From NCBI GenBank assembly GCA_035574235.1, contig DATLZA010000009.1:1-42172 (forward strand): a DNA stretch of 42,172 bases. The letters are read 5' to 3'. The stretch is from Planctomycetota bacterium (lineage in GTDB: Bacteria; Planctomycetota; MHYJ01; JACPRB01). Each line of letters starts with the position of its first letter. The stretch's first letter is position 1. Both the position numbers and the translations under genes were made by a program. The notes under the pieces are model-generated. The model was not told the origin of the DNA. It worked only from the letters and a program-made list of their open reading frames with translations, and did no database searches. Below are positions 1 through 42,172 of the stretch, piece by piece.

Positions 1-80
1 CGTGGGGCCAGGCCGAGAACCCCGTGGGAGCCGGCGGAGGCATCGAACGCACGTCGACCCGCTGCACCATGGCCGGGTAG
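1..80 (+). CDS. 3' end of an upstream gene (unidentified)
   Basis: The reading frame whose codons begin at position 3 runs open to a TAG at 78-80. About 22 of its 25 sense codons end in G or C, which matches genuine genes in this window and not a chance frame. The visible C-terminus is Gly-rich, then Arg/Thr/Ser-rich, and ends in Thr-Met-Ala-Gly. Too little is present to name a family. The 92 bp after the stop hold a probable promoter for the next gene. Confidence 0.5.
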   Translation, partial: WGQAENPVGAGGGIERTSTRCTMAG

Positions 81-130
81 AGCGCCCCGTTCGTCCGAGC
101 ATCCGCCCCGTGATTAGGCGCGCGCCGGAT

Positions 131-139
131 TGCTATACT
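131..139 (+). promoter_or_regulatory. Extended -10 promoter element
   Basis: TATACT at 134-139 is preceded by TG and one base, which makes an extended -10. A weak -35 candidate (TGATTA) lies 17 bp upstream. The start codon is 33 nt downstream and has its own Shine-Dalgarno (AAGGAG). Confidence 0.45.
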
Positions 140-172
140 GCACGGACGTCCCTTTCCCGAAGGAGCGCCGCC

Positions 173-1129
173 ATGCGGGCCCTCGCGCCGGCCGCCGCCG
201 CCCTCGGCGCCCTCGCCCTGACCGCGGCCGCCCTCTGCGGCCTCCTTCACCTGGCCCTCGACGACCCCCCCATCCCCGGCGCCGGCGAAATCCCCTCCGT
301 GACGGAGCCGCGCTACCGCGTCGCCGTCCTGGGCGACTCGCAGAAGGGCCTCCGCAACCTCGCCAACCTCCTGCGCGAAATCCGGAAGGAAAACGTCCGG
401 TTCGTCCTGCATACCGGCGACCTCGTCTCCGACAACGACGACGGCCACTACCGCCTGGCCGCCCTGGCCCTGCGGCGCGGAAACCCGGGCGTGCCCTTCC
501 TGGCCGTGCCGGGCAACCACGACGTCAAGGGCGGCTACGAACGCTTCGAACGACGCCTCGGACCGCCCGAACGCGCCTTCGTCGCCGGCCGCGTCGCCTT
601 CGCCCTCTTCGACAACGCCCTCGGCGCGCCCCCCGATCCGGCCCGCATCGAACGCGCGCTCGGCGCCCTCCCGCCCCACGACGCCGTCGTCCTCGCGTTC
701 CACATCCCTCCCTTCGACGCGCCGGGAAACGTCCTTCCCGGATACGAGCCCTTCCTCGAGTGGCTCCGGCGCACCCCCCGCGTCCGCTACGTCCTCTCCG
801 GCCACGTGCACGACTACGTCCGACGCCGGATCGGCAACGCCGTCCTCATCGCCAACGGGGTCGGCGGCGACTACGAATCCTGGCAGCTTCGCCAGAAGGT
901 CTACGCCACGATCCTCGAGGTGGACGGCGACCGCATCGCCGACCGGACGCTCGAGCTGCCCCCCGAACACGGCCTGCTCGAGAACTTCGAGCATCTCGCG
1001 CTCGGCCACGTGGGCGAGACCTACCGCCGGCGGCCGGCGCTCGCCTGGGGGGCCACGATGCTTGCCGCGTGCCTCACCGGCCTCGGCTGGGGCTTCTGGC
1101 GCCGCGGCCGGCGCGCGCGAATCGCGTGA
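173..1129 (+). CDS. Membrane-anchored metallophosphoesterase
   Basis: Calcineurin-like phosphoesterase of 318 aa that probably hydrolyses phosphoesters with a two-metal centre. Visible metal-site motifs are Asp55 in LGDS, GD at 82-83, GNHD at 114-117, His177 and GHVH at 210-213. An N-terminal hydrophobic segment (about 5-28) and a C-terminal one before an Arg-rich tail suggest a catalytic domain outside the cytoplasm held at the membrane. The frame is open further upstream, but the ATG at 173 has a good AAGGAG ribosome site and follows a TATACT promoter, so this start is preferred. The FecR-like gene follows after 33 bp on the same strand. The substrate is unknown. Confidence 0.85.
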   Translation: MRALAPAAAALGALALTAAALCGLLHLALDDPPIPGAGEIPSVTEPRYRVAVLGDSQKGLRNLANLLREIRKENVRFVLHTGDLVSDNDDGHYRLAALALRRGNPGVPFLAVPGNHDVKGGYERFERRLGPPERAFVAGRVAFALFDNALGAPPDPARIERALGALPPHDAVVLAFHIPPFDAPGNVLPGYEPFLEWLRRTPRVRYVLSGHVHDYVRRRIGNAVLIANGVGGDYESWQLRQKVYATILEVDGDRIADRTLELPPEHGLLENFEHLALGHVGETYRRRPALAWGATMLAACLTGLGWGFWRRGRRARIA

Positions 1130-1162
1130 ACCTTCCGGACCCCGGCCGGTTCAAGAGATCGG

Positions 1163-2299
1163 ATGGAGTGCGCGCGCTTCCAGGACGAGCTTCACGCGGT
1201 CCTCACGGGCCGCGCGGCGGCCGACCTCGCCCGCGAGGTCCGCGGGCATGGGAACGCCTGCCCCGCCTGCGCCGCCGAGACGCGCGGGATCGAAGCGGTC
1301 CTCGGGCTCCTGCGCCGGCTTCCCGAGGAGGCCCCCGCGCCCCGCGTCTGGGAAGGCGTCCGCCGCGGCCTCGCCCCCCGCGCCGCCTCCGGAGCCCTCG
1401 CCTTCTGGATCCGCACGGCCGCGGCCGCCAGCCTCCTCGTCGCCGCCTTCTCCTTCGCGCTCCTCTTCGTCCGCGCGCCCGCCGAGGCGCGCCCCGTCGT
1501 CGTCGAAACCAGCCGCGCCCTCGCCTGGAACGAAGTCCTCTCCGTCCAGGACATCGCCACGGTCAAGGTCCCCGACGTGGGCACCCTCAAGGCCGGCCCC
1601 GGCACGGCCCTTCGGTTCCTGGACGCGCGGCGCGCGGTCCTGGAACAGGGCGAGGTCTTCGCCGAAATCCTCCCCTCCGGACGCGGCTTCGAGGTCCGCG
1701 CCCCCGAGGCCCGCGCCCGCGTCCACGGCACCCGCTTCGGCGTCCGCGCGCCCTCCACCGTCTACGTCCTCGAAGGGCGCGTGGAAGTGGAAACGCCCGC
1801 CTGGAAGGGCGAACTCGGACCCCGCCAGGGCGTGGTGGGCCCGCGCCTCGTGGAAGTGAGCGCCGAAGACCACCTCCGCTGGCTCCTGGAGCGCGAACGG
1901 CCCGGCGTGCGACTGACGCTCGATCCCGGCGAAGCCGCGGTCGTCACCCCCGGCGCGCCCCTGCGCTGGCGGCTCATTCTGGAAACGGACGCCCTGGCGC
2001 CTCTGCGGCTCGCGCCGCTCTCCGATCCGTCGCAGTTCGTCTCGCTGCGGATCGACGGGGCGCTCGTTCCCCTCGAGCCCGGCCGCCTTTCGCTCCGGGA
2101 AGCCGCTCCCGGACCCAACGGAGGCGTGCGCCTGGACGTATCCCACCGATGCGTGATCGAATGCGCCGTGGACCCCGCGCTCTTCCGCGAAAAGGGGACC
2201 GCCCGCGTGCGCGCCTTCTTCTCCAGCGGCGCCCAGGCTCCGGAAGGGTTCTGGGTGGGCCTGGTCGCATCCAATGAAATCCTCGTGGAGGTTCGCTGA
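1163..2299 (+). CDS. Zinc-finger anti-sigma-like / FecR domain membrane protein
   Basis: A 378-aa single-pass membrane protein. The N-terminus carries the ZAS anti-sigma zinc signature H29-x3-C33-x2-C36, with Cys3 upstream. A transmembrane helix lies at about 82-103 and a FecR-type periplasmic domain at about 115-210. The remaining roughly 170 residues look like beta-rich periplasmic sequence. FecR proteins normally carry an outside signal to an ECF sigma factor, and the ZAS motif would bind that sigma factor. No sigma factor gene lies next to this gene, so its partner is either elsewhere or absent. The ribosome site is weak. The DUF4175 gene begins 3 bp after the stop, so the two are probably co-translated. 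Confidence 0.8.
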   Translation: MECARFQDELHAVLTGRAAADLAREVRGHGNACPACAAETRGIEAVLGLLRRLPEEAPAPRVWEGVRRGLAPRAASGALAFWIRTAAAASLLVAAFSFALLFVRAPAEARPVVVETSRALAWNEVLSVQDIATVKVPDVGTLKAGPGTALRFLDARRAVLEQGEVFAEILPSGRGFEVRAPEARARVHGTRFGVRAPSTVYVLEGRVEVETPAWKGELGPRQGVVGPRLVEVSAEDHLRWLLERERPGVRLTLDPGEAAVVTPGAPLRWRLILETDALAPLRLAPLSDPSQFVSLRIDGALVPLEPGRLSLREAAPGPNGGVRLDVSHRCVIECAVDPALFREKGTARVRAFFSSGAQAPEGFWVGLVASNEILVEVR

Positions 2300-2302
2300 C
2301 CC

Positions 2303-4474
2303 TTGAGCCCCCTGGCGGAACGTCTGGCCCCGGTGACCGGCCGTCTCGCGCGCCTCCGGCGCTCGATGCGGCGCCTCTTCGCCCTCGACGGCCTCTCGCG
2401 CCTGGCGCTGGCCCTGGGCGCCTTCGTCGCGGTGACGTTCGCGGCGGACTGGACGTTCCACTTGCCCGCGCCCGTCCGCCTGGCGCTCTCGATCGCGGGC
2501 GTGGGCCTCGCGGCCGTCCTTCTGGTCCGCCGCGTCCTCTATCCTCTCCTCGTCCGCATCAGCGACGACGATCTGGCGCTCTTCGTGGAACGGGAGTATC
2601 CCGAACTCAACGACCGCCTCCTCTCGGCCGTCCAGCTCGCCCGCGAGCCGCTCGACCCCGAAGGGCGCCGCGTCTCGCCCGAGCTCGTCCAGGCTCTGGT
2701 GGCCGAGGCGGAGGAGGCCTCGCGTGGGATCGATTTCGGACGGGTCCTCGTACGGCGGTACGTGCTCCGGGCCGCGGGGGCCGCCGCCGTCGTCGCGGCC
2801 GCCCTCACGGGCCTGGCCGTCTGGAACCCCCAGGACCTCGCCGCGATCTACGCGCGCCGCATGGCGGGCCTCGACGTCAAGTGGCCCCGGCGCACGCACC
2901 TTCAGGTCCTCGACTTCCAGGACCGCCGGCGCGTCTGGCCCCGCGGCGAGGACCTGCCGGTCGCCGTGGCCTACACCGGCGCGCGGCCCAAGAAAGTCAC
3001 GCTCCGCTACCGCTTCCGCACGGGCGAAACCGGCCAGGAGCGCATGATCCCCCTGGCCGGCGACCGCTTCCAGTTCCTCTTCACCCGCGTCACCGGACCC
3101 TTCGAGTTCGTCGTCGAGGGCGGCGACGACGTGACCGACCCCCACGTCGTCGAGACCGTCACGCCCCCCTCGATCGACGCCCTGCGGCTCTACTTCGAGC
3201 ATCCCCCCTACACGCGCAAGCCCGACACGCCGGCCGACCGTCCCGAAACGTCGGGGAACATCGTGGCCCCGATCGGAACGCGCGTGCGCTTCGAGGCGGA
3301 GGCCAACGAGGATCTCCGCTCGGCGCGGCTGTCGGTCGGATCCAAGGGGAAGGAGACGGTCACCGAGCTTCCCGTGAAGGCCGACGCGGCGGGCCGCCCG
3401 CGCGCGTTTTCCGGCGCGTTCGCCGTCTCGGAGCCTTCCGGCGAGTACGCGCTGCATCTGGAGGCCCGCAACGGCCTGTCCAACCGCGATCCCATCCGCT
3501 ACACGATCCGCGGGATCGAGGACCGGCCGCCCGAGATCGTCGTCCGCGAGCCGCTCGGGGACGAGTTCGTCACCGAAGTGTGCGAGCGGCCGCTCGAGAT
3601 CGACGTGCGGGACGATTACGGCGTGGCCCGGATCGTCCTGAGGACCGTGGTGGTGGCCCAGGGCCGCGCGCGCGAGGAGTCGGCGGTCGCCTTCACGCGG
3701 GAGCAGAATTCCCGCGACTACGGGGAGCCGCAGATCCGCAGCCAGGCGGTGCTCGACGTGGCTCGGCTCAAGCTTCAGGCCGGCGACCACGTGGAGATCC
3801 AGTTCCAGGCGGAGGACACCCGCGAGCCCGCGCCGCCCAACGCGCGGCCGTCGCGCGTGTACCGCCTCTCGGTGGTCTCCATGGCCACGCTCGAAAAGGA
3901 GCTGCAGGACGCGATCGAGAAGATCAAGGCGCTCCTGAAGACCCAGAAGGTCCGCCAGGAAACCGCCTGGAACCGGACGGGGCGGCTTCTGTCGACCCAC
4001 GGGCGGTCGGACGCGCTGACTCCGGAAGCCCAGGGGGAAATCCGCCAGGCCGCCCTCGAACAGAACGACGTCACCTCCCGGCTCGACGGCGCCCGCCGGG
4101 AGATCCGGTACATCCTTCGGCGCGGCGTCTACAACAAGATCTACGACGAGACCGCGGCCCGGAAGCTCCAGTCGGCCGCGGAGGAGCTGGATGCGCTCGT
4201 GGGAGACCTGGCCGATCCGTCCCGGGGCGGCCTTTCGCGGATCGTGACGGCGCGGCTGGACCAGGCGTCCAAGCACCGTTCGGGCCGCGAGCGGGGGGAG
4301 GCCCTTCGCGAGGCGATGGACCTTCAGAGCCGCGTGGCCTCCGGCATCCAGCGGGCGATCGATTTTCTGGAGAACTGGTCGAGCTACCAGGAAGTCATCC
4401 GCATCGCGCGGGAGCTCAAGGAGTCGCAGGACCGCGCGAACCGGGAGATCAAGAGGATCGGGACCGGAAAGTAG
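2303..4474 (+). CDS. DUF4175-like membrane protein
   Basis: A 723-aa protein with hydrophobic segments at about 32-50, 58-76 and 154-174, followed by a long soluble part. That part has beta-rich sections in the middle and a charged helical C-terminus. This matches the DUF4175 proteins found in envelope gene clusters of Planctomycetota and relatives; their function is not established. The best start is TTG at 2303, 11 nt after GGAGG that overlaps the end of the FecR gene. An in-frame ATG 22 codons later lacks a good ribosome site. The neighbouring genes on both sides are nearly contiguous, so this is the core of an operon with the coiled-coil gene. Family assignment is by overall layout and context. 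Confidence 0.65.
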   Translation: MSPLAERLAPVTGRLARLRRSMRRLFALDGLSRLALALGAFVAVTFAADWTFHLPAPVRLALSIAGVGLAAVLLVRRVLYPLLVRISDDDLALFVEREYPELNDRLLSAVQLAREPLDPEGRRVSPELVQALVAEAEEASRGIDFGRVLVRRYVLRAAGAAAVVAAALTGLAVWNPQDLAAIYARRMAGLDVKWPRRTHLQVLDFQDRRRVWPRGEDLPVAVAYTGARPKKVTLRYRFRTGETGQERMIPLAGDRFQFLFTRVTGPFEFVVEGGDDVTDPHVVETVTPPSIDALRLYFEHPPYTRKPDTPADRPETSGNIVAPIGTRVRFEAEANEDLRSARLSVGSKGKETVTELPVKADAAGRPRAFSGAFAVSEPSGEYALHLEARNGLSNRDPIRYTIRGIEDRPPEIVVREPLGDEFVTEVCERPLEIDVRDDYGVARIVLRTVVVAQGRAREESAVAFTREQNSRDYGEPQIRSQAVLDVARLKLQAGDHVEIQFQAEDTREPAPPNARPSRVYRLSVVSMATLEKELQDAIEKIKALLKTQKVRQETAWNRTGRLLSTHGRSDALTPEAQGEIRQAALEQNDVTSRLDGARREIRYILRRGVYNKIYDETAARKLQSAAEELDALVGDLADPSRGGLSRIVTARLDQASKHRSGRERGEALREAMDLQSRVASGIQRAIDFLENWSSYQEVIRIARELKESQDRANREIKRIGTGK

Positions 4475-4484
4475 GGGAGGCGTT

Positions 4485-7400
4485 ATGCGCTTGGGCGGAT
4501 GGATCGCGGCGGGACTCCTGGCGGCGCTGCCGGCGGGGGCCGGGGCGCAGGAGAAGCCCGAGGAGAAGAAGCAGGCCGTCCTGCGCGACCAGGCCCGCAT
4601 CGAGGCCGAGCTCGAGAAGCTCGAAGCCAAGATGGGGGAGCTGACCGAGCAGCTGCGCAAGAAGGGCCAGGAGCACTACGCCGCCCGGCTGGAGCAGGGC
4701 CTGCGCAGGCTCCGGCAGGACCGCGTGGGCGTCCAGATCCGCGCGGTGATCGAGCACCTGGAGGCCAACCGCGTGGAGAAGGCCCTTCAGGCGGGCGAGG
4801 ACGTGACGCGGGCGCTCGAGGCGCTGATCGCGCTTCTGGAGGACCGGACCGATCCGGCCGAGATCGAGAAGAAAAAGAAGGAGCTGGAGGAGGCGCTGGC
4901 GCGCCTGCGGGACGCGCGGCGGCAGGAGGAGGAGCTGCGCCGGGACACGGCGGCGCTGGGGCGCGAGCGGGAACGCGAGTTCGAAGAGGTCCTCGGAGCG
5001 CTCGCCGAGCTGGAAGGCCGTCAGCGGGAGCTCCGGGAGCGCACCGAATCCGGAAAGCCCGTGGAGCTTCTCAAGAAGTCGGAGGAGCTGGCGCGGGAGC
5101 TGGCGCGCCTGGAGGCGGAGCAGAAGCGGGAGGAGGAGGCCTTCGAGGCGTCCAAGTCCCGGGAGCTTCGGGACGTGGGGCGGCTGGCCCGCCGGCTGGA
5201 CGACCTCATCGCGCGCGAGGAAGGGCTGCGGCGGGCGCTTTCGGAGCGCCGGGACCGGCAGGCGCTTCTGGAGAAGGCCGCGGCGGAGCTGGACCGCATC
5301 CTGGAGGAGCAGAAGCGGCTCCGGGAACGGGCCGGGAAGGCGGCGGCGGCCGGGGACAAGGAGGCCGCGCGGGGCCTGTCCAAGGAGCAGAAGGACCTCA
5401 ACGACCGCACCTGGACGCTCGGCAACGAGCTTTTCCACGCCAAGGCGCTTTCCGAGGAGGAGCGTCCGTCGATTCTCAAGCCGCTCGTCGAGGCCAACGA
5501 CGCGCAGGACGCGGCGCGGGCGGGCCTGGACGAGGGCGTGCCGGATCTGGCGGCGGGGGACCAGGAACGGGCGGTGAAGGACCTCGAGCGGGCGCGGGAG
5601 GCGCTGCGCGCGCTGCGGGAGAAGGACGCGCAGGCGCGTCCGGCCGAGGAGGAGCGGCTCCGGGGGGAGCAGGAGCGGGTGGGGCGCGAGGCCGCGGAGC
5701 TCGCCGGGGCGATGAACGAGGCCGGCAAGGCCGCCGAGAGTCCCGCGGCCGGGCGGTCGCTGGAGCAGGCCGGGCAGCGCACGGCGCAGGGGGCGGAGCA
5801 CGCCCGCCAGGCGGCCGAGCGGATGGGGCGGTCCCGGCCGGACGACGCGGCGCGCGAGCAGGAGCGGGCGCTGGAGCGGCTGCGGGAGGCCCGGCAGGAG
5901 CTCGAGAAGCTCGAGAACGCCCTGGCGCGGGCGGAGCGGCCGCGCTTCGAGGAGTCCGCGCGGCGGCAGGAGGATCTGGCGCGCCGGGCCGCGGAGCTGG
6001 CGGATCGGCTGGGAGAAGCCGCCCGTTCCCCGGAGGCGCGCCGCCAGGACGCGGAGGCGCAGAAGGCGCTTCTGGACGCGGCGGGGGAGACCCGCGGGGG
6101 CGAGCAGGGCATGCGGCAGGCGTCCGGCGAAATGCGGCAGGGCCGGACCGCGCAGGCCCAGCAGTCCCAGGAGCAGGCGCGCGAGGGGCTCCGGCGGGCG
6201 CGCGAGGCGCTCGAGAAGGCCCGGCGCGGCATGGAGGGGCGCCCGACGCCGGATCTGGCCAGGCTCGCCGAGGAGCAGGCCCGGCTCGAAAAGGAGCTGG
6301 AGGAGAAGGTGACCCGCTGGCTGGAGCGCAAGGCCCGGGAGGAGAAGGACGCGCCGAAGGCCGAGGCGCTGGGCGGGGCGGCCCGCGAGTCGCGCGGGGC
6401 GCAGGAGGAGATGAAGGGGGCCGCCGGCGAGCTGGGGCGCAACGACCCGGAGGCGGCCCCGCCCGCGGCGCGCCGCCAGGGGGAGGCGCTCCGCCGCCTG
6501 GAGGAGGCCCGCCGGAAGCTCGAGGGGCTGGCCAAGCGGCCGCTCACGGAGGAGGAGAAACGCAAGGCCGAGGAGCTGGCCCGCCGCCAGGAGCGGATCC
6601 GGAACCTCACCGCGGAGCTCGAAAAGCAGTTCGAGCAGATGCAGCAGGAGCTGGCCCAGCGGTCGGCCCGCGGCGCCCAGCAGAACATGCAGCGCGCCCA
6701 GAGGAACCTCGGACAGGGTCAGCCGGACGAGGCGCTCGAGGACGAGGACCAGGCCATCAAGGATCTCGAGCAGGCGGAGCGGGACCTCGAGCGGGCCGCC
6801 GAGGAACTCAAGCGCCTGGCGGAGGAAGAGCGGTACGTGGAGCTTCAGACCGAGCTCCGGAAGGTCCTCGAGGTCCAGGAGGGCGCGATCACGAAGGCTA
6901 CGCGGGAGCTCGACGAGGTGCGCCGCACGAAATCCGCGCTCAACCGCGAGGAGGTGATCCGGGCCAAGCGCCTGGGGACCTCGCAGGAGGAGCTGGCGCG
7001 CCGCGTCCTCGAGATCCGCAAGAAGCTCGTCCAGGAGAACGTGGACGTCTTCACCTACGTGCTCGACAGCGTGGCGGGGGACATGAACGACGCGGCGGCG
7101 GCGCTGAAGGAGGCGGAGACGGGGCCGCGCACGCAGGATCTGCAGGCGGACGCGGCGCGGAAGATCAAGGATCTCCTGGAGGCGTTCGATCTCAAGCGCC
7201 AGCAGGCGCGCAACCGGCCGCCGGGCGGGGGAGGCGGGGGCGGAGGCGGCGGCGGGGGACGCCATCCGCTCGTTCCGGATCTGGTGCAGCTCAACATGAT
7301 GCGGCGGATTCAGGAGGAGCTGCTGCGCAAGACGCGCGACGTGCGCCGCCAGGTGCGGCCGGACCGCGAGGATCTGACGCCCCTGGAGAAGCAGACGCTC

Positions 7401-7526
7401 ACGCGGCTGTCCGACGAGCAGGGGAAGCTGAGCGAGATCATGAAGAAGTTCATCGAGAAGTTCGAGGACGAGAAGCGCCGGCAGGAAGGGGAACCTCCGA
7501 AGAATCCCCGGCGGGGAGACGAGTGA
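4485..7526 (+). CDS. Large exported coiled-coil protein
   Basis: A 1013-aa protein with a signal peptide (about residues 1-21, cleaved after an Ala-Gly-Ala stretch). The following ~900 residues are almost all Glu, Lys, Arg, Ala, Leu and Gln in heptad patterns, which predicts very long alpha-helical coiled coils. A run of 12 glycines near residue 915 separates these from a helical C-terminal tail rich in charged residues. The protein is probably periplasmic and structural or scaffolding. GGGAGG precedes the ATG, and the gene lies 10 bp after the DUF4175 stop. Similar long coiled-coil proteins accompany DUF4175 in related bacteria, but no enzymatic role can be read. The purine-rich codons follow from this composition and are not evidence of transfer. 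Confidence 0.75.
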   Translation: MRLGGWIAAGLLAALPAGAGAQEKPEEKKQAVLRDQARIEAELEKLEAKMGELTEQLRKKGQEHYAARLEQGLRRLRQDRVGVQIRAVIEHLEANRVEKALQAGEDVTRALEALIALLEDRTDPAEIEKKKKELEEALARLRDARRQEEELRRDTAALGREREREFEEVLGALAELEGRQRELRERTESGKPVELLKKSEELARELARLEAEQKREEEAFEASKSRELRDVGRLARRLDDLIAREEGLRRALSERRDRQALLEKAAAELDRILEEQKRLRERAGKAAAAGDKEAARGLSKEQKDLNDRTWTLGNELFHAKALSEEERPSILKPLVEANDAQDAARAGLDEGVPDLAAGDQERAVKDLERAREALRALREKDAQARPAEEERLRGEQERVGREAAELAGAMNEAGKAAESPAAGRSLEQAGQRTAQGAEHARQAAERMGRSRPDDAAREQERALERLREARQELEKLENALARAERPRFEESARRQEDLARRAAELADRLGEAARSPEARRQDAEAQKALLDAAGETRGGEQGMRQASGEMRQGRTAQAQQSQEQAREGLRRAREALEKARRGMEGRPTPDLARLAEEQARLEKELEEKVTRWLERKAREEKDAPKAEALGGAARESRGAQEEMKGAAGELGRNDPEAAPPAARRQGEALRRLEEARRKLEGLAKRPLTEEEKRKAEELARRQERIRNLTAELEKQFEQMQQELAQRSARGAQQNMQRAQRNLGQGQPDEALEDEDQAIKDLEQAERDLERAAEELKRLAEEERYVELQTELRKVLEVQEGAITKATRELDEVRRTKSALNREEVIRAKRLGTSQEELARRVLEIRKKLVQENVDVFTYVLDSVAGDMNDAAAALKEAETGPRTQDLQADAARKIKDLLEAFDLKRQQARNRPPGGGGGGGGGGGGRHPLVPDLVQLNMMRRIQEELLRKTRDVRRQVRPDREDLTPLEKQTLTRLSDEQGKLSEIMKKFIEKFEDEKRRQEGEPPKNPRRGDE
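7224..7259 (+). repeat. Polyglycine-coding run
   Basis: Twelve consecutive GGN codons encode Gly12 inside the coiled-coil protein. The run is a likely flexible hinge between the coiled coil and the C-terminal helix. The codons vary in the third base, so it is not a simple trinucleotide repeat. Confidence 0.85.
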
Positions 7527-7553
7527 GGGAGTCGGCCCGTCCCGGAAAAGAGG

Positions 7554-7559
7554 TATAAT
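7554..7559 (+). promoter_or_regulatory. -10 element upstream of 7583
   Basis: A perfect TATAAT lies in the 56-bp gap between the coiled-coil gene and the next start. No convincing -35 is seen 16-18 bp upstream. The gene may therefore have its own promoter in addition to read-through. Confidence 0.45.
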
Positions 7560-7582
7560 CCTTACGGAACGAGGAGGCGCGC

Positions 7583-8278
7583 ATGAGGAAAGCGTGGACG
7601 ATCTGGGGGGCGGCGCTGGGGGCGGCGCTGGCGGGTCCGGCCTACGCGCAGGAGGGGCCGCCGGCCCCCCGGAAGGCGCCGGCGGAGGACGAGGAACTCA
7701 CGCCCGAGAGGGCGATGGAGATGCTCCGGGAAACCCACCAGCTCATGCAGCTGGCGGAGGAGCTTCTGAACGGATCGGCGCAGGGGAAGGCGCTCGAGAC
7801 GGAGGAGGCGCTTCTGGCGCGCCTGAAGGAGCTTCTCAAGGAGGAGCCGCCCGCGGGAGCCGGGGACGCCCAGAAGAAGGCGATCCAGAAGATCGAGCGG
7901 CTCATGCAGAAGTCGGAAGGGTCCCAGCAGGGGGCGCTCGAGCGCCTGGCGGAGATCATCCGGAAGGCCAAGCCCTGCGCGAACGGCGCCTGCAAGCAGC
8001 ATCAGCCCCAGTCGGGGCCTCAGCCGCAGCCGACGCCTCAGCCCAACCGCCCGCGGGAGCCCGGAGATCCGGCGCGGGAGCCGTACGACCCGAACCGCAC
8101 GGGCGAGCCGATCAACAAGTTCCGTTCGACCGCGGACCGGACGGGCCGGTGGGGAGACCTTCCGCCGCGCGTCCGGGAGGCGATCCTTTCGGGGAAGCGC
8201 GACCTGGACGAGTTTCCGCCCGAGTTCCAGCAGGTCCTCAAGGAGTACATGAAGAAGCTTGCGGAGCAGAAGGAGTGA
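7583..8278 (+). CDS. Small exported protein of the DUF4175/coiled-coil cluster
   Basis: A 231-aa protein with a clear signal peptide ending near Tyr-Ala-Gln. Charged helical sequence runs to about residue 130, then comes a Pro/Gln-rich linker and a compact C-terminal section containing a Trp-Gly-Asp-Leu-Pro-Pro-Arg stretch. Tails of this kind recur in exported planctomycete proteins encoded beside large coiled-coil genes, where they may be an interaction or assembly module; this is inference. GAGGAGG sits 6-8 nt before the ATG. No enzymatic motif is visible. The gene closes the co-directional cluster, and an inverted repeat follows the stop. Confidence 0.65.
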   Translation: MRKAWTIWGAALGAALAGPAYAQEGPPAPRKAPAEDEELTPERAMEMLRETHQLMQLAEELLNGSAQGKALETEEALLARLKELLKEEPPAGAGDAQKKAIQKIERLMQKSEGSQQGALERLAEIIRKAKPCANGACKQHQPQSGPQPQPTPQPNRPREPGDPAREPYDPNRTGEPINKFRSTADRTGRWGDLPPRVREAILSGKRDLDEFPPEFQQVLKEYMKKLAEQKE

Positions 8279-8294
8279 CGCGGGGCGGAAGGCG

Positions 8295-8317
8295 CCGGAG
8301 CGCGTTCCGGGCTCCGG
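8295..8317. repeat. Inverted repeat after the coiled-coil cluster
   Basis: CCGGAG (8295-8300) and CTCCGG (8312-8317) could form a 6-bp stem with an 11-nt loop. No U-tract follows, so it is only a weak terminator candidate. Confidence 0.3.
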
Positions 8318-8323
8318 ACGTGA

Positions 8324-8329
8324 TATCCT
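8324..8329 (+). promoter_or_regulatory. Possible -10 for the AAA ATPase gene
   Basis: TATCCT lies 15 nt before the ATG at 8345. No Shine-Dalgarno is visible between them, so the transcript leader would be only about 8-9 nt. No good -35 was found. Confidence 0.35.
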
Positions 8330-8344
8330 AGTCCCGGGTTTCTC

Positions 8345-9844
8345 ATGGTCGCTCCTCCCCGGGACGTGTTGAGAGAAGCGGAGCTTCTCGTCCGTTCCCG
8401 CTACGCCGTCCTCCTCTGCGACACGGAAGAGGAGGACCGGGCCGAAACCCTCCTGCGGTACCTGGCCGCGGCGCTCGGGATTCCTTTCTTCACGTGGACC
8501 CGGACCAAGGGGCTCGGCCGCGACGGCTCGGAGAACGCCGCCTACGGCACGGCCGATCCGTCCGGCGCGCTGGGCCACGTGGAAGCGTCGGGCCTTTCGG
8601 CGATCTACTTTTTCCGCGGCCTGCGGCGGGACCTCGAGGACAAGACCGTCGCCGAGAAGCTGGCGGACGCGGCGCGGCGCCTGTCGCAGAAGCTGGGGGC
8701 GATCGTCCTGGTCGGCCGCGGGATCGAGCTGCCGGACTCCGTCAAGCCGATGGCCGCCGTCGTCAAGCTTCCGCCCCCCACGGTGGAGGATTATCGGGAT
8801 CTTTTGCGGAGGATCCTGGAGGATCTTTCCCGGAAGACGGGCGCGCGGGCGGAGCTGTCGCCGGAGGACCTGTCCCGCCTGCTTTACAATTTGAAGGGTC
8901 TGACGCTTCTGGAGGCCGAGAAGATCCTGACGAAGGCGATCATCGAGGACGGCCGGCTGACGGCGGACGACATCCGCAAGGTGATCCAGGCCAAGAAGTC
9001 GATCGTCGAGCGCGAGGGGGTGCTGGAGTATTTTCCCGCCGAGGAGAAGATGGCGGACGTGGCCGACCTGGCGGGGCTGAAGACGTGGCTGGCGGAGCGC
9101 CGGGCGATCCTTGCGGATCCGAAGCGGGCCGCGGAATTCGGCCTGACGTTTCCGAAGGGGATCCTGCTCCTCGGGGTCCCGGGCTGCGGCAAGAGCCTCT
9201 GCGCGAAGGCGGTGGCGTCGGAATGGGGCCTTCCGCTTCTGAAGCTCGATCCTTCGACCCTCTACAACAAGTATCTGGGGGAGAGCGAGAAAAACCTCCG
9301 GCGGGCGATCGCCACGGCGGAGAAGGTGGCCCCCGTCGTGCTCTGGATCGACGAGATCGAGAAGGCGTTCTCCTATTCGGGCGGGGCCGAGGACGGGGGC
9401 GTCTCGATGCGCGTCTTCGGGACGTTTCTCTCGTGGCTTCAGGACCGCACGGCGGAGGTCTTCGTCGTGGCCACCGCCAACGACGTGACGCGGCTTCCTC
9501 CCGAATTCCTCCGCAAGGGCCGGTTCGACGAGATCTTCTTCGTGGACCTTCCGGACGCGGAGGTCCGGAAGGCGCTTTTCGCGATCCACCTGCGCAAGCG
9601 CGGGCAGGATCCCGCCCGCTTCGATCTCCCCCGGCTCTCGGGGGCCACGGAGGGGTTCTCGGGGTCCGAGGTTGAGCAGGCGGTGGTTTCGGCGCTGTAC
9701 GCCGCCTTTGCGGCGGGGACGGCGCTTTCGACGGAGGCGCTGCTCGAGGAGGTTTCCCGGACGCGGCCGCTCTCCCGGACGATGGCCGAAAAGATCGCCT
9801 GGCTGCGGGAGTGGGCCCGGGGGCGGACCCGGAGCGCGCACTGA
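8345..9844 (+). CDS. Ycf46-type AAA+ ATPase
   Basis: A 499-aa AAA+ protein. The N-terminal ~230 residues match the Ycf46/cyanobacterial layout and end in the segment EYFPAEEKMADV. The AAA domain has Walker A GVPGCGKS at 277-284, Walker B with acidic pair D336-E337, sensor-1 Asn379 and Arg390/Arg393 in LRKGRFDE. Ycf46 is a conserved plastid and cyanobacterial ATPase whose biochemical role is unclear; a link to inorganic-carbon use has been reported in cyanobacteria. No phototrophy genes are near. The gene has a short leader and no visible ribosome site. It converges on the kinase gene with a 10-bp gap. Other AAA proteases are unlikely because there is no peptidase domain. Confidence 0.8.
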   Translation: MVAPPRDVLREAELLVRSRYAVLLCDTEEEDRAETLLRYLAAALGIPFFTWTRTKGLGRDGSENAAYGTADPSGALGHVEASGLSAIYFFRGLRRDLEDKTVAEKLADAARRLSQKLGAIVLVGRGIELPDSVKPMAAVVKLPPPTVEDYRDLLRRILEDLSRKTGARAELSPEDLSRLLYNLKGLTLLEAEKILTKAIIEDGRLTADDIRKVIQAKKSIVEREGVLEYFPAEEKMADVADLAGLKTWLAERRAILADPKRAAEFGLTFPKGILLLGVPGCGKSLCAKAVASEWGLPLLKLDPSTLYNKYLGESEKNLRRAIATAEKVAPVVLWIDEIEKAFSYSGGAEDGGVSMRVFGTFLSWLQDRTAEVFVVATANDVTRLPPEFLRKGRFDEIFFVDLPDAEVRKALFAIHLRKRGQDPARFDLPRLSGATEGFSGSEVEQAVVSALYAAFAAGTALSTEALLEEVSRTRPLSRTMAEKIAWLREWARGRTRSAH

Positions 9845-9854
9845 GGCGGGCCGC

Positions 9855-10721
9855 CTACGGCTCGGAGCGCAGGCGGAGGAAGGGCTTGCGGTCGAGGAAG
9901 AGCTCGAGATCCTTGCGCAGGGCGCGGGCGTCCGGATAGCGGTCCTCCGGGCGGACGGCCAGGAGGCGCTGCAGGACCGCCTCGAGGGAGCGGGCCAGGC
10001 CCGGCCGGCGCGCCCGCGCCGAGGGACGCCGGGCGTCCAGGTGCTTGCGCACCACGGATTCGGGGGAGCGGCCCTCGAACGGGCGGCGGCCCGTGAGCAT
10101 CTGGTAGAAGGTGACGCCGAGCGAGTAGAGGTCGGAGCGCCCGTCCGCGGGCAGTCCCTGAGCCTGTTCGGGGGAGACGTAGTACGGGGTTCCGAGCACC
10201 GTTCCGTCCTCGCCCAGCTCGCGTTCGCCGGCGGCGCGCGCCAGGCCGAAGTCGGTGATCTTCACCCGTCCGTCCTTGCGGAGGAGGATGTTGGCGGGCT
10301 TAATGTCGCGGTGGACGACGCCCGCCGCATGGGCGTGCTGGAGGGCGCGGGCGACCTCGCGGACGATTTCGGCGGCGCGGCGCACGGGGAACGCGCCGCG
10401 GCGCCGGATCGCCTCCTCCAGGTCCTCGCCTTCGACGTACTCCATCACGATGAAGGGACGGCCCTGTTCCTCGTCCACGTCGTAGATGCGCACGATGTTT
10501 TCGTGGTCCAGGCGGGCGGCGGCCACCGCTTCGCGCTCGAAGCGGGCGGTCTCTTCGGGGTCGGCGGAAAGGTCGCGGGAGAGGATCTTGATGGCGACGC
10601 GGCGGCGGAGGAAGAGGTGCTCCGCGAGATAGACGCTCCCCATCCCCCCCTTGCCCAGGAAGCGCAGGAGCTGGCACTTGCCGAAGGTCTGGCCGACCAG
10701 CGGCGCGGACGTCGGTTCCAT
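9855..10721 (-). CDS. Soluble Ser/Thr protein kinase (PknB-like)
   Basis: A 288-aa protein that is essentially a kinase domain alone. Visible elements are the glycine loop GKGGMG at 23-28, catalytic Lys45, HRD at 137-139, DFG at 157-159 and an SPE version of the APE motif. All catalytic residues are present, so it is probably active. No transmembrane segment or sensor domain follows, so it should be cytosolic. A GGGAGGGG ribosome site precedes the ATG and TATAAT lies 41 nt upstream, so it has its own promoter separate from the larger kinase gene upstream. Substrates are unknown; the FHA protein encoded at 37719-39386 is a speculative partner. Confidence 0.9.
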   Translation of the reverse strand: MEPTSAPLVGQTFGKCQLLRFLGKGGMGSVYLAEHLFLRRRVAIKILSRDLSADPEETARFEREAVAAARLDHENIVRIYDVDEEQGRPFIVMEYVEGEDLEEAIRRRGAFPVRRAAEIVREVARALQHAHAAGVVHRDIKPANILLRKDGRVKITDFGLARAAGERELGEDGTVLGTPYYVSPEQAQGLPADGRSDLYSLGVTFYQMLTGRRPFEGRSPESVVRKHLDARRPSARARRPGLARSLEAVLQRLLAVRPEDRYPDARALRKDLELFLDRKPFLRLRSEP

Positions 10722-10762
10722 GGAGAACGACCCCTCCCTCTCGGGTCCCGCGAGGGCGGCCC

Positions 10763-10790
10763 ATTATAGCATCGGGCGCGGCGGCCGCAA
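10763..10790 (-). promoter_or_regulatory. Promoter of the small kinase gene
   Basis: Read on the minus strand, TTGCGG (10790-10785) and TATAAT (10768-10763) are separated by 16 bp. The ATG is 41 nt further on. It lies in the 100-bp gap between the two kinase genes. Confidence 0.55.
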
Positions 10791-10821
10791 GGGCGAATCG
10801 GGCGCGGGCGCGGGAAAGGGT

Positions 10822-12669
10822 CTAGCGGCGGGAGGCGCGGGCGGCGTCGATCCGGGCCACGAGCGCCGGGTCGAGCCCTTCGCGGACGGCGGCCAGGCGT
10901 TCGAGGAGCTCGGCCGGGGCGCCCTGGGCGAGAGCCGCCTCGACGAGTTCCCCCAGCCAGGGACGGATTTCGGGGCCGGGGGCGCCGCGGCGCAGGGCCT
11001 CCTCGAGGGCCCCGCGGGCGTCGCCGTCGACCAGGCGGAAGAGGACCAGATCGAGCTCGGTGACGTCGGGCGCGCGGCGCGCGTACTCGGCGATGGAATC
11101 GGCATGGAGGGCGGCCGTGGGGGACGCCCCCGAGGAGGCGGGGCGGCCGTCTCGAAGCCGGAGGCGCGGGCGGGGATCGGCGTCCGCGGCGGCGCGGAAG
11201 CGGGCGACCACGCGCAGGGCCGCCGAGAGCTTCAGCCCCAGGCGGGAGAGCTCCGCGCGCTCGACGGGCGGGGCGGAGGGGTGACGTTCGAGGAGGCGCC
11301 GCAGGACGGGGGCGTAGTCGCGCTCGGCGATGCGGCGGCGGTCTTCTTCGGTCAGGAGATTGGGGCCCGAAGGGGCCGCGGCGGCGCGGACCGGTCCGTC
11401 GGAAGCGGGGCGGATCTGGAGTTTGGAGTGCACGCGGCGGAGGCCCTCGGCGGCTTCGGGGGGTGCGGGATCGCGCCGGGCGGCCTCGCGGTAGAGGGCG
11501 AGCGCGCCGGTCAGGTCGCCCTTGGCCTCGGCCAGGGCGGCGCGGGTGACGAGGTCGCCGCGGGCGGGGGGAGCAGGAGGATCGGCGGGGCCGGTGAGGA
11601 AAAAGGCCAGCACGGCCGCTCCGGCGGCCAGGGCGGCGGCGGTCCAGGCGGCGGCGGGACGTCCGAGGAGGGCGGAGAAGCATCGGGCGGCGAGGCCGGG
11701 GCGCGGCGAAGCGGCGGCCGGACGCAGGAGCGCCGCGGGGCGGGGGCGGGGGAGCGGAGCGCCCTTGAGGAAGGCTTCGAGCTCGCGGGCCATCTGGGCG
11801 GCGGTGGCGGGGCGGCGCTCGGGCTTTTTTTCGAGCGCGCGAAGGATGATCTCGGCGAGCGCATCGGGGAGCCCCGGCGCCAGGAGCCTCGGATCGCGGG
11901 GCTTCTCGTGGATCTGCTTGAAGAGGACGGCCATGTGGCTTTCGGCCACGAAGGGGCGCTGGCCGGTGACCATGAAGTAGAGGCACACGCCCAGGGAGTA
12001 GAGATCGCTGCGCGGGTCGGCGCGGCGGCCTTCCGCCTGCTCGGGGGAGAGGTACCACGGGGTGCCCATGATCGCCCCGGCCACGGTGAGCGTGGTCTTG
12101 TCTTCCGCGTCGAAGGCCAGGCCGAAGTCCACGATCTTCACTTCGCCTTTCGAGGAGATGAGGATGTTGCCGGGTTTGATGTCGCGGTGGACGATGCCTT
12201 CGGCGTGGACGGCCTGCAGGCCGCGGGCGACTTCGAAGGCGATGCGGGCCGCCTCGCGCGGCTCGAGGCGCCCCTTCCGGTCCACGAGGTCCTGGAGGTT
12301 CTCGCCTTCGACGTAGGCCATGACGAGGTAGTGGTAGCCGTCGTCCTCGCCCACGTCGTAGATTTCCACGAGGTTGGGGTGTTCGAGTCGGGCGGCGGAT
12401 TCGGCTTCCCGGCGGAAGCGTCCCACGAGTTCCTCGTTGCGGGTGAGGTCGGGGGGCATGATCTTGACGGCCACGGTCCGGCCGAGCTCGGCGTGGACCG
12501 CCAGATACACGTCCCCCATGCCTCCGCGCCCCAGGCGCTTGAGGAGGCGGCAGGGGCCGATCGTCTTTCCGGCGAGCCGGTCCGGCGTCCCGGCCGACGT
12601 CCGCGTGACGGGTCGGACGGTCGCGCCGGAAGCGGCCGCGCGCCGGGGCGTCGGCGCCTCGGGCGGCAT
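10822..12669 (-). CDS. Transmembrane Ser/Thr protein kinase
   Basis: A 615-aa receptor-like kinase. The kinase domain spans about 38-300 with GRGGMG loop at 47-52, Lys69, HRD at 161-163 and DFG at 181-183, so it appears catalytically complete. An Ala/Pro/Arg-rich juxtamembrane segment leads to one membrane helix at about 338-358. The outer ~255 residues are Ala/Arg/Leu-rich helices that start with a possible TPR-like hairpin, followed by helical sequence I cannot assign. This is the standard layout of bacterial sensor kinases: kinase inside, sensor outside. The second kinase gene follows downstream, suggesting a signalling pair, although each has its own TATAAT promoter. Confidence 0.9.
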   Translation of the reverse strand: MPPEAPTPRRAAASGATVRPVTRTSAGTPDRLAGKTIGPCRLLKRLGRGGMGDVYLAVHAELGRTVAVKIMPPDLTRNEELVGRFRREAESAARLEHPNLVEIYDVGEDDGYHYLVMAYVEGENLQDLVDRKGRLEPREAARIAFEVARGLQAVHAEGIVHRDIKPGNILISSKGEVKIVDFGLAFDAEDKTTLTVAGAIMGTPWYLSPEQAEGRRADPRSDLYSLGVCLYFMVTGQRPFVAESHMAVLFKQIHEKPRDPRLLAPGLPDALAEIILRALEKKPERRPATAAQMARELEAFLKGAPLPRPRPAALLRPAAASPRPGLAARCFSALLGRPAAAWTAAALAAGAAVLAFFLTGPADPPAPPARGDLVTRAALAEAKGDLTGALALYREAARRDPAPPEAAEGLRRVHSKLQIRPASDGPVRAAAAPSGPNLLTEEDRRRIAERDYAPVLRRLLERHPSAPPVERAELSRLGLKLSAALRVVARFRAAADADPRPRLRLRDGRPASSGASPTAALHADSIAEYARRAPDVTELDLVLFRLVDGDARGALEEALRRGAPGPEIRPWLGELVEAALAQGAPAELLERLAAVREGLDPALVARIDAARASRR

Positions 12670-12701
12670 GGCGTCCCCTCTCTCCAGTTCGAGCGTTATA
12701 A

Positions 12702-12729
12702 ATTATAACATATAATCGACGGGAGGCAA
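12702..12729 (-). promoter_or_regulatory. Promoter of the transmembrane kinase gene
   Basis: On the minus strand, TTGCCT (12729-12724), a 16-bp spacer and a perfect TATAAT (12707-12702) lie 32 nt before the ATG at 12669. This roughly 25-bp stretch is strikingly AT-rich for this genome, and further TATAAT-like hexamers overlap it on both strands. Confidence 0.65.
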
Positions 12730-12756
12730 GCGGGCGCCGCGATTCGGATCCCGGCG

Positions 12757-12960
12757 TCAGCGCGCCGGGGGTTTGCGGAAGCGCTTGAGCGTCGAGGCCG
12801 AGACCGCTCCGAGGACCGCTGAAAGGAGAATCACCATCCCCACGGGCATGCTCACCGTGCCGATCAGGATGTGCACCGTGACGGCGCTCCAGTTCAGGAC
12901 CATGAAGATCCCGAGCAGGACCAGGAGCCCCCATCCCACGACGGTTCGGAGCTTGGACAT
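12757..12960 (-). CDS. LapA-domain small membrane protein
   Basis: A 67-aa protein with two hydrophobic helices (about 8-25 and 33-55) and the motif LNWSAVTVHILIG followed by a Pro-Val-Gly turn. This is typical of the LapA (DUF1049) family of small inner-membrane proteins. In enterobacteria LapA takes part in regulating lipopolysaccharide assembly, but the family is wider than that role and the function here is unknown. A promoter-like TAGACT ends 9 nt before the ATG, and no Shine-Dalgarno is present, so the mRNA is probably leaderless. It is separated from the lipoprotein gene upstream by 47 bp. Confidence 0.7.
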   Translation of the reverse strand: MSKLRTVVGWGLLVLLGIFMVLNWSAVTVHILIGTVSMPVGMVILLSAVLGAVSASTLKRFRKPPAR

Positions 12961-12969
12961 GCGGATTCC

Positions 12970-12999
12970 AGTCTACGGAAGGCGGCCGGCTCCGGACAA
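12970..12999 (-). promoter_or_regulatory. Candidate leaderless promoter of the LapA-like gene
   Basis: On the minus strand, TTGTCC (12999-12994), an 18-bp spacer and TAGACT (12975-12970) are followed by the ATG after 9 nt. Transcription would begin at or within a few nucleotides of the start codon. Confidence 0.5.
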
Positions 13000-13007
13000 G
13001 TCCGACG

Positions 13008-13727
13008 CTATTTCGACGGCGCTCCCGCCGCCCCGAGCGTCCCGTCCCGCAGCGCCCGCCGGTACCGAAGGAGGAAAAGCTCGGCCGACACCTCGGCCAG
13101 GCGCCGCTCCACCGCCGCCAGGCGCCGCTCGACCGCCGCGGCGTCCGGAAGGGAAAACTTCTCGTCCCCCGCGGCGAAGGTCCCGGTCTCGCGCCGCGAC
13201 TTGAGGTCGCCGGCCAGCGCCAGCGCCTGCTCCTCCAGGTCGCGCTTCTCCGCTTCCTTGAAGACGATCGCCGATTCGAGGGCGGTGGCGCGGCGGGCCT
13301 CTTCGATCGCGTGCCGTTCGTTGAAGTAGCGCAGGCGCTCCTCGTCCCGCCGCGCGGCCCACTCGGCCCGGAAGAGCTCCCACGCCCGGGCGTCCTCCGC
13401 CGGGGTCGCCAGGCGGAGCCGCCGGGAGGCGGGCGGCTCCTCGTGGTCGAGCACCAGCACGAACTCGTCGCGCACGTCCCCGGCCTCGTAGGCGTAAAGC
13501 CAGTACTCCTTGCGGCGCGCCGCGTCGGTCAGACGGAAATCCGGAGGCCGGCGGACCCAGCGCTCCGAGAAGGGCGCGTCCACGACGAGCGACAGGATCA
13601 GGTCGCGGGAGACGATCTCGGGATTGTCCGCCACGGCCGGCGGCTCCTCGACGCGGTTGGACCAGGTGTCCACGGGGCCGCACGCCCCGAGCGCCGCCGC
13701 CGCCGCCGCGATCGCCAGCTTCCTCAT
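13008..13727 (-). CDS. Lipoprotein of unknown function
   Basis: A 239-aa protein whose N-terminus is a lipoprotein signal: MRK, an Ala-rich core, then lipobox LGAC with Cys16. It should be lipid-anchored in the envelope. The middle is acidic and Arg-rich. The second half is helical with heptad features, including a duplicated AAVERRL unit near the C-terminus. AGGAGG sits at the correct distance before the ATG. The gene begins 24 bp after the aspartokinase stop and is probably co-transcribed with it, which says little about its function. No known family was recognised. Confidence 0.7.
   Translation of the reverse strand: MRKLAIAAAAAALGACGPVDTWSNRVEEPPAVADNPEIVSRDLILSLVVDAPFSERWVRRPPDFRLTDAARRKEYWLYAYEAGDVRDEFVLVLDHEEPPASRRLRLATPAEDARAWELFRAEWAARRDEERLRYFNERHAIEEARRATALESAIVFKEAEKRDLEEQALALAGDLKSRRETGTFAAGDEKFSLPDAAAVERRLAAVERRLAEVSAELFLLRYRRALRDGTLGAAGAPSK
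13096..13137 (-). repeat. 21-bp tandem duplication inside the lipoprotein gene
   Basis: Units 13096-13116 and 13117-13137 are identical except for one C/G change. Each encodes seven residues (AAVERRL), one heptad, so the duplication extends a coiled coil by two turns without breaking the frame. Confidence 0.8.
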
Positions 13728-13751
13728 CGGTCCTCCTGAGAAGAGGACGGC

Positions 13752-15071
13752 CTACGCCCCGAAAAACTTGCGGTGGAGCGCCTGGACCGCGCGCGCGCAG
13801 TCGGCGTCCTCCACGACGAAGGCGACGTTGATCTTGGAGGCGCCCTGGGAGATCATGAGCACGTTCACCTGCGCCTCCTTGAGCGCCTGGAAGATGTCCC
13901 CCGCGATCCCGGGGATCGAGCGCAGCCCCTCGCCCACCACGCAGACGATCGCCTTGTCCCGCTCGACCGTCACTTCCGCGAACCGGCGCAGCTCGTCCAC
14001 GGCCAGATCCAGGTTCCGGTTCGTGTCGAGCGTCACCGAGACGGACACCTCGCTCGTCGAAACCATGTCCACGCTGATCCGGTGCCGCGCGAAGACGTCG
14101 AAGATGCGCGCCAGGAAACCGTGCCCGTGGAGCATCCGCGGGGTCGTGACCGTCAGGATGAGGTTGTGCAGGTTGTGGGCGATGGACTTCACCCCCCGGG
14201 CGGGGCCGCGCGGTTCGGCCACGATCGCCGTGCCCGGATGGTCCGGCTTGAACGTATTCAGGCACCGGACGGGGATCTTCTTGCGGACCGCGGGCGTGAT
14301 CGTGGCCGGGTGCAGGACCTTGCCGCCGTAGTAGGCCAGCTCTCCGGCTTCGTCGAAGGTGAGCGTGTCGATCGGCCGGGCGGAGGGGACCAGGCGCGGG
14401 TCGGCCGTCATGATGCCGTCCACGTCGCTCCAGATTTCGATCTCCTCGGCGTCGAGGGCCGCCCCCAGGATCGTGGCCGAAAAATCCGAGCCGTTGCGCC
14501 CGAGCGTGGTGATGTCGCCGGCGCGGGTCTTGCCGATGTATCCGGTCACGACGGGAAGCTTCGTCATCCGGGAGACGTGGCGGCGGATCTCCGCATCGGC
14601 CTCGGGGAGGGGCTGCGCGGCGCCGAAGTCGTCGGTCGTCAGAAGCCCGATGTCGAAGGCGTCGTGCTGCTCGGCGGGAATCCCCGCCCGGTTGAAATAG
14701 GCGGCGATGATCCGGGTGGAAAGGCGCTCCCCGAAGGAAACCACGTAATCGAGCGTCCGGGGCGTGAGCTCCCGGACGAGGGAGATCCCCTTGAGGAGCA
14801 CGGCCAGCTCGTCGTAGAGCGGCTGGAGGAGCCCTTCCTCGACCCCGAGCTCCCGGATGACCTGCTGGTGCCGGTCGCGGAGCGCCTGGATCGAGACGTC
14901 GTGGCCTTTGACCGCCTCCTCGCCCAGCTTGAACAGGTCGTCCGTGACGCCGCGGAAGGCGCTGGCGACGACAAGCGGCTTGCGGGAAAGGCGTCCCCGC
15001 ACGATCTCGAGGACGTTGCGGATCCGTTCCGCATTGGCCACGGAGCTGCCGCCGAATTTCATGACGATCAT
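13752..15071 (-). CDS. lysC: Aspartate kinase
   Basis: Monofunctional aspartokinase (439 aa from the chosen start). It phosphorylates aspartate in the first step of lysine, threonine and methionine synthesis. The N-terminal KFGGSS substrate/ATP motif, the later TLGRNGSDFSA segment and WSDVDGIMTADPR are diagnostic. The C-terminal third carries two ACT domains (segments with DMVSTSEVSVSV and VNVLMISQGASKINVAFVV) that usually bind the end-product lysine or threonine. There is no homoserine dehydrogenase fusion. Starts at 15083, 15071 and 15062 are possible. The one at 15071 gives MIVMKFGG, as in homologues, and lies 10 nt after a -10 element, so the mRNA would be near leaderless. A lipoprotein gene follows. 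Confidence 0.92.
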   Translation of the reverse strand: MIVMKFGGSSVANAERIRNVLEIVRGRLSRKPLVVASAFRGVTDDLFKLGEEAVKGHDVSIQALRDRHQQVIRELGVEEGLLQPLYDELAVLLKGISLVRELTPRTLDYVVSFGERLSTRIIAAYFNRAGIPAEQHDAFDIGLLTTDDFGAAQPLPEADAEIRRHVSRMTKLPVVTGYIGKTRAGDITTLGRNGSDFSATILGAALDAEEIEIWSDVDGIMTADPRLVPSARPIDTLTFDEAGELAYYGGKVLHPATITPAVRKKIPVRCLNTFKPDHPGTAIVAEPRGPARGVKSIAHNLHNLILTVTTPRMLHGHGFLARIFDVFARHRISVDMVSTSEVSVSVTLDTNRNLDLAVDELRRFAEVTVERDKAIVCVVGEGLRSIPGIAGDIFQALKEAQVNVLMISQGASKINVAFVVEDADCARAVQALHRKFFGA

Positions 15072-15081
15072 AAGAGCCGAC

Positions 15082-15109
15082 ATTCTACCTCGGCCGGGGG
15101 GGAATTCAA
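15082..15109 (-). promoter_or_regulatory. Aspartokinase promoter, near leaderless
   Basis: On the minus strand, TTGAAT (15109-15104), a 16-bp spacer and TAGAAT (15087-15082) are followed by the ATG at 15071 after 10 nt. The same 76-bp gap holds a divergent promoter for the peptidase gene. Confidence 0.55.
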
Positions 15110-15132
15110 GGACGCGCCCGGCGGGATATACT
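15105..15132 (+). promoter_or_regulatory. Promoter of the secreted peptidase gene
   Basis: TTCAAG (15105-15110), a 16-bp spacer and TATACT (15127-15132) lie 15 nt before the ATG at 15148. The -35 overlaps the -35 of the divergent aspartokinase promoter, so the two could compete. GGGGAGGGAGGG upstream of the ATG can act as ribosome site. Confidence 0.45.
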
Positions 15133-15147
15133 GGGGAGGGAGGGCGC

Positions 15148-16551
15148 ATGCCTTTTCGGAGACGCCTCGGGACGGTGGCGGCGGCGATCCTCGCGGCCGC
15201 GGGAACGCTCCGGGCCCAGGACGACGCGGCGCTCCAGGAGCGGACGGACCGGCTGGCGGCCCGCGCGGAGGAAATGCTCGGGATCCGCCGGCGCGCGCGC
15301 GTGGCGGCGGTCCGGCAGGACCGCGACGCCTTCGAGAAGTTCCTGCGGGAACGGCTGGAGCGCGAGTTCCCGGAGGCGCGGCGCGAAGCCCTGCGCTCCT
15401 GCTGGAGGCTCCTCGGACTCGTTCACGATCGGTTCGACCTCGGCGGCGGCCTGGTGGCGCTTCTTCGGACCCAGGCCGGCGCCTACTACGACGCGGAGAC
15501 CAAGCGCCTCCACCTGCCGGCGGCCGGCCTTCCCGAGGCCGTGCTCGACGGGATCCTCTTCCACGAGCTGGTCCACGCCCTCCAGGATCAGGAGCACGAC
15601 CTGGGGCGCCTCCAGAAAGCGCTCGCCGAAGGAGGCCACGACGACGCCGCCACCGCCTGGCGCTTCCTCGTCGAGGGCGAGGCCACCTTCTGGACGCAGA
15701 TCTTCATGCTGGAGTCGATGGGCCAGACGTTCGCGGAGACCCCGGCGGCCGCGCGGGAACTCGCCTTCGGCATGGGCCGGAACTGCACGACGCCGGACGT
15801 CGTGCGCCACATCGAACTTCAGGCCGCGCGCCTGGGGCCGGCGATCCCGGACCTCAAGGCCGCCGCCGCGCAGATCCGCACGACGCCGCCGATTCTCGTC
15901 CGCAGGCTCGCCGATCCCTACCTGCGGGGTCTCTACGCCGCTTACCGGATCCACGAACGCGCGGGAGCCGCGGGATTCCGCGCTCTCTTCCGGAAGGACC
16001 CGGCGCTTCTTTCGACCCGGGACTTCCTTTTTCCGGACGAGGCGCTCCGCCGGCCTCGCGGGATGAGCCTTCTCAAGCTCTCCGCGCTTCCCGAAGCGGT
16101 GGGGGAAGGCCCCTCGACGCCGCCCGAGGCGCGCTGGTCGAAGGTGTACGAGGGAACGCTCGGAGCGCTGACGCTCCACGTCCTTTTCGAGCAGGAGCGC
16201 GCGGAAGCCGATGCGGCGGCGCTCGCCTGGCAGGGGGACCGGGTGGAGGTCTGGAGGAGGGGCCAGGACGCGTTCCTGGCGGGCGTCTTCGATTTCTCGA
16301 CGGACGAGGCGGCGGCGCTTTTCGTCCGGCGCCTGGAGCGGCTCTACCGGGAGCGATGGGCGCGCGGGGGGCCCGTGCGCCCGGAGCCCGGGGAAGGGGT
16401 GCGGCTGGCGAGCGGCACGGACGGCTTCTGGATCCAGAGTCAGGGACGCACCGTCGCCTTCTGCCGCGGCCGTCTTCCCGACGATCCGGCGAAGCTCCTT
16501 GCGGCGCTCTGGCGCAGCGAGGTGCGCCCCGTCGAGCCCGAAGAGCGCTAG
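15148..16551 (+). CDS. Secreted HExxH metallopeptidase-like protein
   Basis: A 467-aa protein with an N-terminal signal peptide (Arg-rich start, Ala core, cut near LRA-Q at about 23). The zinc motif H139-E-L-V-H143, extended by ALQDQ, and the downstream EGEA (Glu176/Glu178) provide the expected ligands of a gluzincin. The rest is helical with a conserved-looking C-terminal half. It is probably an exported protease or a zincin-fold enzyme; the substrate is unknown. The frame is open upstream, but the ATG at 15148 follows a TATACT promoter, has a purine-rich ribosome site and begins the signal peptide. The stop overlaps that of convergent truD in one CTAG. Confidence 0.75.
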   Translation: MPFRRRLGTVAAAILAAAGTLRAQDDAALQERTDRLAARAEEMLGIRRRARVAAVRQDRDAFEKFLRERLEREFPEARREALRSCWRLLGLVHDRFDLGGGLVALLRTQAGAYYDAETKRLHLPAAGLPEAVLDGILFHELVHALQDQEHDLGRLQKALAEGGHDDAATAWRFLVEGEATFWTQIFMLESMGQTFAETPAAARELAFGMGRNCTTPDVVRHIELQAARLGPAIPDLKAAAAQIRTTPPILVRRLADPYLRGLYAAYRIHERAGAAGFRALFRKDPALLSTRDFLFPDEALRRPRGMSLLKLSALPEAVGEGPSTPPEARWSKVYEGTLGALTLHVLFEQERAEADAAALAWQGDRVEVWRRGQDAFLAGVFDFSTDEAAALFVRRLERLYRERWARGGPVRPEPGEGVRLASGTDGFWIQSQGRTVAFCRGRLPDDPAKLLAALWRSEVRPVEPEER

Positions 16552-17741
16552 GACGGCCCGCGCCGAGGACGTCCGCCCGATTCCTCCGGCGCGCGTTCGG
16601 GTCGCGGCTCGTGGAAGAGCCGCTTGAGGAGGACGGTCGCGTAGCTTCCCTTGGGCAGTTCGAACGAGAGCGTCAGCTTCCGCCGCCCCGGATTGAGCTC
16701 GTCCGGCCCCTCGCGCGCTTCGAGGGCCCCCGGGGCCGCCAGCGCCGCGCGCCGGCCCTTGCCGAAGAACGTCCGGCGCATCTTCTTCAGGCGGAACTGA
16801 CGCGGCTCCACCCCTTCCTCCGCGAGAACCCGCGCCAGGGCCTCGGCCGCCTCCCCCTCGAAGCGCTCGGCCGGCGTCAGGAGCGGAATCTCGAGTTCCG
16901 CCAGGCGGTCGTGCTCCCCGGGTCCGAGCGAGCGGTAGAAGACATGGCGCCCGGCCGCGTAGGGGACCTCGAACGTGTCCGGGAGCTTCCGGAGGATTTC
17001 CGCCAGCGTGCGGTTCCACAGGTAGCTCTGGTAGGCCGACACGTAGAGGATCCGCAGGTCGGGATCCAGAAGCTCGAAGGCGAATCCGAAGGCGCCCGGA
17101 TGATCGGCCAGATACGCCGCGATCGAGCGTTCCGGCCCGCGCGGAAGCTCCCGCCGGAGCGCCGCCCAGTCCCCCCACCGGTCCCGAAGCAGCGCCTTGC
17201 GCTCCCGCGGGGCGCGGCGGTCTTCGGGCGAGGGGGACGCCAGGGCGAGCCGCAGCGCCTTCTCGTACTCGCCCCGCACGAGCGCGCGGCCGATGAATTC
17301 GCCCCCCGTGCCGCGGAGGGATCCGAAGCGCTGGTCGTCGAAATAGTTCGGAAAGCCCCAGCGGCGCACCGGCCCGAGATCCGGAATCTCCTCCAGGTCC
17401 CGCACCGTGATCTCGAACCGGTTGGCCGTGAAGCTCGCCCGGGTGATCGGGTCCCGGGAGCGCCCGAGATACTCCAGGCGGAACGCGGAGCCTTCGAAAT
17501 GGCGCTCCGGGCCGCCGCGGATGGAAATCGTTTGCTCGGTGCGGGCGTGGCGGTCCTTGAGCCCTCCGAAGGAGATCTGCGCGCGCGAGAGCTTCCAGTT
17601 CCGGGCCACGTTCCGCAGCGCTTCGATCGTCCCGATGTTCCACTTGACCAGCCGGTAGAGCGCGAAAGGGCCCGACGCGGAGCGCTCGTAGCGGTCGAGC
17701 TCCACGACGACGAAATCCTCGGGACGCTGCCGGATCTTCAC
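16548..17741 (-). CDS. truD: tRNA pseudouridine synthase D
   Basis: TruD isomerises uridine 13 in tRNA (397 aa). The start MKIRQRPEDFVVVEL is typical, and the motif GLKDRHARTEQ holds the catalytic Asp63. Later segments such as RWGFPNYFDDQRFG match the catalytic core and the inserted TruD domain follows. Length agrees with the family. The C-terminus has an extra Arg/Pro-rich tail. The gene lies 16 bp downstream of the small zincin gene and should be co-transcribed with it from the promoter at 18144-18172. It converges on the secreted peptidase gene with a 4-bp stop overlap. Confidence 0.95.
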   Translation of the reverse strand: MKIRQRPEDFVVVELDRYERSASGPFALYRLVKWNIGTIEALRNVARNWKLSRAQISFGGLKDRHARTEQTISIRGGPERHFEGSAFRLEYLGRSRDPITRASFTANRFEITVRDLEEIPDLGPVRRWGFPNYFDDQRFGSLRGTGGEFIGRALVRGEYEKALRLALASPSPEDRRAPRERKALLRDRWGDWAALRRELPRGPERSIAAYLADHPGAFGFAFELLDPDLRILYVSAYQSYLWNRTLAEILRKLPDTFEVPYAAGRHVFYRSLGPGEHDRLAELEIPLLTPAERFEGEAAEALARVLAEEGVEPRQFRLKKMRRTFFGKGRRAALAAPGALEAREGPDELNPGRRKLTLSFELPKGSYATVLLKRLFHEPRPERAPEESGGRPRRGPS

Positions 17742-17757
17742 GGGGCCCGCGGGCGCC

Positions 17758-18114
17758 TCACCCGATGCCGTGGGCGTCGAGCTGCTCGTCGTCCATGCCG
17801 AAGTAGTGCCCGATCTCGTGCAGGACGGTCTCCTGGATGCAGCGGATCATCTCCTCGCGCGTCCTGCAGTCCCGCTCGATCGCCCGCTTGAAGAGCGTGA
17901 TTCGGTCGGGAAGCGCCAGCTGGTAGTTCGTTCCGCGCTCCCCGTAGGGGATGCCTTCGTAGAGCCCGTAGAGGCCCCCCGGGTACTCGCGGGCCTGGCG
18001 GCGGTTGGGGGATTCGGCCACCCGGAACTCGACGTTTTCGATCTTGCGGCGGAACATCTCGGGCAGGGACGCCACCGCCTCCTCCACGACTTTCTCGAAC
18101 TCCCGGCGCGTCAT
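17758..18114 (-). CDS. Small zincin-like metallopeptidase family protein
   Basis: A 118-aa single-domain protein with the motif H99-E-I-G-H103-Y-F-G-M-D-D-E near its C-terminus. This fits the minimal metallopeptidase family (PF06262 type), in which the two His and a following acidic residue bind zinc. It has no signal peptide, so it is cytosolic. Activity has not been shown for most members. It is first in a two-gene unit with truD. The ribosome site is poor (GGAAC), while the promoter is strong. Family confidence is high because the HExxHxxGMDDE pattern and size fit well. Confidence 0.85.
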   Translation of the reverse strand: MTRREFEKVVEEAVASLPEMFRRKIENVEFRVAESPNRRQAREYPGGLYGLYEGIPYGERGTNYQLALPDRITLFKRAIERDCRTREEMIRCIQETVLHEIGHYFGMDDEQLDAHGIG

Positions 18115-18142
18115 GACCGTTCCGTTGCAAACCCTTCGGCGC

Positions 18143-18148
18143 TATGAT
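18143..18148 (+). promoter_or_regulatory. Possible -10 of the glutaryl-CoA dehydrogenase gene
   Basis: TATGAT lies 26 nt before the ATG at 18175 and overlaps the opposite-strand -10 almost completely. No good -35 is seen. Confidence 0.35.
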
Positions 18149-18172
18149 ACCGTCGTCGCCGGTCCCTGTCAG
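18144..18172 (-). promoter_or_regulatory. Strong promoter of the zincin-truD unit
   Basis: On the minus strand, CTGACA (18172-18167), a 17-bp spacer and TATCAT (18149-18144) each match consensus in five of six bases. It lies within the 60-bp gap shared with the divergent glutaryl-CoA dehydrogenase gene, and its -35 is 2 bp from that gene's start codon. Confidence 0.65.
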
Positions 18173-18174
18173 CG

Positions 18175-19344
18175 ATGAAAAAGTTCCGCGGGGTGGACTT
18201 TTACGAGGCGGACGCCCTTCTGACCGAGGAGGAGCGCCTGGTCCGCCAGACCGTCCGCGAGTTCGTGGACGCGGAGGTCCTTCCCGTGATGCGGGACGCC
18301 TGGGAGAAGGGCGAATTCCCCCGCGGCCTGATTCCGAAGATCGCCCAGCTCGGCCTCCTGGGGGCCACGCTTCAGGGATACGGATGCGCCGGCATGGGCC
18401 CGGTGGCGTACGGCCTGGCGCTGCAGGAGCTGGAGCGGGGCGATTCGGGCGTGCGGAGCTTCGCGTCCGTCCAGAGCGGCCTGGTGATGTACCCCATCCA
18501 CGCCTTCGGGAGCGACGCTCAGAAGGAGAGATACCTGCCCCGGCTGCAGCGCGCGGACCTCATCGGCTGCTTCGGCCTGACGGAGCCGGATTTCGGATCG
18601 AATCCCGCCGGCCTGCAGACCCGCGCCGTCCGCAAAGGGGACCGGTGGATCCTCAACGGCACCAAGATGTGGATCACGAACGCGAATCTCGCGGACCTGG
18701 CGGTCGTCTGGGCGCGGGCGGAGGACGGAACGATCCAGGGGTTTCTCGTCGAGCGGGGCGCCCGGGGTTTCTCGACGCAGGAGATCCGGGGGAAGCTGTC
18801 GCTCCGGGCCAGCGACACCGGAGAGATTCTTCTGCGGGACTGCGAAGTGCCGGAGGAGAACCGCCTGCCGAACACCCAGGGCCTCAAAAGCGCCCTCTCG
18901 TGCCTCAACCAGGCGCGCTACGGGATCGCCTGGGGCGCCGTGGGGGCCGCCATGGGCTGCTACGAGGAGGCGCTCGACTACGCCCGCCAGCGCGTCCAGT
19001 TCACGCGCCCCATCGCCGGCTACCAGCTCGTCCAGCGCAAGCTCGTGGAGATGCTGACCGAGATCACGAAGGCGCAGCTTCTGTGCGTGCAGCTCGGGCG
19101 CCTCAAGGAGCGGGGCCGGGCCACCTTCGTGCAGGTCTCGCTGGCCAAGCGCAACAACGTCCACCACGCGCTCGAGATCGCCCGCATGGCCCGGGACATC
19201 CTGGGGGCCAACGGCATCCTGAACGAATACTCCGCGATGCGCCACATGTGCAACCTCGAGACCGTCTACACGTACGAGGGGACCCACGACATCCACACGC
19301 TGATCGTGGGGGAGCACATCACGGGGCTGGCGGCGTATTATTAG
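18175..19344 (+). CDS. gcdH: Glutaryl-CoA dehydrogenase
   Basis: FAD-dependent acyl-CoA dehydrogenase (389 aa) that oxidises and decarboxylates glutaryl-CoA to crotonyl-CoA in lysine and aromatic degradation. The signature GLTEPDFGSNP, the WITNAN segment and the C-terminal motif TYEGTHDIHTLIVG with catalytic Glu368 place it in the GCDH branch; other acyl-CoA dehydrogenases have a different glutamate context. Length is normal for the mature enzyme. No visible Shine-Dalgarno precedes the ATG. No other genes of glutarate or benzoyl-CoA breakdown are near, so its pathway cannot be fixed from context. An unrelated exported protein gene follows after 18 bp. Confidence 0.88.
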   Translation: MKKFRGVDFYEADALLTEEERLVRQTVREFVDAEVLPVMRDAWEKGEFPRGLIPKIAQLGLLGATLQGYGCAGMGPVAYGLALQELERGDSGVRSFASVQSGLVMYPIHAFGSDAQKERYLPRLQRADLIGCFGLTEPDFGSNPAGLQTRAVRKGDRWILNGTKMWITNANLADLAVVWARAEDGTIQGFLVERGARGFSTQEIRGKLSLRASDTGEILLRDCEVPEENRLPNTQGLKSALSCLNQARYGIAWGAVGAAMGCYEEALDYARQRVQFTRPIAGYQLVQRKLVEMLTEITKAQLLCVQLGRLKERGRATFVQVSLAKRNNVHHALEIARMARDILGANGILNEYSAMRHMCNLETVYTYEGTHDIHTLIVGEHITGLAAYY

Positions 19345-19362
19345 GGTCGCCTCGGAGGTGCG

Positions 19363-20517
19363 ATGATCGCGCGTCTTGCCGTCCTGGCCGCCGCGGCGCT
19401 CCAGGGGCCGCCGCCTCCGACCGCCTCCTGGAAGGCGGACTTCCGGCTCGCCGTCGAGGAGCGCGACGGGCACTACCTTTTCGTCGTCGAAGGCTCCACG
19501 AACATCCCCGCCGAGGTCGTTCTTCGCGCCCGGGTCTACGCGGTCGAAAAGCTCGATGCCGGAGGGGAGGACGAGGAGCCCCTCGTCTGGGAGGACGACG
19601 AGAGCCGGCCCGCCTGGAAGGTCGTCGAACGCCGGGACGGGAAATTCCGCGAGGAGGTCTACCGTTTTTCCCGCCGGCCCTGGGCGATCCGCTACCGGGC
19701 GCGGCTCCACTATCGGCCGCGCGACCAGTCCGACGAGGTCGTCCGCAAGTACGGGGCGGACGACTGGTCGGCGGCGGCGGATCTCCGGTACGGGACGGAC
19801 GAGGAGTTCGCCCGCCAGATGCGCGACCGGGTCCAGGAGGTGATGCGGGATCTGGAGACGATCGAGGGGCTTTTCGCGGAGCTGAAGAAGCAGTTCGAGC
19901 GCCATCGCGCCGCGTACGACGCGCCGGCCTGGAAGGCCTGGAAGGATTCGTGGTACGCGCGGGTGGAGGAAATCGCCGAGCGCAACCGCGAGCGGTACAA
20001 CCTCTGGGCCGTGTGGATGGAGCGCCAGGCCCGGATGCGCGTGGGGGGGATGTGCGAGCTTCTGCGGTGGATTCTCGTGGCGGCGGGGGACCTTCTGGCG
20101 GAGGGCAAGGGCAGCGAGGATTTCGTCCGCCGGAAGATGGAAGACTTTCACGGGTACTTCGAGGAAGCCATCGAGGTGATCGGCGTGCCGATGCCCCTGG
20201 ATGCCTCCCGGGTAGGGCCGATCCTGGCGGCGTATGAGGAGGCGTTCCGGCCGCTGCGGGAATGGGTGAAGTCGGGCGGAGCGGGTCCCGATCCCCGGCC
20301 TCGGGCGCGCCGGGCGTGCCTGGAAGCGCTCCTGCGCCTGCCGCCGTTCCTCAAGAACCGCAAGAGCGCCTACCGGTTCGTCAACGACCTGGGCCTGCGC
20401 TTCCGGGAGCTTCTCGAGGCGGTGGGGCGGGACCCTTCGTCCGAGGCCGCCCGCAAGGCCCTGGCCGCCCACGACGAGGCGCTGCGGGACATCCAGAAAC
20501 TGGCGGGGCTGCGGTGA
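19363..20517 (+). CDS. Exported protein of unknown function
   Basis: A 384-aa protein. It starts with a short hydrophobic signal (about residues 1-14), then a Pro-rich stretch. An N-terminal half of beta-type sequence resembling an immunoglobulin-like fold follows, and the C-terminal half is helical and charged with many Arg, Glu and Trp. GGAGG precedes the ATG by a normal distance. No catalytic motif is apparent. The gene probably shares a transcript with glutaryl-CoA dehydrogenase, but the following DAHPS-PDT gene has its own promoter. No known family was recognised. A role in the envelope is only inferred from the signal. Confidence 0.6.
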   Translation: MIARLAVLAAAALQGPPPPTASWKADFRLAVEERDGHYLFVVEGSTNIPAEVVLRARVYAVEKLDAGGEDEEPLVWEDDESRPAWKVVERRDGKFREEVYRFSRRPWAIRYRARLHYRPRDQSDEVVRKYGADDWSAAADLRYGTDEEFARQMRDRVQEVMRDLETIEGLFAELKKQFERHRAAYDAPAWKAWKDSWYARVEEIAERNRERYNLWAVWMERQARMRVGGMCELLRWILVAAGDLLAEGKGSEDFVRRKMEDFHGYFEEAIEVIGVPMPLDASRVGPILAAYEEAFRPLREWVKSGGAGPDPRPRARRACLEALLRLPPFLKNRKSAYRFVNDLGLRFRELLEAVGRDPSSEAARKALAAHDEALRDIQKLAGLR

Positions 20518-20533
20518 GCGCGCTTTTCGAAGG

Positions 20534-20562
20534 TTGAACTTTTCCCTCCGTCCGGCTCTAAT
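20534..20562 (+). promoter_or_regulatory. Leaderless promoter of the DAHPS-PDT gene
   Basis: TTGAAC (20534-20539), a 17-bp spacer and TCTAAT (20557-20562) are followed by the ATG after only 8 nt, and no Shine-Dalgarno fits between. Transcription is expected to start at or next to the A of the ATG at 20571. Confidence 0.6.
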
Positions 20563-20570
20563 CTCCCACC

Positions 20571-22445
20571 ATGATCATCGTCCTGCGGCCCGGCATCGCC
20601 GAGGGAGAGCTTCAGGCCATCGAGGAGGCCGTCCGAAAGGCCGGGGCGAGTCCCGTCCTCGTCGAGGGGAAGGAGCGTTCGGTCGTCGCCGTGATCGGAG
20701 CCTCCAAACTGGACGAGCGCCAGTTCGAGCTGCTCCCGGGCGTGTCCCAGGTCCTGCGGGTCGGCAAACCCTACAAGCTCGCCAGCCGCGAGGTGAAGCC
20801 CGACGACACCGTAGTCCGCGTCGGCGACGTGTCGATCGGCGGGGAGCAGATCGTGGTGATGGCCGGGCCGTGCTCGGTCGAGAACCGCAAGATGCTTCTG
20901 GAGACGGCCGACCGGCTGGCGGCGCTCGGGGTGACGGTCCTACGCGGAGGGGCCTTCAAGCCGCGGACGTCCCCCTACTCGTTCCAGGGTCTCGGGGAAG
21001 AGGGCCTCAAGATTCTGGCGGAGGCCCGGGAGCGCACGGGGATGCGGATCGTCACCGAGGTCATGGCCCCGGACAAGGTGGACCTCGTGGCGCGGTACGC
21101 GGACATCCTGCAGATCGGCGCGCGGAACATGCAGAACTTCGATCTGCTCAAGGAGTGCGCCGAGGTCCGCAAGCCCGTGCTCCTCAAGCGCGGGCTGTCC
21201 GCCACGATCGAGGAATGGCTTCAGGCCGCCGAGTACATCCTTTCGAGCGGGAAGAACCGGGACGTCATCCTCTGCGAGCGCGGCATCCGGACGTTCGAGA
21301 CCGCCACGAGGAACACCATCGACCTCAACGCGGTGCCGGTGCTTCACGAGCGCACCCACCTGCCGGTGGTCGTGGACCCCAGCCACGGCACCGGAGTGCG
21401 GACCTATGTCGAGCCCATGGCGCTGGCCGCGGTGGCCGCCGGCGCCGACGGCGTCATGATCGAGTGCCATCCGGATCCGGACCGGGCGCTCTCCGACGGC
21501 CCTCAGAGCCTGACCCTCGAGATGGTGGAGCGGCTGCTGCGGGAGCTCGAGGCGATCGCGCCCGTCGTGGGACGGCGGCTGGACCTTTCGACCAAGCGTC
21601 CCCCGAAGCCCGCGCGGCGGGCGGGGGCCTCGGGCGGGGACGCCGTGGCCTTCCAGGGCGAGCACGGCGCCTTCAGCGAGAAGGCCGCCCGGCAGATCTT
21701 CGGCGACGGAGTCCGGACGTCGCCGACCCCTTCGTTCCGCGAGGTGTTCGAGAAGGTGGTTTCCGGGGAATGCCCCTACGGCGTCCTGCCCGTCGAGAAC
21801 ACCCTGGGCGGCTCGATCCACCAGAATTTCGACCTTCTCGTCGAGTTCGACGTGCAGATCGTGGGCGAGACCAAGCTCCGGGTCGTCCACAGCCTGATCG
21901 CCAACCGGGGGACGCGCCTGGACCAGATCCGGCGCATCTACGCGCATCCGCAGGCGGCCGCGCAGTGCGAACGGTTCCTCCGCCAGCATCCGTCCTGGTC
22001 GATCCTGCAGGTCTACGACACGGCCGGCAGCGTCAAGATGATCAAGGAGGAGAAGCTCCTGGACGCCGCGGCGATCGCCTCGAGCGAGGCGGCCCGCCGG
22101 TTCGACATGGAGGTGCTCAAGGAGGGAATCGAAAGCGATCCCCAGAACTACACGCGCTTCATCGTGATCGCGCGGGAGCCGGCCCCGTCCGGCGACAAGG
22201 TCTCCCTCGTCTACGCCACGGAAAACAAGCCCGGAGCGCTTTTCCGGACGCTCGAGGTCTTCACCCGCCGGGGGCTGGATCTGACGAAGCTGGAGTCGCG
22301 GCCGATCGCGGGCAAGCCCTGGGAGTACCTCTTCTACGTGGACTTCCGGGGGCCGCTGAACGAAAAGCTGGTCTCCGCCACCGTCAAGGACCTCAAGGAG
22401 CACACGACGTTCCTCAAGGTCCTGGGCTGCTATCCGGCCGCGTAA
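20571..22445 (+). CDS. Fused DAHP synthase - prephenate dehydratase
   Basis: A single 624-aa chain with two enzymes of phenylalanine synthesis. Residues 1-70 look like the ferredoxin-like regulatory domain of type I-beta DAHP synthase. Residues ~80-335 are the catalytic barrel with metal ligands Cys101 (AGPCSVE), His272 (DPSHGTG), Glu298 (IECHP) and Asp in the following PDPDRA..D segment. A Pro/Arg/Gly linker (342-356) leads to a prephenate dehydratase domain (starting [10 protein letters not shown], with catalytic NYTRF 526-530). An ACT domain follows with GALF 555-558 and ESRP 575-578, the phenylalanine-binding signature. There is no chorismate mutase domain. The enzyme would catalyse the first step of the shikimate route and the dehydratase step to phenylpyruvate. 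Confidence 0.93.
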
Positions 22446-22456
22446 GGGAGGCCGCC

Positions 22457-23560
22457 ATCGAGACCCGCCCGGCCGTCCACCTGCGCGTGCCCGGCACCCG
22501 CCGCCATCTTTTCTTCTACCGCAAGATGGTCCGCCGCCCGGACGCGCCCGTCGAGCCCGGCTCGCTCGTGGACGTGTACGACCGCGGCGGGACGCTCCTC
22601 GGATGCGGCTTTTACAATCCCCGGAGCGAAATCGCCGTCCGGATGCTGGGTCCCTGGGAGGAGAACCTCATCGAGACGCGGCTGCGCCGGGCGATCGCGT
22701 TCCGGGAATCGCTCCGGATCGACGCCGACGCCTACCGGGTCTGCCACGCGGAAGGGGACGGTCTTTCGGGGCTGGTCGTGGACCGGTACGCGGACGTCTA
22801 CGCGGCGGAGATCTTCTCGCTGGGGATGCTGCGCCAGATCGACGCGGTGCGCCGCGTCTTCCCGAAGCTCCACGTGCGGGCGGACGAGCGCGTGCAGCGG
22901 CTGGAGGGATTCCGCCTGCCGTTCGAGCGCGCCCCGGAGGGGGTGGTCGTGCGGGAGCACGGCGTCCAGTATCGCGTCGATTTCCGCCGGGGCCACAAGA
23001 CGGGATTCTTCTGCGACCAGCGGGAGAACCGCAAGGCGGTGGCGGATCTGTCGGCGGGGAAGGACGTGCTCGATCTGTGCTGCTACACGGGCGGATTCGC
23101 GGTCGCGGCGGCCCGAGGCGGGGCCCGGCGCGTCGTGGGCGTGGATCTCGACGAGGAGGCGCTCGAGACCGCGCGGCAGAACGCCCGCCTGAACCGCGTG
23201 AAGGTGGACTTCCTGCATCAGGATCTCTTCAACTACCTGCGGCAGTGCCGCGACCGTTTCGATCTGGTGGTGCTGGATCCCCCGAAGATGGCGTCCGAGC
23301 GGTCCGAGCTGCCCAAGGCGCTCCGGGCGTACCACGACATGAACCGGCTGGCCGCGCGCGTGGTGAAGCCCGGGGGGATCCTGGTTTCGTCCTCCTGCAC
23401 GGGCCTCGTCGGGGCGGAGGAGTTCCTGCGGATCGTGCAGGAAGCGTCCGAGCGGGAGCTGCGGATCTTCCGCGTCTCGGGGGCGGGTCCGGACCACCCC
23501 GTCTCGAGTCTCTATCCCGAGGGGCGCTACCTCAAGGTGATCTTCAGCGTCGTGGTCTGA
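22457..23560 (+). CDS. RlmI-like 23S rRNA (cytosine-5) methyltransferase
   Basis: SAM-dependent RNA methyltransferase of the RlmI/YccW family (367 aa). A PUA-like N-terminal domain is followed by a central fold with HKTGFFCDQRENR, SAM motif VLDLCCYTGGFA, VDLD, and the catalytic motif LDPPK. In the second catalytic element, SSSCTG provides the cysteine used for cytosine C5 methylation. No ATG, GTG or TTG sits in a position that keeps the first PUA strand. An ATC at 22457 follows GGGAGG by 5 nt and is the best start; a GTG at 22487 would remove the first strand and has no ribosome site. The gene is 11 bp after the DAHPS-PDT stop. The specific rRNA site is inferred from the family. Confidence 0.82.
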   Translation: METRPAVHLRVPGTRRHLFFYRKMVRRPDAPVEPGSLVDVYDRGGTLLGCGFYNPRSEIAVRMLGPWEENLIETRLRRAIAFRESLRIDADAYRVCHAEGDGLSGLVVDRYADVYAAEIFSLGMLRQIDAVRRVFPKLHVRADERVQRLEGFRLPFERAPEGVVVREHGVQYRVDFRRGHKTGFFCDQRENRKAVADLSAGKDVLDLCCYTGGFAVAAARGGARRVVGVDLDEEALETARQNARLNRVKVDFLHQDLFNYLRQCRDRFDLVVLDPPKMASERSELPKALRAYHDMNRLAARVVKPGGILVSSSCTGLVGAEEFLRIVQEASERELRIFRVSGAGPDHPVSSLYPEGRYLKVIFSVVV

Positions 23561-23563
23561 CGC

Positions 23564-24430
23564 CTACCGCACCCGGACCTTCCCGGAGGCCGTGAGGGTC
23601 AGGGTGAACTCGTTCTTTCCGCCGTCGCCGGCCGGCGCGCGGTAGTAGCTGACGACCTTTCCGGACCCCTCCGAGGAGAGCACGCGCCCGCTTTCGACTT
23701 CGATCTCGGCGCGCATCTTTCCCTCGCACCGCGTCCAGGCTTCCTCCGCCGTCCGATCGCGCTCTTCGGGAGGAGCCTCGAGCGTTCCCGAAAGCTCGGA
23801 GGAGACCGTCGCGACGCGGGTTCCGGACCGGTCCTCGATCTTTTCGACCACGGCTTTCTGGCGGAAGGCGTACCGGCCTTTCTTGTTCTTCTCGGAGCGC
23901 TCGCCTTTCCACTGGACCTCGAAGGTTTCCCCGGGCCGGACGGAGCCCTCCGGAAAGCGGATGGCCGCCAGAGCGACGAGGTCCATCGCCTCCCCGTTGT
24001 GGTCCTGGTTGGGGTCGTCGCTACGGTACTCTCCCCGCGGCGAAAGCGTGAACGTCCGTCCGGCCGCCATGAGGTACCAGAGGAACTGCTTCATCTTGTT
24101 TTCCTCGAGGTCGGGCGGCGGGACGCCGCGCTCGAAGTCGATCTGGTAGTCCTCGTCGTCGTAGCGGGCCTCGACGCGGGCTTCGTCGTATTCGAACCGG
24201 ACGCGATTCCCCTGGACCTTGCGGGACCCCTCGGCCCGGAGGACGAGCTTCTCGAGGCTCAGGAAAGGATGCAGGCTCCGCACGAACGTGACGGCCTGAT
24301 CCGTCCCTTCGAGCGTGAGCCCGAGCGTCCACTCGACGTACACCTTGTCCTTGGCGTTCCGGGCGCCGTACCGGAGGGAGACCCCCTCCTGCGGAAGGGC
24401 CAGGAGCGCGACCAGCAGCATTCTCGTCAT
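23564..24430 (-). CDS. Exported protein, third gene of the DUF1549/DUF1501 operon
   Basis: A 288-aa protein beginning with a short hydrophobic signal (MTRMLLVALLAL, cut near LPQ). The rest is beta-rich sequence, strongly charged, with an acidic patch (ARYDDEDYQIDFE) and no cysteine cluster. Its ATG overlaps the DUF1501 stop as ATGA, so translation is coupled, with AGGAG in the preceding codons. It should lie in the periplasm or outside. No catalytic motif or known family was recognised. It resembles other planctomycete exported beta proteins only in general composition. It converges on the methyltransferase gene with a 3-bp gap. Confidence 0.65.
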   Translation of the reverse strand: MTRMLLVALLALPQEGVSLRYGARNAKDKVYVEWTLGLTLEGTDQAVTFVRSLHPFLSLEKLVLRAEGSRKVQGNRVRFEYDEARVEARYDDEDYQIDFERGVPPPDLEENKMKQFLWYLMAAGRTFTLSPRGEYRSDDPNQDHNGEAMDLVALAAIRFPEGSVRPGETFEVQWKGERSEKNKKGRYAFRQKAVVEKIEDRSGTRVATVSSELSGTLEAPPEERDRTAEEAWTRCEGKMRAEIEVESGRVLSSEGSGKVVSYYRAPAGDGGKNEFTLTLTASGKVRVR

Positions 24431-25701
24431 ACGAAAAGCTCCTTCACGGGTTCGCCCCCGTCCAGGATCCGGATCGGCCGGCCGGCGGGGGTCTGGAATT
24501 TCTTTCCGACGTCGATGCCGAGGCGGTCGTAGAGCGTAGCGAAGAAGTCCTGGACGGAGACGGGCCGCTCGACGGGTTCGAGCCCCAGCCGGTCGGTGCG
24601 GCCGACGACGCGTCCCCCCGCCAGCCCCCCGCCCGCCACGACCGCCGCGAAGTTGCGCGTCCAGTGATCGCGCCCCTGTCCGGCGTTGACGCGCGGCGTG
24701 CGGCCGAACTCGCCGAGGCACAGGACCAGGGTTTCTTCGAGCATTCCGCGCCGGTCGAGGTCCGCCAGCAGCCCCGCCATGCCGGGATCCAGCTGCGCCA
24801 TGAGCGCCCGCGAGCGCTCGAAGTTGTCCTGGTGGGTGTCCCAGTCCGCCAGCGTCACCTCCACGAAGGGAACTCCGGCCTCGACCAGCCGCCGCGCCAT
24901 CAGGCACGCGCGTCCGAAGGGACCGTTTCCGTAGAGCGCGCGCGTCTCCTCGGGTTCGCGCGAAAGATCGAACGCCTTCAGATGCGGCGAACGCACCAGC
25001 TCGAACGCCCGGGCGTAGGCCGCCTCGTGGGCCCGGAGCCGCGGATCCGGATGAGCCCGCGCGAAGGCCGCGTTCTGAGCCTCCAGGAGGGCGCGCCGGT
25101 CCTCCATCCGGAACGTGGACACCCCCGGGGGGAGTTTGAGGTCCTCCAGGGGATTTTCGATCTTTTCGATCTGCAGCGGCGCCGTCTCGGGGGGAAGGTA
25201 TCCGGAGCCCGTGGGCACATCCTTTCCCAGGAGGATGCAGCCCGGCAATCCTTCGGCCCGCCGGCCGAGCTCCGAGGAGACGAGGCTTCCGACATGCGGA
25301 TGCTCCAGCGTGGGGTCGGTCCGGTACCCCGTGTGCAGAAGGTAGCGCGCCGTGTCGTGGTTGGGATCCTTCGAGTGCAGGGTGCGGAGGATCGAAAAGC
25401 GGTCCGCCAGGGCCGCCAGGCGGGGCAGGTGCTCGGAGATCTGCAGGCCGCGGACGCGGGTTTCGATCGCCTTGAAGGGGCCTCCCGTTTCGGTGCCCGG
25501 TTTGGGGTCGAAGGTGTCGATCTGGCTGGGGCCGCCCTGCATCCAGAGGAGGATGACGGCCCTGGCGCGGGCCCGCCCCTGCCCGGCCGCCGCCGCGGGC
25601 GCTCCAAACCGGGCCGTCAGCCCCGTCGCCGCCCCCGCGCCGAGCGCGATCCGGACGAAATCCCTCCGCCCGAGGGGGACTCCGCATCCGCAGGTCGTCA
25701 T
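24427..25701 (-). CDS. DUF1501 family Tat-exported protein
   Basis: A 424-aa protein with a twin-arginine signal (LGRRDFVRIALGAGAATG). The mature region contains WMQGGPSQIDTFDPKPG, LYGNGPFGRACLMARRLVEAGVPFVEV and GEFGRTPRVN, hallmarks of DUF1501 proteins (alkaline-phosphatase-like fold). In Planctomycetota these are paired with DUF1549/DUF1553 proteins and are thought to act outside the cytoplasm in polysaccharide, probably sulfated-sugar, breakdown. That role is mostly inferred from genomic context. The gene begins 17 bp after the DUF1549/1553 stop and overlaps the next gene by 4 bp, so all three are one operon. Confidence 0.9.
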   Translation of the reverse strand: MTTCGCGVPLGRRDFVRIALGAGAATGLTARFGAPAAAAGQGRARARAVILLWMQGGPSQIDTFDPKPGTETGGPFKAIETRVRGLQISEHLPRLAALADRFSILRTLHSKDPNHDTARYLLHTGYRTDPTLEHPHVGSLVSSELGRRAEGLPGCILLGKDVPTGSGYLPPETAPLQIEKIENPLEDLKLPPGVSTFRMEDRRALLEAQNAAFARAHPDPRLRAHEAAYARAFELVRSPHLKAFDLSREPEETRALYGNGPFGRACLMARRLVEAGVPFVEVTLADWDTHQDNFERSRALMAQLDPGMAGLLADLDRRGMLEETLVLCLGEFGRTPRVNAGQGRDHWTRNFAAVVAGGGLAGGRVVGRTDRLGLEPVERPVSVQDFFATLYDRLGIDVGKKFQTPAGRPIRILDGGEPVKELFV

Positions 25702-25718
25702 GATCCGGCCCTCCGCGA

Positions 25719-27284
25719 TCAGTGGTTGAAGAAAAGCTCCGTGGAGTTCAGAAGCGCCCAGTAGATGTCCTCGTAGGCCTGCGGGCGGCCGTCCCGGCGG
25801 CGGATGAAGGCCAGGTAGCGGTCGCGCTCGCGCCCGTCCGGCGGACGGCCGAGCAGCGTCAGGAAGATCTCGACGAGCCGCCCTTCGGGCGTCGATTCGC
25901 GCGCGAGGATCTCCGAGAGAGGTCCCGCCTCCGCGCGCACCAGTCCCTGAAGGTCGTGGGCGTTCATGAGCTTGAGGGCCAGGCGGACGCTCCCGGTGTA
26001 GGCGGAAGCCTCGGGAGCCGCGCCCGAGGGCGCCAGGAGCGACTGCGCGTAGAGATGCAGGTACATTCGGAAGACTTCGCGGTTCCCGTAGCTGCGGGCG
26101 AAGAAGTTGTCGTCCCCGAACGCCTTGAGGTACTGCTGGTAGAACTGTTCGAGGAACCCGTCCAGCCGGAGCGCCCAGGTGAGCGTGTTGAGGAGCTGAA
26201 CGGGGTTCTGAGGCTTCAGGGGCATCGCCGTATAAGCCTCGGGATCCGGCGGTTCCCCGTCCGGCGCGGCGCAGGAAACCTGGTAGACGCGCGAGCGGAG
26301 GATCGTCCGGACGAGAGGTTTCAGGCGCGTCCCCGCCCGCTCGAACTCGCTCACGAGCGCCGCCAGGAGCGCGGGGTGGGACACCCGCGTCCGTTCGGTG
26401 TAGCGGTCCACGGGCTCGTAGAATCCGCGTCCCAGGAAATGGGCCCAGACGCGGTTGACGATCGCGCGCGAGAAGGCCGGGCTCTCGGTGACGAAGCGCG
26501 CCAGGGCCCCGAGGGGCGCCTCTCCGGGATCCGGCCGGCGGCCGTCGAGGAACGTGGGCTCGACCTCGCCGGGGCCGTCGGGGATTTTCATCCTCATCCC
26601 GGGCCGTTCCTCGCGGGAGAGTTTGACGCCGAAGCCTTCGAACGTCGTGCGCGCCTTCGGCTTGAGTCCGCCGAAAAAGGCGGCCAGCCCCCAGAAGTCC
26701 TCCTGCGCGATCTTGTCGAACGGATGATCGTGACAGCGGGCGCACTGGATCTGGATTCCGAGAAAGACCCGCGCCGTCCGCGAGGCGATTTCGTGGGGCG
26801 GCTCGCCGGGGTCGAGCGCCGCCAGGATGAAATTCGAGGCGGGCTTCTTGACGTTGTCCCCGTGGTCCGAGAGGAGTTGCCGGGCGAACTCGCGGTAGGG
26901 AAGATCGCGGGACCAGACCTCCTTGAGGTAGGCGCGGAAGGCGGGGAAGTGGATCTTGAGGGGCAGGGTTTCCTCGAAGCGGTAGTTGAGGAGAATCCGC
27001 AGCCACGTGTCCGCGAAGAATTCGGCGGCGTCCGGGTGGGCCAGGAGCGCCTCGACGGCCCGCCCGCGGTCGGGAGCCTTTTCGAACGCGCGCACCTCCT
27101 CCGGGCGGGGCGGGCGGCCGAGGACGTCGAGGGTGGCGCGGCGGAAGAATTCATAGTCGTCGGCCGGCGGGGCGGGAACGAGGCCGCGCTCGGCCCAGAA
27201 GCGCGCGAAGTGGCGGTCGATGGGGTTCTCCGGGGCATCCTGCGCGCCCGCGGCGGTCAGGATCGCGGCCAGGATTGTCCTCAT
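25719..27284 (-). CDS. DUF1549/DUF1553 exported protein
   Basis: A 521-aa protein with a short signal peptide (about 1-14). DUF1549 covers about 23-225 and has the family's conserved C181-A-R-C184-H185-D-H-P-F-D motif, which resembles a c-type haem site. DUF1553 covers about 250-515, including NRVWAHFLGRGF and LLNTLTWALRLDGF. The usual N-terminal cytochrome-like PSCyt domain is missing, so this is a short version. AGGAGG precedes the ATG. It is the first gene of a three-gene minus operon with DUF1501 and an exported protein. In Planctomycetota such pairs occur in many copies; activity remains unproven. No clear promoter was seen upstream. Confidence 0.9.
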   Translation of the reverse strand: MRTILAAILTAAGAQDAPENPIDRHFARFWAERGLVPAPPADDYEFFRRATLDVLGRPPRPEEVRAFEKAPDRGRAVEALLAHPDAAEFFADTWLRILLNYRFEETLPLKIHFPAFRAYLKEVWSRDLPYREFARQLLSDHGDNVKKPASNFILAALDPGEPPHEIASRTARVFLGIQIQCARCHDHPFDKIAQEDFWGLAAFFGGLKPKARTTFEGFGVKLSREERPGMRMKIPDGPGEVEPTFLDGRRPDPGEAPLGALARFVTESPAFSRAIVNRVWAHFLGRGFYEPVDRYTERTRVSHPALLAALVSEFERAGTRLKPLVRTILRSRVYQVSCAAPDGEPPDPEAYTAMPLKPQNPVQLLNTLTWALRLDGFLEQFYQQYLKAFGDDNFFARSYGNREVFRMYLHLYAQSLLAPSGAAPEASAYTGSVRLALKLMNAHDLQGLVRAEAGPLSEILARESTPEGRLVEIFLTLLGRPPDGRERDRYLAFIRRRDGRPQAYEDIYWALLNSTELFFNH

Positions 27285-27331
27285 GGGTCGTTCCTCCTGT
27301 CCGGATGTACAGGGCGGGAAGCGGGAACGGT

Positions 27332-27360
27332 TTCACGATGGCGGGCGGGCGGGGTATACT
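27332..27360 (+). promoter_or_regulatory. Leaderless promoter of the 27370 unit
   Basis: TTCACG (27332-27337), a 17-bp spacer and TATACT (27355-27360) are followed by the ATG at 27370 after 9 nt. No Shine-Dalgarno is present, so the first gene of this unit is probably translated from a leaderless mRNA. Confidence 0.55.
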
Positions 27361-27369
27361 CTCCCTGCG

Positions 27370-27678
27370 ATGCAGAGGCCGCACGTCGTCCGGATCACGG
27401 AGGTCCACCCGCGGCTTCGGAGGATCCACGTGGCGGGCGAGGTGCATCCCGGCGAGCTGGCGGCGCGCGGATACGTCCGGCGCGGGAACGAGTGGGTCCT
27501 CGACCTGCGGCGTCCGGACGCGCCCGGCCGGGACGCCGACGGCCTGGCGGCGGAGTTCGAGGCGCTGAGCGCGCTGGGCTACGGCTTCGCGGAGGGGGAC
27601 GAGTGGTCCCCGGCGGAACTGTTCCGGAAATATCTGGGATCGGCCGGGGGCCGGGGAGGAGCGGCATGGGCGCGGTGA
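27370..27678 (+). CDS. Small protein of unknown function
   Basis: A 102-aa soluble protein. The first half has alternating beta-like residues (HVVRITEVHPRLRRIHVAG); the second half is acidic and helical around Leu-Ala-Ala-Glu-Phe-Glu. The tail is Gly/Ala-rich. No known family was recognised. It starts at an ATG 9 nt after a -10 element with no ribosome site. Its last 13 nt overlap the isomerase gene, whose ribosome site lies inside it, so the two are translationally linked. The frame is open upstream, but no promoter or ribosome site supports a longer version. Confidence 0.5.
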   Translation: MQRPHVVRITEVHPRLRRIHVAGEVHPGELAARGYVRRGNEWVLDLRRPDAPGRDADGLAAEFEALSALGYGFAEGDEWSPAELFRKYLGSAGGRGGAAWAR

Positions 27679-28448
27679 AGATCCAGGTGGGCGGCGGGGG
27701 GCTGGTGGCCAAGGTGACGCTGTCCCGTCCGGAGCGCATGAACGCGTTCGACCGGGAGATGCTGCGGGAGCTGGGGGATCTGGTGCGGGGCGTAGGGGAT
27801 TCGGAGAAGCTGCGGGTGCTCGTCGTGACGGGCGAGGGGAAGGCCTTCTCGGCCGGGGCGGATCTCCAGGCGGCCAAGGCGAGCGATTCGACGTCCAACT
27901 ATCTGGGAGGGCTGGCCAAGGCGCTCCACGTGGTTCTCGAGACGCTGGCGCAGGCGCCGGCGCTGATCGTGACGCTGGTGAACGGTCCGGCGGTGGGCGG
28001 AGGGTTCGCGCTCGCGCTGGCGGGGGACGTGCGGCTGGCGCTTCCCGAGGCGCGCTTCCGGCTGGGGTACGGCCGCGTGGGGCTGACGCTGGACGGGGGG
28101 CTCTCCTGGTCGCTTCCGCGTCTGGTGGGAATGGCTCAGGCTCAGAGGCTGGTCTTCGAGGATCCGGACGTGGATGCGGATGAAGCGCAGGCGCTGGGGC
28201 TGGTCCATCGAGTGGTGGCCGCGTCGGAAGTGTCGCCGGTGATCGAGGAGCTGGTGGCGAAGGCGAAGCTTCAGAGCCGCTCCTCGATCCAGCGGAACCG
28301 CCAGCTTCTCCTGGAGAGCGCCGGGCGTTCGCTGGCGGCCAGCTACGAGGCCGAGGCGGTCGCGATGAAGGCGAGCGCGGGGATGCAGGACGGGAGGGAA
28401 GGGATTCAGGCGTTCGTGGAGAAACGTCCCCCCCGATTTTCTTCATGA
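27666..28448 (+). CDS. Enoyl-CoA hydratase/isomerase family protein, PaaG-like
   Basis: A crotonase-fold protein of 260 aa. The oxyanion-hole motifs are present (FSAGADL at 61-67 and VNGPAVGGGF at 105-114). The two glutamates of true enoyl-CoA hydratases fall on Ala and Tyr here (GGGFALALAGD and FRLGYG). The segment GLTLDGGLSWSLPRLVG instead has Asp143 in the position of the catalytic Asp of PaaG-type isomerases. So an isomerase or another crotonase reaction is likelier than hydration; the substrate is unknown. GGGGAGGAG precedes the ATG. The gene overlaps both neighbours and forms a tight unit. Confidence 0.8.
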   Translation: MGAVKIQVGGGGLVAKVTLSRPERMNAFDREMLRELGDLVRGVGDSEKLRVLVVTGEGKAFSAGADLQAAKASDSTSNYLGGLAKALHVVLETLAQAPALIVTLVNGPAVGGGFALALAGDVRLALPEARFRLGYGRVGLTLDGGLSWSLPRLVGMAQAQRLVFEDPDVDADEAQALGLVHRVVAASEVSPVIEELVAKAKLQSRSSIQRNRQLLLESAGRSLAASYEAEAVAMKASAGMQDGREGIQAFVEKRPPRFSS

Positions 28449-29191
28449 AGAACGCCGGCCTGAAGGAAGTCCTCGACGGACTGGACCTGCAGACCGACCT
28501 GTGGTGGCTGGCGATGGTCCTTTCGGGCCTGGTGGCCAGTTTTCTGGCGGCCTTCGCCTTCCCCGAGTCGGGAACCTTCTGGGCTTACCTTTCGGCCGGC
28601 GCGCGCCTGTCGCTGGCGCTGTGTCTGGCGGAGCAGCCCTGGGGGGGCGTCTTCCGCCGGTTCCTGGCGCTGGGGGGGGCGGCGGGGGCGTTCTCGATCT
28701 TCGCCGACCACCTGCTCGTCCACTGGAAGGCCGGAGGGCAGCGCGTGTATCCGGAGGGCGAGGCGCTCGTCCTGAGCTCGCCGCTGTTCATCCCGATCCT
28801 CTGGACCTGCACGGTGGTGGAGTTCGGGTACGCGATCGTGCGCCTCTATGGGCTGGCGGCGCGAAGACTGTCCGGCGAGGCGAGCCTGGGAACGACGATG
28901 GTTGCGGGAGGGTTCCTGGCGGCCGCCTGGACGGTGTGTACGGAATTCTGGGCCGTGAAGGCGGGGTGGTGGAAGTACCGGCCCGGCTACGCGATCCTCG
29001 GGGAAGGCTGCGCGCTCTACGTGGTCATGGCGTTCTTTTTCATCTTCTTCGGCTTTCTGCCCCTCTTCGCGCGGTACGTGTCCAGTCCGCGCCGGCCTCT
29101 TGAGGCGGCCATCCGTTACGGGGCGCTCCTGGGGGGGCTGATCTTCGCGAGCTTCCTGGCGGCGCACTATCTCGTGGAGCGGAGTTTCTGA
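28445..29191 (+). CDS. Polytopic membrane protein of unknown function
   Basis: A 248-aa protein with about seven hydrophobic helices (near 19-40, 43-62, 70-90, 108-135, 150-172, 180-206 and 222-244). Conspicuous polar residues lie in or beside helices: ADHLLVHW, CTVVEFGYA and CTEFWAVKAGWWKY, which could form a buried active or binding site. No family was confidently recognised; carotenoid-modifying membrane enzymes have a broadly similar look but the motifs do not match well enough. The ATG overlaps the isomerase stop as ATGA, so they are co-translated. This linkage to a CoA enzyme suggests lipid or isoprenoid chemistry only as inference. Confidence 0.6.
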   Translation: MKNAGLKEVLDGLDLQTDLWWLAMVLSGLVASFLAAFAFPESGTFWAYLSAGARLSLALCLAEQPWGGVFRRFLALGGAAGAFSIFADHLLVHWKAGGQRVYPEGEALVLSSPLFIPILWTCTVVEFGYAIVRLYGLAARRLSGEASLGTTMVAGGFLAAAWTVCTEFWAVKAGWWKYRPGYAILGEGCALYVVMAFFFIFFGFLPLFARYVSSPRRPLEAAIRYGALLGGLIFASFLAAHYLVERSF

Positions 29192-29201
29192 CGGCGTCCC
29201 G

Positions 29202-29813
29202 TCACCGGCCCATGAATTCGACGACGAGCCTCATGTCGAAGGGGGACGTCAGATCCGCCGCGCCGGGGAGGCTCACCACGCGCCCGCGCCGGCCGGGCTC
29301 CTCAACGGCCAGCCAGGCCGGGACCGGCCGGTCCTTGGCGCGCGCCGCGTCGGCGAGAATCGGGCCGCGGCTGCGGTTCCGGGGCGCCTGCTCGATGACG
29401 TCTCCCGGCTCGACCGGGTAAGAGGGGACGGTGACCTTGCGTCCGTTGACCCGAAGGTGGCCGTGGACGACCCGTTGCCGGGCCTGGGCGCGGGTAAGGG
29501 CGAAACCCAGCCGGTAGACCACGTTGTCGAGACGCCGCTCCAGGAGGCGCAGGAGATTGACGCCCGTGTCGCCGGGCTCGCGCACGGCCTGCCGGTAGTA
29601 TCGCCGGAACGGGCGGTCGAGCACGCCATAGGTCCACTTGACGCGCTGGACTTCCCGCAGGTGCACGCCGTAGGCGGTCAGGCGGCGGGGTCGGTGCATG
29701 GGTCCGGGGGGACGCTCGAGGTCGCCCTTGGTGGACTCGTCCCGGAATTTAAGGCCGAGGGGCATTCCGGCGCGGCGGCTCAGGCGAAGCTTGGGTCCGG
29801 TGTAGCGGGCCAT
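29202..29813 (-). CDS. rpsD: 30S ribosomal protein S4
   Basis: S4 (203 aa) nucleates 30S assembly by binding 16S rRNA and is often an autogenous repressor. Typical segments are RRAGMPLGLKFRDEST near the N-terminus, RLDNVVYRLGFALTRAQARQRVVHGHLRVNGRKVTVPSY (S4 RNA-binding domain) and the C-terminal FMGR. The zinc cysteines of the C+ form are absent, so this is the zinc-independent type. It stands alone rather than in the alpha operon with rpsM, rpsK and rpoA. GAGGGAAC lies just before the ATG, inside a short palindrome. It converges on the membrane protein gene with a 10-bp gap. Whether a second S4 copy exists elsewhere is unknown. Confidence 0.95.
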   Translation of the reverse strand: MARYTGPKLRLSRRAGMPLGLKFRDESTKGDLERPPGPMHRPRRLTAYGVHLREVQRVKWTYGVLDRPFRRYYRQAVREPGDTGVNLLRLLERRLDNVVYRLGFALTRAQARQRVVHGHLRVNGRKVTVPSYPVEPGDVIEQAPRNRSRGPILADAARAKDRPVPAWLAVEEPGRRGRVVSLPGAADLTSPFDMRLVVEFMGR

Positions 29814-29969
29814 CGAGGGTTCCCTCAACGCCGAGTCGGGAGAAGGGAGGCGTGTTACGGAAAGGGGCGCGCGAAGCGGCCGCCGGGCGGCCCGGCGTCG
29901 CGGAGCCCCGGGGAACCTTCTTTCCGGGGCTTGCCTTTCCACGGGGGCGTGTCTGTATATTGCTCCTTC
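29814..29969. promoter_or_regulatory. Divergent regulatory region between rpsD and the MscS gene
   Basis: This 156-bp gap is the longest in the window. It holds a palindrome at 29815-29826 over the rpsD ribosome site, an inverted repeat GCCGGG/CCCGGC (29882-29896), a perfect 8-bp inverted repeat AGCCCCGG/CCGGGGCT (29904-29931, loop 12) and the MscS promoter. The rpsD promoter is not obvious; a TAACAC near 29853-29858 on the minus strand is only a weak -10. Confidence 0.5.
29931..29961 (+). promoter_or_regulatory. Leaderless promoter of the MscS gene
   Basis: TTGCCT (29931-29936), a 19-bp spacer and TATATT (29956-29961) are followed by a GTG start after 8 nt. No Shine-Dalgarno fits. The -35 touches the 8-bp inverted repeat, which could be an operator. 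Confidence 0.5.
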
Positions 29970-30974
29970 GTGGACCGACGCAAAACCTTGATCGGCTTCG
30001 TCTCGGGCCTGCCGGACGCGGTCGTCTGGGGCGTCCTCCTGGCGGCCGCGGCCGCGGCGGTCGGCGCGCTTTTCCTGGTGCGCCGCAATCGGCGTCCTTC
30101 GTTCGCCCGGGACTTCCTGCTCATCCTGGGGCTTTCCCTGCCGATTCCGGCCGCCGCCCTGGCGATCGTGCATTTCCTGCCTCCCGACTCGCCCTGGCGG
30201 ATGCGCGCCCAGCATGTGCTCACGTTCGCCGTGGCGGCGCTGGGGACGTACGCCGCGGCGCGCCTGGCGGTGACGGCGGTCCGCTGGGGGGCGGAGTATT
30301 CGGACGTGGTGCGCGCCTCGCGCACGACGTTCGAGCGTTTCGCCCAGTTCGTCGTCCTGGTCGTGGGGGCGCTCGTTCTTCTGGACGCCCTTCGGGTTCC
30401 GATCACGCCGCTTCTGACGACGCTCGGCGTGGGGACCCTCGCGGTGGCTCTCGCGCTCCAGGATACGCTGGCGAACTTCTTCTCGGGCCTCTACCTGGCG
30501 GCGGACCGGCCGATCCGCGAGGGGGACTACGTGCGCCTGGATTCGGGCGAGGAGGGGTACATCCTCTCCGTGGGCTGGCGCTCGACGCGGATGCGGACGA
30601 TCGCCGGGAACGTGGCGGTGGTGCCCAACGCGAAGCTCGCGCGGGCGTCGATCACCAATTTCGACATGCCCGCGCGGGCCGTGCAGACGACGATCCGGGT
30701 GCCGGTGGCGTACGGCCAGGACACGCGCCGGGTGGCGCGGGTGCTGGCCGAAACCGTGGCGGGGGCGGTGGGCCAGGTGCCCGGCCTTCTGGCGACGCCG
30801 GCGCCCGCGGTTCTTTTCGCCCCCGGCTTCGGCGACCTGGCGCTCGAGTTCAGCGTGCAGTGCCACGTGGCCGGGGTCGAGGCGCGCGCCAAGGTGGAGG
30901 AGGAGCTCCGGCACCGGATCGCGGAGCGGTTCCGGGCGGAGGAGATTTCGTTCCTGCGGGCGGCGCGCCTGTAG
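29970..30974 (+). CDS. MscS-family mechanosensitive ion channel
   Basis: A 334-aa channel protein. Helices lie near residues 12-35, 46-66, 80-100 and 118-135. The pore-like segment TTLGVGTLAVALALQDTLANFFSGLYLA, rich in Gly and Ala, is the TM3 region of MscS. It is followed by the beta domain with RPIREGDYVRLDSGEEGYI and VVPNAKLARASITNF. Such channels open on membrane tension to release osmolytes. The frame is open upstream, but GTG at 29970 follows a promoter whose -10 ends 8 nt before it and gives a protein of usual size, so this start is preferred. The gene runs divergent from rpsD. Confidence 0.9.
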   Translation: MDRRKTLIGFVSGLPDAVVWGVLLAAAAAAVGALFLVRRNRRPSFARDFLLILGLSLPIPAAALAIVHFLPPDSPWRMRAQHVLTFAVAALGTYAAARLAVTAVRWGAEYSDVVRASRTTFERFAQFVVLVVGALVLLDALRVPITPLLTTLGVGTLAVALALQDTLANFFSGLYLAADRPIREGDYVRLDSGEEGYILSVGWRSTRMRTIAGNVAVVPNAKLARASITNFDMPARAVQTTIRVPVAYGQDTRRVARVLAETVAGAVGQVPGLLATPAPAVLFAPGFGDLALEFSVQCHVAGVEARAKVEEELRHRIAERFRAEEISFLRAARL

Positions 30975-31011
30975 CGGCGCGCAAAGCTCGACGGGAGCCC
31001 GCCGGCGTATC

Positions 31012-31017
31012 TATAGT
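31012..31017 (+). promoter_or_regulatory. -10 element of the 31042 gene
   Basis: TATAGT lies 24 nt before the ATG, and TCGACG 18 bp upstream of it is a possible -35. A strong AAAGGAGG ribosome site follows, so this is a conventional leadered gene. Confidence 0.45.
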
Positions 31018-31041
31018 GTCTCGAGCGAAAGGAGGCCACCC

Positions 31042-31938
31042 ATGACCGCGTCTTCCGACCTTCGGATTTCCCGCCGCCGGCTGCTGGGCTGGACCGCTGC
31101 GGGCGCGCTCGGGCTGGGCGCGGGCCGCCCGCTCGGGGCCCTCTCCCGGCTTCAGGCGCGCCGCATTCCCGTGGGGGTGCAGCTTTATTCCGTGCGGGCC
31201 GACTGCGCCAAGGACTTCGACGCCGCGCTGGCGAAGGTCGCGGAGATCGGCTTCGAGGGGGTCGAGTTCGCCGGCTATTACAAGTACTCGAAGGATCCCG
31301 AGGGCCTGCGCAAGAAGCTCGACCAGCTCGGTCTGAAGGTCGCCGGAACCCACATCGGGGCGGGGGCGCTCGTGGGGGACGCGCTCAAGCAGACCGTCGC
31401 CTTCCACAAGACGATCGGCTGCCGCTTTCTCATCTGTCCGGGGGACCGCCGGTTCACGGATCCGGAAAAGAGCAAGGAGTTCGCCGAGCTCATGAACCGG
31501 GCGGCGGAGGCGCTCCGCGAGGAGGGGATGTTCTGCGGGTACCACAATCACGTCGACGAGTTCACCAAGAAGGACGGGGACAAAAACTACTGGGATCTCT
31601 TCGCGGAGCGGACCTCCAAGGAGGTGCTGCTCCAGCTCGACGTGGGCCACGCCCGCTTTGCGGGGCTCGATCCGGCGGAAGTGGCGCGCAAGCATCCCGG
31701 ACGCACGAAGAGCACCCACATGAAGGGGCGGCTCCCGCGGGGCGCGGAGGGAAAAAAGCCCTTCATCGGCCAGGACACGATCGACTGGAAGGCCCTCATC
31801 ACGGCCTGCTATGAGGTGGCCGGCACGGAGTGGTTCGTGGTCGAGCAGGAGGACTATCCGGACGGCCTGAGCCCCATGGAATGCACCCGGATTTCCTTCG
31901 AGGGGCTCAAGAAGATCCTCGCGGAAATGGGCAAGTAG
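31042..31938 (+). CDS. Tat-exported sugar phosphate isomerase/epimerase-like protein
   Basis: A 298-aa xylose-isomerase-like TIM-barrel protein (AP-endonuclease-2 fold). A twin-arginine signal (ISRRRLLGWTAAGALGLGAG) indicates folded export, common for this family in Planctomycetota. Likely metal-site segments are GYHNHVDEF, LQLDVGHA, KSTHMKG and VVEQEDY, giving His, Asp, His and Glu ligands. It probably isomerises, epimerises or otherwise modifies a free sugar or polyol outside the cytoplasm. The exact substrate cannot be read. A strong ribosome site (AAAGGAGG) precedes the ATG. It converges on the DUF4091 gene with a 1-bp gap. Confidence 0.85.
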   Translation: MTASSDLRISRRRLLGWTAAGALGLGAGRPLGALSRLQARRIPVGVQLYSVRADCAKDFDAALAKVAEIGFEGVEFAGYYKYSKDPEGLRKKLDQLGLKVAGTHIGAGALVGDALKQTVAFHKTIGCRFLICPGDRRFTDPEKSKEFAELMNRAAEALREEGMFCGYHNHVDEFTKKDGDKNYWDLFAERTSKEVLLQLDVGHARFAGLDPAEVARKHPGRTKSTHMKGRLPRGAEGKKPFIGQDTIDWKALITACYEVAGTEWFVVEQEDYPDGLSPMECTRISFEGLKKILAEMGK

Positions 31939-31939
31939 C

Positions 31940-34333
31940 CTACGGCCGGTCGAGGGCTTCGAGGGCCGCACGCCGGAGCGCCTCGAAACGGTCGGGATCC
32001 GTGTTCCCGAAGTCGAACCGTCCGGCGTCGTCGGCGCCGGCCTGGCGGTACGAGGCCGCCAAGCCCAGAGGCGCGGCGAGCCCGCGGCGGATTTCTTCGC
32101 GGGTCCAGCCGCGCTTCGCCATGAGAAGCCGCAGGATTTCGGCGTCCTGCTGGCCGCGCCGGAGGAGCTTCAGGCGCAGGGTGGGGTAGGGGCGCGGGTC
32201 CAGGCCGGCGCGGGGGGGAAGCAGAAGCGCCGTCTCGGAGGGTTCGCTCCAGGCTTCCGGCGTTCCGAGGGCCAGCCACGGGACGACGCCGTCGGCTCCG
32301 TCGAGGAAGGATTGCAGGACCCAGGCGCGTCCCGATCCGGGCGGCGTCGGGGGGGCCGCGACGGCGCCGTAGACCCACACCTCTTCTCCCGGAATTCCGA
32401 AGACGAAGTGCGGGTAGCGGACGTAAGCGCCGCTGACGACGTCGAGATCCACGACGCCGTCGAGCAGGTCGCGGCGCCACTGGGGGCGGGAGAGGTCGAT
32501 GCGGAAGCGCAGGCGGGCGCCGGCCGCCTCGCGGGCGCCTTCCTTGAAGATGCGGCCGAAGTAGCGCAGGGCCAGGAAATCCTCGAGGTACATCGGTTCG
32601 TCCAGGCACCACCAGGCGCCTTCCTTCTCGCCGCGGTTGTAGCGGATGTAGTTCTTGTTGTTGAGGTAGAGGTGATAGTCCGTGCGGGTCCAGCCCCGCG
32701 CGGCCAGATGGCGGCCGAAGGCGGCGGTGACCGATTTCAGCGTGCGCGCGTAGGATTCGGGGAAGGCCTGTTCGATGGGCGGCGCGTCCCTCCAGTGGTC
32801 TTCGATGGGCCCGCGGTAGGCGTAGAACTCGTTGATCGGCAGCGGCCACTGCTCGTGGAGGGGCAGATAGAAGTGGTCGACGGGAGTGCCGGCGCGCGGA
32901 AGTCCCTGGAAGGCGCTGCCGTCCAGGAGCGGCCCGAAGCGCGCGTCCCAGGCGTCCCAGGAGACGATCTCGACGTCGGCGCCGCGGCGGCGGATCTCCG
33001 GGGCCATGCCGTGGACGATGCTTCCGCGGTGCGTGTAGGGCAGGACCGAGAGGGTCGCGCGATGTTCGTGGGCCAGGCGGTGGGCGGCGCGTTCCATGGC
33101 CAGGAAGTCGCCGCCGGGGCCGGCCCACTCGCCGGGCGACCGGTAGGCGTTGAGCGACACGCGGAAGGAGAGGGCGTCGGGGAGGCGGGACGCATGGACG
33201 CGGAGGGAGACGGGGATATCGACCTGGGCACGGCCGGTGGAAAGGCGCAAGGGGTGGCGGAATTCGCCGGCCGGAGCGTCTTTGGGGACGTACCTCTCGG
33301 CGTGGAGGAGAACCTTGCCGGAGGCGGTTCCGGCGGCGGGGACCAGGGGATCGTAGCCGGTTCCGACGGGAAGGACCTGCGCGACGGACCAGCCTTCGCC
33401 GGCGGCGCTGACGGTGCGGGTCTGGCCGGCGGGGACTTCGACGGCGATCAGAAAGCCGACGTGTTCGCCGCGGGCGGCGGCGAGCGACACGGCGCGGCCG
33501 TCCCAGAGGCGTCCGGCGGCGGGCGCGTCGGGGGAGCCGTGGTCTTCGTAGAGGATTTTCCAGGAACATCCGTCCGCAAGGCGCGCGGGGGGCGGCGGGG
33601 CGGGCTTGGGCGCGGGACGCAGGAACTCGGCCGTCCGGTCGGCGATCTGTTTCTCCTGGGGGCGCGGCAGGTCCGAATAAAGCCTGGCGCCGGACGGGGG
33701 CGGGGCGCCGGGGCGGGCGCGGAGGATACGGATATACGGGGCCTTGCCGGATTGTTCGCGCGCGTAGATGTCGTTATTGGCGCCGCTTTGGCCGCTTTCG
33801 TCGGAGAGGACCAGGCCGAAGGACTTCCCTTCGACCCTGGCGTGGAGGAGGGCGGGCGGGAGATCGACGGAGATCCAACCGTCCGGTTCGGATCGGATTT
33901 CGCGGACGAACCAGATGGAGCCTCCGCGGCCGAAGGAGACGGCGTGGAAGTCGAGGTCCGGCGGCGCCCAGGGACGCTCTCCGCGGGCGGCTTCGCGGAA
34001 GCAGGTTTCGCCCGCCCGGGCGGGCTCGCCGGCGCCGCGTCCTTCGGTCCAGGGGGAGGACACGGTAGAGAGGCCCAGGCGGCGGAGCTTGTGGGGGCCG
34101 GTCGGGTGGAGGAAGAGGCGGGCTTCCTCGACGGTGCGCCCGCGAAGGGGCGTCACGTCGAAGTCCAGGAGCATGAGGTGGAGGATTCCCTTCAGGCGGA
34201 TGGAGGCCCGCGCGCCGCCGTTGACGAGCTCCTCACCCTCCCCCAGACAGAGAGCGGTATCGGCGGTGCAGGTGAGGCGCTCGCCGTCGGCGGGCCGGGT
34301 CAGGAGGGGCAGCAGGAGGATGAAAGCGCGCAT
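31940..34333 (-). CDS. Exported DUF4091 (GH123-like) protein
   Basis: A 797-aa protein with a signal peptide (about 1-17). The N-terminal ~190 residues resemble a DNRLRE-type beta domain (LMLLDFDVTPLRGRTVEEARLFL), followed by a Pro-rich linker. The C-terminal half matches DUF4091, related to glycoside hydrolase family 123: YHLYLNNKNYIRYNRGEKEG, WWCLDEPMYLEDF and a region with paired acidic residues. GH123 enzymes cleave N-acetylgalactosamine residues, but DUF4091 proteins at large are uncharacterised. GGAGAT precedes the ATG and TATCAT lies 36 nt upstream. It is last in the minus-strand run of exported proteins. Confidence 0.75.
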   Translation of the reverse strand: MRAFILLLPLLTRPADGERLTCTADTALCLGEGEELVNGGARASIRLKGILHLMLLDFDVTPLRGRTVEEARLFLHPTGPHKLRRLGLSTVSSPWTEGRGAGEPARAGETCFREAARGERPWAPPDLDFHAVSFGRGGSIWFVREIRSEPDGWISVDLPPALLHARVEGKSFGLVLSDESGQSGANNDIYAREQSGKAPYIRILRARPGAPPPSGARLYSDLPRPQEKQIADRTAEFLRPAPKPAPPPPARLADGCSWKILYEDHGSPDAPAAGRLWDGRAVSLAAARGEHVGFLIAVEVPAGQTRTVSAAGEGWSVAQVLPVGTGYDPLVPAAGTASGKVLLHAERYVPKDAPAGEFRHPLRLSTGRAQVDIPVSLRVHASRLPDALSFRVSLNAYRSPGEWAGPGGDFLAMERAAHRLAHEHRATLSVLPYTHRGSIVHGMAPEIRRRGADVEIVSWDAWDARFGPLLDGSAFQGLPRAGTPVDHFYLPLHEQWPLPINEFYAYRGPIEDHWRDAPPIEQAFPESYARTLKSVTAAFGRHLAARGWTRTDYHLYLNNKNYIRYNRGEKEGAWWCLDEPMYLEDFLALRYFGRIFKEGAREAAGARLRFRIDLSRPQWRRDLLDGVVDLDVVSGAYVRYPHFVFGIPGEEVWVYGAVAAPPTPPGSGRAWVLQSFLDGADGVVPWLALGTPEAWSEPSETALLLPPRAGLDPRPYPTLRLKLLRRGQQDAEILRLLMAKRGWTREEIRRGLAAPLGLAASYRQAGADDAGRFDFGNTDPDRFEALRRAALEALDRP

Positions 34334-34369
34334 GGGGCGGGATCTCCGTGCGATTCGATCCCGCCCGAA

Positions 34370-34375
34370 ATGATA
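34370..34375 (-). promoter_or_regulatory. -10 element of the DUF4091 gene
   Basis: On the minus strand, TATCAT (34375-34370) lies 36 nt before the ATG at 34333, in the 127-bp gap after the SMP-30-like gene. No clear -35 is visible. Confidence 0.4.
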
Positions 34376-34429
34376 CGCTCTTGGAGGATTTCCGAGGACT
34401 CGACTCTTACATTTCCGATCCGAAGCCGA

Positions 34430-34447
34430 GGGCGTTGCAGGACGCCC
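34430..34447. repeat. Inverted repeat downstream of the SMP-30-like gene
   Basis: GGGCGT (34430-34435) pairs with ACGCCC (34442-34447) over a 6-nt loop. It starts 14 bp past the stop of the minus-strand gene. There is no U-tract, so at most it is a weak or factor-dependent terminator. The remainder of the gap shows only the DUF4091 promoter. Confidence 0.35.
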
Positions 34448-34460
34448 GGCGGACTTCGCT

Positions 34461-36164
34461 TCAGGGACCGGCAGCGGCGCGGATCGTGGCGGCGTAGAGG
34501 GCGGTGTTCGTCGTCACGAACAGGGTACGGCCGTCCGGTCCTCCGAACGTGAGGTTGGTGCCGCTTTCCCTGCCGGGCAGGGGGAGACGGCCGACGGCCT
34601 TTCCCTCCGGGGAGTAGACATGAATCGCCGGACCTGCGGTGAAGAAGACGCGGCCGTCCCCCGCGACGGCGATGCCGTCGGGACCGGGGACGGGCGCCCA
34701 GGGGGCGCTCTTTCCGGCGGCCACGTCCACGGAACCGTCCGGGCGGAGGGGGAAGCGATAGACGCCGGACCGGGCTCGATTCTTGTAGTTCGAGATCCCC
34801 ACGTAGAGAAATCGTCCGTCGGCGGACAGGGCGACGCCGTTCGGGTTGGCCAGATCCCGGTCGTTCGCTCCGTCGAACTGGACCCGGACCGTCCGGGAGC
34901 CGGGGTCCGCCAGGGACAGGCGCCCGTGTTCCGGGTCCTTCAGCGTCGTGAAGTAGATCGCTCCGCGGCGGTCGACGGCAAGATCGTTGAGCGAAAGCGG
35001 ACGCCCGTCCGCCGCCCGATCGGCGAGAACCGCCGGCGTCTCTCCCGGTCTCCAGGAGGCGAGTTTGCCTTCGAAGAGGCCGTAGAATCTCCCGTCGGGC
35101 CCGGTCTTTCCGCGGACGGCGTCTTCCCAGACGACCTCGGCCGTGAAACGGGGGGGATTGAGCTTCCAGAGTTTGCGCTGTTCGAGATCGGTCACGAGAA
35201 GGCACTGTTCCGCGGGCAGCCACGCGGGGGTATCAAGTTTGGAGAAGCCTTCCCGGAGGCGTTCGAATGTTACGTCCTGATTTTTTGAGGATGTTCCGGC
35301 GGAAGGAGACTCGGGGGACGCGGAGGTCTCCCGGAGGCGGCCCGACCGGCGGACCGGATCCAGGCTGGGCTGATAGCGTTCGATCGAGCGCGGACCGAGC
35401 ACCGTTTGACGGATTTCTCCGACATAGGAGGGCACAGGAATTTTGTCCGCGGTCGTCGGCCAGTTTTCCGGAGCGAGGACGGAGCCGTCCGTCAGGGAAA
35501 TGCGGACCCTGCGTCCCGGGGACCGCGCGCCGCGGGGCGGTTTCAGGGTCAGCTCCAGGATCGTATAGTCCGGACTCACGCGGCAGAGGGCGTACGCGGG
35601 GCGAACGACTTGCTTGTGCTCCAGGCCGTCGTAGGGGGAAAGCCATTCCATCCGGTTGAAGAGCGGCTGAAAGGAAGGCCATTCCTCCGGCGTCGCGATG
35701 TCGCGGATGGCCAGGGAGCGGAGGATCTCTCCGTTTTTCCGATAGACCAGGACGCGGTGGCGGAAGTACTCCAGATCGGGCCATTCGGGGGTTCCCATCT
35801 TCTCGCGCAGTCCGGCCGGTCCGTGCATGCCGGATTTTTCGGCGGACCAGAGGGTCACGTGATTGAAGAGGGCGAAGGTTTCCCCGTCCGGAGCCACGAA
35901 GAGCTGGGCGTACACCTGGCCGCCCTGGACCCCCCGGGCGTCGGATACGAGGACCTGGCCGGTCTGGGTATCTTTCCACACGAAGCGCCAGCGGTTGGGG
36001 CCGTGAATTCCTGCGTACACCACCGGTTCGGCGGTGACGACGAACCGGCCGTTCATGGACTGGGCGCCGTCGATGAAGCAGGGAGGTTCGTATCCGGCGG
36101 AAGGAGAAACGGCCACCGCCCAGGGCAGGAACAGAACGGCCGGGAGCACGCGGGCGAAGGTCAT
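34461..36164 (-). CDS. Exported SMP-30/gluconolactonase-like beta-propeller protein
   Basis: A 567-aa protein with a signal peptide (about 1-24). The C-terminal ~250 residues have SMP-30/gluconolactonase features: LNDLAVDRRGAIYFT, ANPNGVALSADGRFLYVG, PDGIAVAGDGRVFFT and FGGPDGRTLFVTT, the repeating strands of a six-bladed propeller. The N-terminal ~300 residues are different, aromatic-rich and unassigned, so it is about twice the length of a plain SMP-30 protein. It may hydrolyse a lactone or be a non-enzymatic exported propeller. The frame is open upstream, but the ATG at 36164 begins the signal and follows GAGGAT. Confidence 0.75.
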   Translation of the reverse strand: MTFARVLPAVLFLPWAVAVSPSAGYEPPCFIDGAQSMNGRFVVTAEPVVYAGIHGPNRWRFVWKDTQTGQVLVSDARGVQGGQVYAQLFVAPDGETFALFNHVTLWSAEKSGMHGPAGLREKMGTPEWPDLEYFRHRVLVYRKNGEILRSLAIRDIATPEEWPSFQPLFNRMEWLSPYDGLEHKQVVRPAYALCRVSPDYTILELTLKPPRGARSPGRRVRISLTDGSVLAPENWPTTADKIPVPSYVGEIRQTVLGPRSIERYQPSLDPVRRSGRLRETSASPESPSAGTSSKNQDVTFERLREGFSKLDTPAWLPAEQCLLVTDLEQRKLWKLNPPRFTAEVVWEDAVRGKTGPDGRFYGLFEGKLASWRPGETPAVLADRAADGRPLSLNDLAVDRRGAIYFTTLKDPEHGRLSLADPGSRTVRVQFDGANDRDLANPNGVALSADGRFLYVGISNYKNRARSGVYRFPLRPDGSVDVAAGKSAPWAPVPGPDGIAVAGDGRVFFTAGPAIHVYSPEGKAVGRLPLPGRESGTNLTFGGPDGRTLFVTTNTALYAATIRAAAGP

Positions 36165-36203
36165 GGGTCGATCCTCGAGGACGGGACGCTTTCCGCCCCG
36201 AGC

Positions 36204-36209
36204 CTTATA
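36204..36209 (-). promoter_or_regulatory. -10 element of the SMP-30-like gene
   Basis: On the minus strand, TATAAG (36209-36204) lies 39 nt before the ATG at 36164. The 80-bp gap after the beta-helix gene contains nothing else obvious. Confidence 0.4.
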
Positions 36210-36244
36210 TGCCGGCGGGAAGGATTTCTGACGCGTGCCGGCGG

Positions 36245-37642
36245 TCACCGAGCCGTCGGACGGACGTCCCATCCGTCGACGGTGAATTCTCCGGCCACGC
36301 CGCATTCGAAGCGGAGGGGCTGTTCGAGTCCCGCAGGGCGGTCCTCTTGGGGGTTGGCGTACCGGTCGCTGTCGGAGACGTTGACGAGGACGTTGTTGCG
36401 GACGACGGCACGGTAGCTTTCCGCGTTGCGAAAGAGCGGCCGGGGCTGCCCTTCGCATTCGATGCGGTTGTCCCGCAGGACGATCGTGGAGAAGTCGGTT
36501 CTCGGATTGAAGCCGAAGAGGCCCTCGGTGCGGGGCGTCGCCGTGGTTCGGGTCCGGATGTGGTTGTTGCGGATCTCGAGGCGGTCGTACGGTTCGTTCA
36601 TCCAGACGACGCCGCGGCCCGGGTTGCGCACGAGGTTGTTATGGAAGCGGGCGGGACCGGGGGCGGGCGCGTTGCCGAAGGCCGAGATGAGGTTGCCGTG
36701 GTCCTTCTGGGGATCGAAGTCGAAGAAATTGTGGCTGATTTCGACGCCGTTGCGGACGAATTCGATCGAGTAGCTGTCGCGCATCCAGTTGTGGTGGATG
36801 TGGAACGTCCGGCCGCTGGGGGGCACGGGGCCTCCGGCGTGCTTGGGGATCGAGATCGTGCCGGCGCATACGTTGTGGTCGATTTCGACGTCCGCGTCGT
36901 TCTCGAAGGGGAACTCGATCGAGAAGTTCACGAGGATCGTGTTGTGATGGATGCGGACCCGCTGGCCGAGGCGGCCTTTGATGCCGAAAAAAGAGTCGGC
37001 CGGGTTCGTCTGGGTGCGGACGAAGCGGTTGTTGAAAATCTCGGTGTCGGACGTCCAGACGCAGAAGATGGCTCCGCCGGTGATGCCGCCCTGGGTGCCG
37101 GGGCGTCCGCGCTCCCAGCGTCCTCCGGCGTCGATGAATTCGCAGTCGTGGATCCTGGCGTTCTTCAGGAGGAACGTGCGGATGCCCGTCCAGAGGGTGT
37201 CCTGGATTTTGAGGTGGTGGAAGCGCGCCTCCGGGTTGTTCCAGCCGAAGATCGCGCCGTGGACGCGCGGTCCCCGGAGGGTCATGTGGGAAATCTCGAC
37301 CCGGGCGGCTTTGTCCGGAAGACGCAGCAGGTACGCCTGGGTATCCATCCCCTTGGTGGTCATTTCCGGGTCGGGAAGACGGTCCGTCGAGGGCGTCCAG
37401 GAGGGGGCGGGCGTCAGCACCGTGCGGTCGATCCCGGCGCCCGTGAGGGTCAGGCCCGATTTGAGGTCCAGAGGCCCTTCGAGCTCGTAGGTGCCCGGAG
37501 CCAGGCGGATGAGGGCGCCTTCGGGGGCGTTTCGGACGGCTGTCACGAGGTCCCGGACGGAAGCGACCTCCTGAACGGGGCGCGGGGGATCCGCCTGCGG
37601 GATCGGGCTTCCCAGGAGCCAGGCGAAAAGTAGAGCGCTCAT
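36245..37642 (-). CDS. Exported right-handed parallel beta-helix protein
   Basis: A 465-aa protein with a short signal (about 1-16). It begins with VQEVASVRDLVTAVRNAPEGALIRLAPGTYEL, the usual cap of pectate-lyase-like beta-helices, then many coils with N-rich turns: IHDCEFIDAGG, IFNNRFV, IHHNTILVNF, IDHNVC, IHHNWM, ISHNFF, FHNNLV and IRNNHI. The pattern fits a polysaccharide lyase-like or adhesin fold. No catalytic residues can be assigned. It has its own TATAAT promoter and a GGAAGGTG ribosome site. The neighbouring exported propeller and DUF4091 genes suggest a role in extracellular glycan handling. Confidence 0.8.
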   Translation of the reverse strand: MSALLFAWLLGSPIPQADPPRPVQEVASVRDLVTAVRNAPEGALIRLAPGTYELEGPLDLKSGLTLTGAGIDRTVLTPAPSWTPSTDRLPDPEMTTKGMDTQAYLLRLPDKAARVEISHMTLRGPRVHGAIFGWNNPEARFHHLKIQDTLWTGIRTFLLKNARIHDCEFIDAGGRWERGRPGTQGGITGGAIFCVWTSDTEIFNNRFVRTQTNPADSFFGIKGRLGQRVRIHHNTILVNFSIEFPFENDADVEIDHNVCAGTISIPKHAGGPVPPSGRTFHIHHNWMRDSYSIEFVRNGVEISHNFFDFDPQKDHGNLISAFGNAPAPGPARFHNNLVRNPGRGVVWMNEPYDRLEIRNNHIRTRTTATPRTEGLFGFNPRTDFSTIVLRDNRIECEGQPRPLFRNAESYRAVVRNNVLVNVSDSDRYANPQEDRPAGLEQPLRFECGVAGEFTVDGWDVRPTAR

Positions 37643-37696
37643 GGATCACCTTCCGGAATGCGGACCGCGGCGTTCGACAAGGGACGCCGCGGGGCG

Positions 37697-37726
37697 ATTA
37701 TAACGGCGCCCCTCGCCGTCAGTCGA
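37697..37726 (-). promoter_or_regulatory. Promoter of the beta-helix gene
   Basis: On the minus strand, TCGACT (37726-37721), an 18-bp spacer and perfect TATAAT (37702-37697) lie 54 nt before the ATG at 37642. The -35 overlaps the last codons of the upstream FHA gene. Confidence 0.55.
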
Positions 37727-39386
37727 GGGTCTTGGAAGGATCCTTGGCGGGCCGCAGGCGGACGCCGAGGCCCAGGCAGCGGGGACAGAGGTCCGGCGCC
37801 TGCGGGCCGGAGGCGGTGGGACACCGGCACGGTTCGGCCGTGAAGACGCGCGAAAGGGGGACGCCGCGGAATCCGCCCCGCCGCTTGGAGAAAGCGCCCC
37901 CGCATTCCGGGCAGGTCGTCCATCCGTTCCGGCGGCAGTCGGGGCAGTTCTTGCGCAGCGTGCCGTTTCCCTGATAGCCGTCGATGGAGCAGGTGCGGCA
38001 CTTCGTCGTGACGTCCGCGTCGCCGACCGCCCCGCTCGGGCGGACGCGGCCGTTGACGCAGTGGGGGCACGGAACGGAAACCCATCCGCGGCCCCGGCAG
38101 CTCCGGCACGGAATGCGCCCGTTCCGGCATTCGTCGGCATAGCATCGGGCCTCCCGCCAGGGGGAGCCGCGGCAGGAGGGACACAGGATCGATCCCGAGC
38201 GGGAGCAGGTTTCGCAGGTCACGTCCCGAAAGATCTTCAGTCCCTCGCAGTTGCGGCACTTGACGGTGACGTCGGCGTTTCCGACGGCTCCCGAGGCGCG
38301 CACGCGGCCGCGCCCCTCGCAGACGGGGCAGTTCCGATCCCGCCGTCCTTTTCCCGAGCAATCGGGACAGGTCCGCCTCCCGCCGGTGCAGTCGGTGCAA
38401 TAGACCGCCTCTTTGAGGCTTTCGGCAAGGGCCCGCACGTGCTCCCGGGCGGAAGGGGGACCGCCCTGGGGGGAAGCCTCGAGCAGGGCGCGGTACGCGG
38501 CCTCGTAACCGGTTCCTTCGGAAAACGCCCGGTGGAGCCGGACGAGGAGGGCGGCGTAACGGACGGCGAAAGAGGACGACCTGAGCGCGGCGGCTTCATC
38601 CTGGAGGGAGACATGCTCGGGCCGGTTCCAGTTTCGCACCCAACAGAGAGCTTCCGAAGACGGCCCGGGAGCAGGGCGGGGGCTTTCCATGGGAAGCGGG
38701 GCATCCGACTCCGACCGTTCGCGCGGGAAAAGGGAGCGCGGGAGGGGGCGGACGTCCGGGACCTCGGCGAGGGGGGCGGGTGCGGTTTCCTCCGATCCGC
38801 GGAAGGAAGGGGCCTCCACGAGAGGTGCCGGCGCCGGCGGCGGGGCGGACGTCGAGGAATCAGGAGGGAAAGAGCGGGGGGTGACTTTCAGGACCGGCCG
38901 GGGAGCTTCGGGAGGGATCGACGCGTCCTGTCGCGAAGAAAGCAGGATCAGCAGGACCCCGACGATCCCCGAAACGATCGACGCCGCGGCGAAAACGGGT
39001 CGCCTCCACCCCGGCCGCGCCGGGGCCTCCGGGCGCCTTGGGGAGGGCGGACGCCGCAGGGGCGCCGGCGCCACGGAAGGGTGAGGTTCGACCCGTTCCG
39101 GCTCCTTGCAGACGACCGTTCGGAACTCGACGGAGCCGATCCTGAAGAGGTCCCCTTCCCGAAGCAGGTGCTGTTCGACCCGGCGGCCGTTCACGGCGAT
39201 CAGGCGCTGGCCCGTCAGGTCGCGCAGAACGTATCCTTCCGGAGCGCGCCGGATGACGGCGTGGCGAGGGGCGGCGTCCTTCACCCGGATCGTGGCGTCC
39301 GGGGCGCTTCCGATCGTGACGGCTCCGTCGAGGGGTTCTCCTTCCTCCCCCTGAGGGCCGATCCAAACCAAGCCGAGTTTGTTCAT
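37719..39386 (-). CDS. FHA domain - membrane helix - duplicated cysteine-rich protein
   Basis: A 555-aa protein with an unusual layout. Residues 1-95 form an FHA fold (VTIGSAPDATIRV, PRHAVIRR, YVLRDLTGQRLIAVNG). A membrane helix lies at about 130-150, preceded by arginines, so the N-terminus should be inside. A long Pro/Ala/Ser linker follows to about 245 and a short helical section to 325. The last part (330-537) has 28 cysteines, mostly in CxxC pairs with Gly-rich spacers like the zinc domain of DnaJ, and contains a duplication: SGAVG[ND]ADVT[VT]KCR[NT]C at 365-380 and 451-466. If the topology is right, this domain is outside the cytoplasm. The preferred ATG at 39386 starts the FHA strand; a longer open frame has no support. 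The upstream gene ends 23 bp before. Confidence 0.75.
   Translation of the reverse strand: MNKLGLVWIGPQGEEGEPLDGAVTIGSAPDATIRVKDAAPRHAVIRRAPEGYVLRDLTGQRLIAVNGRRVEQHLLREGDLFRIGSVEFRTVVCKEPERVEPHPSVAPAPLRRPPSPRRPEAPARPGWRRPVFAAASIVSGIVGVLLILLSSRQDASIPPEAPRPVLKVTPRSFPPDSSTSAPPPAPAPLVEAPSFRGSEETAPAPLAEVPDVRPLPRSLFPRERSESDAPLPMESPRPAPGPSSEALCWVRNWNRPEHVSLQDEAAALRSSSFAVRYAALLVRLHRAFSEGTGYEAAYRALLEASPQGGPPSAREHVRALAESLKEAVYCTDCTGGRRTCPDCSGKGRRDRNCPVCEGRGRVRASGAVGNADVTVKCRNCEGLKIFRDVTCETCSRSGSILCPSCRGSPWREARCYADECRNGRIPCRSCRGRGWVSVPCPHCVNGRVRPSGAVGDADVTTKCRTCSIDGYQGNGTLRKNCPDCRRNGWTTCPECGGAFSKRRGGFRGVPLSRVFTAEPCRCPTASGPQAPDLCPRCLGLGVRLRPAKDPSKTLD
37776..38399 (-). repeat. Duplicated CxxC region within the FHA protein gene
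   Basis: Coding for residues 330-537. CxxC pairs occur at 330, 340, 353, 377, 391, 402, 427, 440, 463, 481, 492 and 534, with further spaced cysteines at 415/420 and 520/522. The two halves (about 353-405 and 440-495) share order and a 16-residue core, showing an internal duplication at protein level. Confidence 0.75.
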
Positions 39387-39409
39387 GGGGCGGACGCCCG
39401 AAGGGTGTC

Positions 39410-40675
39410 TCACTCGACGATGAGGAACCCCGGGCGACCCGCGGTGCGCCCCCCGTCCGGCGCGACGCCGACCGGGAAAAGAGCGTGCAAACCCCGCTCG
39501 AGGCGGATGCCTTCGATCTGCCAGGGCGGTCCGTGGGCCGTTCCGAGCAGGCGGTGTCCGTCGCGGAACTCCACCGCGGTGTACGTCCCCTTGACCTCGG
39601 CGGCGAAGCGCAGAGGGGTGCCGGCCGGGACCTGTCCGCCGTATCCCATGCCGCAGTCGGGCCCATGTCCTCGGCTGCGGTATTCGACGACGGGAGAGGT
39701 CAGGCGCAGGTCGGGCCGGGCGGAATGGTAGGAGCGCCACATCCAGGCGGCGTATTCATCCGGGAGCCAGACCGGCTGGATCATGCCGGAGGCCTCGCGG
39801 ACGGGCGCGATGGGATTCCACGAGCCGACGGGGTTGTAATCGCCCGCCCAGCCGTTCTCCCGGACGACCGGCCGGAGGCGGACGGGCTGTCCCGGCGGCG
39901 GAAGCTCGTCCGGCAGCCTCAGGGCGATGCAGCGGTCGAGGAACCCCATGAAGAAGTTGAATTTCGAATAGATTCCGTGGGGAAAACCGTACGTGTTGGC
40001 CCGGCACGAGAGGTCGGGCGGCGGCGTGGGCCGGTTTTCCACCTGGGCGCGGCGCGCGTCCCCTTCCTCGCGACGGGTCTTCTCCTCGGCGGGCGTGAAC
40101 TCCCACGCGTAGGCGAACGGCACGTTCCGCGTCAGCTCGGGAACCTGGGCCAGTCGATTGGGAAAGGAATCCGTCCACGCGATCACGCGGTCCGGCGCCC
40201 GCCGGTAGAGATCGTGGCCGAGATGACTTCCGTTCTGGCCCAGCCAGCCCACCAGAGGAGCGGTCGCGAGCTCGGGGTGGCGGGTGTCCCGGGCGGCGTG
40301 GACGAGATACCGCAGGAGCAGGTCCATGCTGCCCACGGGATGGCCGAGGGTGTGCCGGCCGTTGCGCTTGTCGTTGTGTCCCAGGTCGTATTCGAAGGGC
40401 CAGGGGACGGTGACGAGCGCGAACCGCCAGAGACGGGCGAGCTCGCGCGGATCGGCGCTGTGGAAGACGAAGCATACGAAGACGCCCCGCACCGCGGGAA
40501 CGTCGGGCGGCAGATAAAGGTGAATCCGGTCCGCGATCTTCCGGAATTCCGCCCAGGACGTGCGGTCGTCGAGTTTCTGTACGGGCAGCCAGCCGGGGGG
40601 GAAGTCCCGTCCGTCGGGAGGCGGGTCGGCCTGGAGCGCGATCAGAAGGACCGCCAGAACGCCCGGAAGAGTCAT
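39410..40675 (-). CDS. Exported protein, possibly alpha/beta-hydrolase-like
   Basis: A 421-aa protein with a signal peptide (about 1-16). The sequence includes VFVCFVFHSADPRELA and APLVGWLGQNGSHLGHDLYRRAPDRVIAW, which have the strand-turn-helix rhythm of an alpha/beta hydrolase or exported esterase. The expected G-x-S-x-G elbow reads G-Q-N-G-S, so the nucleophile is altered or the fold is different. The C-terminal part is beta-rich. No confident family. The ATG lies 2 bp after the PQQ protein stop, with GAGGG upstream in that gene. It is followed by the FHA gene after 23 bp, so the three are probably one transcript. Confidence 0.6.
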   Translation of the reverse strand: MTLPGVLAVLLIALQADPPPDGRDFPPGWLPVQKLDDRTSWAEFRKIADRIHLYLPPDVPAVRGVFVCFVFHSADPRELARLWRFALVTVPWPFEYDLGHNDKRNGRHTLGHPVGSMDLLLRYLVHAARDTRHPELATAPLVGWLGQNGSHLGHDLYRRAPDRVIAWTDSFPNRLAQVPELTRNVPFAYAWEFTPAEEKTRREEGDARRAQVENRPTPPPDLSCRANTYGFPHGIYSKFNFFMGFLDRCIALRLPDELPPPGQPVRLRPVVRENGWAGDYNPVGSWNPIAPVREASGMIQPVWLPDEYAAWMWRSYHSARPDLRLTSPVVEYRSRGHGPDCGMGYGGQVPAGTPLRFAAEVKGTYTAVEFRDGHRLLGTAHGPPWQIEGIRLERGLHALFPVGVAPDGGRTAGRPGFLIVE

Positions 40676-40677
40676 CC

Positions 40678-42172
40678 TTACGCCCTCAAGTCGTAGCAGG
40701 AAAGATGTCCCGTCACGGTGCGGAAGAAAAGGCAGCCGTCCGCATAAGGGACTTCCATGTACACTTCGTAGCCCGTGGCGGCCGATTCGGCCGGTTTCCA
40801 GGGGGAGCCCAGCTTCCGGAAGTCGGCCGGATCCGCCCGGAACATCTCGATCTCATCCTCATCGTGATGCACGGCGTCTTTCCAGTGGAGGAGCCGGTCC
40901 TCGACCACGGAGAGGAGCGATCCTTCCCAGGGATTTTCTTCCACGTGGAGGACCTCGCCGGTCTTCTCCTCCACGACGGCCAGATGTCGTCCGTCCGCTC
41001 CGTCCAACCCGTCATGGCGGGCATAAAGATAAACCCGCCCGTCCCGGACGGCCGTGCAGCGGTGGGCCGCGCAGTCCATCCAGTTGGCCAGGAGCAGCTC
41101 GGAGCGATCCGGCAGCGTCCAGGCCGGTTCGGCGCGGGAGGGGGTCACGCGAAAGGCGGCCAGGCGGGCGAACGTCCGGCCCAGCCGATCCTTCATCGCG
41201 GAATCCACGTAGGCGAAGACGTGTTCCGCCGAACAGACCAGGGAGGCGTAATTGGGAGCCAGTCCCTGGACGGTCCAGAGGACCTTTCCGTCGCGCGGGG
41301 AGATGAGGTGCATCGCGCCGCCGAGGGTGGCGGTCAGGAGGCAGGAACGTCCCTCCGTCTGGAAAAGGGCGGGCGTGGCGTAGGGGGAGTTGACGCCGGG
41401 ACGTTCCCAGAGCCGGCGTCCGGTGTCCGGATCGATGCCGAGGAGTCCCATCGCCCGGGGGTCGTCGAAGGCCGGAGCCACCAGAACTCCGTCCGCCGCG
41501 ATCAGGGAGGAATTCCATCCCCAGGAACCGGGAAGGTTTTTGGACTCCAGGCAGCGGCGCTTGCGCTCCTCGGCGGCCCGGTGCGCCTTTCCGATGTCCG
41601 TTTCCCAAAGTTTCCGGCCGTCCGCGGCGTCATACGCGTACAGGCGACCGGTCGTTCCGAGGGCGAAGACGCGCCCGGCGAACCACACGGGAGCCACGCC
41701 GAAGCCGAGGCGCTTGCCCATGTAGCGGTTGACCCCTTTGCGTTCCTCCACGGCCTTCCACACGGTCCGGCCGGTTCGACGGTCCACGGCCAGAACGAGG
41801 TCGTCCGCCTCCAGGCGCAGCTCCTGCTGGAGCTTCCGAAGTTCCTCGTCCCGGAGCGGGGTTTTCATGTTCTTGAGATGGGGCAGGTTTTCGGCCCACA
41901 CGGAGCCTGAAGGCCGGAAGGAGGAGGAAAAGATCCGTTGATCCGCAACGATGGGACCGGAGCAGGAGCCGGGATGCGCGGGGCGTTTGAAGAGCACCGC
42001 GACATAGCCGGAGGCCGAGCCTTTTCCGTACCCCAGGTCGTTGTCTTCGCTCAGCCACAGGCGGCGGGCGCGGCGGAGGTCCTCCACCAGGCGATGGCCC
42101 CATCGCCGGGGGGTGAAGTTGCCGAAAGGGCCGTGGGCCATCGGCCACTCGGGCGAAGCGGCGGGGGCGTCC
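40678..42172 (-). CDS. PQQ-type beta-propeller protein (5' end outside the window)
   Basis: At least 497 residues are visible, and the frame continues past the window edge. The first visible segment (EWPMAHGPFGNFTP) resembles the conserved opening Trp-Pro-x-x-x-Gly-Pro of planctomycete PQQ-like propellers, so only the signal region is probably missing. Blade motifs follow: LVLAVDRRTGRTVWKA, LYAYDAADGRKLWET, LLGIDPDTGRRLWERPG and LISPRDGKVLWTVQ. Similar folds include BamB and PQQ dehydrogenases; no PQQ-binding residues can be checked here. It is probably exported and acts in the envelope. It is followed 2 bp later by the 421-aa protein gene. An internal ATG at 42141 is unlikely to be the true start. 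Confidence 0.8.
   Translation of the reverse strand, partial: DAPAASPEWPMAHGPFGNFTPRRWGHRLVEDLRRARRLWLSEDNDLGYGKGSASGYVAVLFKRPAHPGSCSGPIVADQRIFSSSFRPSGSVWAENLPHLKNMKTPLRDEELRKLQQELRLEADDLVLAVDRRTGRTVWKAVEERKGVNRYMGKRLGFGVAPVWFAGRVFALGTTGRLYAYDAADGRKLWETDIGKAHRAAEERKRRCLESKNLPGSWGWNSSLIAADGVLVAPAFDDPRAMGLLGIDPDTGRRLWERPGVNSPYATPALFQTEGRSCLLTATLGGAMHLISPRDGKVLWTVQGLAPNYASLVCSAEHVFAYVDSAMKDRLGRTFARLAAFRVTPSRAEPAWTLPDRSELLLANWMDCAAHRCTAVRDGRVYLYARHDGLDGADGRHLAVVEEKTGEVLHVEENPWEGSLLSVVEDRLLHWKDAVHHDEDEIEMFRADPADFRKLGSPWKPAESAATGYEVYMEVPYADGCLFFRTVTGHLSCYDLRA

Follow-up and report, generated by a model that had tools for sequence, protein, structure and literature searches.

An FHA domain, a predicted membrane helix and a duplicated DnaJ-like cysteine module encoded by a single Planctomycetota gene

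The FHA-Cys gene and its product

The window analysed here, a stretch of DNA of 42,172 nucleotides, is contig 9 of the draft assembly of a groundwater planctomycete (4.06 Mb in 203 contigs). Its reverse strand carries a reading frame that is open throughout, starts with ATG and encodes a protein of 555 residues, referred to below as the FHA-Cys protein, with the following parts:

37719..39386 (-), whole gene, 555 residues: FHA domain, membrane helix, Pro-rich linker, helical region and double Cys module, in that order
39135..39320 (-), FHA domain, residues 23-84, with GR replaced by GS, SRxH by (A)PRH and NGT by RLI at the phosphothreonine-binding positions
38940..38996 (-), single hydrophobic helix VFAAASIVSGIVGVLLILL, residues 131-149, located by hydropathy
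38601..38924 (-), Pro-rich linker by composition, residues 155-262, 24% Pro
38403..38600 (-), helical region preceding the Cys modules, residues about 263-328, kept in exported relatives
38151..38408 (-), Cys module 1, residues about 327-412, 12 Cys
37857..38150 (-), Cys module 2, residues 413-510, 12 Cys, 45% identical to module 1
37722..37856 (-), C-terminal tail with 4 Cys (C520/C522 and C534/C537) and the conserved GLGxxLxPxxDPxK end

The GC content at third codon positions (GC3) lies between 0.72 and 0.95 over the full length of the gene, so that every part, from FHA through linker to Cys, is judged to be coding, in a single frame. The start methionine lies 23 bases past the stop codon of an upstream gene with an exported-looking product. 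Both flanking genes, at 36245-37642 and 39410-40675 (-), encode exported-looking proteins, one a beta-helix protein and the other without a Pfam match, whose signal segments share QADPP as their final motif. A gene order conserved with these two neighbours, raised in the initial annotation, was rejected, because L039 and L040, to which the Cys part is most closely related (see below), have different neighbours. Elsewhere in the window, two Ser/Thr protein kinase genes lie next to one another (9855-10721 and 10822-12669, (-)).

The initial annotation had proposed an inner FHA domain, one membrane helix, a long Pro-rich linker and a duplicated domain with 28 cysteines, and each of these was recovered. 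Residues 23-84 match PF00498 with 36.3 bits against a cut-off of 20.7 (E 7.7e-9), and residues 131-149, of mean hydropathy 2.70, are the sole segment hydrophobic enough to span a membrane, the best stretch elsewhere in the protein reaching 0.96. The linker follows at residues 155-262. There are 30 cysteines in total: Cys93 just past the FHA domain, Cys248, and exactly 28 between residues 330 and 537, which fall into two modules of 12 and a tail of four. The two modules are indeed related; a minor correction to their description by CxxC pairs is that, of the 14 pairs of the whole Cys part, 12 are strict CxxC, while residues 415/420 form CxxxxC and 520/522 form CxC. Their 45% identity (BLAST E 1e-15) corresponds to a local score of 173, whereas 500 shuffles with the cysteines fixed in place gave a mean of 60 (sd 13) and a maximum of 106, so the likeness of the modules exceeds what their shared cysteines alone would give. 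A multihaem cytochrome c was ruled out, there being no CxxCH haem site in the protein.

Likeness of the Cys part to DnaJ

DnaJ-type zinc modules are known as parts of cytosolic or organellar chaperones. The likeness of the Cys part to the DnaJ central Cys-rich domain, PF00684, is real though below the Pfam cut-off (28.9 bits against 32.7; E 5.8e-6 per genome); single-module relatives reach E 1.3e-7 at best, and a profile of the family found as its best match in the PDB the solved Cys-rich domain of E. coli DnaJ (1exk, E 1.6e-6). A Pfam scan of the FHA-Cys protein detected no J domain, the Cys-rich likeness being the only one found, and the combination of J, Cys-rich and C-terminal substrate domains that makes a type I J protein is not present. 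From the sub-threshold Pfam score and the PDB match, the Cys part is by its sequence DnaJ-like, as had been suggested at the outset, and a relative of PF00684 that is neither a formal member nor a DnaJ.

The repeated CxxCxGxG pairs are shared with DnaJ and are recognisable by profile, but DnaJ has four Cys pairs and both J and substrate-binding domains, where the FHA-Cys protein has 14 pairs and neither domain; and, unlike DnaJ, the Cys-module family appears to be exported or membrane-anchored. Similar in design are the plastid proteins ZnJ6, LQY1, PSA2 and BSD2, stand-alone DnaJ-type Cys-rich proteins without a J domain, some of them membrane-associated (PMC7865324); these are eukaryotic, however, and have four CxxC and no FHA domain. 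AlphaFold modelling of the Cys part with four relatives gave a pLDDT of 46, too poor to show zinc sites. The model of the exported relative L076 was fair for an N-terminal beta domain and helices and below 50 for the Cys part, and Foldseek with this model returned no match at E <= 0.001, the hits being mostly Hfq/Sm-like over about 43-60 columns at E >= 0.1.

Relatives of the Cys part and its probable export

Relatives of the Cys part were sought in 99 genomes, those related to the host among them. Outside the host the closest matches come from a single genome (G001), whose genes L039, at 46% identity, and L040, at 38%, have the same double module with 29 cysteines each, a signal-peptide-like N terminus and no FHA domain. 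Eight further genes in the host's family have one module only, of about 16 Cys, together with the helical region described above and the corresponding C terminus, here GLGxxLxPxADPxK; most of these start with a signal peptide, and in L044 and L046 an N-terminal helix follows a short or zinc-ribbon-like inner part. Across the family the cysteines stand in near-invariant pairs, and 21 columns are invariant over the 11 proteins of alignment A1. With its helical region, then Cys pairs, then GLGxxLxPxxDPxK end, the FHA-Cys protein has the full family layout, and its fusion makes it an unusual representative of an exported Cys-rich family that has been little studied.

Among 392 genomes of the phylum the family is essentially confined to the host's own GTDB family, where four of the five genomes gave strong profile matches; outside it there was one weak match at E <= 1e-15. 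A search of genome contigs with the FHA-Cys protein found nothing, and the same search with the single-module alignment found four loci, all in Planctomycetota MAGs. The named relatives in the host's family are the Planctomycetota MAGs JACPRB, JACPRC and JAHFOZ, two of them from a groundwater set. These searches covered no more than about half of the species in GTDB, and samples of the phylum.

Single-module proteins have 6 + 2 pairs and double-module proteins 6 + 6 + 2, an architecture which points to a secreted ancestor in which the 12-Cys block became doubled, the FHA part being gained later. Since the closest relatives have no FHA domain and a signal-peptide-like N terminus, the FHA part is read as a lineage-specific addition. 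That FHA and Cys parts might prove to be separate genes in close relatives, named at the outset as a result that would speak against the proposal, is half borne out: the closest relatives have no FHA domain and in other lineages a separate FHA gene adjoins the Cys gene, but in the host the two form one continuous frame.

The position of the Cys part outside the cytoplasm, unexpected for a module of this type, is favoured by the signal-peptide-like N termini of the relatives and by the charge asymmetry around the helix (9 K/R against 4 D/E before it, 5 against 6 after it), which fits an inner N terminus. On hydropathy, charge and relatives together, the FHA-Cys protein is predicted to have its N terminus inside and its C terminus outside. 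That DnaJ-type Cys-rich domains are exported in this class follows also from a protein in another genome of the class (L113:5293-6672 (-), G013:C240), which has a prepilin-like N terminus (N_methyl over cut-off), a Pro/Asp-rich linker, a DnaJ Cys-rich domain well over cut-off and 14 CxxC.

The FHA domain and proteins of similar design

The five most conserved residues of FHA domains have been listed (PMC4238996). When the domain of the FHA-Cys protein is aligned with the others of the host genome, Arg is found changed to Ser, Ser to Ala and Asn to Arg at the phosphothreonine site, Gly and His being kept, so that the set of Gly-Arg, Ser, His and Asn typical of phosphothreonine-binding FHA domains is incomplete. 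Nearly all the other aligned domains keep the Arg, Ser and Asn; a STAS-FHA protein encoded beside a Cys gene in the same genome has lost the site residues too. Judged by these positions, the FHA domain of the FHA-Cys protein is degenerate.

Proteins with an inner FHA domain, a helix and an outer domain are common in this class: about 25 distinct FHA-linker-helix-outer proteins were counted among the retrieved loci, most with Cys-poor outer parts. The FHA-Cys protein is thus one variant of a modular design, and the overall architecture is less unique than first claimed. One such protein even ends in a different Cys module. This protein (G000:C111:1688-3268, L177) and its orthologue (G001:C170:7526-9142, L182) consist of FHA domain, linker, helix and TPR-like part followed by a C-terminal 8-Cys module with CxxC twice, all eight cysteines being kept in both genomes. 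FHA-linker-helix-TPR proteins of the class, G000:C111 and G020:C37 among them, share the inner design of the FHA-Cys protein and differ from it in their canonical FHA domain, their TPR-like outer part and, in the first and its orthologue, the unrelated, smaller Cys module.

FHA genes beside exported Cys-rich genes

About 40 Cys-rich loci in the class were examined, and at seven of them, in three lineages, an FHA gene adjoins an exported Cys-rich gene, the fusion being additional to these. One genus contributes four genomes (G009, G010, G012 and G014) in which an FHA gene directly follows an exported Cys-rich gene of a broader kind, with signal peptide, KDG-type N-terminal domain, helices and Cys pairs; where the FHA gene is complete, its product has a linker and helix too. 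The FHA partners at L108, L109 and L111 keep GR, SRxH and NGT. G020 has a lipoprotein-like Cys gene with an FHA-helix-TPR gene after it, and in the host (G000:C153) and G001 (C134) a STAS-FHA gene comes after a single-module gene, with gaps of about 27 and 45 bases respectively. Taking 14 FHA genes among about 3600, at least three lineages would be expected by chance with a probability of roughly 0.0005 to 0.003, a figure that is indicative only, the pattern having been spotted before counting and the gene number being estimated.

Given such adjoining genes in three lineages besides the fusion, the pairing of FHA and exported Cys proteins is probably functional. In an FHA tree, built on few columns, the domain of the FHA-Cys protein does not group with those of the neighbouring-gene proteins, so the couplings look independent; a direct fusion of neighbouring FHA and Cys genes was rejected on this tree.

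An arrangement conserved in two genera of the family (L042:4771-7200 and L047:4447-6801) places a STAS-FHA gene after an exported single-module Cys gene, and here too the FHA domain lacks the phosphothreonine-site residues.

Alternative explanations

It would be tempting to see in this architecture a classical phospho-signalling receptor, its FHA domain binding phosphothreonine on a kinase or partner and coupled to the outer module. There is an FHA domain, Ser/Thr kinases are encoded in the genome, two of them in the window, and the FHA partners at the three loci named above have intact binding residues; but GS, A and RLI stand at the corresponding positions in the FHA-Cys protein and the STAS-FHA neighbours have likewise lost theirs. 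With Arg, Ser and Asn gone such a receptor is quite improbable, and the transmembrane signalling envisaged in the initial annotation is disfavoured in its phospho-dependent form. The main rival is an envelope thiol-disulfide factor, whose CxxC pairs would alternate between the dithiol and disulfide states. Chemistry of this sort has been reported for DnaJ-type zinc domains, as weak thiol-reductase activity of the zinc domain of DnaJ itself (PMC4428491) and oxidising activity of the thylakoid DnaJ-like ZnJ6 (PMC7865324), and CxxC motifs here are predicted to lie outside the cytoplasm, where the exported thiols could be oxidised to disulfides instead of binding zinc. The spacing of the cysteines and the glycines nevertheless fit zinc sites, the Cys pairs are near-invariant across the family and neither a Dsb nor a thioredoxin gene was identified next to the FHA-Cys gene, so that this reading too is held to be unlikely.

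The inner-ring proteins of type III secretion (SctD/YscD/PrgH) also combine an inner FHA fold, one helix and an outer part, and the fold of PrgH is likewise thought not to bind phosphothreonine (PMC3635987). PF16697 (Yop-YscD_cpl) does match the FHA-Cys protein, narrowly clearing the cut-off of 33.2 with 33.7 bits, but it matches other FHA proteins as well, STAS-FHA included. The NCBIfam SctD model does not match, the outer part consists of Cys modules where SctD has ring-building domains, and secretion genes, the context in which these proteins occur, were not seen nearby; membership of this family is therefore exceedingly improbable. An artefact in which the assembly joined an FHA gene to a Cys gene would account for the finding of the fusion in a single draft genome, but it is very hard to reconcile with one continuous frame of uniform codon composition, a junction that makes sense as helix and linker and a gene embedded in a 42 kb contig.

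Proposed role

The reading preferred here, to which we give about an even chance, is of a modular single-pass protein with an exported multi-zinc Cys module outside and a phosphorylation-independent FHA dock inside; its topology, metal content, protein binding and docking are what we infer from the comparisons above. The outer part would be a doubled version of an exported, DnaJ-type Cys-rich module peculiar to the lineage, most likely binding about one zinc per four cysteines, about seven in all, and serving as a rigid protein-binding scaffold or as a holdase for exported proteins. Linker and helix would tether it to the cytoplasmic FHA fold, which, with its phosphothreonine-binding residues lost, most likely positions that module at a partner or assembly in the cytoplasm. 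Relatives make the module as a secreted or anchored protein that has no FHA domain, sometimes with an FHA gene adjoining.

More tentatively, the FHA-Cys protein might be the one-piece version of an undescribed Planctomycetota envelope system whose DnaJ-type multi-zinc modules are exported and controlled by FHA proteins on the inner side, and might relay information or position through the membrane with no recognition of phosphothreonine. A lineage that exports many DnaJ-type zinc modules, ties them to the membrane and repeatedly pairs them with FHA domains would point to an envelope system for handling proteins or metals, of which no description was found in the literature searched; nor did the part of the literature covered hold anything on the combination of FHA and DnaJ Cys-rich domains in Planctomycetes.

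Groups of Cys-rich genes were also observed. At L044:4986-8849 (G004:C175) two such genes share a strand and are separated by 9 bases, the second having a different arrangement of 28 Cys, and at L110:4846-8955 (G018:C265) the broader exported Cys-rich protein is present as three tandem paralogues.
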